Positions 1 through 64,000 of a stretch of 64,000 nt of DNA are shown piece after piece. The position numbers and the translations under genes are program-made. The notes below the pieces were generated by a model that did no database searches, was not told where the DNA came from, and saw nothing but the letters and a program-made list of their open reading frames with translations. Each line of letters begins with the position of its first letter. Position 1 is the first letter of the stretch. Source of the stretch: Phycisphaera sp. (GTDB lineage: Bacteria; Planctomycetota; Phycisphaerae; Phycisphaerales; UBA1924); the NCBI GenBank assembly GCA_025916675.1, contig CP098402.1, forward strand, positions 181,205 through 245,204, written 5' to 3'.

Positions 1-273
1 ACGGGCGACGACAAGGCCATCATGGGCGTGGTCAAGATCGTCACAAATCCCTACGAGGATCCGTCCGACCCGGGCCTCAACGGCAAAGGCGAGATGAAGG
101 CGCCGCTGTTCGACGTGTCGGCCGGCAAGAAGGCCAAGACGCCCGTGACGCTCAAGGAGATCAAGGCCGACGATCGCTTCCAGGACTTCGAGCTCGTGCG
201 ACAGGCGAGGCTCAGCGTGCTGCCGGTGCCGGCCAAGCTCGAGAAGATCATCCGGCAGATGGCGGGCCTGTAG
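1..273 (+). CDS. EVE-domain protein, C-terminal part
   Basis: The reading frame is open from base 1, so the gene starts upstream of the window; only about 90 C-terminal residues are visible. They match the end of EVE-domain proteins: a strand VVKIVTNPYEDPSD, then PVTLKEIKADDRF, then the family-typical ELVRQARLSVLPV. EVE domains are PUA-related and bind modified bases in RNA or DNA; the ligand here cannot be told. The last 26 bases overlap the 3' end of the convergent ExbB-like gene. Confidence 0.8.
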   Translation, partial: TGDDKAIMGVVKIVTNPYEDPSDPGLNGKGEMKAPLFDVSAGKKAKTPVTLKEIKADDRFQDFELVRQARLSVLPVPAKLEKIIRQMAGL

Positions 274-895
274 GCTTCGTTTTGGCGGACCCTTCCATCG
301 CCGACGCGGCTAGGAGTTCCAGCCGAGTCAGCGCCCGATCGGCCAGCCCCTTGAAGATCGCGTAGGGGAAGAGCGCCGCGACGGCGATCGCCAGGCCGAA
401 GGCCGTGGTGTACAGCGCCTGAGCGATGCCGCCGGCCACCAGTCTCGGGTCGCTGTCGCCCGCCTCGCCGATGGCCGCGAAGCTCGTGATGATGCCCGTG
501 ACCGTTCCCAAGATGCCCAGCATCGGGGCCGCGGTGATGATGATGCTCAGCGTCCCCTGGAACCGTTCGACGGCGTACCGCTGGGCCTCAATCGCCTCGC
601 GGGACTGGGCCTCGCCGATGGGTTCGGTGACGTCCCCAGAGAGATCTCGCGCGAGCCGGGAGTACGGGTCTCGCCGCTCTGCTGTCGATTTGATGACGCC
701 GGCGAATTCACCCTGCCGCAGCTTGGCCGCCAGCTTGGAGGTGCGCGTGCGGACCGCCGGCCCGGTAAGCCTGGCCCAGAACAGCGATCGCTCGAACACC
801 ACCGTGAGCCCCAGCAGGCTGACCAGGGCCAGCGGCAGCATGACCCAGCCGCCGACGTCGAACCAATGCCTGATGGCGGTGAGAAGGGCTTCCAC
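248..895 (-). CDS. MotA/TolQ/ExbB proton channel family protein
   Basis: A protein of about 215 residues with an N-terminal membrane helix (VMLPLALVSLLGLTVVF), a cytoplasmic middle part, and two C-terminal helices with the family signature APMLGILGTVTGIITSF followed by ALYTTAFGLAIAVAALFPY. This class of channel uses ion flow to energise a partner of the ExbD/TolR type. I chose the GTG at 895 because a GGAG lies about 9 nt upstream; the longer frame to 1072 would run into ispA. No ExbD/TolR gene is adjacent, so the partner and the energised process are unknown. The 3' end overlaps the EVE gene. Confidence 0.85.
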   Translation of the reverse strand: MEALLTAIRHWFDVGGWVMLPLALVSLLGLTVVFERSLFWARLTGPAVRTRTSKLAAKLRQGEFAGVIKSTAERRDPYSRLARDLSGDVTEPIGEAQSREAIEAQRYAVERFQGTLSIIITAAPMLGILGTVTGIITSFAAIGEAGDSDPRLVAGGIAQALYTTAFGLAIAVAALFPYAIFKGLADRALTRLELLAASAMEGSAKTKPTGPPSAG

Positions 896-941
896 GCTGT
901 CGCTCCGGTGCCGAAGGGGTCGGGATCGTACCGTATGCCCC

Positions 942-1859
942 ATGACCGGCCAGCCCGCGCCCCAACTCGATGCCCTGGAAGCCCGCATGCAGTCGCGCGT
1001 GGCTGAGTTGGCGTCGCTGGTGGATGGTGAGTTGAGCGAGGTCATCGACGCCGTCTGCCAATCGGCACCCATGCACGAGGCGGCCCGCTACGCCGTCCTG
1101 GTCGGTGGCAAGCGGTTGCGCCCGGCCCTTACCCTCATGTCCGCCAGGGCCTGCGGCGGAGACACCAAGGCCGCCCTGCCCGCCGCCGTTGCGGTCGAAC
1201 TCGTCCACGCCTTCAGCCTCGTCCACGACGACATGCCCTGCATGGACGACGACGATCTGCGGCGGGGCAAGCCCACCCTGCACGTGCACGCGGACGAGGC
1301 CACCGCCCTGCTCGCCGGCGATTCCATGCTCAACGCGGCCTATTGGACGTTGGCGCATCGCGTGAGCGACCCCGCCCTCTCGGGCGTGCTCATCGGCGAA
1401 TTGGCCGACGCCAGCGCCCGGATGATCGACGGCCAGACCCTCGACTCGCTGGGCGGGTTCGATCAGAGCGTGTCGGATGATGAGGAGCGGTTGCGGCTGA
1501 TCCACCGCTGGAAAACGGGCGCGTTGCTCCGGGCAGCCTGCCGGATGGGCGCGATCAGCACGAAGGCCAGCGAGGCCAACCTCGATGCCATCACCCGATA
1601 CGCCGAGGCGGTGGGGTTGATGTTCCAGGTGGTCGACGACCTGATCGATGTCGAGCAATCGACCGAACAGGCGGGCAAGCGCACGGGTAAGGATGCCGAG
1701 GCCGGCAAGCTGACTTTTCCCGGCGTGCTGGGGGTCGAGGCATCGCGAGCCGAAGTCGCCAAATTGCTGAACGAGTGCCTGTCGGTGATCGAGCCGATGG
1801 GCGAGGGTGGTGGAGATCTGGCCGATCTGGCACGTGTGCTGGCCAGCCGAACGCGATGA
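942..1859 (+). CDS. ispA: Polyprenyl (farnesyl/geranylgeranyl) diphosphate synthase
   Basis: A 305-residue trans-prenyltransferase that condenses isopentenyl diphosphate with allylic diphosphates. The first Asp-rich motif is DDMPCMDDDD (residues 96-105) and the second is DDLIDVE near residue 230; GGKRLRP near residue 55 is the substrate-binding segment. The DDx4D form of the first motif is typical of bacterial IspA-type short-chain synthases, but product length cannot be read from sequence. The ATG at 942 gives the usual family length; the open frame extends upstream to 426 only as a shadow of the opposite gene. It sits 138 bp before dxs, a common isoprenoid pairing. Confidence 0.9.
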   Translation: MTGQPAPQLDALEARMQSRVAELASLVDGELSEVIDAVCQSAPMHEAARYAVLVGGKRLRPALTLMSARACGGDTKAALPAAVAVELVHAFSLVHDDMPCMDDDDLRRGKPTLHVHADEATALLAGDSMLNAAYWTLAHRVSDPALSGVLIGELADASARMIDGQTLDSLGGFDQSVSDDEERLRLIHRWKTGALLRAACRMGAISTKASEANLDAITRYAEAVGLMFQVVDDLIDVEQSTEQAGKRTGKDAEAGKLTFPGVLGVEASRAEVAKLLNECLSVIEPMGEGGGDLADLARVLASRTR

Positions 1860-1903
1860 GGCCGATGGGGTCGGGGTTCTCGGGCGGAGGGATCATCCTG
1901 ATA

Positions 1904-1945
1904 TTTTCAAGAATCATTGAAAACAATTGGGATTCCGCCTAAGAA
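1904..1945 (+). promoter_or_regulatory. Putative dxs promoter with AT-rich dyad over the -35
   Basis: In the 138-bp ispA-dxs gap, TTTTCAA (1904-1910) and TTGAAAA (1917-1923) form a perfect 7-bp inverted repeat with a 6-nt spacer. The right arm contains a -35-like TTGAAA (1917-1922), followed 17 nt later by a weaker -10-like TAAGAA (1940-1945). The dyad is AT-rich in a GC-rich region and is placed like a repressor or activator site. No T-run follows it, so it is unlikely to be a terminator. dxs then has its own GGAGG site. Confidence 0.45.
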
Positions 1946-1997
1946 ATAGGGTTGGGGGCCGCCTTTTGTCGGCCGGCACGGGATTTGGAGGATTCGC

Positions 1998-3965
1998 ATG
2001 GCACTACTGGACACGCTGACCGGCCCTGGAAGCCTGCGCGAGATGTCCATGGATCAGCTCGAGCAGCTGGCCGGCGAGATCCGGGCGGCCATCTGCGAGC
2101 AGGTCTCGCGCACCGGCGGCCACCTGGCACCCAACCTGGGCGTGGTCGAGCTGACCATCGCCATGCACCGCGTGTTCGATTTCGGCTGGGACCGCCTGCT
2201 GTTCGACGTCGGCCACCAGTGCTATCCCCACAAGCTGCTGACCGGCCGCCTGCCGCTCTTGAGCAAGCTGCGCACGCGCGAGGGCATGGGCGGCTTCCCC
2301 GAGCCCGACGAGAGCAAGTACGACCTCTTCCGCGTTGGCCACGCGGGAACCGGCATCTCCACCGCCGTGGGCATGGCTCGCGGCGACACGCTCAACGGCG
2401 AGGCGTACGACCCAAAGACCCGTAAAGATGGCCGCCGCGTCGTGACCCTGATCGGCGACTCGTCGATCGTCAACGGCGTCGCGATGGAGGGGCTCAACAA
2501 CGCCGGCACATTAAAACGACAAATGCTGGTCGTGCTCAACGACAACGGCATGTCCATCGCCGGCCCGCAGGGGGCGCTCGCCCAGCACTTCGATCGGGTG
2601 CGCGTCAGCCACACCTATACCGGGCTCAAGAAGAACGCCAAGGAGTTGCTCAAGGGCGTGCCCGGCGGCGAGGCCATCCGCGACGCCTACCACCGCATGG
2701 GCGAGGCCGCCAAGGCCATGGTCGGCGACGGTGCCCCCGAGAACACCTGGTTCGAGCACTTCGGTCTGCTCACCGTCGGCCCCATCGACGGCCACCACCT
2801 GCCCACGCTTATCGAGTTCCTCGAAACGGTCAAGGACCTCGATCGGCCGTGCGTGCTGCACGTCAAGACCGTCAAGGGCAAGGGCTTCGCGTTCGCCGAG
2901 GGCGACGCGCGGACGTTCCACTCGCCCCAGCCGTTCACCGCGAGCGAGGGGCAGGAGCTCGAATCCGAGGGCTGCAAGGTCGTCGTCAAGAGCGGCGGGC
3001 GCAGCTTCACCAGCGCGTTCGGCGATGCCCTGGTCGACCTGATGGAGCGCGACGAGTCGGTCGTCGCCTGCACCGCCGCCATGCCCGACGGCACCGGCAC
3101 GACGCCGGCGATGGAGAAGTTTCCCAGCCGAGTCTGGGACACGGGCATCTGCGAGAGCCACGCGCTCGACATGATGGCGGGCCTGGCCAAGACCGGATCC
3201 AAGCCCTTCTTCGCGGTGTACAGCACATTCCTGCAGCGGGCCTATGACCAGGCCTTCCAGGAGGCTTCGCTCCAGGGACTGCCGGTGCGGCTGTGCCTCG
3301 ATCGTGCTGGTTTGGTGGGCGGCGACGGAGCGGTGCATCACGGCTTTGCCGATGTCTCGCTCCTGCGCACGCTGCCCGACGCGGCCATCATGGCCGCCAT
3401 CGACGAGTCGAGCCTGATCGCCTCGCTCGAGTTCATGCGCGAGTACGACCGGGGGCTGTCGAGCGTGCGCTACCCGCGCGACGACGTGTCCGATCGGTTC
3501 GCTGATTCGTGCCCGCCATTCGAGCTCGGCAAGGCCCGACTCCTCACCGAGCCGAGCGAGAAACCCGACGCTGCCATCCTCGCCTTCGGCGTGCCGGCGC
3601 TCGCCGCGGTGCAAGCGGCCGAGGCGATGGCGGGCGACGCGAGCATCGCCGTCTACGACGCCCGCTTCGCCAAGCCCGTCGATCGCTCGCTCATCCGCGA
3701 GTTGGTCGAGGCCGGCGTGCCCATCCTGACCCTCGAAGAGCACACCCTGTTGGGCGGCTTCGGCAGCGCCGTGCTCGAAGCCATCGAAGAGATGGGCCTG
3801 AGGAACGCCGATGTCCGCCGTCACGGCATGCCCGACCGCTGGATCAAGCAGGACAGCCGCAAGGCGCAGCTGGCCGAGGTGGGGCTCGACGCGGCTGGCA
3901 TTGAGAAGCAGGTGCGGGCGCTGCTGGCTGTATCAAGCGGTGCGCCGGAAGGCGTCGAGGTCTGA
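1998..3965 (+). CDS. dxs: 1-deoxy-D-xylulose-5-phosphate synthase
   Basis: A 655-residue thiamine-diphosphate enzyme making DXP from pyruvate and glyceraldehyde-3-phosphate, the first step of the MEP pathway. It has the N-terminal GGHLAPNLGVVELTIAMH and DVGHQCYPHKLLTGR segments, a central transketolase part with the catalytic Glu in GICESHALDMMAGLA, and a C-terminal transketolase domain (EEHTLLGGFGSAV). The ThDP motif reads GDSSIVNG, so the usual GDG/GDA is GDS here. The start has GGAGG 7 nt upstream. ispA precedes it and dxr lies 35 kb away in the same window. Ends 10 bp before a convergent GC-dockerin gene. Confidence 0.95.
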   Translation: MALLDTLTGPGSLREMSMDQLEQLAGEIRAAICEQVSRTGGHLAPNLGVVELTIAMHRVFDFGWDRLLFDVGHQCYPHKLLTGRLPLLSKLRTREGMGGFPEPDESKYDLFRVGHAGTGISTAVGMARGDTLNGEAYDPKTRKDGRRVVTLIGDSSIVNGVAMEGLNNAGTLKRQMLVVLNDNGMSIAGPQGALAQHFDRVRVSHTYTGLKKNAKELLKGVPGGEAIRDAYHRMGEAAKAMVGDGAPENTWFEHFGLLTVGPIDGHHLPTLIEFLETVKDLDRPCVLHVKTVKGKGFAFAEGDARTFHSPQPFTASEGQELESEGCKVVVKSGGRSFTSAFGDALVDLMERDESVVACTAAMPDGTGTTPAMEKFPSRVWDTGICESHALDMMAGLAKTGSKPFFAVYSTFLQRAYDQAFQEASLQGLPVRLCLDRAGLVGGDGAVHHGFADVSLLRTLPDAAIMAAIDESSLIASLEFMREYDRGLSSVRYPRDDVSDRFADSCPPFELGKARLLTEPSEKPDAAILAFGVPALAAVQAAEAMAGDASIAVYDARFAKPVDRSLIRELVEAGVPILTLEEHTLLGGFGSAVLEAIEEMGLRNADVRRHGMPDRWIKQDSRKAQLAEVGLDAAGIEKQVRALLAVSSGAPEGVEV

Positions 3966-3975
3966 ATCAGGCCCC

Positions 3976-4596
3976 TTACGGACAGCCGGCATCGAACTCG
4001 TTCTGGAACGCGAGAAAATCGAATATGGTGAGTTCTTCGTCGCCGTCGAAGTCGGCAAGAAGGTCTCCCGCGTCGAACAGGTTCTGGAAGGCCAGGAAGT
4101 CGAATATGGTGAGTTCGTCATCGCCGTCGAGGTCAACCCGGCAGGTGTCGGGCCTCGTACCTCGAATGTACGCAAACCCGCCGCCCGCGCCGCCCCCGGT
4201 CCATCCCGTGAACTGGATGTCGATGTAGATGTCCTCGCTGACCAGGTGAACGACCAATGGGCCAACAAGCGTGATGACCGACGGTCGGGTAATCAGGCAC
4301 TCCCAGCAATCAAACACCAGCGAGCCGAGGTCGGCTGTGGTGCCCGCTGCCCAGCGGGTGTCCTCGGGGCTGAAGCTCTTTGTATAGCTGCTCTCGGTCA
4401 CGATGTTGAAGATGCCCTGCGTGTCCGCGCGCGTGATCCACACGGCGTCGGTCAGGCGATCCTGATTCTCAGGCAGCGTCCAGTCGGCACCGTCGGTCTT
4501 GCTGAACTCAACGTCGTACCCGGCCCAGATTTCCTGCGCCACGGCTGTTCCGGTGATGGTTCCGACTAGGGCAATCGTTGCGGCGCGCTTCATCAT
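3976..4596 (-). CDS. Small secreted protein with GC-type dockerin domain
   Basis: A 206-residue secreted protein. A signal peptide covers about residues 1-21 (MKRAATIALVGTITGTAVAQ). The middle part of about 120 residues is not recognised. The last 60 residues carry two Ca-binding dockerin-like loops (DLDGDDELTIFDFLAFQ and DFDGDEELTIFDFLAFQ), bracketed by a Cys just before the first loop and a Cys two residues from the end (DAGCP). The start ATG pair follows GAGAGG by about 8 nt. An unusually good promoter with two dyads lies upstream, so expression is probably regulated. Function unknown. Confidence 0.75.
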   Translation of the reverse strand: MMKRAATIALVGTITGTAVAQEIWAGYDVEFSKTDGADWTLPENQDRLTDAVWITRADTQGIFNIVTESSYTKSFSPEDTRWAAGTTADLGSLVFDCWECLITRPSVITLVGPLVVHLVSEDIYIDIQFTGWTGGGAGGGFAYIRGTRPDTCRVDLDGDDELTIFDFLAFQNLFDAGDLLADFDGDEELTIFDFLAFQNEFDAGCP

Positions 4597-4629
4597 GACC
4601 CCACCTCTCTGCTGGCAGTTCCCATTTAA

Positions 4630-4678
4630 TGATCCATGATCACTGTGAGCAGTATACCAGAATCCATTGGATTCCCAA
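4630..4678 (-). promoter_or_regulatory. Promoter of the small GC-dockerin gene with two dyads
   Basis: Read on the minus strand, TTGGGA (4678-4673), a 16-nt spacer and TATACT (4656-4651), preceded by TGG as an extended -10, form the best sigma-70-like promoter I see in the window. The spacer contains a perfect dyad GAATCC-ATT-GGATTC (4660-4674). A second dyad TGATC-CAT-GATCA (4630-4642) sits at the expected transcription start. These positions are typical of operator sites; the regulator is not identifiable. Confidence 0.6.
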
Positions 4679-4704
4679 GGAGATTTCGGTTGGGTTTTTC
4701 CAAT

Positions 4705-5142
4705 CTATGAAGCCGAATTTCCCGAATCTGGCTCGCCATCGGTGCTCGAACCCGGAGCATCGTTGTCGCTCGTCAGTTTCCAACCGCACTCCACGCACCG
4801 CCCCTGCCCGTCCACCTCGCCCGTGTGCCCGCACGCCGGGCAGCCCGGGTCGGGCATGGCGATGGCAAGGCGGCTGAGCGGTCGGGCAGTGAGGATGAGG
4901 GCGAGCCCCAAGATCGTGGCGGCGACGCCGGCGGCCATCATGTGGCTCTCGCCCACGCCCATGTGGGCGTTCCAGCCACGGGCGATGTCTGCCTGGCTGA
5001 GGCCGAACGCCAACCGGTTGAGGCACAGGTATACACCCCGGATGAGCATCGCGAGCCCCGCGAGGCGGAGCGTCCAGAGCGTGATCGACCGCATCAGCCG
5101 GACCCTGCTCGCAACGGCTGGTGGAGTGGTTTCGAGCCGCAT
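4705..5142 (-). CDS. Membrane protein with C-terminal zinc ribbon
   Basis: A 145-residue protein. Two hydrophobic segments (about LWTLRLAGLAMLIRGVYLCL and MMAAGVAATILGLALIL) are followed by a rubredoxin-like zinc ribbon CPACG...CVECGW near residues 105-125 and an acidic, disordered tail. Not assigned to a named family. The ATG at 5142 has no SD at normal spacing but has a TATGGT hexamer 5 nt upstream, which suggests a leaderless start. An overlapping frame (4640-5152) was not chosen, because only this frame shows coherent helices and paired CxxC motifs. Confidence 0.65.
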   Translation of the reverse strand: MRLETTPPAVASRVRLMRSITLWTLRLAGLAMLIRGVYLCLNRLAFGLSQADIARGWNAHMGVGESHMMAAGVAATILGLALILTARPLSRLAIAMPDPGCPACGHTGEVDGQGRCVECGWKLTSDNDAPGSSTDGEPDSGNSAS

Positions 5143-5147
5143 GGGAC

Positions 5148-5153
5148 ACCATA
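5148..5153 (-). promoter_or_regulatory. Putative -10 of leaderless transcript (TATGGT)
   Basis: TATGGT on the minus strand, 5 nt before the ATG at 5142, in a position that would put the transcription start at or next to the start codon. GCAACC lies exactly 17 nt upstream; the same hexamer at the same spacing occurs before the gene starting at 38905. Confidence 0.4.
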
Positions 5154-5337
5154 CCGGTCCTTCGATCGATGGTTGCGACCCGTCGGGGGGTAAGTGGCGC
5201 GAAACGAGCCTCTGGGAGGCGGCGTAGACGCCATCAGCACGCCGGCCGGACAGGGGACCGCTCGGGTTGTGTTGGGGTTCTTTGTTTTCCCTACCCTACG
5301 GGTCGCCAAGGGCCCACTGAATTCCGAGGAGTGGACC

Positions 5338-7521
5338 GTGAGCAATCTCACCAAGGTATCGAAGAGCGTTCGCCGGGGCGGCCTGGCGGCGATGATGATG
5401 GCGTGCGTGTGCGGCGGTGCCCTGAGCGTGACGGCCTCGGCCCAGGCCCAGGTCGCCGACCCGCTCCAGCAGTACGACGTGGTGAGCCATTTGGACAGCG
5501 GCCCGCTGGGCCTGCCCGGCGCCGGCCAGGGCGAGGAGGTCATCTTCAGCGCCACGCTGACCGCGCCCGGTGCGGGGTGGAGCCGCGTGCGGTTCGATGC
5601 CGAGTCGACGGTGCTGCCTGCCAACATGCGGCTGCGTATCACGAGCCTGAAGGACGAGCACGACCAGCACCTGACCAGCCACACCATCAAGCAGTGGAAG
5701 CACAAGACCGCCTACTTCAACGGCGACACGCTGCTGGTCGAGGTGCTGGCCCGTCCGGGCGATGGCGTCGGCCGCGTGGTGATCGACGGCCTGACCGCCG
5801 GCAGCGGCTTCACCCAGGGTGCCGGCTTTGACAGCATCTGTGGCCCGACCGATGACCGCATGCCTTCCGATGACGCACGCAACGCCCGGCTGCTGCCTGT
5901 TGGCTGCACGGCATGGCTCATCGACGACTGCGCCAAGTGCTTCATCACGGCCGGCCACTGCACGTTCAGCGCCGACGTGGTCGAGTTCAACGTGCCCATG
6001 AGCACCTCGACCGGCTCCATCGTGATGGCCGCACCCGAAGACCAGTATCCCGTCGACGACGACTCGATGCAGAGCAACGGCGGCCAGGGCATCGGCAACG
6101 ACTGGGCCTACTTCGGCGCCTTCCCCAACAGCGACACCGGCCTGACCGCCGGCCAGGCCCAGGGCGAGTTCTACCAACTCGCCATGGAAGCCCCCATCTC
6201 GACCGGTGACATCCGCATCACCGGCTACGGCACGACCGGCAGCGGCGTGCCCCGCGAGTGGAACCAGATCCAGAAGACCCACCTCGGGCCGTACGTCGCG
6301 AAGGACGGCTTTGGCATCTCGTACCAGACCGATACCAGCGGCGGCAACTCGGGCTCGCCCGTGCTCGACGAGACCACCGGCCTTGCCATCGGCGTCCACA
6401 CCCACGCGGGCTGCAGCACCACGTCGGGCAACAACGGGACGGCCATCGACCGTCCCGAGTTCCAGGATGCGCTCGCCAACCCGCTGGGCGTCTGCTGCCC
6501 GCCCATCCGCGGCATCGAGATTTCCGTCCCCGACCTGGACCTGGTCGATCCCGGCTCGCCGCAAAGCTTCGAGGTGACCATCATCGAGGTCGACGGCACG
6601 CTCGATCCCGGCTCGGCCGAGTTGTTCTACTCGGTCGAGGGCGGCGCGTTCCAGAGTGCGCCACTGGTCGCCGTTGGCGGCGACCAGTTCGAGGCCACGT
6701 TCCCGACGCTCGAGTGCGGCGAGGTCGTCGAGTACTACGTCCGCGCGACGTCGGATGGTCGCGAGACCATCGAGCCGTTCGGCGCCCCCACGACCGCCTT
6801 CGACGCGCTGGCGGCCACCGCCGTGATCACGACGGTCAACCAGGACTTCCAGAGCGCGCCCGGGTGGGCCATCAGCGGCGACGTGGCCGAGGGCGGCTGG
6901 GAGCTTGGCGAGCCCGATGGCTTCCGCGGCACCCCGGGGGCCGACTTCGATGGTTCGGGCAACGCCTACCTCACCGGCTCCGATCGCGGTATCGACCTGG
7001 ACGGCGGCCCCACCTCGCTGACCACCCCGGTGTTCGACCTCACCAGCGTGCCGGGCAACGCCGTTCTCAGCTACGCCCGGTGGTTCTCCAACGACGACCA
7101 GCGCGCCGGCGTTGCCGATGGCGATCGCCTGCTGATCGAGATCACCGACGACGCGGGAGCCCGCTGGGTGACCCTCGAGGAGGTCGACCACTCGATGGGC
7201 GGCGACGCGTGGTCCAACATGCGATGGACCCTGTCCGACCACATCAGCCTGACCGATCAGGTGCAGGTGCGATTCACCGTCTCGGACAGCCCCAACGACT
7301 CGGTGATGGAAGTCGCCATCGACGCGTTCATCATCGAGGGCCTCGAGTGTGGTGATTGCCGTGTCGACCTCGACGGCGACGGCAACCTGACCATCTTCGA
7401 CTTCCTGGCCTTCCAGAGCGCCTTCAGCTCGGGCGACCTCCTTGCCGACTTCGACGGCGACGGCAGCCTGACCCTGTTCGACTTCCTGGCGTTCCAAAGC
7501 GAATTCGACGCCGGCTGCTAA
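5338..7521 (+). CDS. Secreted trypsin-like serine protease with GC-type dockerin
   Basis: A 727-residue exoprotein. An N-terminal signal peptide ends about residue 36 (TASAQA). The S1 peptidase core has catalytic His in FITAGHC (H207), a likely Asp in GNDWAYFG (D255) and Ser in GGNSGSP (S338). A beta-sandwich-like region and a region resembling a jelly-roll/lectin-like module follow (residues ~400-650). The C-terminus carries two Ca loops (DLDGDGNLTIFDF, DFDGDGSLTLFDF) ending in DAGC. The GTG at 5338 was chosen because GAGGAG lies about 6 nt upstream and it begins directly at the signal peptide; the frame opens further upstream at 5194. Followed by a strong terminator. Probably exported for protein degradation; the dockerin's partner is unknown. 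Confidence 0.85.
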   Translation: MSNLTKVSKSVRRGGLAAMMMACVCGGALSVTASAQAQVADPLQQYDVVSHLDSGPLGLPGAGQGEEVIFSATLTAPGAGWSRVRFDAESTVLPANMRLRITSLKDEHDQHLTSHTIKQWKHKTAYFNGDTLLVEVLARPGDGVGRVVIDGLTAGSGFTQGAGFDSICGPTDDRMPSDDARNARLLPVGCTAWLIDDCAKCFITAGHCTFSADVVEFNVPMSTSTGSIVMAAPEDQYPVDDDSMQSNGGQGIGNDWAYFGAFPNSDTGLTAGQAQGEFYQLAMEAPISTGDIRITGYGTTGSGVPREWNQIQKTHLGPYVAKDGFGISYQTDTSGGNSGSPVLDETTGLAIGVHTHAGCSTTSGNNGTAIDRPEFQDALANPLGVCCPPIRGIEISVPDLDLVDPGSPQSFEVTIIEVDGTLDPGSAELFYSVEGGAFQSAPLVAVGGDQFEATFPTLECGEVVEYYVRATSDGRETIEPFGAPTTAFDALAATAVITTVNQDFQSAPGWAISGDVAEGGWELGEPDGFRGTPGADFDGSGNAYLTGSDRGIDLDGGPTSLTTPVFDLTSVPGNAVLSYARWFSNDDQRAGVADGDRLLIEITDDAGARWVTLEEVDHSMGGDAWSNMRWTLSDHISLTDQVQVRFTVSDSPNDSVMEVAIDAFIIEGLECGDCRVDLDGDGNLTIFDFLAFQSAFSSGDLLADFDGDGSLTLFDFLAFQSEFDAGC

Positions 7522-7557
7522 ACGCAACCGGCTTCAGCGGTGTCCCCTCCTTGGAGC

Positions 7558-7598
7558 AAACCGGGGTCGGCCTTGCGGTCGATCCCGGTTTGTGTTTT
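7558..7598 (+). terminator. Intrinsic terminator after the S1 protease
   Basis: A long stem, AAACCGGGGTCG pairing with CGATCCCGGTTT (7558-7569 with 7580-7591, one G-T pair), followed by GTGTTTT. It lies 37 nt after the protease stop codon and before the convergent MBL gene. Confidence 0.7.
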
Positions 7599-7600
7599 GG

Positions 7601-8278
7601 TTATCGGCGTACGAACGGGTTGTGCGACCGCTCCTGGGCCACCGTGGTCGTGGGGCCATGCCCCGGCAGGCACAGGCACGAGCCGTCGAGCGAGTAGATT
7701 TCGCGGCGGATGCTGTCGGCCAACTGATCGAAGTCGCCGCCGGGGAAGTCGGTCCGCCCGACGCTGCCGCTGAAGAGCGTGTCGCCCACGATGGCCAGCC
7801 GACCGCCGGGAGCGACGAACACGCAGCCGCCCGGGCTGTGGCCCGGCGTGTGCCGGACGGTCCAGGCCTCGTCGCCGATGGAGATCTCCTGGCCGTGCTG
7901 GAGCAGCCTCGTGGGCTCGGGCCCGCTGAACGGCGTGCCGAACGCGGCACTGAGATTCAGCGCCGGGTCGCTCGGCCAGTCTTTCTCGGCCTCGTGGATC
8001 AGCAGGGGCGTCCCCGCGAAGGCGTCCATGAAGTCGTTGAGGCCCAGGATGTGGTCGGCGTGAGCGTGGGTGAGCAGGACCGCCGTGACGCCCAGCCCGG
8101 CGTCCTTGACCTGGTCGATCACGGCCTTGGGTCCCAAGCCGGGGTCAACCACCCACGCGTTGGCGCCATCGGGCGTGTAGACGTACGTGTTGGACTCGAA
8201 GGGGCCCAGGCTGATCGTCCACAGGGCGGCACTGTTGCCTTGCTCGGGCACGAGTCCGGAAATATCGATGGGCTCCAT
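7601..8278 (-). CDS. MBL-fold metallo-hydrolase (glyoxalase II-like)
   Basis: A 225-residue metallo-beta-lactamase-fold hydrolase. The metal motif is LTHAHADH; further metal ligands lie in RHTPGHSPGG, VGDTLFSGSVGR and near the C-terminus in LCLPGHGP. The size and the SVGRTDFPGGD segment match the short glyoxalase II / YcbL-type group, hydrolases of thioesters such as S-lactoylglutathione; the substrate here is not known. The ATG at 8278 begins just before the first strand; a longer frame reaches 8320 without better support. A TACACT hexamer sits 6 nt before the ATG and no SD is present. Confidence 0.85.
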   Translation of the reverse strand: MEPIDISGLVPEQGNSAALWTISLGPFESNTYVYTPDGANAWVVDPGLGPKAVIDQVKDAGLGVTAVLLTHAHADHILGLNDFMDAFAGTPLLIHEAEKDWPSDPALNLSAAFGTPFSGPEPTRLLQHGQEISIGDEAWTVRHTPGHSPGGCVFVAPGGRLAIVGDTLFSGSVGRTDFPGGDFDQLADSIRREIYSLDGSCLCLPGHGPTTTVAQERSHNPFVRR

Positions 8279-8284
8279 AGGCCC

Positions 8285-8290
8285 AGTGTA
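8285..8290 (-). promoter_or_regulatory. Putative -10 of leaderless transcript (TACACT)
   Basis: TACACT on the minus strand, exactly 6 nt before the ATG of the MBL hydrolase, so that A of ATG would be +1. No clear -35 is seen. Confidence 0.4.
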
Positions 8291-8438
8291 CCCACCTTCC
8301 CGGCCCGCACGGGCGGCCACAGGGGCGAACCAAGGCCGGAATCGGCCCGTTTGGGCATCTTGGAGTGCATCAAGACGGCCCCAAAGCCGTTATAGTGTTC
8401 AGGCGGGGATGCGCCGAACCGGCATGGAGGGCCGAACC

Positions 8439-9566
8439 ATGAGCCACCATCAGCAGCCCGAGACGAATCCCAACGTGCACAACGCTCCCGAACCGAACGT
8501 GCCCAAGGCCCGGCCCAGCCGCTGGCCCATGGCTTTGGTCCTGTTGGTGCACGGCTTCGTGTTCACCCTTGGCGCGGCCGCCGTCGTGATGTGGGCCCTC
8601 CGACCGGCCGCGGTGGCCGGCGCCGCGGGCATCGACATCGAGGGACTCCTGTCGGGCGACCCCCAGGCGGCGCTGACGCCCGGCGAAGTCGTGACCACCG
8701 CCGGCCTGCTCGTGCCCGAGAGCATGGGCGTGGCGGGGCTGCTGGCCATGGTGCTGGCCGTCGTGCTCGCGCCCGCGTCGGTCGGGCTGGTGTACCTCGT
8801 CCGCGACGTCCGTAAGACCCGCGAGGACTTGCACACCACGACCATGGCCCTGCGATCCCTCGGCGAGCAGGCCGCCCTCAGCGACGACGCCCGCCGCGTG
8901 CTGCATCGCACGCGCGAGCGCACGCTGCTGCGTCGTGCGATCGAAGAAGACATCGCCGCCGAAGACTGGGATGCCGCCCTGGTGCTCTCGAGCGAACTGG
9001 CCGACCGTTTTGGGTATCGCCAGGACGCCGAAGACTTCCGGCGCCGCATCGACCGATCCCGCCGGGCAACGCTCGAACACCAGCTCGGGTCTGCGATCGC
9101 GCAGCTTGAGGAACTGGTGCTGCACCGCCAGTGGGATGAGGCCCAGCGCGAGGCCGTCCGCATCGCGCGGACCTTCCCCGATTCTCCGCGCGCCCAGGCC
9201 GCCCCCGAGCGGGTGCATCGCGAGGTCGAGCGGTTCAAGGCCGACCTGGAACGCCAGTTCCTGGAAGCCGCCGAGGACGATCGCGTCGAAGAAGCCATGG
9301 AGCTGCTCAAGCGGCTCGACCAGCACCTGCGCGAGGACGAGGCCGCCCCGTTCCGTGAGGTGGCTCGTGGCGTCATCGGCAAGGCGCGTGACAACCTGGG
9401 TGCCAAGTTCAAGCTGGCCGTGCGCGACAAGCGATGGGTCGAGGCATCGAACCACGGCGAGCGGATCATCGCCGAGTTCCCCAACAGCACCATGGCCGCG
9501 GAGGTGCGAGACCTGCTCGACGGCATCCGCGAGCGCGCCGCCAAGATGGTCTCCAGCGGTTACTGA
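8439..9566 (+). CDS. Membrane protein with helical repeat region, unknown function
   Basis: A 375-residue protein not assigned to a named family. A Pro/Asn-rich N-terminus of about 35 residues precedes two membrane helices (about MALVLLVHGFVFTLGAAAVV and a second ending VVLAPASVGLVYLV). The remaining 250 residues are strongly helical, rich in Glu/Arg/Ala, with TPR-like spacing (for instance AIEEDIAAEDWDAALVLSSE and repeats of WDEAQREAVRIARTF type). The ATG at 8439 follows GGAGG by 8 nt. It may be a membrane-anchored scaffold. The end overlaps the convergent DUF4340-like gene by 7 bases. Confidence 0.7.
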   Translation: MSHHQQPETNPNVHNAPEPNVPKARPSRWPMALVLLVHGFVFTLGAAAVVMWALRPAAVAGAAGIDIEGLLSGDPQAALTPGEVVTTAGLLVPESMGVAGLLAMVLAVVLAPASVGLVYLVRDVRKTREDLHTTTMALRSLGEQAALSDDARRVLHRTRERTLLRRAIEEDIAAEDWDAALVLSSELADRFGYRQDAEDFRRRIDRSRRATLEHQLGSAIAQLEELVLHRQWDEAQREAVRIARTFPDSPRAQAAPERVHREVERFKADLERQFLEAAEDDRVEEAMELLKRLDQHLREDEAAPFREVARGVIGKARDNLGAKFKLAVRDKRWVEASNHGERIIAEFPNSTMAAEVRDLLDGIRERAAKMVSSGY

Positions 9567-10978
9567 TCGTCGTCAGGAACGACCGGTTCGCTCAGCACGA
9601 GTGCGGCGCGAGACGCGGCCAGGCTCGGCGCGTCGAGATACTCGCGGGTCACGCCACCACCGACGATCAGGGCACCAGCGGCACCGCCCGGCGCTTCGAC
9701 GACAATGAGCGTCAGTCCATCGGCGGAGCCGAGGGGGTCGCCCGAGATCGTCGTTGCGTTGACCGTGACGGGCCGCGAAGCGCGGCCCAGCGGCTGGGGG
9801 GTTTCGGTCAGTTCTACGCCAGACATCGCCGTTGTAGTGAGCATTGCGGCGATGGCATCCAAAGCCGCGGCGCGTTCGGTTGGCAACGCTACTTCGCCCT
9901 CGGCCCAGCCGTCGGCGGTGCGTGTGTATTCGCGGTCATCGAGCCGCAGGCCCGCGACGAGCGACGCGTCGCCCTCCAGCGCCGTGGTGGCGACGAATCC
10001 ACGGGCTTCGAGCGTGACCTGTTGCAGGGGTTCGAGGTCGAGGGCGACGTAGGTGGTGCCAAGCGATTCCACGCTCGCATCCGCTCGGCGTTCCGCGCGC
10101 TCGCGCGTGACGCCAACCAGCGTGAGCCGGCCGCCCGTATCCGCCGGGCCGTGCAGGGTCAGGATGACGCGCTCGGTGGCGCGCATCGGTCGCGCGGGGT
10201 CTTCGCCCGGCGTGCTGGTGTCGGCCTCGATGGTGATGGTCACCGGCTCGGCTGCGTCCAGCAGAGGCGGCGCGGGCTCACCGAACCGTTCGACGCGCAA
10301 CCGCGCGATGGCCTGGAGCAGGCCGTCGACGGCGTCGCCACCGGCGCGGGTGGCGACCGGCGCGCGTAAGGACCACCTGCCTTCGACGCGCGCCAGCTCC
10401 AGCGTGGAGGCGCCGCGTGTCAGTTCGATCCGCGCCGGGCGGCCCGGCAGCGCCCCGAGCAGCCCCTCGTCCCGCCACGCCGACAGCCCGGTCTGGGCGA
10501 ACGCCTCGTACAACGGCTCGTCGATCGAGAACCGTTGCATGGTGCCGTCGGCGTCGATGCGGTCGATCACACGCCGCCCGCCGACCACCGGCTCGCGCAG
10601 GCCGAGCGACATCTTCCGGCCTCGCGCATCGGTGATGGTCAGCGTCGAGGCCACCGGTGGCAGCTCGCCGGGGCTTTCCACCGGCCGGCCCCGAAGGTCC
10701 GCGAGGATGCGCGCCGCGGCGCGTGCTCGACCATCCTGGACGGCCCACGGCGGGCCGCTCTCGCCCACCAGTTGCCAGCCCAACAGGGTCCTTTCGACGC
10801 GGCTGATGCCGCCATCCTGTCCCGTTGTCTCGAAGGCGACGATCGACGCGGCGTCGGTATCGAGAACCGGCTGCGGCCCGGCGGTCGCGCTGGCCGATGG
10901 TGTTCGCAGCAGCCACATCGAGGCCACCACGATGATGATGGCCGCCGCCAACGCAATGATCACCGGCTTCTTGGGCAT
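9560..10978 (-). CDS. DUF4340-like membrane-anchored protein
   Basis: A 472-residue protein with an N-terminal anchor (VIIALAAAIIIVVASMWLL) and a mostly beta-rich exterior part. The pattern AARILADLRGRPVES, TLTITDARGRKMSLGL and FSIDEPLYEAF resembles the DUF4340 proteins found across planctomycetes, sometimes beside GldG-type ABC genes. No transporter genes are near, so the context gives no role. A TATGCT hexamer lies 6 nt upstream of the ATG and no SD is visible, as for several other genes in the window. Confidence 0.6.
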   Translation of the reverse strand: MPKKPVIIALAAAIIIVVASMWLLRTPSASATAGPQPVLDTDAASIVAFETTGQDGGISRVERTLLGWQLVGESGPPWAVQDGRARAAARILADLRGRPVESPGELPPVASTLTITDARGRKMSLGLREPVVGGRRVIDRIDADGTMQRFSIDEPLYEAFAQTGLSAWRDEGLLGALPGRPARIELTRGASTLELARVEGRWSLRAPVATRAGGDAVDGLLQAIARLRVERFGEPAPPLLDAAEPVTITIEADTSTPGEDPARPMRATERVILTLHGPADTGGRLTLVGVTRERAERRADASVESLGTTYVALDLEPLQQVTLEARGFVATTALEGDASLVAGLRLDDREYTRTADGWAEGEVALPTERAAALDAIAAMLTTTAMSGVELTETPQPLGRASRPVTVNATTISGDPLGSADGLTLIVVEAPGGAAGALIVGGGVTREYLDAPSLAASRAALVLSEPVVPDDDQ

Positions 10979-10984
10979 TGGCGC

Positions 10985-10990
10985 AGCATA
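10985..10990 (-). promoter_or_regulatory. Putative -10 of leaderless transcript (TATGCT)
   Basis: TATGCT on the minus strand, 6 nt before the ATG at 10978, inside the 66-bp divergent region shared with the amidotransferase gene. Confidence 0.4.
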
Positions 10991-11044
10991 CTCCCACGCC
11001 CCAACACGGGCCGCTCGAACGCACCATCGGCATGGAGGCCGGCT

Positions 11045-11764
11045 ATGGGCCAGCAACCAAGGATTCGCCCGCTGATCGGCATCGCCGGCGATGTCGACAT
11101 CGCGCCAAGCAGCGACCCCGCGGCCCCGCCCGCCCCGCGCTCCTGCTGCCGCATGACGTACATCGATGCCATCATCGCCGCCGGGGGCCTGCCGATCGTC
11201 CTGCCGCCAGTGGTTGAGCAGATCCCCGAGCAACTTTCGCTCGTCAACGGCGTGCTGCTGATTGGTGGAGACGACCCACGCACCGAACCATTCGGCGAGC
11301 CCACGGATCCCCGCATCACGCCCGTGGAAGAACTCCGCCAGAGCTACGACGCGGCGCTCATTGCCGCGTTGGAAGGCCACCCCAACCTGCCCGCGCTCGG
11401 CGTCTGCTACGGCATGCAGATGATGGCCCTGCTGGCCGGCGGCCGGCTCGACCAGTACTTGCCCGACACGCTGGGCGAGGCCTGGGCGGCGCATTGGCAC
11501 AAGCCCCACGCCATCGAGGCAAAATTGGGCGCACCAAATTGGCTCACGACAGCCTCCGATAATCCACTCAGCCGACACCGCCAAGCGGTCGCCGATGCGG
11601 GCTCACTGGCCGTGGCGGGGGTTGCGCGCGATGGGGTAGTGGAAGTTATCCACAACCCCGAGCGGTCGTTTTACGTAGGGATCCAGTGGCACCCCGAGCT
11701 TAGCGGAAACGGTCCGCTCGGTTTGGGCGTGTACAGTGTGTTCGTTCAGGCTTGCCGGGGTTAG
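11045..11764 (+). CDS. Class I glutamine amidotransferase-like peptidase (C26/PuuD type)
   Basis: A 239-residue protein of the gamma-glutamyl-gamma-aminobutyrate hydrolase-like group. The nucleophile elbow is LGVCYGMQMMALLAGG and the His/Glu pair is in IQWHPE; the oxyanion region VLLIGGDDP is also present. These enzymes hydrolyse gamma-glutamyl amides; the substrate is unknown. The ATG at 11045 follows GGAGG by 4-5 nt. The Cys-Cys pair near residue 30 (APRSCCRMTYIDAI) lies where the family has its conserved Tyr-containing segment. Followed 53 nt later by a co-directional APH-like kinase gene. Confidence 0.85.
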   Translation: MGQQPRIRPLIGIAGDVDIAPSSDPAAPPAPRSCCRMTYIDAIIAAGGLPIVLPPVVEQIPEQLSLVNGVLLIGGDDPRTEPFGEPTDPRITPVEELRQSYDAALIAALEGHPNLPALGVCYGMQMMALLAGGRLDQYLPDTLGEAWAAHWHKPHAIEAKLGAPNWLTTASDNPLSRHRQAVADAGSLAVAGVARDGVVEVIHNPERSFYVGIQWHPELSGNGPLGLGVYSVFVQACRG

Positions 11765-11817
11765 GACGACTCCGCACGCAAGGCCTGGGCTTCGGGCAAG
11801 GGAGGCGCCACCCGGCG

Positions 11818-12846
11818 ATGGCCGATCCGCAGCCCAACGCGACGGCTCTGGACTCCAGCGATCCGCTGGCGCTCGGGGCCATGCTCGCCCCGGCCGTTAA
11901 GCAGGCGGCGGGGGACAACCTCGGTGACATCGAATGGTTCCGGACCAGTTGGCAGCGCGGCGGCGCCGCCACCGGTTTTTCGACGTGGACCCTTGACGAC
12001 GGCCAGACCGTGCCGTGCATGGTCAAGGTGCCCGTCGGCCCGGTCGAGCGACGCTGGGCCACCGCCCTGGGCGAGTGCTGGAAGCGGGGCTGGACCTCTC
12101 CGGACTGCCAGACCCTCTCGACCCCACGCGTGCTGGCGTCGGCCGATCAGTTGGGCTCGTACGACTTGTGCTGGTTGGTCGTCGAGCGGTTCGAGGGCGG
12201 CACGGTGGCCACCAGCTTCGATAAGCACGCCCTGGAGGCTCTGATCGAGGCCGCCAGCGATTTCCAGATCCGGGCCCATCGGCAGTTCGACCCGCACGGC
12301 ACGGCCTTCGACCCCGACTGGGCCCACGCCCACGAGCAGGCGCGACAGATGGCCCACGACGGGGCCGTCCCCGACGCCCAGCACTGGAACAACGCCCTCA
12401 AGCACGCCCGCAAGCTGCTGCCCGAGGCCCTCTCGATGTGGAAGGCGCGCCCGGTCAACGCCTGGCTGCACGGCGACGTGCATCCTGCCAACGCCATGTG
12501 GCGGCAGGCGTCGAACAACGGCCACGGCCACGAGGGCCAGAAGTGTGCCCTGATCGACCTGGGGCTGGTTCGCCCGGGCCACTGGGCCGAGGACGGCCTG
12601 TACCTCGAGCGGCAGTTCTGGGGCCGCAGCGAGCGGTTGTACGGGCTCAAGCCCGTCTCACGGATCGCCCGGGCCCGCCGGGACGCGGGCCTGCCGGTCG
12701 AGCCCGACTACGCCAGGCTGCTCCAGAGCAAGCGGCTGATCGCCTCGGCGGCGGCCCCAGCCAACCTCGATCACGAGGGCGACGGGATCTACCTAAGTGG
12801 TGCCCTGGCGGTGCTGGAGCGTTCCGTGAGGACTCTGGGGGGATAG
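11818..12846 (+). CDS. Aminoglycoside phosphotransferase-like kinase
   Basis: A 342-residue protein with the protein-kinase-like/APH fold: the catalytic loop WLHGDVHPANAMW (HGDxxxxN) and the metal site ALIDLGLV. The N-terminal lobe has MVKVPVG where the ATP-binding Lys is expected. Such proteins phosphorylate small molecules (choline, homoserine, fructosamine, aminoglycosides); nothing here points to one, and it should not be read as a resistance gene. The ATG at 11818 follows GGGAGG by about 11 nt. It probably shares a transcript with the amidotransferase gene. Confidence 0.75.
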   Translation: MADPQPNATALDSSDPLALGAMLAPAVKQAAGDNLGDIEWFRTSWQRGGAATGFSTWTLDDGQTVPCMVKVPVGPVERRWATALGECWKRGWTSPDCQTLSTPRVLASADQLGSYDLCWLVVERFEGGTVATSFDKHALEALIEAASDFQIRAHRQFDPHGTAFDPDWAHAHEQARQMAHDGAVPDAQHWNNALKHARKLLPEALSMWKARPVNAWLHGDVHPANAMWRQASNNGHGHEGQKCALIDLGLVRPGHWAEDGLYLERQFWGRSERLYGLKPVSRIARARRDAGLPVEPDYARLLQSKRLIASAAAPANLDHEGDGIYLSGALAVLERSVRTLGG

Positions 12847-13007
12847 ACTGGGGTCTGGCAGGACGCTGTTCGGTCGGAATTTTTCGAATTGGCCCGCTCC
12901 GGTGTCTTGGGGCGGTGCCCACGCTTGCCCCGGCCGTTGGGGGTGGGAAGTATCACAGCCGGCCCGTGGGGCCGAAATGCACCGGGCCTTATGTGGGAGA
13001 CCAGTCC

Positions 13008-13181
13008 ATGGAAAAATATGAGCAGATGAAGCAGGTCCTCGATTCCATCGCCGAGGACATGGACAAGGTCAAGGCGGGCAATAAGGCCGCCGGCACGCGT
13101 GTTCGTACGGCGATGCAGGAGATCAAGAACCTGGCTCAGGATCTCCGCAAGGAAGTCCTGGAGATGCGCAAGCAGGACTGA
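13008..13181 (+). CDS. Histone H1-like (Hc1-type) small DNA-binding protein
   Basis: A 57-residue, helical, lysine-rich protein. The central GNKAAGTRVRTAMQEIKNLA closely resembles the N-terminal domain of chlamydial Hc1 and of short H1-like proteins in Bacteroidetes and planctomycetes; the Lys/Ala-rich tail of Hc1 is missing. It probably compacts DNA. The ATG at 13008 follows GGGAGA by 8 nt. The upstream 161-bp gap is without clear gene content. The FabZ gene follows closely, so the two could be co-transcribed. Confidence 0.75.
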   Translation: MEKYEQMKQVLDSIAEDMDKVKAGNKAAGTRVRTAMQEIKNLAQDLRKEVLEMRKQD

Positions 13182-13283
13182 TCGAACCCGATGCCGACGA
13201 TCTCGAGCGACACTTCGGTCACCAGCCCCGCGGGCGCGAGCGCCCGTGGTGGCCCCGCGTCCGCATCGGGGGAGGTCAAGGGC

Positions 13284-13769
13284 TTGTTATTCTCTCTCGA
13301 TGGCATCGATCGTTCGGCTTCGGTGTATGACGCGGCCGGCGTCGAGCGCGTGCTGCCCCATCGCGGGCACATGCGCCTGATCGATCGCCTCATCTGGCAC
13401 AACGAGGGCTTCACGAAGGCCATCTCGGCCAAGACCATTTCAAAAGACGACTTCTGGGTCGCGGGCCACTTCCCGGGCAAGCCCATGTTCCCCGGCGTGC
13501 TCCAGATCGAAGCCGGCGCGCAGCTGGCGTGCTTCATGTTCCTGGCGCGGCAGAGCGAGCCCTACCTGGCCGCGTTCCTGCGCATCGAGAACGCCGCGTT
13601 CCGCTCGATGGTTGCCCCCGGCGACGAGCTCATCGTGCTGGGCGAAGAGGTGAAGTTCGGCCGCCGCCGCTTCAGCGCGAACGTCCAGGGGCTGGTGGGC
13701 GATCGCGTCGCGTTCGAGGCCACCGTCTCGGGCATGGCGATCGATCCCGTGGCCAACGAGAACGCCTAA
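13284..13769 (+). CDS. fabZ: 3-hydroxyacyl-ACP dehydratase, FabZ-like
   Basis: A 161-residue hotdog dehydratase of fatty-acid elongation. The catalytic signature is AGHFPGKPMFPGVLQIEA, with the active-site His and the Glu in QIEAGAQ. The preferred start is the TTG at 13284: it follows GGGGGAGG with 8-nt spacing and begins MLFSLDGID, like planctomycete FabZ homologues. The ATG at 13191 would add 31 Ser/Ala/Gly-rich residues without family similarity and has no SD. Other lipid A or fatty-acid genes are not adjacent. It could be a FabZ or FabA paralogue with different chain-length preference. Confidence 0.8.
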   Translation: MLFSLDGIDRSASVYDAAGVERVLPHRGHMRLIDRLIWHNEGFTKAISAKTISKDDFWVAGHFPGKPMFPGVLQIEAGAQLACFMFLARQSEPYLAAFLRIENAAFRSMVAPGDELIVLGEEVKFGRRRFSANVQGLVGDRVAFEATVSGMAIDPVANENA

Positions 13770-13779
13770 GCGCGCTCCC

Positions 13780-14823
13780 GTGCCGCCCAATGCACCAATA
13801 CCGCTGCCCTTCGTACTCGAACCCAGGCTTTTTGAGAAGGTCTGGGGCGGTCGGCGTCTGGCCACGCTGGGCAAGGACCTGCCCGATAGTGCCAACATCG
13901 GCGAGAGCTGGGAATTGGCCGACCTCGACGCCACGAGCTCGTCGGGCGCGGGCGGCGGCGGGGTGTCGTCCATCATCGCGCGTGGCGCGATGGAGGGTAA
14001 GACCATCCGGGATGCCGTGGCCATGTGGGGTGCCGACCTGCTCGGTTCGGTGGCGTCGCTCGACGGCCGCTTCCCGCTGCTGGTCAAGTACCTCGACGCG
14101 CGAGAGGACTTGTCGGTGCAGGTGCATCCGAGCCAGGCGTACGCGGCATCGAACGCCGATGCGCACGTCAAGACCGAGTGCTGGTACGTGGCGCAGGCCG
14201 ACGAGCGTGCGCGCATTTTCAAGGGCCTGGCTCCAGGCGTGACACCCGAAGACATCCGCACCGTCGCGCGAGAGGGCGGTGACGTGCCCGCCATGCTGCA
14301 CAGCGCACCATCGAAGGTCGGCGACCTGCACGCGCTGCCGACCGGCACGATCCACGCGCTCGGCGCGGGCACGCTGGTGGCCGAGGTGCAGACGCCCAGC
14401 GACACGACCTTCCGTGTCTACGACTGGGCCAAGGAGTACGGCCGAACGGGGCGCGAGTTGCACCTCGACGAGGCGGTCCAGTGCATCCTCGAAGGGCCGC
14501 CGCCCGCCACGACCCGATTGGGGCCGGGTGATGAGGCCGGACGCCTGTGCGCGCTCGACGCGTTCTCGATCGACGAGGCCCGGCCGCACGGCGGCGACGA
14601 GATCCCGCTTGTCTTCGACGGCCGCTGCCAGGTGCTGATGCTCGTGAGCGGCGTGGGCGAGGTCGTGGTCAAGGGCGACGACGCCGCGAATTTGCCGATC
14701 CACGCGGGGCACACGGTGGTCGTGCCCGCCGCGTGCGCCGACCGCGTGTCGTTCGTGTGCGATCCGGCAGCGCCGATGGGGCACACCACGCTGCTACGCG
14801 TCGGTGTTGGTGCGGCGCGATAG
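13780..14823 (+). CDS. manA: Mannose-6-phosphate isomerase, class I
   Basis: A 347-residue zinc isomerase interconverting fructose-6-P and mannose-6-P. Metal-binding segments are SVQVHPSQAY and HVKTECWYV, and the C-terminal cupin-like part holds GTIHALGAGTLVAEVQTPSD and the substrate Arg in TTFRVYDW. The N-terminal LEPRLFEKVWGGRRLATLG is typical. The start is GTG at 13780, 10 nt after the fabZ stop, so the two are probably co-transcribed. It supplies mannose units for polysaccharide or glycan synthesis. Confidence 0.9.
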   Translation: MPPNAPIPLPFVLEPRLFEKVWGGRRLATLGKDLPDSANIGESWELADLDATSSSGAGGGGVSSIIARGAMEGKTIRDAVAMWGADLLGSVASLDGRFPLLVKYLDAREDLSVQVHPSQAYAASNADAHVKTECWYVAQADERARIFKGLAPGVTPEDIRTVAREGGDVPAMLHSAPSKVGDLHALPTGTIHALGAGTLVAEVQTPSDTTFRVYDWAKEYGRTGRELHLDEAVQCILEGPPPATTRLGPGDEAGRLCALDAFSIDEARPHGGDEIPLVFDGRCQVLMLVSGVGEVVVKGDDAANLPIHAGHTVVVPAACADRVSFVCDPAAPMGHTTLLRVGVGAAR

Positions 14824-14836
14824 GAGTTGATTTGGA

Positions 14837-16171
14837 TCAGCCGTCGTGCTGATCGACGGGGCCGAGTTCGATGGCGTTCTTGCCCTGGTGCTTGCTCTCG
14901 AGCGCCCGCTGGTCGGCGGCGCGCACGAGCGAGGCCCCGTCGAGCCCGTCCCACGGGAACGTCGCGAGACCTCCGGAAATCGTGAGCCGCCCCGGCGCGT
15001 CGTCGCCCAGCTTGGGGAATCGCTTGGTGGCGACCTGCTGCTGGAAGCGTTTGGCGACGCCCACGACCGACGTCGGATGGCGGCTCGCCGGCTCACGCGG
15101 GCCCGACGGATCGTCGAAGATCACCGCGAACTCGTCGCCGCCGATGCGGCAGACCTTGTCGGTGGGCCGGATGACGCTCTGGAGCAACTGCACGACCTGG
15201 CACAGGATCTCGTCGCCGGCCTCGTGCCCGTGCTGGTCGTTGTAGCGTTTGAAGTCGTCGATGTCGAAGACGAGCACCGAGAGGTCGCGCCTCGCATCGC
15301 CCGCCTGCTCGATGGCGTCGGCGAGGGTCGTGTCGAAGAATCGCCGATTCCAGGCACCCGTCAGCGGATCGGTGCTGGCCTGCATCGCGAGCGTGCGCTG
15401 CCGGGCTTCGAGCTTGATCCAGCCCGCCAGCCATGCCGCGGCCTGTTCGAGCGCTTCGCCGGTCGCGCGTGGGCCGACGAGCACCCTGCCATCAATCCCC
15501 GGTAGGGGCGCGCGCCCCGGGCCCACTGGCGCGTCGGCAACGTCCCGGAGCTCTAACGGCACGCCCAATCGGCCGGACGCGAGTTCGATCGCTGCGGACA
15601 CAACGCCCTTGTCCTCGAGCAGGAGCGCGACGAGTTCGGCGTCGTCGTCCGCCGCGTGCGGCAACTCGGGCGCGGCGACCTCGACCGGTTTGCTCGGCGC
15701 TATTCTCTCGCGCGGCATCGCCCTCGCGTTGCGCTGGCCCTGGAGCAGCACACGGGAGGAGTACGCCGGGTCATCGATGTCAAGCCAGCCGTCGAAGGCC
15801 TCAGCGCCCTCGCCCTCGTCGTGCAAGGGCCGGCCCACGGCCAGCACGCGGACCTCGGGGTCGAGCCGGCGCAACGCCTCGACGAATCGGCGTGCCCGCA
15901 GCAGCGAGGGATCGGCGTCGACGGCCTCACCCAGCACGACCACTTGCTCGCCAGCGGCGTGGCCATCGCGCTTCCAGGCCGAGACCTCGCCCAACGCGTC
16001 CATGCCGCTGCGCACACGCACGAGTTCGGTGCTCGACGGTGCGGCCAGCACGCCGTCGAGCCCGGTGCGACCGACGAGCACGATCCGGGCCGGGCCCTCG
16101 GCCCGGGTTTCGCCCGTGCTGTGGCGGGCGCTCTGGTCTTGCGGTGTCGTGCCGTTGGTGCCCACGCTCAC
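14837..16171 (-). CDS. Diguanylate cyclase (GGDEF) with uncharacterised N-terminus
   Basis: A 444-residue protein. Residues ~275-440 form an active-looking GGDEF domain: DPLTGAWNRRFFD, VFDIDDFKRYND and RIGGDEFAVIF. RPTD lies five residues before GGDEF and fits the RxxD inhibitory I-site. The N-terminal ~270 residues look like one or two receiver-like folds without clear phosphorylation sites. The GTG at 16171 has GGAAGGA about 8 nt upstream; the frame also opens with TTG at 16201, overlapping the preceding stop as TTGA. Probably translated together with that gene as a c-di-GMP signalling pair. Ends 13 bp from the convergent manA. Confidence 0.85.
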   Translation of the reverse strand: MSVGTNGTTPQDQSARHSTGETRAEGPARIVLVGRTGLDGVLAAPSSTELVRVRSGMDALGEVSAWKRDGHAAGEQVVVLGEAVDADPSLLRARRFVEALRRLDPEVRVLAVGRPLHDEGEGAEAFDGWLDIDDPAYSSRVLLQGQRNARAMPRERIAPSKPVEVAAPELPHAADDDAELVALLLEDKGVVSAAIELASGRLGVPLELRDVADAPVGPGRAPLPGIDGRVLVGPRATGEALEQAAAWLAGWIKLEARQRTLAMQASTDPLTGAWNRRFFDTTLADAIEQAGDARRDLSVLVFDIDDFKRYNDQHGHEAGDEILCQVVQLLQSVIRPTDKVCRIGGDEFAVIFDDPSGPREPASRHPTSVVGVAKRFQQQVATKRFPKLGDDAPGRLTISGGLATFPWDGLDGASLVRAADQRALESKHQGKNAIELGPVDQHDG

Positions 16172-16197
16172 TCCCAGGATCCTTCCGCCAAGGCCGC

Positions 16198-16719
16198 TCA
16201 ACGCTCGGGCCTCTCGGCCAGCAGCATGCTCAACTCGTCATCGCTCAGCAGCGACGAAGCCGTGGGCTCGTCCTCCTCTTCCTTGGGAGAGGGGGGCTTC
16301 GGCTTCGGCTCTGGCGCGCGGACGGGCCTTGGCTCTATGGACTCTGTTCGCACGAACACGGTCGCCAGTTCGTGCCGCTGGGCCGCCGCGAGCACCGGAT
16401 GGGCCTCAGGATCGTACCGCCAGACCGCCACGGGCCCCGCAAAGCGGCCCAGGGCGTCCACGACAATGCCCGATAAGTCTAATTTTGTGGGATGAACGAG
16501 AACCAAGACTGCGGACTTGGTGCCGTTACTGGCCCGCTGGCGGAGCAGGATCTCGGCCATCGCCGAGTAGCCGTCCTGGGCCGCCACCCACGCCAAGCCG
16601 CGGCGTTCGAGCGACGCGAGGAGTTCTCGTGGTGGTTCCTGGCCGGCGGGTGTCCACAGCACGCAGCAGGGCCCGGAATGCTGAGCCTTTGCGAAGTGGT
16701 CTTGGCCGTTTTGCCCCAT
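16198..16719 (-). CDS. Unknown protein upstream of diguanylate cyclase
   Basis: A 173-residue protein, not recognised. Residues 1-115 alternate helix and strand in a receiver-like pattern (CCVLWTP, AVLVLVHP, PVAVWRY, LATVFVR), then comes a Pro/Lys/Glu-rich linker and a short acidic C-terminal helix (SLLSDDELSMLLAE), which may be a docking peptide. It overlaps the start region of the GGDEF gene and probably works with it. A TATACT hexamer preceded by TGG sits 7 nt before the ATG and there is no SD. Confidence 0.65.
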   Translation of the reverse strand: MGQNGQDHFAKAQHSGPCCVLWTPAGQEPPRELLASLERRGLAWVAAQDGYSAMAEILLRQRASNGTKSAVLVLVHPTKLDLSGIVVDALGRFAGPVAVWRYDPEAHPVLAAAQRHELATVFVRTESIEPRPVRAPEPKPKPPSPKEEEDEPTASSLLSDDELSMLLAERPER

Positions 16720-16726
16720 CACCCCA

Positions 16727-16732
16727 AGTATA
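16727..16732 (-). promoter_or_regulatory. Putative extended -10 of leaderless transcript (TGGTATACT)
   Basis: TATACT preceded by TGG on the minus strand, 7 nt before the ATG at 16719, in the 50-bp gap after murG. The same TGGTATACT string forms the -10 of the GC-dockerin gene at 4651. Confidence 0.5.
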
Positions 16733-16769
16733 CCAGATCGCCCGGCGAGGCCTGTCGGTTCTGCGGGGT

Positions 16770-17909
16770 TCAGGCCCGTTTGGCTGCTTCGATCAGGATC
16801 CGGGCGCACGCCGAGGCGCCGTCTTGGCGTGGCAACGACCCGAGAGCGGCCGCCATTTTTTTACAGCGCTCGGGCGCACCGAGGAATTCCCTCAGCGTCG
16901 GGCCGACGGTTTCCAGGTTTGCACCGGGCGAGACGCGATCTTCCAGCAGCACCGCGCCGCCGGCGTCGACCAGTGGCTGCGCGTTGGCGGCTTGGTGCTG
17001 GTCTCGGTGGTGGGGGTAGGGCAGGAAGATTGCCGGCACGTTGTTGGCGTGCGCCTCGGCCACGCTGCCCGCGCCGCTGCGGCACAGCGCAAGATCAGCC
17101 GAGCCCCATGCTGGGCCGATGGGACTCTGCCGTTCGAGGACGCGGCCTCGGACACCCGCTGCTTCGTAGGCGGCCTGGGTATCGGCCGCCCCGCGCGCAT
17201 CGCCGGCCAGGTGCAGCACCTGCCAGCCTTCGAGTGCCTCGGGTGTGCTCTCGGCCAGCGCCGCCATGAACCTGTTGATCGAGGTTGCGCCCTGGCTGCC
17301 GCCCATGACCAGCAGCGTCGGGGTGTGGGGGTCGAGCCCCAGCATCCGCCGGCACTCGGGCTTGCCGCCCGGCGCGATGGCGCGCTGGCCGACGATCGGA
17401 CCGATGGCGTTCCAGCCGCTCGGGCCCTCGTTCTGCGCGACGAGTCGGTGCGCGGCTGACTTTGAGATGAAGCGGTTGGCCTTGCCGATGCGGGCGTCCA
17501 GGCTCACGAGCACCAGGGGTACGCGTTCGACGCGTGCCGCCCGGGCCGCCGGGGCCGACACGTAGCCGCCGGTGGAGATCGCGACGACAGAGTTGCACGA
17601 GGCTTTCAGGTCCCGCAGCGCCTCGCGGCTGTCGCGGAGCGATCGGCCCCAAGCGCGAACGCAGCGGGCCATCGCTCGGGGTCTGATCGATGGCGGTCTC
17701 GCGCCGATCGCGACTCGCTTGGGAGGGTTGCCAAACACGAGCTGCCCCGCTAGTGACTGCTCGTCGGCGGGCCGATCGCCGGTGATGAAGACGGCGTGCG
17801 TTGTCGGGTCCAGCTTTTCGAGAGCCTCGGCGATGGCCAGGGACGGGTAGATGTGCCCGCCGGTGCCCCCTCCGAGGAACGCGATGCCAAGGCCGGCCTT
17901 CTCGCTCAC
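16770..17909 (-). CDS. murG: UDP-GlcNAc:lipid I N-acetylglucosaminyltransferase MurG
   Basis: A 379-residue GT28 glycosyltransferase that makes lipid II at the inner face of the membrane. It has the N-terminal LGGGTGGHIYPSLAIAE loop, GGYVSAPA, MGGSQGATSIN and the C-terminal UDP-binding LALCRSGAGSVAEAHANNVPAIFLPYPHHRDQHQ. The GTG at 17909 overlaps the ftsW stop as GTGA, which indicates translational coupling. With ftsW, ftsI and rsmH nearby, it marks a rearranged dcw cluster; murC-F and mraY are not in the window. Confidence 0.93.
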   Translation of the reverse strand: MSEKAGLGIAFLGGGTGGHIYPSLAIAEALEKLDPTTHAVFITGDRPADEQSLAGQLVFGNPPKRVAIGARPPSIRPRAMARCVRAWGRSLRDSREALRDLKASCNSVVAISTGGYVSAPAARAARVERVPLVLVSLDARIGKANRFISKSAAHRLVAQNEGPSGWNAIGPIVGQRAIAPGGKPECRRMLGLDPHTPTLLVMGGSQGATSINRFMAALAESTPEALEGWQVLHLAGDARGAADTQAAYEAAGVRGRVLERQSPIGPAWGSADLALCRSGAGSVAEAHANNVPAIFLPYPHHRDQHQAANAQPLVDAGGAVLLEDRVSPGANLETVGPTLREFLGAPERCKKMAAALGSLPRQDGASACARILIEAAKRA

Positions 17910-19225
17910 GCCACGACCTCGGCCGGGTGCGAGCGCACGCGACCGAGGCGATGCGGACGTGGCTCTGCTTTGGGGCGAGGCTCGGGCTCGTGCTCGACCA
18001 CGGGCATGCGCCTGGCCTGCCGGCGGTCCATCGCGATGAGCAGGCCCAGCGACGCCCCGGTGAGCACCCAGCCGGTGCCGCCCGCGCTGACGAGCGGCAG
18101 CGCGATGCCCTTGGTTGGCCCCAGCCCGGTAACGACCGCCAGGTTCATGATGGCCTGGAGCGATACGGTGGCCGTCACGCCCAGCGCGACGAGCTGGCAC
18201 GCCGCGCCCCGCTCGTGCTTCACCACGCCGATGCACGCCCAGGTGAGCACCGCGAACACGCCCACGACGCCCGCCGCGCCGAGCACGCCGAGTTCCTCGC
18301 AGATGATGGCGAAGAGGAAATCGGTAGTGTCCTCGGGCAGGTAGCCCAGCTTGTGCAGCCCGTTGCCCAGCCCGCGGCCGGTGAGCTCGCCGCCCGAGAT
18401 GGCCGCCAGGGACTGGATCATGTGATAGCCGGTGCCGGCGGGGTCGGCCCAGGGGTCGAGGAAGCTGGTGATCCGATCCATGCGATACGAACTGGTCCGA
18501 ACGGCCTGCACCGACGCCGCCATCGCGACCGTCGCCAGCAGGCCCACGTGCCACCAGCGGATGCCCGCGGCCAGCAGCACCACGCCGCACGCCGCCCCGA
18601 TGAGCACGGCCGTGCCCAGGTCTTCCTTCATGATGAGCCCGCAGACCAGGGCGACGGCGATGCCGGTGGGCAGCAGGCCCTTCCAGATCGTGCCGATGGC
18701 CGGCCCACGGGCGGCGGCGAAGATCGCGATAGTCGCCGGCAGGGCCCACTTGGCCACCTCGCTGGGCTGCCAACTGAACAGGCCGATCCCCGGCAGCGTC
18801 AGCTCGACCCAGCGTTTGGCGCCCTTGGCCTCGCGGCTGATGCCCGGGATGTACACCAAGACCAGCACGCCCACGATGAGCAGTACGGCGACCGCGAGCC
18901 ACAGGCCGGGACGCTTCACACCGGCGAGCGAATCAACCCTGTCGAGCAACCCAGCGGGCGCGGCGGCGGCCAGCAGCGTCGCCAGCAGCGCGATACCGGC
19001 GTACACCGCGGCCCTGGACGTGGCCATGCCCAGCAGGGCCTCGCGAAACGAGGGATCCACCGGATCGGGCGGATCGGGCACAACGAGCAGGGCCGCGCCC
19101 TGGCTGAAGTCCAGCGGCTCGGGCGTGGGGATTGGGTTCACCCGCGTGTCGGCCGAGCGCACCATGACCAGGCCGACGCCCAGCAGCGTCAGCACACAGA
19201 GCAGGATGGTCCACCCGGGGCGCAC
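17906..19225 (-). CDS. ftsW: SEDS-family peptidoglycan polymerase FtsW
   Basis: A 439-residue polytopic protein of the FtsW/RodA/SpoVE (SEDS) family, with about ten membrane helices. Typical segments are YIPGISREAKGAKRWVELTLPGIGLFSWQPSEVAKW, read as several blocks, DLGTAVLIG, AIICEELGVLGA and GLGPTKGIALPLVSAGGTGWV. The C-terminus is Arg/Pro-rich and cytoplasmic. FtsW polymerises septal glycan with FtsI, which lies 3 kb away on the other strand; adjacency to murG favours FtsW over RodA. The start appears to be GTG at 19225 with no clear SD. An N-terminal insertion after helix 1 (residues ~25-60) is unusual. Confidence 0.9.
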   Translation of the reverse strand: MRPGWTILLCVLTLLGVGLVMVRSADTRVNPIPTPEPLDFSQGAALLVVPDPPDPVDPSFREALLGMATSRAAVYAGIALLATLLAAAAPAGLLDRVDSLAGVKRPGLWLAVAVLLIVGVLVLVYIPGISREAKGAKRWVELTLPGIGLFSWQPSEVAKWALPATIAIFAAARGPAIGTIWKGLLPTGIAVALVCGLIMKEDLGTAVLIGAACGVVLLAAGIRWWHVGLLATVAMAASVQAVRTSSYRMDRITSFLDPWADPAGTGYHMIQSLAAISGGELTGRGLGNGLHKLGYLPEDTTDFLFAIICEELGVLGAAGVVGVFAVLTWACIGVVKHERGAACQLVALGVTATVSLQAIMNLAVVTGLGPTKGIALPLVSAGGTGWVLTGASLGLLIAMDRRQARRMPVVEHEPEPRPKAEPRPHRLGRVRSHPAEVVA

Positions 19226-19279
19226 TTCTAATAGGGCCTATCGGATGCCCCCGCGTTTGCGATGCAAAAGCCCGGTTCT

Positions 19280-20287
19280 TCAGGGCACCCAGACGTAGTA
19301 CCCAACCCCAGGCCGCAACCCGAGCGCTCCGGCGCTCAGGCCGGCTCCCTCGACGCGCAGCAGGTTGATGGACTGGTCGGCCATGACCGGGGTGGGTGTG
19401 GTGCCGCCGGCGTAGGCCGTCCGCGGCGCGTTGCCCTTCGATCCGTACCGCACCAGCACGGCCCGGTCGAGGCCGGCGTGCTCCATGGCCTTGTCCATGG
19501 CCTCGTGAACGCCGCCCAGGCTGTCGACCAGCCCGATGGCCGCCGCGGTGTCGCCGGTCATCACCCGCCCATCGGTGGCCCTGGCGACCCATTCGGGCTT
19601 GAGCATGGGCCGGCGCCTGAGCACGATCGACTGGAAGCTGGCGTAGTACTCCCGCACGATGCCCTGGAGGATCTCGTAGTGCTCCTCGCGCATGGGGGCC
19701 AGGGGGTTGGCCAGGTCCTTGTTCGGGCCGCTGGTGACGAACCGGGTCTCGATGCCCAGCCTGGCCATGCCCTCGCTGAAATTCAGGCTGGGGATCAGCA
19801 CGCCGATGGAGCCCGTGAGCGTGCCGGGCTCGGCCATGATGTGGTCGCCCGCCAGGGCCAGGTAGTACCCGCCGCTGGTGGCCACCTCGCCCATCGAGAC
19901 GACCACGGGTTTGCCGGTTTTTTCCATGAAGGCCCGGACCTCGCGGTAGGCGGTCTCGCTGCCGGCCACGGTGCCGCCGGGCGAATCGATGCGGAGCAGC
20001 ACGGCTTTCACGTCGTCGTCCTTGGCCGCGAGCCGGAGCTGGGTGACCATGGCGTCGATGGGGGCGCTGGATTCGCCGAGGAAGCCGGTGGTGGGGGTGT
20101 CGGTGATCAGGCCTCGGACCACGATCATCGCGACCCTATCGGTGGGCGTGCCCGGGCCCTCGCCCACCTCGAGCACGCGGGAGGCCACCATCTGGTCGTT
20201 CGAGGGGCCCAGCCTGATGGTGAGGCCCAGGGGCGAGCAGCCGGCGAGCACGAACACCATGGAAACCAGTGCGATGAGTGCTTTCAT
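19280..20287 (-). CDS. sppA: Signal peptide peptidase SppA (S49), lipoprotein
   Basis: A 335-residue S49 peptidase that degrades cleaved signal peptides in the membrane. The N-terminal MKALIALVSMVFVLAGC ends in a lipobox (Cys17), so it is a lipoprotein rather than a helix-anchored enzyme. The catalytic Ser lies in GEVATSGGYYLA and the Lys in SGPNKDLANP; IDSPGGTVAGSE is the ClpP-fold core. This is the short, single-domain SppA form. It starts 49 bp from divergent rsmH. A TACAGT hexamer lies 6 nt before the ATG. Confidence 0.9.
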   Translation of the reverse strand: MKALIALVSMVFVLAGCSPLGLTIRLGPSNDQMVASRVLEVGEGPGTPTDRVAMIVVRGLITDTPTTGFLGESSAPIDAMVTQLRLAAKDDDVKAVLLRIDSPGGTVAGSETAYREVRAFMEKTGKPVVVSMGEVATSGGYYLALAGDHIMAEPGTLTGSIGVLIPSLNFSEGMARLGIETRFVTSGPNKDLANPLAPMREEHYEILQGIVREYYASFQSIVLRRRPMLKPEWVARATDGRVMTGDTAAAIGLVDSLGGVHEAMDKAMEHAGLDRAVLVRYGSKGNAPRTAYAGGTTPTPVMADQSINLLRVEGAGLSAGALGLRPGVGYYVWVP

Positions 20288-20293
20288 GGGCCC

Positions 20294-20299
20294 ACTGTA
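20294..20299 (-). promoter_or_regulatory. Putative -10 of leaderless transcript (TACAGT)
   Basis: TACAGT on the minus strand, 6 nt before the sppA ATG, with a weak -35-like TTGCAC 16 nt further upstream, within the 49-bp divergent region. Confidence 0.4.
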
Positions 20300-20336
20300 C
20301 ATCCACCGCCCGTCCCGCGTGCAATCATCCCCGGAG

Positions 20337-21338
20337 ATGGCCCTCCCCCTCGATCACCAATCCGTCCTGCCCGCCGAGTCGCTCGACCTGCTCGCCCTGG
20401 AACCCGGCCAGACCTACGCCGACGCCACGGCCGGTCTGGGCGGCCACGCGGCGATGGCGGCCGAGCGGGTTGGCCCCAGTGGTACCGTCGTGCTGGGCGA
20501 TCTGGACGCCTCGATGCTCGAGCGGGCCACGGCCCGGGTGCGGCAAGCCCAGCCGGACATCCGGGTCGAGCCGATCCACGACTCATTCGCGGGCCTGCCC
20601 GCCGCAATGGCCGAGCGAGGTCTGGCCGCCGATGCCCTGCTGGCCGACCTAGGCTTTGCCAGCCCCCAGGTGGACGATCCCTCGCGGGGGTTTTCCTTCA
20701 AGCACGATGGGCCGCTGGATATGCGGCTCGATCCGACCTCGGGAGTCAGCGCCGCCGAGCTTCTGGCGACCGCCAGCGAGGCCGAAATCGCCGAGATTCT
20801 GTGGGCGTTCGGCGAGGAGCGGGGCTCTCGGCGGATCGCCCGGAAAGTTGTCGCTTCCCGCGAAGCCAAACCGATAACCACCACGCGCGCACTGGCAGAA
20901 TTGGTCAGGTCATGCACCTCTGGTGGCGGCATCGACCCGGCTACTCGGACGTTCCAGGCGTTACGAATAGCCGTCAACGACGAGCTGGGCGCGCTGTCGG
21001 CACTTCTTGGGGCGATCTCGTCTCAAGTGGGGCCGAAGACAAGCGAGAGCGGGCCGGCCCAGATGGGTGTGGGGCGGCCAGCGGACACGGGCGGCCGATG
21101 GCTGGCCCAGGGGGCACGGGTGGCCATTATCTCCTTCCATTCTCTTGAAGACCGGATGGTCAAGCGTGCGTTCACCGCCCTGGCCGACGCCGGCACCGCT
21201 CGCCGCCTGACCCGCAAGCCCGTCATGCCCAGCGAGGCCGAGATGGCCACCAACCGCCGCGCACGCTCGGCCCGCCTTCGGGCCATCGAACTGAACCCGA
21301 CGACGACCTCGACCTCGGAAGGGGGACAGCCCCGTTGA
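20337..21338 (+). CDS. rsmH: 16S rRNA (cytosine1402-N4)-methyltransferase
   Basis: A 333-residue SAM-dependent methyltransferase (MraW). The start HQSVLPAESLDLL, the SAM motif YADATAGLGGHAAM, LADLGFASPQVDDPSRGFSF and the C-terminal FHSLEDRMVKRAF are all family-typical. About 20 residues around GVGRPADTGG form an insertion before the last conserved block. The ATG at 20337 is preceded by GGAG only 1 nt away, which is too close for a normal SD. It heads the plus-strand rsmH-LysM-FtsL-like-ftsI run. Confidence 0.93.
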   Translation: MALPLDHQSVLPAESLDLLALEPGQTYADATAGLGGHAAMAAERVGPSGTVVLGDLDASMLERATARVRQAQPDIRVEPIHDSFAGLPAAMAERGLAADALLADLGFASPQVDDPSRGFSFKHDGPLDMRLDPTSGVSAAELLATASEAEIAEILWAFGEERGSRRIARKVVASREAKPITTTRALAELVRSCTSGGGIDPATRTFQALRIAVNDELGALSALLGAISSQVGPKTSESGPAQMGVGRPADTGGRWLAQGARVAIISFHSLEDRMVKRAFTALADAGTARRLTRKPVMPSEAEMATNRRARSARLRAIELNPTTTSTSEGGQPR

Positions 21339-22294
21339 CCCGTGAGCAGAAGCTGGCTTTGGTGCTTGGGTTTGCCGCCGTGCTGGTGGTGGGTTTGCTG
21401 ATCAGCGACCATCTTGCCGCCGCGCGGTCGACCGACCTCGAGGACGCCCCACACGACTCGACCGTGCTGGTCGATTCGACCGAAGGCCAGGCCCTCCGCC
21501 GCGTGGTGACGCTGCCGGAGACCGAGGAAGAGTTCCGCGGCCGGCCGGTCACACGGATGCCCGAGCGTGAGTTGGCAGCGGCCGTCCGCGCCACACAGGA
21601 CGAGGCTCCGGTCGTGGCCACCGCGCCCGAATATGAGCCCATCGAAACCACGCCCCCAGCGCCGATCGAGTTCGTTCTCGGCGAGAACGGTGGCGAGCGG
21701 GTCGCCGGCTCGGAGACCGTGCTCGATCGCATGGGCGACGCCGTGGCCGTTGGCGCCGAGAGGCTCGCCGGCAGCATCCGCGACCTCACGGGCCGGGCGT
21801 CGGGCTCGGGCATCGAGAGCATGGCCGTTCTGGACGACGAGCGCGGCCAGCCCGTCTCGCGACGGGTCTCGACGAGCCCCGTGGTCGTGCAGCACCACGT
21901 GCAAGCCAACGAGTCGCTCTACAAGATCGCGGCCGAGTACTACGGCGACGGCAACACGTGGCGCCGCATCGCCAAGGATAACGAGGGGCGTGTCGGCGAC
22001 AACGGCTCGATCCGCGAGGGCGTGACCCTGCGCATCCTTGATCCCACGCAGGGCACAACACCTACGCGTGAGAGCGCACGCGCGACGAACAAGCCGGCGA
22101 GCGACCGCACGCCCAGGCCAACTCCGAACTCGATGACCTATACCGTCAAGTCGGGCGACACGCTCGGCGAGATTTCTCAGGAGGTCCTGGGCACCATCCG
22201 CCGCCAGCACGAGCTGATCGCGCTCAACCGCGACGTGCTCAAGGACCCCGACGAGCTCCGCGCGGGCATGGTCCTCAAGCTGCCGAGCTCCTGA
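21335..22294 (+). CDS. Membrane-anchored protein with two LysM domains
   Basis: A 319-residue protein. An N-terminal anchor (LALVLGFAAVLVVGLLI) is followed by about 150 low-complexity Glu/Pro/Ala residues and two LysM domains: HHVQANESLYKIAAEYYGDG (about 185-235) and YTVKSGDTLGEISQEVLG (about 265-317). LysM binds N-acetylglucosamine in peptidoglycan, so this probably ties the division machinery to the wall. The TTG start at 21335 overlaps the rsmH stop as TTGA. The location between rsmH and the FtsL-like gene is not the classical dcw order. Confidence 0.85.
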   Translation: MTREQKLALVLGFAAVLVVGLLISDHLAAARSTDLEDAPHDSTVLVDSTEGQALRRVVTLPETEEEFRGRPVTRMPERELAAAVRATQDEAPVVATAPEYEPIETTPPAPIEFVLGENGGERVAGSETVLDRMGDAVAVGAERLAGSIRDLTGRASGSGIESMAVLDDERGQPVSRRVSTSPVVVQHHVQANESLYKIAAEYYGDGNTWRRIAKDNEGRVGDNGSIREGVTLRILDPTQGTTPTRESARATNKPASDRTPRPTPNSMTYTVKSGDTLGEISQEVLGTIRRQHELIALNRDVLKDPDELRAGMVLKLPSS

Positions 22295-22296
22295 AC

Positions 22297-22611
22297 ATGG
22301 CGCGAGCGAAGGTCCAGATCGGCGGCGCGTTCGGCTGCAAGCTGGCATTCAGTGTCGTTGCTTTGGCCGCCATCGCCGCCTCGCTGCTCACGATTCGCCA
22401 GCTCCGAACGCAGGCCGCCCACGAGTTCGCGTCGCTGCGCCTCCGCGTGATGCGCGTGGACGAGGCCTCGGGCCGCTTGCGGGCGGACATCGCCCGGCAC
22501 ATCGGGCCCGCCGAGCTGCGCGAGCGCCTCGCCGAACTCGACGCCGAGGGATCCGGCGATAGCGCGCCCGATGCCGCCCTCGTGGGCCTGGAAACCGCCG
22601 ATGAGCGATGA
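22297..22611 (+). CDS. FtsL-like small bitopic division protein
   Basis: A 104-residue protein with a short basic N-terminus, one membrane helix (about LAFSVVALAAIAASLLTI) and a short periplasmic helical segment (IRQLRTQAAHEFASLRLRV). Size, topology and position between rsmH and ftsI fit FtsL; sequence similarity alone would not show it, because FtsL is poorly conserved. It starts 2 nt after the LysM stop and its end overlaps ftsI by 11 nt. Confidence 0.6.
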   Translation: MARAKVQIGGAFGCKLAFSVVALAAIAASLLTIRQLRTQAAHEFASLRLRVMRVDEASGRLRADIARHIGPAELRERLAELDAEGSGDSAPDAALVGLETADER

Positions 22612-24604
22612 TCCCAGCGCGCCATCCGCCCTTCGCGTCCGCTGGGTTGCACCGGCCCTCGGCATCGCGTGCTCGATCATGCTGGGAGCCATCGTGGTGC
22701 GCGTGGCGATCTTGCAAGCGGCTCCACCCTCGCGCATCGTGTCGGTGCTCGACGCTCGTGAACGGCAGCACACGATCGGCGTGCCCCGCGCCGATGTGCT
22801 CGACCGGCGTGGCCGCCCGCTGGCCGTCTCGCGCTACGTCCACCGGGTGTTCTTCGATCCCATCGAGATCGCCGAGCAACTCGAGAAGGGCACGATCACC
22901 ATCGACGAGCTCGCCGCCGCCATGGCGTGGATGACCGGCGAGGACGACTTCGAGATCGACCGCCGTATCCAGATCGCTCTGGGCGAGAACCGCGATCGGC
23001 AGGTCGCCATTGACAAAGCAAAGCTCGCTCCGCCGGTCGAAGGCGCCGAGGATCCCAAGCCGCTCATCCGCTACGTGCGTATCGGCGGTCACCTCGACGA
23101 TAGCCGCCTGGCCATCGTGCGTGCGCACCCATTGCCCGGCATCCACCTCGAGCGTGAGGCTACGCGCGATCGTGTGGGCGGCGATCTTGCCGCGTCGATC
23201 GTTGGGAAGGTCGGCAGCGATCCGATGTACAGCGAGGGCATCGAGCGCGTGATGCGCGAGCGGCTCGAGGGCCAGCCCGGTGCGATCACCTACACGCACG
23301 ATGCCGCCGGCCGTCCGCTGTGGATCGCCCGGGGTGCCGCCACGCCCCCCGCGCCCGCCGCGCCCTTGCACCTGTCGATCGACCTCGAGCTCCAGCGCAT
23401 CGTGCTGGCCGAGCTGCAGCGTGCCGTCGAAGACGCCGACGCCGCGGGTGGGATGGTCGTCGCGATCGATCCCGCCACCGGCGAGGTGCTGGCGATGGCC
23501 GACGTCTTTCGCGAGGTTGAGAACGTGCCCTATCCCTGGGCCGACAACCGCGTGCCGCGCGAGCAGTGGGACCCCCACCCCGATCTGTTCCAACGCTTCC
23601 AGTTCGTCCGGCCCGATCCGCTGCGTGAGCAGGATCCCGCCATCGGGCGCAACCGCGTGGTCGAGGACGCCTACGAGCCCGGCTCGACGTTCAAGGCGTT
23701 CGTGTGGTCGGCCCTGACCGACGCCCACCCCGACTTGCTCGACGAGGTGTACGAGGCCGCGCCGGGCGGGGTCACGTTCATTAACGGCCGGCGTTTGCAA
23801 GACTCGCACGTCAACGGCGAGCAGACCTGGTCGGAGGTTCTGGTCAACTCGTCGAACATCGGTATGGCGTTGGGTGCCCAGCGGTTCACGCCAAGGGAGT
23901 TCCACGACGCGCTCGAGCGTTTTGGCGTTGGCACACCACCTCGTGTCGGCCTGCCCGATGAGGCCCATGGCACGCTGCGCTCGCTCAAGAACTGGAACAC
24001 GTACACCCATGTCTCCATCGCGTTCGGCCAGGAGGTCACCACGAGCGTCGCCCAGGTTGCCAGAGCGTTCTGCGCGTTTGCGCGCAATGGCAACGACGCC
24101 GGCACCGTGCCCGCGCTGCGGCTCAGCGCTGTGGGCGTGGGCGGGCCAGACGGCCTGATCGCACGCCGCGCCGTATCGGCCGAGGCCGCACTCAACACAC
24201 GCGACGTGATGGTGCTCATCGCCAAAAAGCTCGACAACCGCCTGGAACCCAGCGAGGGGCCATTCGCCTACACGATGTTCGGCAAGTCGGGCACCGCCCA
24301 GGTGGCCCCCGAGCGCACCGAGAGCTGGCACCGCCGCCCGCGCGGGGCTCGCGGGTATCTCGAACGGCAGTACGTCTCCAGCTTCGTTGCGGGTGCGCCC
24401 GTCGAGCGCCCGCGGCTTGTCGTGATGGTCAGCATCGAAGACCCCGGGCCGGATGTCGTCCGCAGCAATCTCTACTACGGTTCCCAGGTCGCCGGCCCAG
24501 CCGTCCGCCGCATCATGGAGCAGGCGCTGCCCTACCTGGGTGTCGAGCCCGATCGCGTCTCGGCCGACGCTTCCTCGACCAGCGTGGTCGCGAACGCCAG
24601 GTAG
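22601..24604 (+). CDS. ftsI: Class B penicillin-binding protein / FtsI transpeptidase
   Basis: A 667-residue peptidoglycan DD-transpeptidase. A membrane helix near residues 15-35 is followed by the PBP dimerisation domain (VLDRRGRPLAVSRYVHRVFFD) and the transpeptidase domain with YEPGSTFKAF (SxxK), VNSSNIGMA (SxN) and FGKSGTAQ (KSG). It would crosslink septal glycan with FtsW. It has no C-terminal PASTA domain. The ATG at 22601 overlaps the FtsL-like gene. The last 73 bases overlap a convergent lipoprotein gene. Confidence 0.92.
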   Translation: MSDDPSAPSALRVRWVAPALGIACSIMLGAIVVRVAILQAAPPSRIVSVLDARERQHTIGVPRADVLDRRGRPLAVSRYVHRVFFDPIEIAEQLEKGTITIDELAAAMAWMTGEDDFEIDRRIQIALGENRDRQVAIDKAKLAPPVEGAEDPKPLIRYVRIGGHLDDSRLAIVRAHPLPGIHLEREATRDRVGGDLAASIVGKVGSDPMYSEGIERVMRERLEGQPGAITYTHDAAGRPLWIARGAATPPAPAAPLHLSIDLELQRIVLAELQRAVEDADAAGGMVVAIDPATGEVLAMADVFREVENVPYPWADNRVPREQWDPHPDLFQRFQFVRPDPLREQDPAIGRNRVVEDAYEPGSTFKAFVWSALTDAHPDLLDEVYEAAPGGVTFINGRRLQDSHVNGEQTWSEVLVNSSNIGMALGAQRFTPREFHDALERFGVGTPPRVGLPDEAHGTLRSLKNWNTYTHVSIAFGQEVTTSVAQVARAFCAFARNGNDAGTVPALRLSAVGVGGPDGLIARRAVSAEAALNTRDVMVLIAKKLDNRLEPSEGPFAYTMFGKSGTAQVAPERTESWHRRPRGARGYLERQYVSSFVAGAPVERPRLVVMVSIEDPGPDVVRSNLYYGSQVAGPAVRRIMEQALPYLGVEPDRVSADASSTSVVANAR

Positions 24605-25515
24605 CCGTCGTCGAAGGATGCCAGGTCCGACGTGATGTATCGCGCGAACGCGACGCGCCCGAGATCGCCGGCACGTGGTCGCCCGAGCTCGCGCTGCATG
24701 CGTCCTCGCGCCGCGTCGCGGAGGAGGCGTTCGACGCCCGACCAGCCCTGGTCATCGACCGCGAGGTAGATACCGAGCACCCAGAGCTGCGCGTAATAGT
24801 CGACCGCGCGGGTGGGTTCGCTGCCAAGCAATTCGGTGGGGTCGCCCGCGAGGAGTTCCCCGAGCGAACGCCACCGGCCCGTGTCGAGCACGCTGCCGAG
24901 TTGTGCGAGCCGCTCGGGATTCAGCAACGGTTCGAAGCGGTACGAGCCGTCGGCGTCGATCACGAACCCCTCGGCCATTACCGCGATCATCTCGTCGGTC
25001 CACGTGGGTAGCGCCTCACGGAACGACCGCTGGACGTACTGGTGCCAGCCCTCGTGGGCGGCGATCTTGAGCGTCAGGCGGTCGTACGCGGGGGGGAGCG
25101 CAAAGAGCACCGCCCGCCCGCCGGCCGAGTACCCGCCCACCTCGATGGCCAGCAGCGGGTGCGCGCTCTCGTCCACCGTGGCTCGCGTGAATTGCGCCCA
25201 TTCCTCGCGATCGGCGAACAGGAACATCTGCATCCGCCCCGGCGGGTTGGGCAGTGCCGGACCGCCCAGGCTCGTGCCCGCGAAGCGCCGATGCCGAGCG
25301 AGCGAGGCCTCGAGGAACGCGGGCATCGACCGCGCGATGGGGAGGTGCTGGGCCGTGGTGAGCAGGTGGTAGTTGGGCGTGGAGATCTGCACGCCCTCGC
25401 GCTGCATGTACACCCAGCGGTCGCGGCGGACGACGCCGTCGGGCCCCACGGCATCGCCCGCGCAGCCCGCCAGCAGTGCGCCCAAGAGCAGCAGCAGCGG
25501 GAGGTAGCGCTTCAG
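24532..25515 (-). CDS. Lipoprotein with HEGWH metallopeptidase-like motif
   Basis: A 327-residue protein if translation starts at the CTG at 25515; that start gives a complete lipoprotein signal (KRYLPLLLLLGALLAGC) and overlaps the valS stop as CTGA, with GGAG about 8 nt upstream. The next possible start, TTG at 25485, would cut off the basic and hydrophobic part of the signal. No ATG, GTG or TTG precedes it in frame. The core has IAAHEGWHQYVQ, which resembles a zinc HExxH-like site as in DUF1570-type proteins, and a helical C-terminus. Function unknown. Its 3' end overlaps ftsI by 73 nt. Confidence 0.65.
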   Translation of the reverse strand: MKRYLPLLLLLGALLAGCAGDAVGPDGVVRRDRWVYMQREGVQISTPNYHLLTTAQHLPIARSMPAFLEASLARHRRFAGTSLGGPALPNPPGRMQMFLFADREEWAQFTRATVDESAHPLLAIEVGGYSAGGRAVLFALPPAYDRLTLKIAAHEGWHQYVQRSFREALPTWTDEMIAVMAEGFVIDADGSYRFEPLLNPERLAQLGSVLDTGRWRSLGELLAGDPTELLGSEPTRAVDYYAQLWVLGIYLAVDDQGWSGVERLLRDAARGRMQRELGRPRAGDLGRVAFARYITSDLASFDDGYLAFATTLVEEASAETRSGSTPR

Positions 25516-28500
25516 CTCAGGCGCTCCAACGCGAGCTGCGCGGTCGCGAGTTCTTGCTTCACGCGCTCGAGCTGCTCGCGTGATTGCTCCACCAGCTTCG
25601 CGGGCGCCTTGTCGGTGTAGCCCGGGTTGCCCAGGCGGCCCTCGAGCGTCTTCCGCGAGCCGTCGAGTTCGGCGATCTGCCGCTCCAAACGCTCCCGCTC
25701 GGCTTGGCCATCCACCTCGTCGGCCAGGTTGGTGACACGCAGCTCCCAGCCGTCATAGGTGCAGGTGGCCGCCTCGCCGTTGGGCATGTCGGTCGAGATG
25801 GTTTCGAGCTCTGCCAGGGTGCGCACCACGCCGGCTACCGGCTCGATGGCTTCGGCCAGTTCCACCGGCGAGTGCAGCGTGATCATCCGGCGGGGCTTCA
25901 CATTGTGCTTGGCGCGCACCTCGCGCACGGCCCCGACGAGCCCGCGGGCCCGCTCGAACTGTTCCGCTGCCTCGGCATCTCGGAGCGAGGCGTCGACCAC
26001 CGGCCAGCCCGCCGTCGCCAGCACGCCATCGCGCGAGACCGAGAGCGGCAGACCGGCCAGCGCTGGTAACGAATGCTGGCCCAGTTGCTCGCCGATGGCC
26101 TCGGTAATAAACGGCATCACCGGATGCGCGACGCGCAGGATCGATTCGAGTACCAGCCTCAGAACGCCGCGCTGGTTGGCGTCCTCGCGCGCGGTGGGCT
26201 TGATGGCTTCGAGGTACCAATCGCAGAAATCACGCCAAAAGAGCGTATAAAACGCTTCGGCGTAGGCGTGGAAGTTGTACGCCTCGAGCGCGGCGTCCAT
26301 CTCGTCGACAGCCGTGCCGAGGCGTGAGAGCATCCACTTGTCGACCACGCCCAGCGCGTTCTTGTCGATCGTTGCCGGCAGCGGGTCGGATTGGTCCAGG
26401 ATGCCCATCGCCAGCCGCGTCGCGTTCCAGAGCTTGTTGCACACGTTGCGGCCGATGTCGAACTTCGGGCTCGTGTTCTTGCCGGTCTTGGGGTCGGCCT
26501 CCACGGGCATGCGCACGTCCTGGGTGTGCGTGGTCATGTGGGCCAGCGTGAAGCGCATCGCGTCGGCGCCGTGGCTCTCGATGATGTCGACCGGGTCGAC
26601 GCCGTTGCCAAGCGTCTTGCTCATCTTGCGGCCCTGGCCGTCCTGGATCATCGCGTGGATGAACACGTCGTCGAAGGGCTGGTGGCCCGTGCCGGGCTCC
26701 TGCTCGGGCGTGGCCAAAAAGTAGCGGTTGAACATCACCATGCGGCTAACCCACAGCGTGATGATCTCGCGCGCGGTGCAGAGCACGCTTGTGGGGTTGA
26801 AGGCTTCCAGGAGCCCGTCGAATTCCTCGCCCGCGATGGCCGGCTCGGGCCAGCCCATCGTCGACATGGGCCACAACGCGCTGCTGAACCACGTGTCCAG
26901 CACGTCGGGGTCGCGCTCGAAGCCGGCTTCTTCGAGCAGGCTCTCGAACTCGATCGTCCCGTATTTTTCGGTCTCGAACGCGCCCGGCCGCCGCACGCAC
27001 ACCATGCACACCAGGTCGTCGCACTCCTGGATCTCGGCGGGATCGCGCAGCGGCACGCCCATGTCGCTCGCGCTCACCAGGCGGTACACGATGGGCGTCG
27101 AGGGGTCGTGGTCACGCAGGCTCATCATGAGGTTGACGAGCCTGTCCTGCTTGGAGTCCTCCTCGCCGATGAAGTTGGTGAACGTGCCGAAGGCCTTGCT
27201 CCACACGGGGATCTGGTGCCCCCACCAGAGCTGACGGCTGATGCACCAGTCTCGCAGATTATCGTGCCATTGCTCGTACGTCTTGGCGTAGCGGGCGGGG
27301 TGGAACCTGACGGTTGAGTCGGTCTTCACGCCCGTGCGCGGCTTGTAGCCCTCGCTCTCACGTTGCGTACGGTGTAACGCCCGCTGCGCGCTCCCGCGCA
27401 GCTTGTCGTCGGTCACGCGCACGTACCACTGGTCGGTGTAGTACGGCTCAACCGGCGCGTGGCTGCGGTAGCTGTGGCCCACACTGTGGCGGTGGGGCTT
27501 GACGCCCTGGAGCAACCCCCGCGCCTCGAACTCGCGCTGCACGAGCGTGCGGGCCTCCTCGCGGCCCTTGCCCATGAACACGTGCGATGCCTTGGCGCCC
27601 TCGGGGTCGACCTCGGCCCAGCCATAGTCGGCGCTGATGCTCGCGTCGGGCGCCATCACGTTGATGATCGATAGGTGGTGCCGGCGGCCGAGCTCGAAAT
27701 CGTTAGGGTCGTGCGCGGGCGTGACCTTCAAGAAGCCCGTGGCCATCTTCGCCTTCGCGTCGCCGCTCTCGGGGTCGGGCAGTACCACATAGTCGTCCTC
27801 GACGATCGGCACCACACGCCCCACGATCGGCAATTGGGCGCGAAGCCCCCGCAGCGCCTTGGCGCGAGCGTCCTTGGGGTTGATCGCGACGCCCGTATCA
27901 CCCAGATACGTCTCGGGCCGGGTCGTCGCCACGGTAATCCACGCCGGCTGCTCGTCCTCGCCCTCCACGTGCTCGGCCGGGTAGCCCCGGGCCGCCAATT
28001 CGCTCCAGGTCACGGGCTCGGTGTCCCGTGGATCGTCCTCGTTCTTCGGCGCGTGTACGAGTGGGTACCGCAGGTACGTGAACGTGCCGTCGACCTCGAT
28101 CGAGTCGACCTCGTCGTCGGCCAGGGCGGTGCCGGTCACCGGGTCCCAGTTCACCAGCCGCTTTCCTCGATAGATCAGCCCGTCGCGGAACAGGATGAAG
28201 AACGCCTCCCGCACGGCCCGGGCGCACACCTCGTCCATGGTGAAGCGTTGGCGGGCCCAATCGCACGACGCACCCATGGCCTTGAACTGGTCGGTGATCT
28301 GCGCCTCGAAGTCGTCCTTGAAGGCCTGGACGCGGGCGACGAACTCCTCGCGTGAGTAGTCCGTCCGCCGCTTGCCCTCGGTCTCCATCAGCTTCCGCTC
28401 GACCACCGTCTGCGTGGCGATGCCCGCGTGGTCGGTGCCGGGCATCCACAGCGTCTCGTAGCCCTTCATGCGGTGGGCCCGCACCAGGGCGTCCTGCACG

Positions 28501-28691
28501 GTGGTGTTCAGGGCGTGGCCCAGGTGTAGCCGGGCGGTTACGTTGGGCGGGGGGATGACCACCGCGTACGGCTTCCGGTCGCCCCGCAGCACGCTGCGCG
28601 GGTCGACCGCGAAGGCGCCCGCGTCGTCCCATCGGGACCATGCGCGGGCTTCGGCGGCTTTCGGGTCGTATTGCTTGGGTAGTTCTGGCAT
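25512..28691 (-). CDS. valS: Valyl-tRNA synthetase
   Basis: A 1059-residue class I aminoacyl-tRNA synthetase. HLGHA in the N-terminal PPPNVTARLHLGHALN is the HIGH motif and KMSKT in GRKMSKTLGNG is the KMSKS motif. The CP1 editing domain has TTRPETYLGDTGVAI, and the C-terminal ~70 residues form the coiled-coil typical of ValRS. This is longer than the E. coli enzyme (951 aa), with insertions in the region around residues 500-600. It is the first gene of a probable pair with the lipoprotein downstream. Confidence 0.95.
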   Translation of the reverse strand: MPELPKQYDPKAAEARAWSRWDDAGAFAVDPRSVLRGDRKPYAVVIPPPNVTARLHLGHALNTTVQDALVRAHRMKGYETLWMPGTDHAGIATQTVVERKLMETEGKRRTDYSREEFVARVQAFKDDFEAQITDQFKAMGASCDWARQRFTMDEVCARAVREAFFILFRDGLIYRGKRLVNWDPVTGTALADDEVDSIEVDGTFTYLRYPLVHAPKNEDDPRDTEPVTWSELAARGYPAEHVEGEDEQPAWITVATTRPETYLGDTGVAINPKDARAKALRGLRAQLPIVGRVVPIVEDDYVVLPDPESGDAKAKMATGFLKVTPAHDPNDFELGRRHHLSIINVMAPDASISADYGWAEVDPEGAKASHVFMGKGREEARTLVQREFEARGLLQGVKPHRHSVGHSYRSHAPVEPYYTDQWYVRVTDDKLRGSAQRALHRTQRESEGYKPRTGVKTDSTVRFHPARYAKTYEQWHDNLRDWCISRQLWWGHQIPVWSKAFGTFTNFIGEEDSKQDRLVNLMMSLRDHDPSTPIVYRLVSASDMGVPLRDPAEIQECDDLVCMVCVRRPGAFETEKYGTIEFESLLEEAGFERDPDVLDTWFSSALWPMSTMGWPEPAIAGEEFDGLLEAFNPTSVLCTAREIITLWVSRMVMFNRYFLATPEQEPGTGHQPFDDVFIHAMIQDGQGRKMSKTLGNGVDPVDIIESHGADAMRFTLAHMTTHTQDVRMPVEADPKTGKNTSPKFDIGRNVCNKLWNATRLAMGILDQSDPLPATIDKNALGVVDKWMLSRLGTAVDEMDAALEAYNFHAYAEAFYTLFWRDFCDWYLEAIKPTAREDANQRGVLRLVLESILRVAHPVMPFITEAIGEQLGQHSLPALAGLPLSVSRDGVLATAGWPVVDASLRDAEAAEQFERARGLVGAVREVRAKHNVKPRRMITLHSPVELAEAIEPVAGVVRTLAELETISTDMPNGEAATCTYDGWELRVTNLADEVDGQAERERLERQIAELDGSRKTLEGRLGNPGYTDKAPAKLVEQSREQLERVKQELATAQLALERLS

Positions 28692-28779
28692 GGTAGAAGG
28701 GGCATCGGCATGGTCTGCCGGCAGTTATCCGGGCTGTTGGGGGTGAAAAACCAGTGTAGCAAGCCGATAGTAAACGGTA

Positions 28780-29883
28780 ATGACACCGCGCGATGAGGCC
28801 AGGCTCGCCCTGGACCGTTTGCCATCCCGATTCCCGGCCTACGAGCCCCAAGAGCCGCCCCGCAAGGGGCTGGGCCTGGGCACGTGCGCCGTGGGGCTGC
28901 TGTCCATCGGGCTGGTGGTCGCGTTGGCGGTCTTCTGGCAGGGTGCCAAGCCGCCGCCCTCGTCGGCAGCTGCCGCGTCGATGGGTTCTGCCGTGAAGTC
29001 GGCCGACATCACCGCCGCCCTCGAGCAGGCCCAGACCTACATGGCCGACGGCGAGCCCGCGATGGCTCTGGCCGTGCTCGAGCCCATGGTCGCCCGGGCC
29101 GACCGCGATCGCGACGTCCGCGTCGCCTTGGCCGGGGCCTACCTCGCGGTCGACGACGACCAGGCCGCGTACGACCAGTTCTCCCAGGCCATCACACTGG
29201 GCAACACCGACCCGCAGTTGCACTTCGCCGCCGGCACGCTGGCCTCGCGCCTGCGCCGCCAGACCGAGGCCATCGCCCACCTGCGTCTGGCCCACGAGGC
29301 CGACCCAAGCAATCCCCAGTACGCCTTGTTCCTGGGGCAGGCCGAACTCGAAGCGGGCAACTACGCCCCAGCGACGGCCGCCCTTGCCCGCGCCCGGCAC
29401 GCCTCGCCCGACGACCCGCGCATCTGGGGCATGCTCGCCGAGATCGCGCTGCGTGAGAACAAGTCCGAGATGGCCCTCCAGCACGCCGGCCGCGCCCGCC
29501 ACCACGACCCCGAGAACGACGCGTGGAAGATCATCCAGGCCCGCGCTCTCAATCGCATGGGCGACGCGTCCAAGGCCGTCGTGGTCATCGGCTCGCTCTC
29601 GGACAAGGCCATGCGGACCAAGCCGGTGCTCCGCCTCGCGGGGGAGTGCTACGGCATGCTCAAGCAGCCCATCGAGGCCGCCGCCCTGTATCGCGCGGCT
29701 TCCGACGCTCGCCCCAAGGATCCTGAGTTGGCGTTCGAGGCAGCGGCATGGCTCGATCGCGCGAGCGACCGGCCGACCGCGCTCGCCTACGCCCGTCGGG
29801 CGAAGGAAGCCGGCCACGCCGGGGCAGCTCAACTGATCGAGCGTCTGTCGGACCAGCGCGAGTTCAAGTCCAAGCCCCGCTGA
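28780..29883 (+). CDS. Membrane-anchored TPR-repeat protein
   Basis: A 367-residue protein: a short cytoplasmic N-terminus, one membrane helix (LGTCAVGLLSIGLVVALAVF) and about 280 residues of helical repeats with TPR spacing (for instance GEPAMALAVLEPMV, DDQAAYDQFSQAITLGN, RQTEAIAHLRLAHEADP, SEMALQHAGRARHHDPEN). It is probably a periplasmic or extracytoplasmic scaffold. The ATG at 28780 lacks an SD; GATAGT lies 8 nt upstream, so a nearly leaderless start is possible. Confidence 0.75.
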   Translation: MTPRDEARLALDRLPSRFPAYEPQEPPRKGLGLGTCAVGLLSIGLVVALAVFWQGAKPPPSSAAAASMGSAVKSADITAALEQAQTYMADGEPAMALAVLEPMVARADRDRDVRVALAGAYLAVDDDQAAYDQFSQAITLGNTDPQLHFAAGTLASRLRRQTEAIAHLRLAHEADPSNPQYALFLGQAELEAGNYAPATAALARARHASPDDPRIWGMLAEIALRENKSEMALQHAGRARHHDPENDAWKIIQARALNRMGDASKAVVVIGSLSDKAMRTKPVLRLAGECYGMLKQPIEAAALYRAASDARPKDPELAFEAAAWLDRASDRPTALAYARRAKEAGHAGAAQLIERLSDQREFKSKPR

Positions 29884-29892
29884 TCGAGCGGA

Positions 29893-30789
29893 TCATCCTG
29901 GGTCTTCGGGGTCTTTGCCTTCCTTCTTCCCGCCACCAAGCAATCCGCCGATTTGCTCGCCCACCTCCTCGATCGTTTCGCCCACGCCCTCGGCTGCCTC
30001 GATGGGTACTCCGAGCAGATCGCCGGCGGCCTCGCCCAAGCCTTCGATGCTGCCCACCACGTCGTCCAAGTCCACAAGTGAGGCAAGCTGATCGCCGATG
30101 TCGCCCAGCACGTCCTCGGGCAGCACGCCTCCACCGACCTCGACCGCCGACGCCAGGATCGCCTTGAGCAAGACGGTGGTGATCTCGGCGATCGACATGG
30201 GCTCGCCGGCCGTCCCCACGTCGCGGAGCACGACTTCCGGGACGGTAACTGACGCGGTGGTCAGGTCTCCGATGGCGCCGCCTATCGGCACGGCGTCGAC
30301 CTGGACTCGAATGTCGCGAACCTCGATGGTGCGGATGACAAATTTCTTGGCGCTCGGGTCGGCTTCCTTCTTCTCGCCGCCCTCGAAGCGCGAGAGGTTG
30401 TCCATGATGACGCGGTAGTTCGCGCCCTCCAGCGTTCGTTCGAGCCGCAGGTCGATGCCCTGAATAACCAGGCTCGGCACTTCGACCGTGGCTTCCATCA
30501 GCGAGTTTAGCGAGACGTTCATGTCCGCGTTGTTGAGCTTCAGGAAGTGCTCGGCCTCGAAGCCTTCGGGGTTGTCGACCTTCAGGCCCGAGAGTTCGAC
30601 GGATCCGGTGAGCACCCCCACGTCGGCAGAGTCGAGCGTGGTGGGAACATCCAGCGCATAGCTCGCACCACGCTCGACGCCACTCTGGGCCAGGCTGTCG
30701 ACGTACACCCACGCGAGAACGACGGCCAGCACCGCCAGTCCGATGAGCGGCAAGAGCGCAATGGCGGCGATCTTCAGGAGCTTCTTCAT
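29893..30789 (-). CDS. AsmA-like membrane-anchored protein
   Basis: A 298-residue protein with an N-terminal helix (IAAIALLPLIGLAVLAVVLAWVY) and an AsmA/DUF748-like beta pattern: TLDSADVGVLTGSVELSGLKVDNPEGF and VPSLVIQGIDLRLERTLEG. The C-terminal third is Gly/Val/Glu-rich and low complexity (LGEAAGDLLGVPIEAAEG). AsmA-type proteins form lipid-transfer bridges or affect envelope biogenesis; this one is short. The ATG at 30789 has GAGAAGG 5 nt upstream; the GTG at 30807 has no SD. Confidence 0.6.
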   Translation of the reverse strand: MKKLLKIAAIALLPLIGLAVLAVVLAWVYVDSLAQSGVERGASYALDVPTTLDSADVGVLTGSVELSGLKVDNPEGFEAEHFLKLNNADMNVSLNSLMEATVEVPSLVIQGIDLRLERTLEGANYRVIMDNLSRFEGGEKKEADPSAKKFVIRTIEVRDIRVQVDAVPIGGAIGDLTTASVTVPEVVLRDVGTAGEPMSIAEITTVLLKAILASAVEVGGGVLPEDVLGDIGDQLASLVDLDDVVGSIEGLGEAAGDLLGVPIEAAEGVGETIEEVGEQIGGLLGGGKKEGKDPEDPG

Positions 30790-30816
30790 GGTTGCCTTCT
30801 CTTTCACGTGGGGAGG

Positions 30817-31173
30817 CTACGACGCATCGGGCGATTGGTCGATCTGCACGCTCGCGAGTGCCGTCAGCATGTCGGGCGAGAAGCTCAGCACCCGGTCGAG
30901 CCCGGTCGTGCGCATCACCTCGAGCACGTCCCCATCGACACCGACCAGCCTGAGCTGCCGGTTCGCAGGCTCCAGCGATTGCCGCAACCGCAGCAACTGG
31001 GCGATGTTCGAGCTGTTGATGTACGTGACGGCCGAAAAATCGAGCACCACGCTTGGCGGTGCGGCGTCATCCATCGATTCGAGCCGATCGAGGATCGCAC
31101 CGAGCTCGTCGCTCAGCGCGGGCTCGTCTGCGAGGTTGGCCAGCACGATGTCGTCGGCCCAGTCGGTGGTCAT
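30817..31173 (-). CDS. STAS-domain protein (anti-sigma factor antagonist-like)
   Basis: A 118-residue single STAS domain. The conserved segment SVVLDFSAVTYINSSNIAQL includes the Ser-Ser-Asn region where SpoIIAA-type proteins carry the phosphorylated Ser. Such proteins bind anti-sigma kinases or act in partner-switching modules. No kinase or sigma factor is adjacent. The ATG overlaps the gyrA stop as ATGA, so it is translated behind gyrA, an unusual partner. Confidence 0.8.
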   Translation of the reverse strand: MTTDWADDIVLANLADEPALSDELGAILDRLESMDDAAPPSVVLDFSAVTYINSSNIAQLLRLRQSLEPANRQLRLVGVDGDVLEVMRTTGLDRVLSFSPDMLTALASVQIDQSPDAS

Positions 31174-33914
31174 GACACGGCCTCGCCGCCGCTCTCGCCC
31201 GCGTCCTCGTCGTCGCTTTCGGCAACCGGTGCCACGGCGATCACGTCGTCGCCCCCGTTGAGCGACACGACGCGCACGCCCTTCGATCCTCGGCCCACCT
31301 CGCGGATGGTGTCGCCGGCCATGCGCACGAGTTGCCCGCTGCGCGAGATCACCATGATCTCCTCGCCTTCGCTCAAACCCACGGCCGCTACGGACATCCC
31401 GTTTCGACCGCCGGTGGCGATGTCGCGTCGCCCCTTGCCGCCGCGGCTCTGGCTGCGCGGCTTGCCGCTCTCGGGCTGGACGCGATACTCGTCCACGGGC
31501 GTCCGCTTGCCGTAGCCCGTCTCGGTCACGGTCAGCAGGCACAGATTCCGCTCGAGCGCCTCTGGCGCGGTCGCCCAGTGCTCCTCGCCGTCATCGTCGT
31601 CGTCGGGCACCATGGGGATGGCCAGCAAGCCGATGATCTTCGCGTCGTCGCCCAGGTCGATGCCCTTCACGCCCGCGGCCGAGCGCCCCATCACGCGGAC
31701 GTCGCCCTCCGAGAAGCGGATCGCCATGCCGGTGTTGGTCACCAGCAGCAGGTCGTCGGTGCCACTCGTGAGCGAGACGTCGAATAGCTCGTCGCCCTCC
31801 TTCAGTCCCACGGCGATCAGGCCCGAGCGGTTCACGTTGCGATACGCGCTCAGCGGCGTGCGCTTCACGATGCCGCCGCGCGTGGCGAACGTCAGGAACT
31901 GGCTGCTGGCCTCGAAGTCCTTGATGGTCAGGAACGCCCAGACCTTCTCGCCCTCCTTCAGATCCAGCAGGTTCACGATGGCCCGGCCCTTGGCCGTCCG
32001 CGCCATCTCGGGCAGCTCGTACACCTTCATCTTGAAGACGCGACCCGTGTTGGTGAAGCACAGCAGGTGGTCGTGCGTGCTGGCCACGAACAGGTGCTGG
32101 ACGAAGTCCTCGTCCTTGCTGCCGCCCGCGCGGATGCCCTTGCCCCCGCGCGCCTGGGCGCGATACGTCTCGGCCGGCACGCGCTTGGCGTAGCCCGCGC
32201 GGCTGATGGTCACGACTACGTCGTGCTCGCGGATGAGCGACTCCATGTCGATCTCACCCACCGCGTCCTCGATGGCCGTCCGGCGGTCGTTGCCGTAGCG
32301 GGCCTTCATGGTTTCGCAGTCCTCGCGGATGATGCCCATCACGCGCGGGCGATTCGCCAGGATGTCCTCGTAGTCGGTGATCTCGTCGGCCAGCTTGGTG
32401 TACTCGTCGACCAGGCGCTCGATCTCGAGACCGACGAGCTGGATCAGCCGCATCGAGCCGATCTGCTCGGCCTGGTGCCGAGTGAGCGCCACGCCGCCGA
32501 GCTCTTCGAACTTGGCGACATGATCCAGCAAACGCTGCGGGATCTGTTTGGCCGCCGGGTGCTCGGGCGGGATGCGATACCGCCGTTCCATCAGCTTCTC
32601 GATGGCCTCTTCGCGCGTCGAGCTCCCACGAATGAGGGCAACGATCTCGTCGATATCCACGACGGCGTAGATCTGGCCTTCCAGCAGGTGGGCCTTGCGC
32701 CGCGCCTCGCGCAGCAGGTGCTCGGTGCGCCGGCGGATGACCTCCACCCGGTGGTCGATGTAGTGCTCGATGATCTCCTTGAGCCCGAGCGTCACCGGCC
32801 GGCGCCCAACCAATGCGATGTTGATGATGCTGAAGGTCTGCTGCAAGGGCGTGAACTGGTAGAGCTGGTTCTCGATGACGGCGGGGTCGGCCCCGCGCTT
32901 GAGCTCGATCACCACGCGTGTCATGGCCTGCCGACCCGATTCGTTGCGAATATCGCTGATGTCCTTGATCCGCTCGTCCTGCACCGCGTCGACGATCTTC
33001 TCGACCAGGTTCCGCTGGCTGAGGTTGTAGGGAATCTCGTCGATCACCAATTGCTGGCGGTCCTTGTTGAGTTCTTCAACGTGGCACACGCCGCGCAGGT
33101 ACACCTTGCCGCGCCCGTTCGCGTACGCCTCGCCGATGCCGCGCCGCCCGACGATCACGCCGCCGGTCGGGAAGTCGGGGCCCTTGACGCCCAGGCGGAC
33201 AACCTCGCCCGCCTCGTCCAGCTCGTCCTGCATCAGCTCCAGCAGCTCGATCTCGGGATTGTCCACCACGCGTGTGATCGCGTCGAGGATCTCGGTGGGG
33301 TTGTGCGGCGGCATGCTGGTGGCCATGCCCACGGCGATGCCGAGCGACCCGTTGATAAGCAGGTTGGGGAAGCGCCCAGGCAGCACCTTGGGCTCCATCA
33401 GCCGCTCGTCGTAGTTGGCCTGCATGTCGACGGTGCTCAGGTCCATGTCCTGGAGCATGTCGACCGCGGCGTGGTGCATCCGCGCCTCGGTGTATCGCAT
33501 GGCCGCGGGCGGGTCGCCCTCGATCGACCCGAAGTTGCCCTGCGGGTCGATCAGCGGCACGCGCATGCGCCACTTCTGGGCCAGGCCGACCAGCGTGGGA
33601 TAGATCACGCTCTCGCCGTGCGGGTGGTAGTTGCCGCTCGTGTCGCCGGCGATCTTCGCACACTTGAGATGCTTGCGGCCGGGCCGCAGGTTGTTGTCGT
33701 TCATGGCGACGAGGATGCGTCGCTGGCTGGGCTTGAGCCCGTCGCGGACATCGGGCAGCGCCCGGTCCATGATCGTGCTCATCGCGTAGGTCAGGTAGCT
33801 TTCCTGGAGCTCGCGATCGATCTCCAGGTCGACAATCCGGCCGGCTCCGACGACCGTGCCGTCCGAACCATCACCGTTCTGGGGAGTCCCAGCCTCATCG
33901 TGCGCGTCGGCCAA
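31170..33914 (-). CDS. gyrA: DNA gyrase subunit A
   Basis: A 914-residue type IIA topoisomerase subunit. The N-terminus has DLEIDRELQESYLTYAMS and PDVRDGLKPSQRRIL, and the catalytic Tyr lies in AMRYTEARM (about Y141). The C-terminal beta-pinwheel carries a GyrA-box-like QARGGKG, which supports gyrase over ParC, and a second box-like QSRGGKG preceded by an insertion in a later blade. The start is TTG at 33914 with GGAGG 8 nt upstream. gyrB is not in the window. Confidence 0.93.
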   Translation of the reverse strand: MADAHDEAGTPQNGDGSDGTVVGAGRIVDLEIDRELQESYLTYAMSTIMDRALPDVRDGLKPSQRRILVAMNDNNLRPGRKHLKCAKIAGDTSGNYHPHGESVIYPTLVGLAQKWRMRVPLIDPQGNFGSIEGDPPAAMRYTEARMHHAAVDMLQDMDLSTVDMQANYDERLMEPKVLPGRFPNLLINGSLGIAVGMATSMPPHNPTEILDAITRVVDNPEIELLELMQDELDEAGEVVRLGVKGPDFPTGGVIVGRRGIGEAYANGRGKVYLRGVCHVEELNKDRQQLVIDEIPYNLSQRNLVEKIVDAVQDERIKDISDIRNESGRQAMTRVVIELKRGADPAVIENQLYQFTPLQQTFSIINIALVGRRPVTLGLKEIIEHYIDHRVEVIRRRTEHLLREARRKAHLLEGQIYAVVDIDEIVALIRGSSTREEAIEKLMERRYRIPPEHPAAKQIPQRLLDHVAKFEELGGVALTRHQAEQIGSMRLIQLVGLEIERLVDEYTKLADEITDYEDILANRPRVMGIIREDCETMKARYGNDRRTAIEDAVGEIDMESLIREHDVVVTISRAGYAKRVPAETYRAQARGGKGIRAGGSKDEDFVQHLFVASTHDHLLCFTNTGRVFKMKVYELPEMARTAKGRAIVNLLDLKEGEKVWAFLTIKDFEASSQFLTFATRGGIVKRTPLSAYRNVNRSGLIAVGLKEGDELFDVSLTSGTDDLLLVTNTGMAIRFSEGDVRVMGRSAAGVKGIDLGDDAKIIGLLAIPMVPDDDDDGEEHWATAPEALERNLCLLTVTETGYGKRTPVDEYRVQPESGKPRSQSRGGKGRRDIATGGRNGMSVAAVGLSEGEEIMVISRSGQLVRMAGDTIREVGRGSKGVRVVSLNGGDDVIAVAPVAESDDEDAGESGGEAVS

Positions 33915-34021
33915 TCGAAGCCCTCCGAAACCACCTACGAATCACCAGACAAATGCCGTGCGTCACGGCCGTAGAGCGAAGCCGAATTGTAGGTCGTCCG
34001 GGGTTGAAAAGGGTCAGCATG

Positions 34022-35803
34022 CTAGGGCTGATACGCCGTATCCAGGGCGTCGCACACGGCCATCAGGGTGAGGCTGGTGGCCACCGACGGCTGCCGCTGA
34101 TCCCACAGCGCCGCGCGGACACCCCCGGCCGCCAGATCGGGATCGGCCAGCAGATGCCCGAGGCTGTCGTCCACGGTCAGTTGTCGCAGGAAACGCAGCG
34201 TTTTGAGCATCCTGAGGAACTCGCCCGCCCGCTGGTCGGCCGGCGTCAGGCGCGGGTCGAGCAGCATCGAGCCCATCGCCGACGCCGCGCGCGCGGTCTG
34301 CCACGTGGGCAGCGGCACGCCGCCGCGGGTGAACACGATGCCGCCGGCCAGATCGCGATTGTCGCCCTCGACGGCCGGCCCTTCGAGTTGGTGCTCCCAC
34401 ACCAGCCCCCGCATCCGCTGCAGCGCGTCGGCCCCGGTCAGTTGCTCGGTATCGCCCAGGGCCGCCAAGAGCCAGGGCATCTGCGGTACCAGCACCTCGG
34501 GCTCGACGCGAGCGACGATGGCCCGCGCCGCCGCCCGACCGATCTGGCTGTCTGCCTGATTCGCGATATCCGAGTTGCCGAGCGCCACCATCGCCCGCGC
34601 GATCAGGGCGTACGCGGTGACCGGCGATGCGGTGTCGAACACGGCCGATCCGGTGATCGACAGGCTCACCGCCGGGCGCACCACCTGGGCGCATCGCTCG
34701 CGCATTGCTGCTAATTCGGGGTACAACTCGAACGCGTCGGCCTCGAGCGAATCCATCGCGATGAGCACCATGGCCGCCGATGCGACGGTGCCCCACGGCT
34801 CGGGCTCGAGCGGCGCCTCATCGCCCAGCCCGGCCATCGCGTCGATGCGCACGGGCGTGACCAGCGCGAGCTGCCGCAGCAGCACCACACCCCCGGTGCG
34901 CGCCCGGCTGGCGCTGTCTTCGGGTGCCCAGTTCGACGTGCCGTACCGCATCAGGGCGTGGGCCGCGAGGGCTTGGTTGAACGGGGTATCGAGCGGTGTG
35001 GTCGGTTCGCCGCGGAGCGCATCGAGCGTGCCGCGCAGGCCGTAGGGCTCCAGCCCGCCGTAGCGGCGTCGTTGCAGGTGGTCGGCCATGCCCGCCGCCC
35101 AGCCCTCGAGCGCATCGGGGGTCAGCTCGCCCATGCTCACGACCCGGCCGCCGCGATGCACCAGAACCGGAGCCAGCGCATCGTTGGGCTGGGCCAGCAC
35201 GGTGACGGGCGCGCGGTACACGGCGGCCTCGCCCTGGCGCACGGCCACGTCGGCGTACCGATCCCACGCGCCCGGCTCGTCGGCGATGCCAACGGGCAGC
35301 CGATCGCCCCGGGCTTCGCGCAGCGCCGCGACCACCATGTCCGTCGGCAGCATCGCGCCGGCCAGAGCGGCATCGGGGAAGACCACCGCCGATGAGTCGC
35401 CCGCGCGCACGGCTACGGCGTCGAGCCCGGGCCGGATCGCGAGCGCCACGTCGGCCAGCCCACGCTCGCCCTCGATGGCCGATGGCCGGCCGGCGAGCTC
35501 GACGGTGAGCTTCGCGTTCTCGGCGTTCTCTTCGGTTGGTTTCTCGACCTCTCGGGCGACCGCGTCGATGAGCCCGATGCGGGCCTGGTCGAACGCCATC
35601 GAGTCGGCGGTGAACCGCCGCGGTCCTTGCCGGAGGGTGACCGATACGCCCCACACTTCGGGCAGGTCGCGCCGGAATTGTTCCTGGTCGAACACGATCG
35701 CTTGGGCGCGCGCGAAGGCGGCGAACGCTTGTTCGCCCACCGGCGGCGTGTCCTGGGCGAACGCGGCCGGAACCAGAACCAGGATGGCCAGCAAGATCCG
35801 CAT
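34022..35803 (-). CDS. Secreted protein of unknown function
   Basis: A 593-residue protein with a signal peptide (MRILLAILVLVPAAFAQ). The rest has no motif I recognise; the middle part (residues ~60-200) alternates strand and helix with VTVLAQPNDALAPVLVHRGG, and the C-terminal half is alpha-helical with alanine-rich repeats. It starts 2 nt after the end of the upstream paralogue, so it is probably the last gene of the rne-dxr run. The 107-bp gap to gyrA holds nothing I can name. Confidence 0.65.
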   Translation of the reverse strand: MRILLAILVLVPAAFAQDTPPVGEQAFAAFARAQAIVFDQEQFRRDLPEVWGVSVTLRQGPRRFTADSMAFDQARIGLIDAVAREVEKPTEENAENAKLTVELAGRPSAIEGERGLADVALAIRPGLDAVAVRAGDSSAVVFPDAALAGAMLPTDMVVAALREARGDRLPVGIADEPGAWDRYADVAVRQGEAAVYRAPVTVLAQPNDALAPVLVHRGGRVVSMGELTPDALEGWAAGMADHLQRRRYGGLEPYGLRGTLDALRGEPTTPLDTPFNQALAAHALMRYGTSNWAPEDSASRARTGGVVLLRQLALVTPVRIDAMAGLGDEAPLEPEPWGTVASAAMVLIAMDSLEADAFELYPELAAMRERCAQVVRPAVSLSITGSAVFDTASPVTAYALIARAMVALGNSDIANQADSQIGRAAARAIVARVEPEVLVPQMPWLLAALGDTEQLTGADALQRMRGLVWEHQLEGPAVEGDNRDLAGGIVFTRGGVPLPTWQTARAASAMGSMLLDPRLTPADQRAGEFLRMLKTLRFLRQLTVDDSLGHLLADPDLAAGGVRAALWDQRQPSVATSLTLMAVCDALDTAYQP

Positions 35804-35805
35804 GG

Positions 35806-37383
35806 TCAGCTCCCTTCCGACTGGGGATCGATCTCGGGCTCATCATACTGCGGGCCGTCGATCGGCACCGTGATCAGCACGCCGTGGTGGGCGTGGTGGT
35901 CGTTCTCGTACGTGTGCTCGGCTTCCTCGCCCGGCAGCCCCCGGCTGCGGAGGGTGTACGGCCACGCGTGGTGACCGGGCAGCAACGGATCGCCGTACGG
36001 ATCGACGGTCAGGGGTGTGGGGCTGTAGTCCCAGGGCTGGCCCGTAAATGGGTCGGTGCGGAGCGAGTCGGGTAGCAGGTCGCCCAGGTCGTCGAGCGAT
36101 TGGGGGACGTCGCCGCCGTTGGCTAGGCGGTAGCGTTCGATAGCGAGCAGCACGCGTGTGCCGGCGGCCTGGACGTGGCGGGTGCGGTCGGCCGTGCCGA
36201 CCCTCCCGAACGTCGCCAGATTCATCGCCAGCGGGTTCCGCCAGTCGGCCGATTGGTAGTACTCGGCCGCTCGCCGATCGGCTTCGAGCGCGTCCATGCC
36301 CTTGGCGACTGCCGCGGCGCGGTGCAGGTCCCACGCGCCGTCGAGCCACTCGTTGGCCTGCTCGCGATCGATGAATAGCCGGCCGTGGATGTTCGAGAGC
36401 TTGGTGTCGCCGAACGGGGTCAGGCTCGTTGCGGCTCCTTCGGGGTCTTCGCCGATGATTTCGGCGAACAGCAGCGGGATGAACCGGCCGTTGCCCTTGC
36501 CCTTGCCATTGTCCGTATAGCAGCGTTGCAACATGTCGGCGACGTAGAGGCGTTCGTTGTCGAGTGCGATCCCGAGCGATGGGGCCAGCTCCACCAGCTC
36601 GCGCTGCACGATGGCGTCGGCGCGTTGCAGCCATTGGTCGTCCCCCACGGGGTACAACAGCTGGTTCTCTAGCAGCACCGTGCGGCCCACGGATTGGATC
36701 GCTGCGCCGACGAGCAGGTCGATGAGGTAGCCGAGGTCGGCCGCGTGCCGGCCGAGAGCGAGCATGTGTTCGATGGCCAGCAGCCGCTGCTCGTGGTCGC
36801 CGCGTTGTGCGGCCAGGCGGGCGCGGGCGGCCAGAGCGCGGGAGAACGCACGCGACGTGCCCAGGTAACCCATCGGGAAGTTCGCCATCGGCTCTTCGGT
36901 CGGGGGGCGGGCGACGCGTTCGAGCTCGGAGATCTCGGCCGCACCCTCGAAGATGCCGCGGCGTTCCCATTCGGCCAGCGCGTCGGTGGCTAGCCGTACC
37001 GCTTCGGCGTGCTGCTCGGGCGTGCCCTCTTCTGGCACGTAGTAGATCGTGGAGAGGTCGATGTAATCCCACGGGTTGTCCGGGTCGTCGGGGAGGTTGG
37101 CGGATTCCTGACGCAGCCAGTCGTTGGCCGCGTCGACCTCGATCATGACCGATTCGTACGCGGGGTACTGGTTCAGGCCCGGGCCCGAGCGGGCGCGATG
37201 GCGTTCGAGTGTCTGGTCGTGGATCTGCTCGGTGTAGTTCGTCGCGATCGTGGGCGTGGCGGTCGCGCCGAGGTAGAACTCGTAGCCCACGACGGACAGC
37301 ACGAGCACGACGAGTATCGCGATGGTGGCGAGGAGCTTCTTGAGGATGCCGCCGCGGCGGCGCGAGCAATGCGTGCTATTCAT
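35806..37383 (-). CDS. Membrane-anchored protein, tandem paralogue 2
   Basis: A 525-residue protein. A basic N-terminus (RRRGGILKKLL) and a membrane helix lead to a long helical exterior region. The C-terminal part has GTRVLLAIERYRLANGGDVP then DPFTGQPWDY, which resembles the C-terminal block that planctomycetes share with pseudopilin-like proteins (an RYR..G..P..L..L..DPF..P pattern). It is clearly homologous over its full length to the gene just upstream (37376-38905), with which it overlaps by 8 nt. Function unknown. Confidence 0.7.
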   Translation of the reverse strand: MNSTHCSRRRGGILKKLLATIAILVVLVLSVVGYEFYLGATATPTIATNYTEQIHDQTLERHRARSGPGLNQYPAYESVMIEVDAANDWLRQESANLPDDPDNPWDYIDLSTIYYVPEEGTPEQHAEAVRLATDALAEWERRGIFEGAAEISELERVARPPTEEPMANFPMGYLGTSRAFSRALAARARLAAQRGDHEQRLLAIEHMLALGRHAADLGYLIDLLVGAAIQSVGRTVLLENQLLYPVGDDQWLQRADAIVQRELVELAPSLGIALDNERLYVADMLQRCYTDNGKGKGNGRFIPLLFAEIIGEDPEGAATSLTPFGDTKLSNIHGRLFIDREQANEWLDGAWDLHRAAAVAKGMDALEADRRAAEYYQSADWRNPLAMNLATFGRVGTADRTRHVQAAGTRVLLAIERYRLANGGDVPQSLDDLGDLLPDSLRTDPFTGQPWDYSPTPLTVDPYGDPLLPGHHAWPYTLRSRGLPGEEAEHTYENDHHAHHGVLITVPIDGPQYDEPEIDPQSEGS

Positions 37384-38905
37384 CGAATTCCGGTGCCTCG
37401 ATGGGTGTTGTGATGAGGATGCCGTGGTTGGGGTGGATGGGGTAGGGCGTGTCCGACGGCGGGCTGCCGGGCAGTGGGCGGCTGCGCAGGGTGTAGGGCC
37501 AGGCGTGGCTGCCCGGCTGGAGCGGATCGCCGTCGTTGCGCGTGGTGACGGGCGAGGGCTGGTAATCCCAGGGTTGCTCGGTGAAGGGGTCGGTGCGGAG
37601 CGCTTCGGGGAGCAGGTTGCCCAGGTCGTCGAGGGTTTGGGGGATGGCGCCGCCATTGCGGAGGCGGTAGCGCTCGATGGCGAGGATGACGCGGGTGCCG
37701 GCGGCGTTGATCTGGCGGGCGCGTTCTGTTCGGGCGAGTTGGCCCAGGTACGAATAGTACTCGGCGATCGGGTTTCGCCAGGTCACGTCGCCGGTGAACG
37801 CCTCGACCGCTCGGTCGGCCCCGATAGAGGCGCTGCCCGTCGCGTTGGCCGAGATAATGCTGAGTTCGGTGGCGCGATCGAGCCAGGCGTCGGCCGCCCG
37901 ACGGCTCAGGAAGAGGCGGGCGTGGAGGTTGGAGAATCTGGTCTCGCCAAAGGGCAGGAGCTCATCTGGCGCGTAGGTCATGTCGTTGGCGTAAAGCAGC
38001 CGGGCATGCGCGAGCGGGATGAATCTGCCCGAGGCCGTGAACGAGCGTTGGACCTCGTCGGCGGTCTCGAGGCGTTTGTCCTCCATGACATGCTGGAGCG
38101 GCGGGTAGAGCTCGAATTGCTCGCGTTCGATGGCGGCGTCGGCGGCGATGAGCCATTGCTCCTCGGCCACGGGATGGAGCAGGAGGCACTCGGCAAGCTG
38201 ATTGAGGGCCATCGCGTCGATCGCGACGCCAACGAGCCAGGAGATCAGGAAGCCCTGCCCCGAAGTGATGCGGCCGAGGGCGAGGCTTTCCTCAAACGTT
38301 GTTAGGAATTGTCTGTCGTCGCCCGCTTCGGCAGCCACGCGCATGCGGGCGGCGTGCGCCCGGGCGAGTTGGCGGACCGAGCCCAGATAGGGCAGGATCA
38401 TCTCGATCGTGGGCGTATCGATGGGCGGGACAGCGACACGCTCGAGGGCGGCGATGTCGGTCGCTCGGTCGAAGATCCCCATCGCTTGCCAGTAATCGAG
38501 CACCTCCAAAGCGCGCCGGCGGGCGACCTCGTACTGCGCTCGGGTTCCGCCTTCGGCAGCGGGCCATACCAAGACATAAAAGCTGATGTAGTTGTAACGC
38601 GAGGCTTTCTCCTCGCTCGGCAGCGCTTCGTTGTATTCTCTGAGCCACTGGCTGGCCTTGTCGACCTCGCGCATGGCGGCCTCAAACCGGGGCCATTGGT
38701 TCAGCCCGCCGCCGAAGTGGGCGCGTTGGCGCTCGAGGGCTCGGTCGTGGATCTGCTTGGAGTAGTTCTGCGTGGGGGCGGGCTTGGAGGTGACGGCCAG
38801 GAAGGCCTCGTAGCCCACGAGCACGACGACCAGGGCGATGATGATCGCCAGGGTGATCAGGAGCTTCTTGAGGATGCCGCCGCGGCGGGAGGGGAGGTGT
38901 GCCAT
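37376..38905 (-). CDS. Membrane-anchored protein, tandem paralogue 1
   Basis: A 509-residue protein with the same plan as its downstream paralogue: SRRGGILKKLL, one membrane helix, helical body, and C-terminal GTRVILAIERYRLRNGGAIP with DPFTEQPWDY. The two differ mostly in the body. The ATG at 38905 was chosen because the shared N-terminus begins there; the frame remains open upstream but over dxr. A TATCCT hexamer lies 5 nt before the ATG and no SD is present, so the pair may have its own promoter as well as read-through from dxr. Confidence 0.7.
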   Translation of the reverse strand: MAHLPSRRGGILKKLLITLAIIIALVVVLVGYEAFLAVTSKPAPTQNYSKQIHDRALERQRAHFGGGLNQWPRFEAAMREVDKASQWLREYNEALPSEEKASRYNYISFYVLVWPAAEGGTRAQYEVARRRALEVLDYWQAMGIFDRATDIAALERVAVPPIDTPTIEMILPYLGSVRQLARAHAARMRVAAEAGDDRQFLTTFEESLALGRITSGQGFLISWLVGVAIDAMALNQLAECLLLHPVAEEQWLIAADAAIEREQFELYPPLQHVMEDKRLETADEVQRSFTASGRFIPLAHARLLYANDMTYAPDELLPFGETRFSNLHARLFLSRRAADAWLDRATELSIISANATGSASIGADRAVEAFTGDVTWRNPIAEYYSYLGQLARTERARQINAAGTRVILAIERYRLRNGGAIPQTLDDLGNLLPEALRTDPFTEQPWDYQPSPVTTRNDGDPLQPGSHAWPYTLRSRPLPGSPPSDTPYPIHPNHGILITTPIEAPEFDE

Positions 38906-38910
38906 GCCCG

Positions 38911-38916
38911 AGGATA
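38911..38916 (-). promoter_or_regulatory. Putative -10 of leaderless transcript (TATCCT)
   Basis: TATCCT on the minus strand, 5 nt before the ATG at 38905. GCAACC lies 17 nt upstream, as in front of the gene at 5142. Confidence 0.4.
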
Positions 38917-38943
38917 CGGGTTCGGCGTGTGTGGGTTGCGGTC

Positions 38944-40158
38944 TCAGCGGGCGAGCGCCGCCACAATGCGCGCGGCGACGTGCTTGCGGGCGAGTGTGTC
39001 GGCCCGCGTGGCGTCCTGCAGGGTGTTCAGGGGCGTGACCTCGACGTGCTCGCAGGCGTGTTGGGTGAGCTCGCCGATGCGGCCGAAGGGGATGTCGCCC
39101 TTCAGGAACGCTTCGACGGCGGCCTCGTTGGCGGCGTTGAAGATGGCGCCGGCGGTGCCTCCCGTGTCGATCACCCAGCGGGCCAGGGCGAGGGCGGGGA
39201 AGCGTTGCTCGTCTGGCTCCTCGAAGTCGAGGCGGGAGAGGGCGGCCAGGTCCAGCGCTGGGGTGTTGCCCGGTGCGCGGTGTGGGTGTGTGAGGGCGAA
39301 CTGGATGGGCAGGCGCATGTCGCTGATGCCGAGTTGTGCGAGGACAGAGCCGTCGATGGTCTCGATGAGCGAGTGGACGATGGATTGGGGGTGGACGAGC
39401 ACGCCGAGTTGGCTGGAGGGGAAGCCGAAGAGCCAGTGGGCCTCGATGACCTCGAGGGCCTTGTTGGTGAGCGAGGCGCAGTCGATGGTGACCTTGGGGC
39501 CCATGTCCCAGGTGGGGTGGGCCAGGGCCTGGTCGGGCGTGGCGTTGTAGACGGCGTCGGCCGACGCGGTGCGGAAGGGGCCGCCCGAAGCGGTCAGGAC
39601 GAGACGCGAGACGTGCGATGGCGGCTGCATGGGTGGTGCGGCGTTTGGGCCGGCGATGGCGTGCAGGCATTGCCAGAGGGCGGAGTGCTCGCTATCGACG
39701 GGGAGCAGCTTGGCACCAGTGCGTTGCGCGGTTGGGACGACGAGCGCGCCGGCGGCGACGAGGGTTTCCTTGTTTGCGAGCGCGACGTCGCGGCCGAGTT
39801 CGACGGCGGCGAGCGTGGCGGGCAGGCCCGCCGCACCCACGACGGCGGCCATGACGATGTCGGCGTCGACCTCGCGCACGAGGCGTTCGGCGGCGTCATT
39901 GCCGATGAACGTCGCGGCATCGGTTTCACCCTCGCAGAGCGCGGTGTGTTTCACGCCAAGGGCGTCGGCTTGCTCGCGCAGCTCGCGCGCACGCCGACCG
40001 GCGGCCAAGCCCACCACCTCGATGGGTGGGGGCCGGCCCTGGTCCTTGGCGAGCGATGCCAGATGGGCGGCGGTGTCGAGGGTCTGCCGGCCGATGGAGC
40101 CGGTGCTGCCCAGGACGATGAGCCGCCGGGTGGTTGGGTGGCCGCTGGCGGCGGTCAT
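38944..40158 (-). CDS. dxr: 1-deoxy-D-xylulose-5-phosphate reductoisomerase
   Basis: A 404-residue NADPH-dependent enzyme making MEP from DXP, the second step of the MEP pathway. It has the nucleotide motif LGSTGSIGRQTLDT, ALANKETLVAAG, the metal-binding VDSEHSALWQCL, and LTASGGPFR. It begins 3 nt after the rne stop, so rne and dxr are almost certainly one transcript. dxs lies far away at 2 kb. Confidence 0.95.
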   Translation of the reverse strand: MTAASGHPTTRRLIVLGSTGSIGRQTLDTAAHLASLAKDQGRPPPIEVVGLAAGRRARELREQADALGVKHTALCEGETDAATFIGNDAAERLVREVDADIVMAAVVGAAGLPATLAAVELGRDVALANKETLVAAGALVVPTAQRTGAKLLPVDSEHSALWQCLHAIAGPNAAPPMQPPSHVSRLVLTASGGPFRTASADAVYNATPDQALAHPTWDMGPKVTIDCASLTNKALEVIEAHWLFGFPSSQLGVLVHPQSIVHSLIETIDGSVLAQLGISDMRLPIQFALTHPHRAPGNTPALDLAALSRLDFEEPDEQRFPALALARWVIDTGGTAGAIFNAANEAAVEAFLKGDIPFGRIGELTQHACEHVEVTPLNTLQDATRADTLARKHVAARIVAALAR

Positions 40159-40161
40159 GAG

Positions 40162-42882
40162 TTAGCCCCCGTCGGGTCCGCCGGGCTTGGTCTTGCGGTG
40201 GGCGGCGTACAGAAAACGCGGCCTGGGCTTCTTCTCGGCCTTGGGCTCGTCGTCGTCCTTGCGTCCACGCTTGGGCCGGGGTTCGATGACGCCGCTGGGC
40301 GCGGGTTCGGGAGCGACAACCTCGACGGTGGGGGACTCGTTGTCCTCCTCGTCTTCTTCCTCGTCCACATCGGCGACGGCGACGGGCTCCTCGACCACTT
40401 CGGGTTGCTCGTCACGATCGCGCCCGCCACGGCCGCGGCGTCGACGCTTGCGACGGGGGCGGTCGGAGTCTTCTTGGGCGTCGTCGTCCTGGTCCTCATC
40501 CTCATCGTCGGTGTGCACGGGTGTCGAGAGGGCGCTGCCCAGGCGGCGGGCGAGGGAGTCGGACTCACCTTCGTCGTCCTGCTCGTCGCTACGACGGTCT
40601 TCGGAGTCGGTGCTGCTGCCCGAGCGGTTCCGGCCCCGGCCTCCGCGGCGTCGCCTGCGGCGGGGGCGATCGGAAGCTTCTTCGGAATCTCCGTCGTGGG
40701 CCTCGCTGTGGTCGTCTGCCGAGGCCTGCTCGTCGTGGTCGTCTTCGCTGCTGGCCTCGACCTCGTCGCGCTGGGCATCGCCGCCACCACGACGACCGCG
40801 TCCACCGCGGCGGCGGCGTCTGCGGCGTGGACGGTCGGATTCTTCTTCGGACTCCGGGTCGTGGACTTCGCGGCGGTCGTCGTGCTCGGCATCCTCGTCG
40901 GTATCGACAGGTTCCTGGTCGCGCTGGGCGGAATCGCCACCACGGCCACGTCCGCCCCGGCGGCGTCGGCGCCTGCGGCGGCCCGTGCCTTCGGACTCTT
41001 CCTGCTCGCTCTCGTCGTAGTCGGCATCGAGCTCGATGGGGTGGGCCTCGACGGTGTGGGTATCGTCGTGGTCTTCGTCGTGGGCGTCGATGGACTCGGA
41101 CAGGTTGGATTCCGAATCGGACAGGCCCTCGGCTTCGACAAGGAACTGCTCGGGATCGGGCAGCTTGGGCAGCTTGTCGATATCGATGTCGTTGTTGTTG
41201 GTGTCGTAGGCGTGCAGCACGAAGCGTTCGGCGGCCATGTTCTCGCTGACACGGACCTCGGTGATCACGCCGGTGACGCGCTCGATGCGGCTGAGCTGCT
41301 TGCGGCGGCCGCTGAGTAGGTGGCTGGCGACCTGGGCCGAGACAACCATCTCGACGCGGGCGACCTTGTCGTGGCTGGCGATGAGGGAAAGGTCACGCAG
41401 CGCCTCGGCGGCCACGCTATCGGGCCGGCGGATGACGCCGCGGCCCTTGCACAGGTTGCATTCGGCGAAGTGGGTGCGCTCGTGGCTCGAACGCATGCGC
41501 TGGCGGGTCATCTCGAGCAGGCCGAACTCGCTGATGGGCAGGATGGTGCTCTTGGCCCGGTCACGCTTGAGGCGCTCGGAGAAACGCTCGGCGACGGCCT
41601 TGCGGTTGCTGGCGTGGCGCATGTCGATGAGGTCGTTGATGACCAGGCCGCCCATGTCGCGCAGGCGGAGCTGGCGGCAGATCTCGTCGGCGGCTTCCAT
41701 GTTGGTGTTGAAGGCGTTGGACTCGGCATCGCGGGCGCCGCGGCTGCGGCCGCTGTTGACGTCGATGGCGACCAGCGCCTCGGTCTCGTCGAAGATCAGC
41801 CGCCCGCCGCTGGGCAGGGGGACTTCGCGCGAGTGGATGTTGTGGATCTGCTGCTCGATGCCGAAGGCGGCGAAGATGGGGGCGCGGCCCGTGTACTGTC
41901 GCAGTTGGGGGCGGCTGCGGGGCGAGGCGATCTTGATGAATCGCTCGGCCCGGGCGAGGGCGCCGGGGTCGTCGATGATGATGTCGGTGACCTCGGTGCC
42001 GGCCAGGTCTCGCAGGGCCCGCAGCAGCAGGTCGCTCTCGGCGTAGAGGGCCAGCGGGGCCTTCTTGCCCTTCTGGCGCTTGTCCATGTCGGCCCAGAGT
42101 CGCTTGAGGTAGGCCAGGTCGCGGTTGAGCTCGGTCTTGGTGCGATCCATGCCGGCGGTACGGAGGATGAAGCCGAAGCCCTCGGGCAGGTCGAGCTGGT
42201 CGAGCACCTTGCGCATGGCGCGGCGGGTGTCGTCGTCCTCGACCTTGCGGGAGACGCCCACGTTGTCCATGCCGGGCATCATGACCAGGTAGCGGCCGGG
42301 GATGGAGATGTAGCTGGTGAGGGTGGGGCCCTTAGTACCGACGCCTTCTTTCAGGACCTGGACCATGATGCGGTCGCCGGGCTTGAAGCACTTCTGGATC
42401 GGGGGTCGGTCGCGGCGGGGGGTCTTCAGGCCCACGCGCTCGGCGGCGTCCTCGTTCTTGGGAAAGTAGCGGGGGTGGACGTCGGTGGTGTGGAGGAAGC
42501 CGTGCTCGTCGAGGCCGAAGTCGACGAACGCCGCCTGGACAGCGGTGTTGACGTTGCGGACGACGCCGAAGTAGATGTTGTTGACCCGGCTGGTGGTGCC
42601 GGTGGGCTCGGCGTGGTATTCCTCGAGCTTGCCGTCTTCGACGAAGGCGATGCGGCACTCGTCTCCGGGGATGTAGTTGACGATCATGCGCGACGCGTCG
42701 GGCGCGCCGCTGCTGGACTCGATGGCGTTGCTCTGCGGGCGGCTCGAGCGGCCCCTGCTTGACGATGAGGGGCGCGAGCGGGAGGTTTTCTTCTTAGTAG
42801 TCTTCTTGGTCGAGTCGGTCGTGCTGTCGGAATCAGACTTGGTGGTTCCGTTGTCGGAAGCGGTGGAGGACCTGCGTGCCAT
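40162..42882 (-). CDS. rne: Ribonuclease E/G family endoribonuclease with RG-rich tail
   Basis: A protein of about 906 residues. A Ser/Thr/Lys-rich N-terminal leader of about 60 residues precedes the S1 domain (VNNIYFGVVRNVNTAVQAAFVDFG). The catalytic DNase I-like part has ALVAIDVNSGRS and INDLIDMRHASN with the metal-binding Asp residues, and CNLCKGRG is the Zn-link. The last ~300 residues are disordered: four Arg/Gly-rich blocks (such as SDRPRRRRRRRGGRGR) alternate with Asp/Glu-rich stretches. Such tails scaffold degradosomes and bind RNA. The ATG at 42882 lacks an SD and follows a 423-bp gene-free region. Confidence 0.9.
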   Translation of the reverse strand: MARRSSTASDNGTTKSDSDSTTDSTKKTTKKKTSRSRPSSSSRGRSSRPQSNAIESSSGAPDASRMIVNYIPGDECRIAFVEDGKLEEYHAEPTGTTSRVNNIYFGVVRNVNTAVQAAFVDFGLDEHGFLHTTDVHPRYFPKNEDAAERVGLKTPRRDRPPIQKCFKPGDRIMVQVLKEGVGTKGPTLTSYISIPGRYLVMMPGMDNVGVSRKVEDDDTRRAMRKVLDQLDLPEGFGFILRTAGMDRTKTELNRDLAYLKRLWADMDKRQKGKKAPLALYAESDLLLRALRDLAGTEVTDIIIDDPGALARAERFIKIASPRSRPQLRQYTGRAPIFAAFGIEQQIHNIHSREVPLPSGGRLIFDETEALVAIDVNSGRSRGARDAESNAFNTNMEAADEICRQLRLRDMGGLVINDLIDMRHASNRKAVAERFSERLKRDRAKSTILPISEFGLLEMTRQRMRSSHERTHFAECNLCKGRGVIRRPDSVAAEALRDLSLIASHDKVARVEMVVSAQVASHLLSGRRKQLSRIERVTGVITEVRVSENMAAERFVLHAYDTNNNDIDIDKLPKLPDPEQFLVEAEGLSDSESNLSESIDAHDEDHDDTHTVEAHPIELDADYDESEQEESEGTGRRRRRRRRGGRGRGGDSAQRDQEPVDTDEDAEHDDRREVHDPESEEESDRPRRRRRRRGGRGRRGGGDAQRDEVEASSEDDHDEQASADDHSEAHDGDSEEASDRPRRRRRRGGRGRNRSGSSTDSEDRRSDEQDDEGESDSLARRLGSALSTPVHTDDEDEDQDDDAQEDSDRPRRKRRRRGRGGRDRDEQPEVVEEPVAVADVDEEEDEEDNESPTVEVVAPEPAPSGVIEPRPKRGRKDDDEPKAEKKPRPRFLYAAHRKTKPGGPDGG

Positions 42883-43305
42883 GATGTGGGCGCTTTCGTG
42901 TTGGGAGGGCCGGGCCGCCCGCCACCACCGCGCGGCCGGCGACGCCACACCCGTGGGCGGCGGTCGGGCCTGCGAGGACGGTTCGGGGGGTCACTTCGGC
43001 GTGCTCCACAAGGAGTGTGCGGCTGCGATCGGAATCGATCTTGCCAGTTGGTTGGACGCTTGCCGGGCCTGGCCAATCCGGGGCCTCAGGGCGTGGCGTC
43101 GATGTCTGCTGTCGGGCTCATGCGATGAGCCATGAATCAAGTCGCCAAAGCGGGCCGGTGGCACACGATGGGATGCAAGGGCCGTGGTTGCTCGAGTCCT
43201 GAAGATCTCCCCCGCCCCACACACATCTACGGCCCACGCGGGTCGGGGGTTTGGCCAATGGTCGTGAAAACGGGCCCGGCCAGAGGTTTATCGGCCGATT
43301 GAGGA
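42883..43305. other. 423-bp gene-free region upstream of rne
   Basis: I see no supportable gene here. Short open frames on both strands are GC-driven. It should contain the rne promoter and 5' leader; RNase E leaders are known in other bacteria to mediate autoregulation. ATCGGCCGAT near 43290 is a short palindrome close to the ptsI stop, without a convincing T-run. Confidence 0.5.
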
Positions 43306-45060
43306 CTAATCCTCACCCGAATCGAAGACGCCGGGCATGACCTTGCGGACGCGTTCTCGGACGTACGCGGTGACGTCCGATGGCGATTCCAGCGAGAGGG
43401 CCCGTCGGGCGATGCGGGCGCATTCCTCTGCGGAAACGCTCCGAACCAGCCGCTTGACCTGCGGAATCGAGTACGATCCCACGGAGAGGGTACGCACGCC
43501 CAGGCCGATCAGCAACACGGCAAAGTCGAGTTCGGCCGCCGACTCGCCGCAGCAGGACACCGGGATCTGCTTGGACTTGGACCCCCGCATGACGTCTCGG
43601 ATGAGCCTCAGGACGGCCGGGTGCATGGCGGTGAAGAGGTCGGCCACGCGCTCGTTGGTGCGGTCGACGGCCAGGGTGTACTGGACCAGGTCGTTGGTGC
43701 CGATGCTGAAAAAGGCGGCGTCTCGCGCGAAGCTGGAGGCGATGACGGCGGCGGCGGGCACCTCGACCATCATGCCCATGGGGATGTCGGGGTCGAAGGG
43801 GATGCCCTCTTCGACGAGGTCTTCCATCACGTCGCGGACGATGGCCTTGGCCTGGCGGAGCTCCTGCACCGTGGTGATGAGCGGGAACATGATCTTGAGC
43901 GGGCCGTGGGCGCTGGCTCTCAGGATGGCCCGGAGTTGGCGCTTGAACATCGGCAGGTTGCTCAGGCAGAAACGGATGGAACGGTTGCCCAGGAAGGGGT
44001 TGCGCTCGGGCAGCTCGAAGCTGTGCTGGGTGTACTTGTCGGCTCCCAGGTCGACGGTGCGGATGACCAGCTCGCGGCCTTCCATCTGCTCGACGCAGCG
44101 GCGGTAGGCATCGTAGTGCTCTTCTTCGGAGGGCTCGGTGTCGCTGGTGAGGTAGAGGAATTCGGTGCGGTAGAGCCCGACGCCCTCGCCGCCGACCTCC
44201 AGCACGTGCGCGATCTCGTCGGGGAACTCGATGTTTCCCAGCAGGCGGACGTGGACGCCGTCGGTGGTGATGCTGGGCTCGGAGGCCTGCTCCTTGAGGA
44301 CGGTCCGGCGCCGCTCCATGCGGGCCTGGCGTTCCTTGTAGCGGTCGAGCTGCTCGTCGGTGGGGTCGAGGATGACCACGCCCTCGAGGCCGTCGACGAT
44401 GATGGTGGTGTCTTCCTCGGCGATTCGCGCGATGTCGCGCAGGCCGACCACGGCGGGGATGTTCAGGGCGCGCGCGACGATGGCGGTGTGGCTGGTGCGA
44501 CCGCCGCGGTCGGTCACGAAGGCCTGAACGAACTCTCGGTTGAAGCCGGCGGCCTGCGACGGCGTGAGATCGTCGGCAACGACGACGGCTTGGTGATCGA
44601 GTTCTTCGAGCGTGCGGTTGTGCTCGCCCATGAGGTGACCGAGCACGCGGTTGCGGAGGTCCTCGAGGTCGTCGACCTTGGAGGTGAAGGCCGAGTCTCC
44701 CATCTTGCTGAAGCGGGTGGCCCAGTCGCCGAAGGTGGCCTCGACGGCGTGCTCGGCGGCCATGTGCTCGTTCTCGATGCGCTCGAAGATTGGGGTGCGA
44801 AGCGATTTGTCTTGGAGTACGCCGATGTGGAAGAGGAAGATCTTGGCGGCTTCGGAGCCCATCTCCTTCTCGGCGCGCTCCTTCACGGTCACGAGATCGG
44901 CGACGGACAACTCGAGGGCGTTCTTGGCGCGCGAGGCTTCTTCGGCCGAGCCGGCGGCGGGGGTAAAGCGGCGGACGACGCGGCGGTCCTCGTCTTCCAG
45001 CAGGAAGGTGCGGCCGATGACTAGGCCGGGCGAGACCGCGATGCCGCGTAGGACCTCCAT
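43306..45060 (-). CDS. ptsI: PTS enzyme I (phosphoenolpyruvate-protein phosphotransferase)
   Basis: A 584-residue enzyme I of normal length. The N-terminal part has RGIAVSPGLVIGRTF; the phospho-His lies in DRGGRTSHTAIVAR; the PEP-binding C-terminal TIM barrel has GIGLYRTEFLY-like GVGLYRTEFLYL, FFSIGTNDLVQYTLAVDR and the Cys in VSCCGESA. No GAF domain is present, so it is not PtsP. HPr and sugar-specific EII genes are not adjacent, which suggests a regulatory PTS or one scattered over the genome. Confidence 0.92.
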   Translation of the reverse strand: MEVLRGIAVSPGLVIGRTFLLEDEDRRVVRRFTPAAGSAEEASRAKNALELSVADLVTVKERAEKEMGSEAAKIFLFHIGVLQDKSLRTPIFERIENEHMAAEHAVEATFGDWATRFSKMGDSAFTSKVDDLEDLRNRVLGHLMGEHNRTLEELDHQAVVVADDLTPSQAAGFNREFVQAFVTDRGGRTSHTAIVARALNIPAVVGLRDIARIAEEDTTIIVDGLEGVVILDPTDEQLDRYKERQARMERRRTVLKEQASEPSITTDGVHVRLLGNIEFPDEIAHVLEVGGEGVGLYRTEFLYLTSDTEPSEEEHYDAYRRCVEQMEGRELVIRTVDLGADKYTQHSFELPERNPFLGNRSIRFCLSNLPMFKRQLRAILRASAHGPLKIMFPLITTVQELRQAKAIVRDVMEDLVEEGIPFDPDIPMGMMVEVPAAAVIASSFARDAAFFSIGTNDLVQYTLAVDRTNERVADLFTAMHPAVLRLIRDVMRGSKSKQIPVSCCGESAAELDFAVLLIGLGVRTLSVGSYSIPQVKRLVRSVSAEECARIARRALSLESPSDVTAYVRERVRKVMPGVFDSGED

Positions 45061-45395
45061 GATTGGGCGTAGGCTCCGAAGGGATGTGTTGGGGTGCGGG
45101 GGGTTCGGTCTTTGGGCTCCCGATAACCCCGTAGTCTGCCAAAGGCCGAGCATAGCCGAATCCGGTGCGGCGGGCCATGCGTACCGGGGTGTGGCCGCCC
45201 ATTGGCGTCGGGAATGCCCAAGTGAATCGGACGGTTGGATTGACATGCGGGCCCGGGTGGCCTCTGATAGAGCAGTCGTGCCGGGGCGCCCCTAAGCGTT
45301 GGCCCCTGGCGGACCGATACCACAGGAAAGCCGATCTTCGCGAGCAGGGCCTCGTCTGGTCCCACGGCGCGTGGATCTTGCGGACGACAGACAAC
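45061..45395. other. 335-bp divergent region between ptsI and rho
   Basis: No gene is supported. It should hold the promoters of ptsI and rho. The rho frame is open through part of it (to 45165), but this stretch has no similarity to Rho that I can see. Confidence 0.5.
45240..45268 (+). promoter_or_regulatory. Putative rho promoter
   Basis: TTGACA (45240-45245), a perfect -35, with a 17-nt spacer to TCTGAT (45263-45268), a 4/6 match to the -10. It would give rho a 5' leader of about 120 nt, room for the autoregulation usual for rho. Confidence 0.45.
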
Positions 45396-46643
45396 ATGAC
45401 CAAATTTTCCGGCCTGGTGGACCAACCACGGCGCGGGGATGTCCGGCTTCGGCCCATTGCGGGCGATACCGTGCAATTCCGCGATGACGACCCGATATTG
45501 CCCCGTTCCATGGTGGATCGGTTCGGGCTGTTGCCCGGGACGATGGTCGAGGTGCGGCTGAGCGATCGCACGGCGAGCGTGGGGCAGAACGGGCAGCAGG
45601 GGCGTGGTCGCGGCCGCAACCAGCGCGGCCGCAAGCCCCAGCGTTCGGGTGGTGGCGTCAAGGCGCCGCTCGCGGATCGATTGTTGTCGATCGAGGGCAT
45701 CGCGCCCGAGGATGCGCCCGAGCCGACGCCGTTCGCCGAGCTGACCACGATCGACCCCAGCCCGCGGATGGCCCTGGAGTACCGCGGTTGTCCGGCGTCG
45801 TGCCGATTGGTCGACATGTTCTGCCCGATCGGCTTCGGCCAGCGCGCGATGGTGGTGAGCCCGCCCAAGGCCGGCAAGACCACGCTGCTGAAGGACATCG
45901 CCACGGGCATCCTGCGGAACCACGACGAGACGGAATTGTTCGTGCTGCTCGTCGATGAGCGGCCCGAAGAGGTGACCGACTTCCGGCGTTCGCTGACCGG
46001 GCACGGGAAGGACGACCCCGACAAGCCCTGGGACAGCTCGCGCGTGACGGTGCTTGCGTCGAGCGCCGACCACGACGCCGAGCGGCACATCCAGGTCGCC
46101 ACGGTGACGATGGAACGGTGCAAGCGCCTGGTGGAGCTTGGCAAGGACGTGGTGATTATTCTGGATTCGCTGACGCGGCTCGGGCGTGCGTTCAATCGCT
46201 CGCGGGAGTATTCGAGCAGCGGGCGGACGCTGAGCGGCGGCATCGACAGCAAGGCGCTGGAGGTGCCTCGCCAGATTTTCGGTGCTGCGAGGCAGACCGA
46301 GGAGGCCGGCTCGCTGACGATCATCGCCACGGCGCTGGTGGATACCGGTGGCCAGGGCGACCAGGTGATCTTCGAGGAGTTCAAGGGCAGCGGCAACATG
46401 GAGCTGATCCTCGACCGCAAGGTGTCCGAGCGGAGGCTGTTCCCGGCGATCAACCTGGCCGCGAGCGGGACCCGCAAGGAAGACCTGCTGATGCCCAAGC
46501 AGGAACTGGAGACGGTGAACGCGCTGCGGCGTCGGCTGCTCTCGATGCCCCCGCCGCAACAGATCGAGCAACTGCTCAACGCGCTCAAGCGATTTGAGAG
46601 CAACGAGGCGTTGATCGGCATGAACCAGGCGAGTTCGGCCTAG
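45396..46643 (+). CDS. rho: Transcription termination factor Rho
   Basis: A 415-residue hexameric RNA helicase. An N-terminal OB-type RNA-binding domain (residues ~5-110) is interrupted by a Gly/Arg/Gln-rich insert at about 67-88 (RGRGRNQRGRKPQRSGGG). The RecA core has Walker A SPPKAGKTTLL (~155-165), LLVDERPEEVTDF, Walker B VVIILDSLTRLGRAFN, and the R-loop region TLSGGIDSKALEVPRQIFGAAR. The helical N-terminal Rho_N segment seems absent. The ATG at 45396 lacks an SD. Two further genes follow closely. Confidence 0.93.
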   Translation: MTKFSGLVDQPRRGDVRLRPIAGDTVQFRDDDPILPRSMVDRFGLLPGTMVEVRLSDRTASVGQNGQQGRGRGRNQRGRKPQRSGGGVKAPLADRLLSIEGIAPEDAPEPTPFAELTTIDPSPRMALEYRGCPASCRLVDMFCPIGFGQRAMVVSPPKAGKTTLLKDIATGILRNHDETELFVLLVDERPEEVTDFRRSLTGHGKDDPDKPWDSSRVTVLASSADHDAERHIQVATVTMERCKRLVELGKDVVIILDSLTRLGRAFNRSREYSSSGRTLSGGIDSKALEVPRQIFGAARQTEEAGSLTIIATALVDTGGQGDQVIFEEFKGSGNMELILDRKVSERRLFPAINLAASGTRKEDLLMPKQELETVNALRRRLLSMPPPQQIEQLLNALKRFESNEALIGMNQASSA

Positions 46644-46652
46644 CCCGGTGCC

Positions 46653-47585
46653 ATGACGACGACCGATCCCGCGCAGCTCGTGCCGCCCGTGGATGGACTC
46701 GACCTGCTGGTCGATGGCGGCGAGTTCCTGCTGGTCCGTATCAAGGACCATGGCGGCGAGCGGATTCGCATTGGGATCCAGGACTCGGCGGTTCGGCTGT
46801 TGCTTGCGGTCCGGCCCAGGGTCAATCGTGCGAAGTTTTTTGCGGTGCTGGCTGGCGTGATCGCGACGGTCGCTCTGGTGTTTCTCGTGCCCGCTGGCAT
46901 CGGGTTGCCGCCGCTGCTTGGGCTGGCGATGGCGACGTCGGTGGGGCTGGTTGGCCTGGTGGTCGTGCTCATGTTCCAGCCGACGCGGGAGTATCGCTTC
47001 CACGACGATTTACCGGGCGGGCTCGACCGCGCACCGCTGATGGTGCTGGCCGAGCGGAACGGGCAGCAGTCGTGGTACGCGCTGCGCGATGAGCAGGAGC
47101 GGATGTTCGGTGATGTGGCCCGCCGGCTTGGGAGGTGGCGCGTGCGCGGGTTCGAGCCGATCGATCCGCCGCCGCCGACTGAAGAGGAAGCGGCCGCCGC
47201 CGCAGCCGCGGAGTTGAACGGGCTCGCGGCGAAGTTGTATAGCGTGGGCATGTCGTTGAGCGAGGACGAGCCCACGCCGGCCGGACCGACGCCCGAGGTG
47301 TCGGTGATGGTCGTGCGTGACTATCTCAATCTTGCGTCGCTCCTTGCGGGTTTGATCTCCGGGCCGGTGGGGATCGTGATGGCGTTCAATGGGCCCTGGA
47401 AGCGGATGGAATTCCGGCGTGGCCGGACGCTGGTCGCGACCGGGCACCGGCTGGACGATGGTGGGGCGATGCGGCTGGAAATCGCCGAAGGACTCGATCA
47501 GGCCGATAACGACGACGTATGGCTCGACCGCCGGCACGTACTCGCGCTCGCGGTGCTGAGCCTGAGCTTGGAGGCCGAGAGGTAG
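46653..47585 (+). CDS. Membrane protein of unknown function
   Basis: A 310-residue protein, not recognised. Two membrane helices (about FFAVLAGVIATVALVFLVPAG and LAMATSVGLVGLVVVLMF) sit near residues 60-105, and a further hydrophobic stretch near residues 225-245 (LNLASLLAGLISGPVGIVMAF). The soluble parts have no clear motif; an Ala/Glu-rich segment occurs near residue 175. It begins 9 nt after rho and ends 22 nt before pdxJ, so it is probably in the rho transcript. Confidence 0.65.
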   Translation: MTTTDPAQLVPPVDGLDLLVDGGEFLLVRIKDHGGERIRIGIQDSAVRLLLAVRPRVNRAKFFAVLAGVIATVALVFLVPAGIGLPPLLGLAMATSVGLVGLVVVLMFQPTREYRFHDDLPGGLDRAPLMVLAERNGQQSWYALRDEQERMFGDVARRLGRWRVRGFEPIDPPPPTEEEAAAAAAAELNGLAAKLYSVGMSLSEDEPTPAGPTPEVSVMVVRDYLNLASLLAGLISGPVGIVMAFNGPWKRMEFRRGRTLVATGHRLDDGGAMRLEIAEGLDQADNDDVWLDRRHVLALAVLSLSLEAER

Positions 47586-47595
47586 GCTATCACGC

Positions 47596-47601
47596 TATGG
47601 T
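47596..47601 (+). promoter_or_regulatory. Putative -10 of leaderless pdxJ transcript (TATGGT)
   Basis: TATGGT exactly 6 nt before the pdxJ ATG. The GGAG between them is only 1 nt from the ATG, too close to act as a normal SD. Confidence 0.4.
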
Positions 47602-47607
47602 TGGAGC

Positions 47608-48357
47608 ATGATCCAACTGGGTGTGAACATCGATCACGTAGCCACGGTGCGTCAGGCGCGGCGGGGCGTGGAGCCCGACCCGGTGCGGGCGGCGCACGAG
47701 GCCGAGCTTGGTGGGGCCGATGGCATCACCGCACACCTGCGCGAGGATCGCCGGCACGTGCAAGACCACGACCTGCGACGGTTGCGCGACACGATCAACG
47801 TGAGGCTGAATCTGGAGATGGCCGCGACCGGGGCGATGGTCGGTTTTGCGCGGAAGCTGAAGCCGCACACGGCGATGCTGGTGCCCGAGGGACGCCAGGA
47901 GGTGACCACCGAGGGCGGGCTGGACGTTGTTGGGCAGGTGCAGGGCCTCAAGAACGTGGTTGGGCGACTCAAAGAGGCGGGGCTGATCGTCAGCGCGTTC
48001 ATCGATCCCGCGCTGCCGCAGGTGGAGGCGGCGCACGCCGCGGGGTTTGACGTGTGCGAGGTGCATACCGGGCCGTACGCCCACGCGTGGATGCATTGCG
48101 GGGGCGACTTCCGGCACACCGAATTGGCGGCGGCGCTGGAAGAAGTCGCGGTGGCCGGCGGGGAGATCGCGGCGCGTGGCATGCGGTTCAACGCGGGGCA
48201 TGCGCTGAACTACCACAACGTGGGGCCGATCGCGGCGCTACCGGGCGTTGAGGAACTCCACATCGGGCACGCGATTGTCAGCCGATCGATCTATACCGGT
48301 TTTCGCGAGGCCGTTGCCGAGATGAAGCGGCTCATGGTGCAGAGCGCGAGGGTGTGA
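47608..48357 (+). CDS. pdxJ: Pyridoxine 5'-phosphate synthase
   Basis: A 249-residue TIM-barrel enzyme that joins 1-deoxy-D-xylulose-5-phosphate with 3-amino-2-oxopropyl phosphate to make vitamin B6 phosphate. Signature segments: [49 protein letters not shown]-like [10 protein letters not shown], and HALNYHNV with [14 protein letters not shown]. It uses the product of Dxs, whose gene is also in the window. The 3' end overlaps the convergent lysK by 26 nt. Confidence 0.95.
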
Positions 48358-49426
48358 GCATCTCTGCCAGGTCGGGCAACGCGGCCCGCAGCACGGCGAT
48401 CGTGCGCAGGTATTCTGGGAGGTCGAGGCGTTCGTGGGGTGTGTGGTCGAGCGTGCTGTCGCCCGGGCCATACGCGACGATGGGGCAATCAAACGCCGCG
48501 GCGACGGTGTTCATATCGCTGGTGCCGGTCTTGACGGTGGCGGTGGGGCGGCCGCCGAGGCTGCCGATGGCCGCCGAGAGCGTGCTGGGCAGTGGGCCGG
48601 TGCGGGGGCCCCGATGGGCGACGGCGTGGCCCTCGAATCGCAACTCGATGCCGGGCGAGGCGGCTCGGACGTTGCGTTCGAGGTCGTAGGGGTTGGTCCA
48701 CGTGGGCAAGCGCAGGCCCAGGGTGAGGTGGGCGGTGTCGTGCAGGCCGTCGCTTTCGGTGTTCATGCTTTGCAGATTGGTTTGGATGGTGTCGAAGAGG
48801 CCTTCGTGGCCCTGGTTCCATTCGTTGATGTGCGCAGCGATGTCGCGATGCCAGGCGATGGCGCGCTCGGCGACCGAGCCGTGCGGGCCGGCGGAGTGGC
48901 CGGCGTCCTGCGTGAACACTGCATGGGCGAGCAGGCGGCCCTTGTAGCCGATGGCGAAACGTTCCCAGCCGCTGGGCTCGCCGATGAGGCACGCGTGGGG
49001 CCTGTATTGATCGCGGACGAGCGTCGCGCCGGGGGATGATGGCGTTTCTTCGCCGGCGGCGCCGATGACGACGAGGCGTGTGTTGTCGGTGATGGTTGCG
49101 GTTGCCGCGGCGATGGTGAAGGCGCACAGTGGGCCCTTGGCATCGACCGAGCCGCGGCCCCAGAGTATGCCGTCCTCGATGCGCACGGGGATGTGGCCGG
49201 GCACGGTGTCGATGTGGCCCAGGAGCATGATCTCGATGGCATCGGCGTCGGTGCTGCCGATGGTTCCCACGGCGTTGCCGGCGTCGTCGATGTGCGCGCG
49301 GTAGCCCAGGGCGGACATGCGATCGACGAGGAGCGCGACCGTTTGGGCTTCATCGCCCGACACGCTGGGCATGGCAACGAGGTCGTGGAGAAGGTCGATG
49401 GCTTGCTGGTCGGTGATTGGTGTCAC
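48332..49426 (-). CDS. lysK: [LysW]-lysine/ornithine hydrolase, M20 family
   Basis: A 364-residue M20 zinc peptidase that releases the finished amino acid from the LysW carrier. Metal and catalytic segments: [46 protein letters not shown] and a C-terminal [10 protein letters not shown]. The position as last gene of a LysW cluster supports LysK rather than a generic ArgE/DapE. The GTG at 49426 overlaps the lysZ stop as GTGA. It could act on LysW-Lys, LysW-Orn or both. Confidence 0.85.
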
Positions 49427-50223
49427 GAGACGGTGGTTCCTTGGCCGCTCAGGGCGCGTTGGATGGGGTTGGGTCGGCGTGCATCGGCGAGGATGACCCG
49501 AGAGACTTCCGCGTCGATGGCCTCGCCCGCGGCGAGCACCTTGCGCTTCATGCGGCCCTGGGCCAGTTCGATGGCGCTTTCGAGGTCGGTTCGTGCGAGG
49601 CTTGGGATGAGCGTGGTCTCGTCGGGGAACGCTCGCAGCAGGCCCGGCACATTGGAGAGGATGACGAGCGTGTCGGCGTGCAGCGAGCCGGCGGTGATGG
49701 CCGCGGCGCGGTCGGCGTCGACGTTGATGGATTGGTGGTCGTGGCTGATTGCGGGCGGGCAGAGCACGGGGACCTTGCCGCTTCCGAGTACGGCGTGCAG
49801 GAAGTTCGCGTCGACGCGCTCGATGATGCCCGAGTGGTCGTCGCGGATGATCGTGGTGGTGCCACCCTCGACCGCGCGGATGGCAGCCTTGCGCTTGCCG
49901 ATCCACAGGCCGCCGTCGATGCCGCTCAGGCCGGCCGCGTCGACGCCGCGCTCGCGGAGCATGCGGACGATGCGAGCGTTCAGCCGGCGGCAGGCCATCT
50001 GAAATATGTCGATGGCCGTCGCGTCGGTGTATCGGCTGGTGTGGCCGCTGGGGCTGGTGATGAACCGCGGCTCGACGCCGAGTTGCTGTGACAGTGTGTT
50101 GGTCTCGTGCGAGCCGCCGTGGACGACGACGATCTGCTGGCCATCGGCGACGAGGGCGGCGATGTCGTCGCAGGCGAGTTCTGGGCCGATGCCCTCGGCC
50201 CCACCGATCTTGATGACGATCAT
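49423..50223 (-). CDS. lysZ: [LysW]-aminoadipate/glutamate kinase
   Basis: A 266-residue amino-acid kinase of the ArgB/LysZ family. It starts VIKIGGAEG, has [11 protein letters not shown], a long substrate loop [14 protein letters not shown] typical of LysZ (RFTSPSGvxSRYTd type), and [20 protein letters not shown]. It phosphorylates the distal carboxylate of the LysW-bound substrate. It starts 9 nt after lysY with GGAG 6 nt before the ATG. Confidence 0.88.
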
Positions 50224-50232
50224 GATGATCTC

Positions 50233-51273
50233 CTAAACGGGATGCAGACCGAAGAAGGTGAGGCCGGCGGTCTCGTCGAAGCCGCAGGCGAGGTTCATGC
50301 ATTGGATGGCGGAGCCGGCGGCGCCCTTGCCCAGGTTGTCGATGGCGCACAGCGCGACGACGCGGTTCGCATCGGGCTCGATCTCGAAGCCCACGTCGGC
50401 GAAGTTGGTGCCCGCGAGGATCTTGGGCTCGGGCAGGCGGTAGAGGCCGCGCCGTTCCTTCACAACGCGGACGAATGGCTCGCTGGCGTACGCGTTGCGG
50501 TAGAGCTGCCAGGCTTCCTTGTCGGTCAGTTCGCGGTTGGTCAGCACGTGGCAGGTGGCCAGCACGCCGCGGATGAGATCGGTGGTGGTGGCGGTGACGT
50601 GGAGGGGGAACTCGCCGCAGATTTGTCGAACTTCGGCGCTGTGGCGGTGGCCGGTGGGGGCGAAGGTGCGCAGGGCGTTGGTGCGCTCGGCGTGGTTGCT
50701 GGCGGCGCTCGGCTCGGCACCCGATTCGGACGAACCGACCTTGATGTCGGCGATCACTCTGTCGATGAGGCCCGCGCGGGCGAGGGGCAATAGAGCGAGG
50801 TTCATTGCGGTGGCGTTGCAGCCGACGCCGCTGATGAACCGGGCGTCCATCAATTCGTTGCGGTCGGCTTCGGGCAGGCCGTAGACGAAGCGGTCGAGCC
50901 AGGTGGGGGTCGGGTGGGGCTGCCCGTACGTGCGTTCGTAGAGATCGGGATCGCGCAGGCGGAAGTCCGAGCTGAGGTCGATGACGCGGTGTGCGAGGCT
51001 CGCGTAGTGCTCGATGTTGGCTGCCGTCTCGCCGTGGGGCAGGCAGAGGAACAGCACGTCGACCGGATCAACATCCTGCGGATCGATGAGCGAGAGGTCG
51101 AGCACGCCGCGGAGGTTGGGGTGGATGCTGCCGATGGGCCAGCCGGCTCGGCCTCTCGAGGTTGCGCACGCGACCGTGGCGTGCGGATGGGCGGCGAGCA
51201 GGCGCAGGAGTTCTCCGCCGGTGTATCCCGCGCCACCGATGATGCCCACACTGACCGGCTTGAGGGCACTCAA
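50233..51273 (-). CDS. lysY: [LysW]-aminoadipyl/glutamyl phosphate reductase
   Basis: A 346-residue NADPH-dependent reductase of the ArgC/LysY family. The nucleotide motif is [17 protein letters not shown], the catalytic Cys is in [14 protein letters not shown], and the C-terminal part has [18 protein letters not shown]. The start is TTG at 51273, overlapping the lysX stop as TTGA. It makes the semialdehyde on the carrier; the aminotransferase LysJ expected next is not in the window. Confidence 0.88.
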
Positions 51274-52145
51274 GCGACCACCGCCTGGTTGATGGCAACT
51301 TCGATCGCGTGGTCGATAATCCGTGCTGGGATGTCGACGCCTGTGGTCTCGATGGAGTTGCGGAACTCCATGGTCGAGTTCACCTCGCACACGAGCAGGC
51401 CGCGCTGCGGGCACTCCATGAGGTCGATTGCCAGCAGGCTGTGTTCCGTCCCGCCGACCGCCGAGGCCGCACGCTGGCAGAGATCGTCCAACTCCGGCGA
51501 GACGGGCAGCCCCTCCGCCCGCCCGCCTCGCGCGGTGTTGGTGATCCAGTGCTCGCCGTGGCGCATGATGGCGGCGATGGTCTGTCCGCCGACGACGAAG
51601 GCGCGAATGTCGCGGTCGGGCTTGTTGATCAGTTCCTGGAGGTAGATCACGCCGTGCTGCGGGCCGCCCAGGGCGATCTTGTGTTCGAGGACGGCCTCGA
51701 GCGCGTCGCGATCGTTCAATCGGCCGACCATGCGACCCCACGAGCCCACGCAGGGCTTGATGACCACGGGGTAGCCGAGTTGTTCGGCGGCCTGGACCGC
51801 GCCCTCGTGGCTGAATGCGGCGACCGTGCGCGGTGATGGGACCCCCGCGTCAGTAAGTGCTAGCGTGGTCAGCAACTTGTCGCCGCACGTGTGCGTCACG
51901 GCGGAGGGATTGAGGCAGATCGCCCCACGCGATTCGTATGCGCGGACGATGGCCAGGGCCTTGGTGTGGCTCAGGCAGCGGTCGAGCAGCACGTGCGGCT
52001 CGTCGCTGGGCTCACGCAATGCCGTCAGATCGAGCACCGCCTCGTCGGCGTGGACGAGGTCGACGGCCAAGCCGCGGCGCTCGAATTCGTCGAGCAGCAG
52101 CCGCTCTTCGACGCGGACGCGGGTGTGCAGCAGGGTGATGCGCAT
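51270..52145 (-). CDS. lysX: LysW-substrate ligase LysX (ATP-grasp)
   Basis: A 291-residue ATP-grasp ligase of the RimK group that attaches the alpha-amino group of 2-aminoadipate or glutamate to the C-terminal Glu of LysW. Strong LysX features: GYPVVIKPCVGSWGRM, HWITNTARGGRAEG, and the metal-binding EVNSTMEFRNSIETTGVDIP near the end. I cannot decide between LysX and ArgX specificity by eye. It starts 25 nt after lysW with GAGG upstream. Confidence 0.88.
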   Translation of the reverse strand: MRITLLHTRVRVEERLLLDEFERRGLAVDLVHADEAVLDLTALREPSDEPHVLLDRCLSHTKALAIVRAYESRGAICLNPSAVTHTCGDKLLTTLALTDAGVPSPRTVAAFSHEGAVQAAEQLGYPVVIKPCVGSWGRMVGRLNDRDALEAVLEHKIALGGPQHGVIYLQELINKPDRDIRAFVVGGQTIAAIMRHGEHWITNTARGGRAEGLPVSPELDDLCQRAASAVGGTEHSLLAIDLMECPQRGLLVCEVNSTMEFRNSIETTGVDIPARIIDHAIEVAINQAVVA

Positions 52146-52170
52146 GGGTGTGGTCCTCTTGGCAAGCCGC

Positions 52171-52371
52171 TTACTCGCCCCAGTCTTCCTCGACCTCGGG
52201 AGCCAGCGCCAGGGTGATCGGCTCGACGCTGGTCACCTCGAGCTCGGCCCCGCAATCGGGGCAGCGGACGATCTCGTGGCGTCGGGGTGCCCGGGCGAGC
52301 GTGATGGTCGAGCCGCACTCGGGGCAGGTGGCGGTCAGGGTCTCGGTGCTGGGGGGTGCGATCTGGCTCAT
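52171..52371 (-). CDS. lysW: Amino-group carrier protein LysW
   Basis: A 66-residue carrier protein. CPECG (16-20) and CPDCG (37-41) form a zinc ribbon, an acidic C-terminal half follows, and the protein ends in EDWGE, the signature whose final Glu gamma-carboxylate receives the substrate. Intermediates stay bound to it through LysX, LysZ, LysY and LysK. The ATG at 52371 has AGGAG 8 nt upstream. It lies 50 nt downstream of an intrinsic terminator, so expression of the operon needs read-through or a promoter in between. Confidence 0.92.
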   Translation of the reverse strand: MSQIAPPSTETLTATCPECGSTITLARAPRRHEIVRCPDCGAELEVTSVEPITLALAPEVEEDWGE

Positions 52372-52421
52372 GAGATTGGCTCCTGAGTAATTCCGCGTGT
52401 TGGAAACTGGATGGATACACG

Positions 52422-52452
52422 AAAAAGGCCCGCCGGATGGTTCCGGCGGGCC
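52422..52452 (-). terminator. Strong intrinsic terminator / possible attenuator before lysW
   Basis: On the minus strand GGCCCGCCGGA, a 4-nt loop ACCA and TCCGGCGGGCC form a perfect 11-bp stem, followed by TTTTT (52426-52422). It lies 24 nt after a 31-codon ORF and 50 nt before lysW. The left arm's CGCCGGA could instead pair with TCCGGCG inside the ORF (52506-52500). Confidence 0.85.
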
Positions 52453-52476
52453 TTGCGATTGTGGATGCAAGGGTGT

Positions 52477-52572
52477 TTAGCGGACGCGCACGCGACCGTC
52501 GCCGGAGGGTTTGGTCCCTTTGGCTTTGGCTTTCCCGTTGAGGGTGGTCGTGCTGGCGGTGCGCATGGGCAT
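52477..52572 (-). CDS. 31-codon Lys/Arg-rich ORF, candidate leader peptide
   Basis: An ORF of 31 codons on the minus strand with ATG at 52572 and TAA at 52477-52479. Its middle reads NGKAKAKGTKPSGDG and it ends GRVRVR, with four Lys codons (all AAA) and four Arg codons. AGGAAAG precedes it. It is followed by an intrinsic terminator and then lysW, the arrangement expected for a ribosome-mediated attenuator of a Lys (or Arg) operon. It could instead be an unrelated small basic protein with its own terminator. Confidence 0.5.
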   Translation of the reverse strand: MPMRTASTTTLNGKAKAKGTKPSGDGRVRVR

Positions 52573-52578
52573 TGATGA

Positions 52579-52606
52579 ATCTTTCCTATCGGCGGGTGGG
52601 AGTCAA
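52579..52606 (-). promoter_or_regulatory. Putative promoter of the lysW leader
   Basis: On the minus strand TTGACT (52606-52601), a 16-nt spacer, and AAAGAT (52584-52579), which lies 6 nt before the ATG of the 31-codon ORF. The -35 is good (5/6), the -10 weak (3/6). Confidence 0.4.
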
Positions 52607-52632
52607 GGGGTTGAGCGAATTTGCTGGCGGAG

Positions 52633-54018
52633 CTATGGGCATCCGGCGTCGAAGGCGTTGTGGAAGGCCAGGAAGTCAAAAATGGTGAGTTGGCCGTCAC
52701 CGTCGAAGTCCGCACGGTCGTCGCCGGCGGCGAAGAGGTTCTGGAACTCGAGGAAGTCCGAGAGATTGATAGCGCAGTCGCCGTTCACGTCGGCGGGGCA
52801 GGCCCGGCGCGGTCGCCATCGTGCGATGTAGCCCGGCTGGGTGCCCCCTGGCAGGCCGAGTAGCGTTGGGAAGTCGCCACCCACGTGCAGGGCTGGCCCG
52901 TCGCCCGCGTCGAACACGCCCAGCACGCGGCCGACGGGGTTCGGGGCGTTCTGAAGATCCTGGCCCCGGCCGTCGACAATGCGGCCAACGGCCAGCAATC
53001 GCCCGGTAGGGCTCCGGTAGCGGCCCGAGACGTACAGCTTCTCACCGTCGCCGTCGTCGAATGGCAGGATGTCGGTCACCTGTGAGGCAAGGAAGGTTGA
53101 GAAGTCGATGCCGTCCCATTGCTGGCCGTCCCACCACGCGAAGTTGTAGGCAAAGTTCTCGCCCATTCGCGACATGGTGAAGGAGCCGCCCGCGTACAGC
53201 CGCTCTCCGTCCCCGTCGTCCCACGCGGTTAACGGCCAGACCTGCTCGGTCCAGTACGTCTCGTCGGGCCCGGACAGGCGTGACCATGTCTCTCCATCCC
53301 ATCGCGCCACGCCGGGCACGCGTCGTGCGCCGCCGCTCAGATAGGTCAGCGCCGCGTGCAGGTCGCCCTGGTAGGTCTCCAATCCGATGACGGGCGTGTT
53401 GATGTCGCCGCCGTCGCCCACGGCAGACCATGCCGAGCCATCCCATCGTGCCACACGATTGGCCGCTGCGCCACCCGCCTCAATGAACGATCCCGACGCG
53501 TAGAGGGCTTCGCCCGAGCCATCGTCGTGGGCGTGCAACTCGCTGAGTCGGTCGTTGGTGCCGATGCCGTCCGGCCCGGCCAGTGCCGACCACTCGGCAC
53601 CGTCGAATCGTGCGACGTGGTTGACCAAGAGTCCCGCGGCCATGGTGAATCCACCACCCACGTAGAGGGCGGGGCCCGCGCCGTCATCCCAAACGTACAG
53701 CGTGCGTACGAAGGCGTCTAACTCCGACCCTGGACTGTCTAGCCCCGGCACGGTGTGCCATTGCTCGCCGTCCCAGCGGGCCAAGTAGGGCGAGCGTTGC
53801 CCGCCGGCGGTCACGAAGTCTCCGCCGACGTAGAGCATCGGTCCGTCGCCGCCGTCAAAGGTGGCCATGGCGCGGACGCTGCCGTCGAGACCTTGACCAT
53901 CGGGACCGGTCAACGGCAACCACTCGCCGCATCGTGGTTGGGTTTGGGCCAAGGCCGTGGCAACTGGAATGCAGGAGAGGACGACGGAAAGTATGGCCGA
54001 GGTAGCAAACTTGGGCAC
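52633..54018 (-). CDS. Secreted repeat (beta-propeller-like) protein with GC-type dockerin
   Basis: A 461-residue exoprotein. A signal peptide (about ILSVVLSCIPVATALAQ) is followed by at least five repeats of the form ARWDGxxW preceded by LYVGGxF (for instance LARWDGEQWHTV, VARFDGAEWSAL, VARWDGSAWSAV, VARWDGETWSRL), as in kelch/delta-60-like propellers. The C-terminal 60 residues have two Ca-loop units (DVNGDCAINLSDFLEFQ, DFDGDGQLTIFDFLAFH) and end in DAGCP, with a Cys just before the first loop. The start is GTG at 54018 with AGGAAG 5 nt upstream. Function unknown; possibly adhesion or binding. Confidence 0.75.
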   Translation of the reverse strand: MPKFATSAILSVVLSCIPVATALAQTQPRCGEWLPLTGPDGQGLDGSVRAMATFDGGDGPMLYVGGDFVTAGGQRSPYLARWDGEQWHTVPGLDSPGSELDAFVRTLYVWDDGAGPALYVGGGFTMAAGLLVNHVARFDGAEWSALAGPDGIGTNDRLSELHAHDDGSGEALYASGSFIEAGGAAANRVARWDGSAWSAVGDGGDINTPVIGLETYQGDLHAALTYLSGGARRVPGVARWDGETWSRLSGPDETYWTEQVWPLTAWDDGDGERLYAGGSFTMSRMGENFAYNFAWWDGQQWDGIDFSTFLASQVTDILPFDDGDGEKLYVSGRYRSPTGRLLAVGRIVDGRGQDLQNAPNPVGRVLGVFDAGDGPALHVGGDFPTLLGLPGGTQPGYIARWRPRRACPADVNGDCAINLSDFLEFQNLFAAGDDRADFDGDGQLTIFDFLAFHNAFDAGCP

Positions 54019-54105
54019 GAGGCTTCCTTTGGAGTAAGCTGGTGCTGGGTTTCGGTTCGTGTTGGATTCTGGGTATTGCAACGGCAAGCGATCCTGGTTG
54101 GGATG

Positions 54106-54130
54106 AAAAGCCCGGGCTCGCGCCCGGGCT
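54106..54130 (-). terminator. Intrinsic terminator after the subtilisin gene
   Basis: On the minus strand AGCCCGGGC, loop GCGA, GCCCGGGCT and then TTT. The 9-bp stem lies 26 nt after the stop of the S8 protease and before the propeller-like gene, so the two genes probably have separate transcripts. Confidence 0.75.
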
Positions 54131-54156
54131 TGTCGAATCTAGGTTGAGAATCGCGC

Positions 54157-56994
54157 TCAGCAGCCGGCGGCGAACTCGTTCTGGAACGCCAGGAAATCGA
54201 AGATGTTCAACTGACCGTCGCCATCGAAGTCGGCGGCCAGGTCGCCGCTGGAGAAGAGGTTCTGGAACTCGAGGAAGTCGAAGATGGTCAGGCTGCCATC
54301 GCCATCGAGGTCGGCGCGGCAGGTCGGGTCGTCGCTGACGATCTGCACGCGGACGTCGTCGATGTACCAGAAGTCGGTGACGTCGCTGCCGGGCGTGGTA
54401 AAACGCACGCGGAAGCCGTCGCCGTAGGCGTCCAGCGGGATGGTGGTCGCGCTGGCGGTGAAGGTGGTCTGGTCGCTGCCATCGGAGACGACCTCGGTGA
54501 GGTCACGCCACTCGCCGTGGAAGCCGCTGTAGTACTCGACGTTCAGGGTCTTGCCCGATTCGACACCACGGTGCTGGCTGTGGAACGCGACCTCGACGGG
54601 CATGTCGGGGATCAGGTCGATCGGCACGTTGATGCGTGACGAGGCCAGCGTGGCATCGTTGAGCATCAGCAGGCTGTACGGCTCGCTGGGCGGGTTCATG
54701 CCCAGCGAGGTGGGCCCGGTGCTGGCCGAAACCTCGATCCACTTCTCGGTGTCCAGGTCGAGGTCGGGGAAGTCGTCCTCGAACGGCAGCTCGAAGGCTG
54801 CGGCCAGGCCATCGGTACCCATGACCACCAGGGCGAAGTCGGCATCGCGGCCGCCGGTCTCGCGGTGACCGTCGACGTTGATGTCGGCGGCGAAAACCTC
54901 GACGGTCCAGGTGCCGGCGTCAGGATTCTGCACGAACACGTTCTCGACGGTGTTGACGGTGTCGGCCGAGCCCCCGGTCGTGCTCCAGATGCCGCCGTTC
55001 AGCCCGCCGTTGCCCCAGTAGACGTCGCCGCTTGGCGAAGTGATCTTGAGGTCGAGGTTGTTGATGCGGTGGACGGTGCTGGAAGTCGTGCCCTGGGGGT
55101 CGGCCCAGGTGAGCGTGGTGCGCAGCTCGGGCGTGCCCGCGGGCACCTTGAGGGGGTAGACCGCGGTCTGCAACTCGGTCAGCACGTCGTCTTCGTTAAC
55201 GATGAAGATCTCATCGCGGCCGTCGTAGAGCGGGCGAAGGTCGGGCATGCCCCAGCCCTGCTTGACGCGGGCCTTGTCGGTGGCGGTGCTCGTGCCGGTG
55301 AAGTTGTACGGGTCGGCCGAGGCGATCATGAGCGCCTTGGCGGTGGTAAACGAGGGGCGCTCATCGAACACGTCGCCGCCCGAGGTCGGGTTGCCGAAGA
55401 CGCCCTCGCTCCACATCTGGAAGAGCACGCCGAAGTGGCCGGAGACGATGGGCGTGGCACCGCTGGTGCCGCCGAATTCCTGGTAGGCGCTCGCGCTCGA
55501 ACTGTGGGCAGCGCGGGTGAAGTCAAAGAAGTGGGTCAGGTCGGGCTTGATGCGTCCGTCGGACGCCGGACCCCGGCTGGCACCGCTGCACCAGCAATCG
55601 TCGGCCTTGGTGATCGTGTTGCGGTGGGCGACGCCGCCGACCGACACGATGTTCTTCGACCACGCTTGCGGGCGAGATTGCTGGCTGCCCTGGTTCGACT
55701 GGCTCTGGGTGATCAGGATGTCCATGTCGAAGATGATGCGGTCCATCTCGCTGCTTGCCGTGGTGTAGGTCGTGGTCAGGCCGCTGCCCCAGCTATTGGT
55801 TTGGTACACGGCGCGGTAGGGCAACGAGGGGTTGATCAGCTGCGCGGTGTGGGCGTAGCGGTTGCCCACGAAGTTGTAGCTGGCGAAGATGCCCTGCGCG
55901 TCGGGCACCATGCCGCGGGCGATGCTCGAAGCGCCGCGGGCGAAATTGATGCTGTAGGTGCCCGTGCCGTGGCTGTCGACACCCGTGCTGCCGTGCAGCA
56001 GCGGGGGCATCGCGGTGAACTCCTGGTGGGTCCGCAGCAGGCCGCTGTCCATGACCTCGCCTCGCACACCCTCGCCCGAGAAGCCGGTGATGCCCTCGAT
56101 GTAGTTGGCCCCACCGATGGAGCGGGCCAGGTTCATGTCGTTCTCGGGGGCCTGCCAGCGGTCGATGAACAGCACGTCGCTGTCGGCGGCGATCGCCAGG
56201 ATCTGGGCGGGGGTGAGCGTGGCTTCCAAGCGGCCGACTTCGGGTACGGTGAGGTTGACGGCCGCGCCCATGTTGGTGACGACCCGGGCCATGCGGTCCA
56301 TGGCGGCGTTGCCGTCGGTGAGCAGTTCGATGGAGTATCGTGCGCCCGTACCAGCGAACGCGCCGCCGAGCACGAGCGGTTGGAGGATCTCTTCTTCGAG
56401 CTTGTACGCGGGCTCGTAGTTGCCCACCCAGCGGACGATGCCCATCGCTTCGATGGCGGCCTTGGCGTCCGGGCCCATGCGCACGATGCGGGCGTGGTCG
56501 TGCAACGCGCGCAGGATGGTCGCGCCGGCGGCCTCGAGCGCGAGGTCGGCGGCCTCAACGGGCTGGCCGATGAATTGCACGATGTACGCGTCGTTGCCCG
56601 GCGCGGCGGCAAGCTGGCCCGGGATGGCGGGCGTGGACTGATCGGGGTCGAACTCGGCATAGCGCAGGCGGATGGTGTCCGCGCTGGGGGCCACGCGCTC
56701 GACGCGCTGGCCCGTAAGCGAGATGGCGGTGTAGCCGACCTCGCCCTGCGCAGTCGCCTCGGTCCACGACATCATGATCGCTTCGCTGCCGGGCACCCGG
56801 GCTTGCTCCAGGTCGAGCACAGCGCCGGCTGCCTGATGGAACGGTTGGCCGTCGAGGGTGAGGGTGGGGTGCTGGCCCGGCTGGGTCTGCAGCGTGACCG
56901 CATCGGCGGGCAGCGCGTCATCGGCCGGTGTCAGCGGAGCGGCAAAGCCCATGGCCAAGCCGCACAAAAGAACGAGTCCCATCTTGGAATGCAT
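54157..56994 (-). CDS. Secreted subtilisin-like (S8) protease with GC-type dockerin
   Basis: A 945-residue exoprotein. A signal peptide (about residues 1-24) and a long N-terminal part (25-300) with a possible inhibitor-like propeptide (AYIVQFIGQPVEAADLAL) precede the S8 core: Asp in GEVMDSGLL (D316), His in VDSHGTGTY (H342), Ser in FGGTSGATP (S511). P-domain/jelly-roll-like beta domains follow (~620-880). The end has two Ca loops (DLDGDGSLTIFDFLEFQ, DFDGDGQLNIFDFLAFQ) and closes with AAGC. The ATG at 56994 has GGGAGG 9 nt upstream. It is the largest of four dockerin-bearing proteins here. Confidence 0.88.
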   Translation of the reverse strand: MHSKMGLVLLCGLAMGFAAPLTPADDALPADAVTLQTQPGQHPTLTLDGQPFHQAAGAVLDLEQARVPGSEAIMMSWTEATAQGEVGYTAISLTGQRVERVAPSADTIRLRYAEFDPDQSTPAIPGQLAAAPGNDAYIVQFIGQPVEAADLALEAAGATILRALHDHARIVRMGPDAKAAIEAMGIVRWVGNYEPAYKLEEEILQPLVLGGAFAGTGARYSIELLTDGNAAMDRMARVVTNMGAAVNLTVPEVGRLEATLTPAQILAIAADSDVLFIDRWQAPENDMNLARSIGGANYIEGITGFSGEGVRGEVMDSGLLRTHQEFTAMPPLLHGSTGVDSHGTGTYSINFARGASSIARGMVPDAQGIFASYNFVGNRYAHTAQLINPSLPYRAVYQTNSWGSGLTTTYTTASSEMDRIIFDMDILITQSQSNQGSQQSRPQAWSKNIVSVGGVAHRNTITKADDCWCSGASRGPASDGRIKPDLTHFFDFTRAAHSSSASAYQEFGGTSGATPIVSGHFGVLFQMWSEGVFGNPTSGGDVFDERPSFTTAKALMIASADPYNFTGTSTATDKARVKQGWGMPDLRPLYDGRDEIFIVNEDDVLTELQTAVYPLKVPAGTPELRTTLTWADPQGTTSSTVHRINNLDLKITSPSGDVYWGNGGLNGGIWSTTGGSADTVNTVENVFVQNPDAGTWTVEVFAADINVDGHRETGGRDADFALVVMGTDGLAAAFELPFEDDFPDLDLDTEKWIEVSASTGPTSLGMNPPSEPYSLLMLNDATLASSRINVPIDLIPDMPVEVAFHSQHRGVESGKTLNVEYYSGFHGEWRDLTEVVSDGSDQTTFTASATTIPLDAYGDGFRVRFTTPGSDVTDFWYIDDVRVQIVSDDPTCRADLDGDGSLTIFDFLEFQNLFSSGDLAADFDGDGQLNIFDFLAFQNEFAAGC

Positions 56995-57174
56995 ATTCTG
57001 AAACCTCCCTAGAATGCCCCCGATACGGGCGTGCCGGCCAACAGTTCTTGCCGGAATTCGGATTTTGGTCCCATATCGATGACAACGCGTGGGCACGGGC
57101 CCCGCCTGTTCAATGTATCGCAAACCCCTATCCGGGCCATGGCCGGGGTGGATTGGGCTTGGGTGTCCTGATGG

Positions 57175-60100
57175 TTACGCCTGTAAATCGGCGGGCGCTT
57201 CATTCGGGTGTGGGTTTGGGGAATCCAATAGGTCGAGCAACCGGTTGGAGGTCGTGAGCAAGAAGCTGTGATTCTGGTTCGAAATACCCATGATCAGGTC
57301 GCCCAGGGCCCGCCTGAGTACCTCCGCCCTGGGTTCGGGAGGCACGACGGGGAGCAGGCCCCGGGCGCCGAGCCAATCGCGGAGTTGCTCTGATTTATTC
57401 GCGCGGAAGCCCTTCACCCCGCCCGATTCGATGGCGTCCATCAGCGCCCTGGCCGAGCCGCCGAGGCTGGAATTCAACTCGACGACCCGATCGAGGTAGG
57501 TGTCGCTGACGGCGTTGGACTCGACGAGGTCCGCGGTTTCGACGGGCCTGGCGCGGCCCTGACGCCAGGCCTCGATGAGCCGGGTGGTGACCTGGGCCGC
57601 GAGAACGAATTCTGGGAATTGGGATTTCTCGCCCTGCCGGCGGGCAAGATCAAGGAGCTGTCCCACGGTGGTGATGCCGCGCAGCTTCAGGTCATGGAGC
57701 GTGTCGAGGTGTTCGGGGAGCACGTGGTAGAGGTCGATGGCATCGGTGCTGGCCCAGGGGTTGAGGGGCACGACGCCGCGCCACTCCAGATACCCCTCGC
57801 GAGAAACTGTCTGGGGCGTGGGTACGGGCTTGGGCTCGATCATCGCTCGCGCTGGATTGCGCTCGGTCGCCTCGCGGCCACGTATCGCATCGAGGCTCTT
57901 GCGAGCGCTCGAGATGCCATGCTCGGCGGCTAGGCGTTCGAGGCGGTGCGCGTGCGCGGGCTCGCAGGTGAGATAGATGAGCTGGCGGCCCTCAACGGCC
58001 AACTCGAACATGGCTCGCGCGACGGCCTCGAAGCGTTGATCGTCGGTGGTGGCCAGGGGCTCGTCGAGGACGAGGGGGAGCGGGGTCGAGCCGGCCCGTC
58101 GCTCGGCCTCGAGCGCGCTCGCCAGCCGCATCGCGAGCAACGCCTGCGCTCGCGTGCCGGTGGAGAGCTGGTCGTAGTTCTTGGTGCTCCCGGCGCGAAG
58201 GTCGTAGACCACCGGCTCGCTACGATCGCCGATGCGCAGGCCGTAGGCGTTCGAGGTGAATCGGATGAGCAACTCATCGGCATGGCGTACGAGGGCTGGC
58301 ATGTCGTTGCGTTCCATGCTCGCCATGGCATGGTCGAGGATGAGGCGGCGGGCGGCCTTGGCGCACTCGTGGTCGCGAGCATCGGCGACGGCCTGGGCGG
58401 CACGTTCGAGGCCGGCCAGGGCCTGGCTAACATCGGCACCGGCCTTGGCGTTTCGGATCTCGCTCTCGATGCCGCCGATGTCCTGTCGCAGCTTGTCCGC
58501 GTGGGCTTCGGCGGTGTCGCAGGCGTTGAGCTTGGTCTCGAGTGCCGGACGATCGAGCCCGCGCAGGTCGCGAGTGGTAGCCAGCGACTCGTCCAGGCCC
58601 TTCAGGAGGGCCTCGTTCTCTCGCACCTGCGAAGCCAGCCGCTGCGCGGGCTCGCGGTAGCGCAGCCACTCGCTCAGTTCGGGCAGGCGGTCTTCGGTGA
58701 GGCTGAGTGTCTCCAGTTCGGTCTGGTAGTCGCGGCGGGCCCTGTCACGCCTCTGCTCGTTCTGGGTTGCACGCTGATCGGCCTGGGTCGCGTCCTGTGC
58801 CAGCCTGGCGTGCTCTTGGGCGCGTTGCTTGAGATCGGCGAGCTGGCGCGTGAGGTCGTCGGCTGACGTGCAGGGCTCCTCGGTGTATTGCGAGAGCGAG
58901 GCCGCGGCGCGGCGTAAGACAGCGTCGCGTTCGGCACCGAGCGCCTCGACGCCCGCACGTGCGCCGTGCAGGTCGGTCAGCAGCTTGTCGTGCCTCGATG
59001 CCCGGTCGGCAGCGGTGGCGATCGCGAGCGTGGAGGTCAGCGTGTCGTCGTTGCCGGCGATCTCGCGGACGGCCTGCACGCACGCCTGGTAGCTCGCTTC
59101 GCTGCGTTCGGCACGTTCTCGGAGTTCGGCGAGCGGGTCGGCCAGGCTCTCGGGCTTGCGTAGGAGCAGGAGGACGGAAAGCACGAGTACGACAACCGAG
59201 AAACCCACCGAGATCCACGCGCTCGCAATGGCCGCGGCGGTGCCGGCGAGCAGGGCGGTCACGAGAATCGCAACCGGCAGCACCGCGGGCTGACGCCCTA
59301 CCGCCGGCGGCACCCATTGTTCCGCGGCGGCCTTGTCGCGGGCGCGTTGCTCGCGGGCCTGGTGGGCCGCGTCGAGCGCTGTTTCGAGATTGGTGAGTTC
59401 ATCGGAGTTGAGCACGCGGGCCGGTGTCGTGGTCGCGTCGGCTTCGGCTTGGGCTTGCGAAGCGCGGCGCGTGGCCTCGCTGAGCTGCCGCTCGACCGCG
59501 GCCAGTTCGCTGGCCAGATCGGTCAGCACCTGCTGGTCGCCGAGCGGGACGCCGTGCTCGGGCAGGCCAAGCCGATCGAGTGATCCGCGTGCTTCCCGGG
59601 CGGCGTTGTGCTCTTGGGTGATCGCGGCCTGAGCCTCATCGATCGCCGCGCGCATCGCTCGCAGGCGTTGTTCCTCGTTGCCGGTGACACGCTGGGCGCC
59701 CTCGGGCATGGGTTCCAGCTCGTGGCGTTGCGCGGCGAGCCGTTCGAGCAGGTCGAGGCGTTCGATGGCGGCCTTGATCTGTGATCGCCGGGCGGCATGG
59801 GCTCGGCCGCGATCGGCCTGGGCGCGCAGGTCCGGGAGCGTCGCTTCCTTGGCCATGAGCGCGCGGGCGGCGTTGCGGGCGTTGTTCAGTTGTCGCTCGG
59901 CCTCACGCGCCTCGCGGGCGGGCTTGGTGGGCGAGCTGGCCTGGGCGGTGCCGTGCAGCGCCGCCAGGTCGTAGCCGCCCTGGAGCTCCCGCGTCATCGC
60001 GTTGCGGACGGCCTGGTCGTGCTCGTCCTCGTGCCAGAGGTCGCCAATGCCCACGATCATGCCGCGGCCGGCGCTTGGATCGGGCACCGCGGGCGCGTCG

Positions 60101-60348
60101 CCTTCCCATCCGCCACCGTGCTGGTCGACGAAGGCGTTGAACCGACTCGCGTCGGCGTAAAACTCGCCCCGAGCGCGCAGTGTTGCGCTGCGCTGCGGCC
60201 AGACCAACGCGCGGATCGCGCCCGCCAGCGTGCTCTTGCCCGACTCGTTGCGGCCCTCGATGATGGTCAGGCCATCGCTGAACTCGTGGACCTTGAACCC
60301 CTCCGAGATGCCCGGGCTGCGGCGGATGTCGACGGAGCGCACGCGCAT
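57175..60348 (-). CDS. YhaN/SbcC-like SMC-family ATPase with membrane hairpin
   Basis: A 1057-residue ABC/SMC-type ATPase. Walker A is EGRNESGKST (31-40), the signature LSTGTRAQ (728-735) and Walker B PLPLVLDEP (756-764). Two coiled-coil arms (about 145-340 and 400-660) are separated not by a zinc hook but by two membrane helices at ~354-396 (VLPVAILVTALLAGTAAA and VGFSVVVLVLSVLLLL), as in B. subtilis YhaN. A C-terminal extension (830-1057) beyond the ATPase is helical. The ATG overlaps the stop of the SbcD-like gene (TGATG), so the two form a nuclease complex. The longer open frame to 61260 only shadows that gene. Confidence 0.85.
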   Translation of the reverse strand: MRVRSVDIRRSPGISEGFKVHEFSDGLTIIEGRNESGKSTLAGAIRALVWPQRSATLRARGEFYADASRFNAFVDQHGGGWEGDAPAVPDPSAGRGMIVGIGDLWHEDEHDQAVRNAMTRELQGGYDLAALHGTAQASSPTKPAREAREAERQLNNARNAARALMAKEATLPDLRAQADRGRAHAARRSQIKAAIERLDLLERLAAQRHELEPMPEGAQRVTGNEEQRLRAMRAAIDEAQAAITQEHNAAREARGSLDRLGLPEHGVPLGDQQVLTDLASELAAVERQLSEATRRASQAQAEADATTTPARVLNSDELTNLETALDAAHQAREQRARDKAAAEQWVPPAVGRQPAVLPVAILVTALLAGTAAAIASAWISVGFSVVVLVLSVLLLLRKPESLADPLAELRERAERSEASYQACVQAVREIAGNDDTLTSTLAIATAADRASRHDKLLTDLHGARAGVEALGAERDAVLRRAAASLSQYTEEPCTSADDLTRQLADLKQRAQEHARLAQDATQADQRATQNEQRRDRARRDYQTELETLSLTEDRLPELSEWLRYREPAQRLASQVRENEALLKGLDESLATTRDLRGLDRPALETKLNACDTAEAHADKLRQDIGGIESEIRNAKAGADVSQALAGLERAAQAVADARDHECAKAARRLILDHAMASMERNDMPALVRHADELLIRFTSNAYGLRIGDRSEPVVYDLRAGSTKNYDQLSTGTRAQALLAMRLASALEAERRAGSTPLPLVLDEPLATTDDQRFEAVARAMFELAVEGRQLIYLTCEPAHAHRLERLAAEHGISSARKSLDAIRGREATERNPARAMIEPKPVPTPQTVSREGYLEWRGVVPLNPWASTDAIDLYHVLPEHLDTLHDLKLRGITTVGQLLDLARRQGEKSQFPEFVLAAQVTTRLIEAWRQGRARPVETADLVESNAVSDTYLDRVVELNSSLGGSARALMDAIESGGVKGFRANKSEQLRDWLGARGLLPVVPPEPRAEVLRRALGDLIMGISNQNHSFLLTTSNRLLDLLDSPNPHPNEAPADLQA

Positions 60349-61604
60349 CAGTTCGCCTCCGCCGGGCGTTGGGCGAGCAGCTCGCCGAGCATGGCGCGGG
60401 CCTCGCGTGCGAGCGTGGTACGCGGGTCGGGCGCGGGCAGCGTGTGCTCGCCGATGTCGGGCACGCGGAGGTTGCGATCGTTCGAGAGGTTGGAGAACCG
60501 GGTCGCGGCTTCGGCAACGAGTTCGCCGGCTCCATCCGATTGCAACTCGAGGATCAGGCTTGCGATGCGGCCGGCGGCGGTGCGTTCTTTCGAGAGCGCG
60601 GCGAGCGGCAACCGCGGCGTGAGGCGGGCATCGATCTTGTCGATGAACACGCGGGCGTCGTGGTGCTGCCAGGGCTGGCCGGGCTCGATCTTGCGGGCGC
60701 GGTCGTTGAAAGACTGCCAGGCGTCGTGCTCGCCAACGAGCGCGATCCGCGTGCCAACGGTCCTGGCATGCTGGAACGCGGCCGAGGCTTCTTCGGCACT
60801 CTGGCGCAGCGCCGCGTCGAGGGAATCGGGATCGAGCCCGGTGGCGTCGAGCGTGACGCTCGCCCAGGCGATCGGGGCGATCTCGCGATGTTCGAGCCGT
60901 ACGCCTTGCGGATCGCACCGCACGAGCCACGCGCCGCGCGGGCCGGCCTCGCTCGGGTCGAGCCCGCAGGCGCTGCCGAGGTAACCGGCGGGGGTGGGTG
61001 CCCCGAGCCGTTGGTGCGACGGGTTGTGGACGTGTCCCAGCAACCACGCGTCGGCCGCGTACTCGCGCAGATTGGCGGCGGTGAACGGGGCGTACACGCT
61101 GCCGGGCGTGTCGACATCGCCGTGCAGCATCGCGATGCGCCGGCCGGTACTCTTTGGTGGCGGGGTCTCGAACGGCGACGTTCGGCAGTGGGTGTCGGGA
61201 AAGCTCCAGCCCAGGATCTCGACGCCCCCAGTGCCAGCGTGGACGGTGTGGCTCTGCCAAGTGCCGCCCTTGCCCAGGAGCGTGAGCCCGTCGATGGCGT
61301 CGGCCAGCCGTGGTAGTACATTGGCATCGTGGTTGCCAGCGATGGCGAGCATCGGGATGCCGTCGAGCTTCCGGGCCGCGTCTTGCAGGGCGGCAAAGAC
61401 CTCGAAGTACGCGCCGTCGTCGTCGACCACATCGCCGGCCAGCAGCACGGCGTCGACGCGTTCCTTGACCGCGAGATCGATCATGCGATCGAACGCGCCG
61501 AAGGGGCCGAGCGTGTGCGCGTCATCGCGCAACGAATCCGGCAGACTGGCGATGGGCCGGCCCAGGTGGATATCAGCCGCAGCTAGGAAGGTTGCTTCAG
61601 CCAT
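60348..61604 (-). CDS. SbcD/Mre11-like metallophosphoesterase (YhaO type)
   Basis: A 418-residue nuclease subunit with all calcineurin-like metal motifs in order: AAADIHLGRPI, LLAGDVVDDDG, AIAGNHDANV, AMLHGDVDTP and LLGHVHNPS. The C-terminal ~180 residues are helical and probably bind the ATPase. With the next gene it forms an SbcCD-like pair for cutting DNA ends or hairpins, possibly at the membrane given the partner's helices. Its ATG overlaps the end of the upstream membrane-protein gene by 8 nt. Confidence 0.88.
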   Translation of the reverse strand: MAEATFLAAADIHLGRPIASLPDSLRDDAHTLGPFGAFDRMIDLAVKERVDAVLLAGDVVDDDGAYFEVFAALQDAARKLDGIPMLAIAGNHDANVLPRLADAIDGLTLLGKGGTWQSHTVHAGTGGVEILGWSFPDTHCRTSPFETPPPKSTGRRIAMLHGDVDTPGSVYAPFTAANLREYAADAWLLGHVHNPSHQRLGAPTPAGYLGSACGLDPSEAGPRGAWLVRCDPQGVRLEHREIAPIAWASVTLDATGLDPDSLDAALRQSAEEASAAFQHARTVGTRIALVGEHDAWQSFNDRARKIEPGQPWQHHDARVFIDKIDARLTPRLPLAALSKERTAAGRIASLILELQSDGAGELVAEAATRFSNLSNDRNLRVPDIGEHTLPAPDPRTTLAREARAMLGELLAQRPAEAN

Positions 61605-62784
61605 GGGCGGTACTCGCGGCTCGGCGTCGCATGGTGAAGGTGACGAACGCGCCGCCCAGAATGAGGCCCAGGGCGAGGGGCAGCCATTGCTCCTGGCGGG
61701 CGATGAACCCCAGCGTGTACAGCGGCATCACGGCGGCGATGGTGACGGCCGTGACGGCCCGGCCGGCGCGGGGCATCGAGCCCATCTTCAGGGCGTCGGG
61801 GACTACGGCGAACAGGACGTAAACAGGGAAGAACAGGCCGTAGGCGGACATGAACAGGCGGTAGACGATCTCCCAGGCGAGCATGTCGTCGGCCCAGGGG
61901 ATGGGGCCGTCGGGGAGCGACCAGAGCGTCACGAAGGTGGCGACGGTGACACCGAGCGTGATGCCGCGTTGTGGCAGGTTCAGCTTGGCTTCACGGAGAT
62001 GGACGGCGAGTGTGAATCCGGCCTGGATCGCCAGGTGCGCGAGGATGAGCCGCCAACCCACGGCGTGGCCGGTCGCGATGGCGCTCGCGTAGAGCACGGT
62101 GAAGCCGATCATGATGACGAACGGGACGAGGAAGCCGAAGGCGAACGCGAGCTTACCGGCCGTCGGTGAAGTAGCTGCCCGGGCGCGCAAGAACGTGGCG
62201 TCGAGGTATGGACACAGCGCGAAGCCGAACACGACGACGGGCGTGAGTAGCAGTAGGTCCTTCGTTGGAGTGTCGGTAAAAACCTGTGGGTTGTTGAGCA
62301 CGACCGACGAGTCCGTGGCCGCGTAGGCGATGGCCAGCCCGATGCTGGTCAGCCACACCAGGAACGCCGTGACAAGCCAGTGACGCACGGTGAGCAGCAC
62401 CACCGCGAAGATCGCACCGAAGATGAGCACGCCCATCTGGCCCTTCGAACTTGGGAATCCAGCGGTTGAGAGCGCGATGGCCCCCAGCACGTACAGGTGG
62501 AAGGCGATGGTAACCATCGAGAACCACTGGACCGCCTTGTTGTGGTTCAGTCGCAACCGCTGGGCCGCCTCAGCATTCTTCAGTACCGTACCCATCGCCG
62601 CTGCACCGATCGCATTGGGCAGCAGGAACACGGCGAGCGACCACCAGCCAAAATCACGCAGCAGCAGCGCCGGCAGGATCATGCCGATCACCCACGTCCA
62701 CGACACGGCCAGGTAGAACCCCCAGCCCAGCGCGGCAAGCGGCGACGTTCTTGTTAATGCGGATGGAATGGAGGGCCCGGCCAT
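61597..62784 (-). CDS. Polytopic membrane protein of unknown function
   Basis: A 395-residue protein with about ten to twelve predicted membrane helices (such as LGWGFYLAVSWTWVIGMILP, WSLAVFLLPNAIGAAAMG, FAFGFLVPFVIMIGFTVLY). The LLPNAIGAAAMG segment near helix 2 recalls SSS/APC-type transporters, but I cannot assign it. It is placed between the hotdog gene (6 nt upstream) and the SbcD-like gene (8-nt overlap), so it is part of the same transcript and may be linked to the membrane-anchored ATPase. Confidence 0.7.
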   Translation of the reverse strand: MAGPSIPSALTRTSPLAALGWGFYLAVSWTWVIGMILPALLLRDFGWWSLAVFLLPNAIGAAAMGTVLKNAEAAQRLRLNHNKAVQWFSMVTIAFHLYVLGAIALSTAGFPSSKGQMGVLIFGAIFAVVLLTVRHWLVTAFLVWLTSIGLAIAYAATDSSVVLNNPQVFTDTPTKDLLLLTPVVVFGFALCPYLDATFLRARAATSPTAGKLAFAFGFLVPFVIMIGFTVLYASAIATGHAVGWRLILAHLAIQAGFTLAVHLREAKLNLPQRGITLGVTVATFVTLWSLPDGPIPWADDMLAWEIVYRLFMSAYGLFFPVYVLFAVVPDALKMGSMPRAGRAVTAVTIAAVMPLYTLGFIARQEQWLPLALGLILGGAFVTFTMRRRAASTAHG

Positions 62785-62790
62785 GGGCGC

Positions 62791-63483
62791 TTACTTGAGC
62801 CGGCCGCGGCTGCGCTGGTGGGCCTTGGGGGTCACATGGAAGGTCGAGGTTGCCACGCCCACGCGCTTCACGCGGTCGCTGGGCCGGCGGAGCTGCTGCA
62901 CCACGTTCATCTTGATGGTCAGGTTGAACTCCTGGCCGGCGGCGATGAGGGCCTCGATGTCCTCTTCGGGCTCGATCTGGTACACCGCCGGGCCCAGGCA
63001 GGGACGGAGGAACTTGTACTCGAGCTTCTTGCACACGACCGTCCAGTCGGCCCCGCACACGCGGAAGATGTACGAGCCGCCGGCGATCTCGGCGTTGCCC
63101 AGCAGGGCTGCCCCGGCCATGGCGTTGTACCAGTTGCGGTTGAAGCGGCGGAACGGCACCACGGCCTCGAAGGTCTTGGCGTCGATCATCTTCATCTTGA
63201 TGCCGCTGAAGTAGGCCTGCGGCAGCCAGATACGCGAGCAGACGCGGTGCCAGAAGTGGTTGCGGGTGCTCAGGCGGCTGATGAAAGCCTCGACCCGGAC
63301 CCACCTCGTGCGCTTGCGCTTCTTCTTCTGGCCCGAGCGCGGCTTGGTGCCCCGGGTGGAGGCCTCGGCCTGTGGGGCCTCGCCCGGCTCGGTTTCGGCG
63401 TCGGCGCGGGAGTCCTCGGCGGCCGAAATGTCGGCCTGCGGTCGGGCTTTGGACGCCGCCGTGTCGTTCACCGCGGGGGGCAT
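62791..63483 (-). CDS. Hotdog-fold protein, DUF4442/thioesterase-like
   Basis: A 230-residue protein. The first ~70 residues are low-complexity, ending in a basic stretch (QKKKRKRTRW). The rest fits a hotdog fold: IKMKMIDAKTFEAVVPF, then the long central helix region WYNAMAGAALLGNAEIAGG, then EFNLTIKMNVVQQL and VGVATSTFHVTPKAH. Related proteins are acyl-CoA thioesterase-like, but no catalytic residues are obvious. The ATG at 63483 was preferred to GTG 63507; TACCAT lies 5 nt before it and no SD is seen. Confidence 0.6.
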   Translation of the reverse strand: MPPAVNDTAASKARPQADISAAEDSRADAETEPGEAPQAEASTRGTKPRSGQKKKRKRTRWVRVEAFISRLSTRNHFWHRVCSRIWLPQAYFSGIKMKMIDAKTFEAVVPFRRFNRNWYNAMAGAALLGNAEIAGGSYIFRVCGADWTVVCKKLEYKFLRPCLGPAVYQIEPEEDIEALIAAGQEFNLTIKMNVVQQLRRPSDRVKRVGVATSTFHVTPKAHQRSRGRLK

Positions 63484-63488
63484 GGCCG

Positions 63489-63494
63489 ATGGTA
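63489..63494 (-). promoter_or_regulatory. Putative -10 of leaderless transcript (TACCAT)
   Basis: TACCAT on the minus strand, 5 nt before the ATG at 63483, in the 36-bp gap after the partial MBL gene. This is the weakest member of the set, because read-through from the upstream gene is also possible. Confidence 0.25.
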
Positions 63495-63519
63495 GACCCC
63501 TAGGCACTGAGCGGTTCGC

Positions 63520-64000
63520 CTACGCGGTTCCAGCGGGCTCGAGGGCGTACCAGCCCCGATTGTTGGGTTTGACGCGCCGCCAGGGGTCGCCCGGCTCGTG
63601 GTCGAGCACCAGGGTCCACCCGCGCTCGGCCGCTTCCCTCAGCAGCCAGGTCTTGCTGACCATGCTGGTGTAGGGCTCCACGTCGTAGGCCAGGCTGTAC
63701 GCCTTGCCGCTGTGCCAGGCGGTAGGCATGACGTCGGGCGTGAAGACCACCTGTCGATTGCTGTCGTCTGTGAACCACATCGCCTGCTGGCCCCACGTGT
63801 GGCCCGGGGTCAGGAAGACCTTGATGCCCGGCAGGATGGTCGTGGTCCGCCGCTCCCACGGCAGGGCGGGGTGCTCGTTCTTGTGGGGCACCCGGCCGGG
63901 CTCGAAGGGGCGGGGCGAGTCGTGGAGCTTGAGCTTGCCCTCGATTGGCGCGAGGTGGTCGGCGTAATACGTGCGGGTCATCACCGAATCGCCCGCGAGC
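63520..64000 (-). CDS. MBL-fold metallo-hydrolase, C-terminal part
   Basis: The frame is open to the window edge, so the N-terminus with the HxHxDH motif lies outside. The visible 160 residues have a beta-lactamase-fold C-terminal half: TTILPGIKVFLTPGHTWGQQAMWF with a metal His, VVFTPDVMPTAWH with a metal Asp, and VLDHEPGDPW near the end. This pattern recalls quorum-quenching lactonase-like and N-acyl homoserine lactonase-like hydrolases, but the substrate is unknown. An internal GTG at 63984 would be too short for the family. Confidence 0.75.
   Translation of the reverse strand, partial: LAGDSVMTRTYYADHLAPIEGKLKLHDSPRPFEPGRVPHKNEHPALPWERRTTTILPGIKVFLTPGHTWGQQAMWFTDDSNRQVVFTPDVMPTAWHSGKAYSLAYDVEPYTSMVSKTWLLREAAERGWTLVLDHEPGDPWRRVKPNNRGWYALEPAGTA

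Follow-up and report, generated by a model that had tools for sequence, protein, structure and literature searches.

The 64,000-nucleotide stretch of DNA analyzed here (the window) carries on its minus strand an operon in which profile matches place LysW, LysX, LysZ, ArgC/LysY and LysK together, preceded by a short open reading frame and an intrinsic terminator (Table 1). No lysJ was seen beside lysW-lysX-argC-lysZ-lysK. The leader reading frame, 52572–52477, translates as MPMRTASTTTLNGKAKAKGTKPSGDGRVRVR, with a second ATG at 52566 as an alternative start. Its stop codon is separated by 24 nt (52476–52453) from an 11-bp hairpin, GGCCCGCCGGA/TCCGGCGGGCC, which grows to 13 pairs when the outer A-T pairs are counted and ends in five Ts (52426–52422). 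An earlier note on this DNA had described the same reading frame, gap, hairpin, T run and lysW, and on direct reading its coordinates and anatomy are correct. Upstream, two adjoining minus-strand genes (52633–54087 and 54157–57123) encode proteins that both end in a GC-type dockerin domain (NF041540). Elsewhere in the window, a plus-strand gene at 45165–46640 encodes a Rho protein of 492 aa, which scores above the NF006886 cut-off and below that of TIGR00767 and has ~57 extra residues ahead of the matched part compared with the model.

Table 1 Features of the leader and operon, with positions in the window.
Feature	Position	Strand	Remarks
Probable leader promoter	52606–52578	minus	TTGACT (52606–52601), 17 nt, AAGATT; weak −10
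Leader-peptide ORF	52572–52477	minus	31 codons; read directly from the sequence
Putative Lys control codons, AAA ×4	52533–52531, 52527–52525, 52521–52519, 52512–52510	minus	
Candidate short 1:2 (anti-antiterminator) hairpin	52518–52507	minus	GGG and CCC right after the Lys codons; inferred from sequence
Putative antiterminator strand, core TCCGGCG	52506–52500	minus	
Terminal RVRVR codons	52494–52480	minus	Position argues against control codons
Intrinsic terminator	52454–52422	minus	Stem 52454–52442 / 52437–52425, loop ACCA, T run 52426–52422
CGCCGGA in terminator 5′ arm	52448–52442	minus	Complement of TCCGGCG
lysW	52371–52171	minus	TIGR01206, 74.1 bits (cut-off 53.2); ATG at 52371
lysX	52145–51270	minus	TIGR02144, 320.8 bits (cut-off 275.6)
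argC-type reductase	51266–50233 (start approximate)	minus	TIGR01850, 347 bits (cut-off 233.6)
lysZ	50223–49423	minus	NF010659, 351.3 bits (cut-off 223)
lysK	49411–48332 (start approximate)	minus	NF003367, [LysW]-lysine hydrolase, 407.2 bits (cut-off 363)

A strict terminator scan of both strands between 52100 and 52800 returned three sites, of which the leader's is the longest, where shuffled sequences give 0.5. The 220-nt leader folds with its terminator intact, and its fold surpasses those of 199 of 200 shuffles (z −2.77). The complementarity between TCCGGCG in the reading frame and CGCCGGA in the terminator 5′ arm, which had been flagged as a possible chance match, exceeds that of 98.5% of 200 dinucleotide shuffles (p 0.015). 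No match to any of 4,227 Rfam families was obtained at gathering thresholds in the 64-kb window, and on this ground a lysine riboswitch (L box) and a T-box were both rejected.

Transcription of the leader probably starts very close to its first codon. The promoter suggested in the earlier note holds in part: TTGACT is present as proposed, but AAAGAT (52584–52579) agrees with the −10 consensus at only three of six positions, and no site passed a 9-of-12 promoter scan of 52100–52800. Of 63 relatives of the locus (sampled as described below), 49 have TTGAC in the 70 nt that precede the chosen leader start, with 2.9 expected, and in 21 of those 49 it stands 35–38 nt before the leader ATG, which would place the transcription start on the ATG or beside it. 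Translation of the leader may thus begin almost without a 5′ untranslated region, and the window transcript would probably begin at the leader ATG or a few bases before it. In two relatives (L015 and L050), what appears by eye to be a tRNA gene lies directly before the leader, with no TTGAC in the 60 nt shown.

Relatives of the locus were gathered by searching for LysW in 61 genomes (22 matches, one of which, L022, is not LysW by its motif), in a genome collection from which the best 80 of 467 were taken, and in 397 genomes of the class. Once duplicates sharing the last 150 nt upstream of lysW had been removed, 111 regions remained. Forty-six of these, from Chloroflexota, Bipolaricaulota/Acetothermia, Streptomyces and distant planctomycetes (L062, L133–L137), together with L052, which has 55 nt upstream, were set aside, leaving 65 Phycisphaerales-type regions, whose grouping follows record names, kinship labels and LysW types rather than a tree. 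Several loci are close relatives of one another, and counts over loci are therefore not independent. Reading frames ending within 300 nt before lysW were scanned for Lys, with the same maximizing search applied to dinucleotide shuffles. Some reading frame contained at least three Lys in 12 codons in 62 of the 65 upstream regions (5.4 expected) and at least four in 51 (0.9 expected); the three other regions reach two Lys only. Over the ten codons up to and including the last Lys of the leaders so chosen, Lys accounts for 40%, a figure that owes something to the choice of ORF.

The two RNA elements recur as well. A hairpin followed by Ts comes after the ORF in 63 of the 65 regions, starting a median of 30 nt past the stop codon; by the rule used it is absent in L011 and L014, and the call in L041 looks spurious. 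The putative antiterminator segment lies a median of 10 nt downstream of where the last Lys codon begins, and its pairing with the terminator 5′ arm reaches p ≤ 0.05 against shuffles in 45 of 63 loci (mean z −2.57), with 18 not significant at p 0.05. When dissimilar arms are substituted, a leader's own terminator arm ranks among the best 10% in 43 of 63 and above their mean in 58. The Lys-rich ORF, terminator and alternative pairing, whose conservation the earlier note had proposed to test, are thus all found upstream of lysW in relatives. In an alignment of 29 alignable leaders, none from the genus of the window, 92.3% of antiterminator cells are paired, versus 21–51% when the strands are slid, and four pairs have substitutions in both partners (0 of 500 shuffles); the antiterminator covariation score is not above that of its shuffles (192 of 500). 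For the terminator of the same leaders, 81.3% of cells are paired versus 34–66% when slid, with six double-changed pairs. A further hairpin, GACGC/GCGTC, the counterpart of the candidate 1:2 hairpin of the window, directly follows the Lys codons in these 29 relatives and is 98.6% paired (21–51% when slid), without a double-changed pair or any excess over shuffles; RNAalifold, unaided, picks this hairpin together with the terminator. These leaders therefore carry a predicted antiterminator that would exclude the terminator and that shows compensatory change.

The recurrence and geometry of the Lys codons, the terminator and the alternative pairing can be read from the DNA itself, and they suggest a mechanism that would couple translation, stalling, termination and a response to lysine. 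We propose that 52606–52422 is, very probably, a ribosome-mediated attenuator that reads the charging of Lys-tRNA and controls lysW-lysX-argC-lysZ-lysK. RNA polymerase would start near the leader ATG, followed by a ribosome translating the leader. When charged tRNA-Lys is plentiful, the ribosome would reach the stop codon, the antiterminator strand would be covered or held in the 1:2 hairpin, and the terminator (52454–52425) would form, ending transcription before lysW. When lysine is short, the ribosome would instead stall on the AAA codons, leaving the downstream TCCGGCG free to pair with the emerging 5′ arm of the terminator, and polymerase would read through. Both the attenuator itself and the choice of lysine as the control amino acid appear well supported by the comparisons made here.

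This scheme can be examined by folding the leader with a ribosome placed at each codon, assuming a 15-nt downstream footprint and a terminator 3′ arm that has yet to be made. Over 63 loci, the predicted probability that the terminator 5′ arm is sequestered averages 0.76 for ribosomes at Lys codons and 0.25 for ribosomes at the stop codon; the Lys-stall value is higher by more than 0.3 in 56 of the 63, and the reverse holds in none. Stalls ahead of the Lys codons sequester the arm equally (0.76), so that the codon at which stalling occurs would decide the outcome, and specificity would rest on where ribosomes actually pause.

Lysine leaders also occur in Chloroflexota. Where hcs is found ~4 kb ahead of lysW in Chloroflexales/Herpetosiphon loci, it is preceded by a Lys leader in all 17 (KQxKRxKKP..RSG and KKRSAKK are examples), with a significant antiterminator test in 14 and Lys enrichment in 16. 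In nine other loci, from Ardenticatenaceae, Anaerolineae, Caldilineae and unplaced Chloroflexi, the Lys leader stands before lysW, and antiterminator pairing reaches p 0.05 in five of the eight tested; L078 failed, the wrong hairpin having been picked. The Anaerolineae locus L101 has no Lys leader. One distant planctomycete locus (L062) has a Lys leader (p 0.023), and none was seen before lysW in two Streptomyces loci, four Bipolaricaulota/Acetothermia loci or five other distant planctomycete loci, among them L133, with only 105 nt upstream. Three Chloroflexota loci (L078, L088 and L093) have two successive Lys-rich leader ORFs before lysW, each with a terminator, in what are apparently tandem leader-peptide attenuators.

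Codon usage bears on whether such leaders would sense lysine at all. Runs of Lys can slow ribosomes, and Lys codons could do so independently of lysine supply, through a polybasic chain or hypomodified tRNA-Lys(UUU), in which case the leader would report the speed of translation. This would suit the strong preference for AAA where AAG is usual: the chosen leaders use 253 AAA and 20 AAG codons, versus 36 and 250 in the longest downstream (lysX-region) ORF of the same loci. The Chloroflexota leaders, however, are mostly AAG and have their Lys codons separated by Ser, Arg, Gln or Ala, so that the recurring feature is lysine rather than one RNA word, and the leaders are tied to LysW-pathway operons in two phyla. 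We therefore regard a readout of translation speed as unlikely and a readout of lysine as the better account of the leader.

The earlier note had also given a controlling role to the Arg codons near the end of the leader, such that shortage of either lysine or arginine would relieve termination. The genome of the window does have an ornithine carbamoyltransferase, and RVRVR is found in the window and in four of six congeners, with RARVH in a fifth; but neither occurs in the sixth congener (G002/L011) or in any other listed leader, and thus not in other genera. Arg makes up 0.2% of the ten-codon stretch that closes with the last Lys (63 leaders) and 10.9% of the remainder of the leader ORF. Moreover, the Arg codons come after the antiterminator strand. 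In the window, the predicted probability of a sequestered arm is 0.83 at the first three Lys codons and 0.68 at the fourth, versus 0.14–0.31 across the five RVRVR codons (0.31, 0.31 and 0.15 at the three Arg codons), and it is 0.04 at the stop codon, so that stalling at the terminal Arg codons would favor termination. On the position of these codons and their distribution among leaders, we reject Arg as a co-control amino acid and consider joint control by both amino acids very unlikely.

Two readings without attenuation fare worse. It is exceedingly improbable that the ORF is a gene for a small basic protein with its own role, followed by an ordinary terminator: an ORF with a Lys cluster does occupy this place in all six congeners examined, but by eye the peptide is not conserved beyond the Lys and pairing segments, leader lengths range from 19 to 87 aa under the ORF rule used here, the pairing ties a segment of the ORF to non-coding sequence, and the window peptide, which the earlier note had considered might prove to be a protein found away from lysW, shows no sign of a protein family, with no match in NCBIfam or Pfam. 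It is barely credible that 52454–52425 is a mere terminator of the dockerin gene ending at 52633, with lysW served by its own promoter, since, although the window and, by eye, some congeners have an upstream gene of the same orientation, upstream neighbors vary among relatives while leader and terminator persist (by eye), and promoter-like scores of at least 9 of 12 occur ahead of the leader in 32 of 63 loci and between terminator and lysW in 1 of 62, in stretches of unequal length.

Searches for the element were extended beyond the region upstream of lysW. R1, a covariance model trained on 29 leaders from genera other than that of the window, has the window element (52533–52419, E 0.00095) as its sole match in the 64 kb. 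In the 397 genomes of the class it gives 16 matches, 14 of them just upstream of lysW and one per genome; 13 of these 14 are training sequences, G023 being the one not trained on, so that this search speaks to a single copy more than to new finds. The two remaining matches are weak (E 0.003 and 0.009) and lie in genomes without lysW. R1 gave no match in 17 of the 31 genomes of this type that carry lysW, the window genome among them. A deeper search of 12 genomes gave lysW-linked matches in G030 and G036 (both training sequences) and in G002 (E 0.04), with other matches weak (E 0.05 to 0.6). It again missed the leader of the window genome, and R1 therefore leaves room for extra copies in the genus of the window. 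A separate motif scan, for a short ORF with at least four Lys in 10 codons followed by a terminator, covered both strands of 0.9 Mb from the 111 loci. It gave 41 matches near lysW (32 Phycisphaerales-type and 9 Chloroflexota) and 13 elsewhere. Of the latter, 11 precede hcs by ~0.3 kb, one (L088) is an additional lysW leader and one (L061) is unrelated. Within the limited sensitivity of these searches, then, there is no sign of the element away from LysW-pathway operons.

What the controlled operon makes is less straightforward. These leaders matter in part because most relatives examined have no recognizable first gene of LysW-route lysine synthesis. In a family survey of 37 lysW-bearing genomes (20 + 17) and 17 family genomes without lysW, homocitrate synthase scored above its cut-off in five of the 37 (G012, G271, G296, G302 and G315); in G012, the lysW operon has hcs as its sixth gene (L148:7333–8541), and a sub-threshold match in G030 is a 2-isopropylmalate synthase. 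LysA was above cut-off in three lysW-bearing genomes (G023, G352 and G406) versus six of the 17 without lysW (Fisher p 0.02). Ornithine carbamoyltransferase was above cut-off in 18 of 20 lysW-bearing and 10 of 17 other family genomes, and ArgJ does not separate the two groups (2 of 20 and 4 of 17; Fisher p 0.38). Among the 17 genomes without lysW, four have both LysA and ArgJ (G010, G021, G024 and G035), two have LysA only (G026 and G034) and eleven have neither, which suggests repeated loss of lysine and arginine synthesis.

The genome of the window, a single contig that is 99.97% complete, fits the majority of carriers. It has no LysA over the cut-off, a partial match looking like a biosynthetic arginine decarboxylase, and no homocitrate or isopropylmalate synthase, its sole PF00682 match being an HMG-CoA lyase. 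Nor has it a LeuC-type homoaconitase, the best TIGR02086 match (92 bits) lying in a 978-aa frame of aconitase size. ArgJ was not found there, and an ornithine carbamoyltransferase is clear (343 bits). By its genes, therefore, the organism seems unable to make α-aminoadipate, so that the operon may not make lysine and, as far as seen in the genes surveyed, could feed arginine. The LysX signature was considered as a guide to the product and rejected. LysX of the window has HWITNTARGG, as in Thermus LysX, and the readable loci have HW[I/V/L]TNTA, with SWRTNTA in two Streptomyces loci. HW[I/V/L]TNTA is the form of both Thermus LysX and the bifunctional Thermococcus LysX (the motif is discussed in PMC10433800), and it consequently does not separate lysine from ornithine.

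With homocitrate synthase, a LeuC-type homoaconitase and LysA all unrecognized and ornithine carbamoyltransferase clearly present, a lysine sensor may sit on an ornithine/arginine operon; either the sensor is used in this way, or α-aminoadipate comes from an unseen source. We suggest tentatively, as a reading that is quite possible but somewhat short of probable, that in most Phycisphaerales carriers, the organism of the window among them, which would be incapable of making lysine by gene content, the Lys attenuator controls an operon for ornithine only and hence for arginine. If so, a sensor for one amino acid would have been kept on the pathway of another, and Lys charging would signal how plentiful imported basic amino acids or peptides are. 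More broadly, the presence of a Lys sensor in genomes without homocitrate synthase or LysA raises the question of what their LysW operons produce, and has a bearing on the way in which lysine and arginine branches within the LysW pathway have swapped roles. The attenuator also makes an immediate prediction of the codons and pairings to target by mutation.

Judged by its sequence, the element is a classical Lys-codon attenuator and belongs to a known kind. A literature search covering few subscription journals found no Lys leader-peptide attenuator described for Planctomycetota or Chloroflexota, and the present leaders would add a widespread Lys-type attenuator for these two phyla. The earlier note knew of no such attenuation described for a LysW operon. 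Such an absence is doubtful, as Lys leader-peptide attenuation of the Thermus thermophilus lysine cluster was reportedly described by Tsubouchi et al. in J Biol Chem in 2005. The Thermus leader reportedly likewise has Lys codons in a leader peptide before an α-aminoadipate/LysW cluster; by contrast, the leaders reported here belong to Planctomycetota and Chloroflexota and stand mostly before lysW in genomes without homocitrate synthase. Enterobacterial attenuators combine a short leader ORF, clustered control codons, 1:2, 2:3 and 3:4 helices, and coupling of translation to termination. The leaders studied here are predicted to resemble them in each of these respects, and differ in their putative Lys control codons, in operon and phylum, in having no Rfam match and in a leader ORF that probably starts at the RNA's 5′ end or close to it. 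The trp, his, leu, thr, ilv and phe specificities of the enterobacterial attenuators are named in PMC3766115. Finally, the lysine riboswitch (L box) and the T-box similarly place amino-acid genes under lysine- or tRNA-charging-responsive control, whereas in the attenuator proposed here it is a translated ORF that would carry the specificity.
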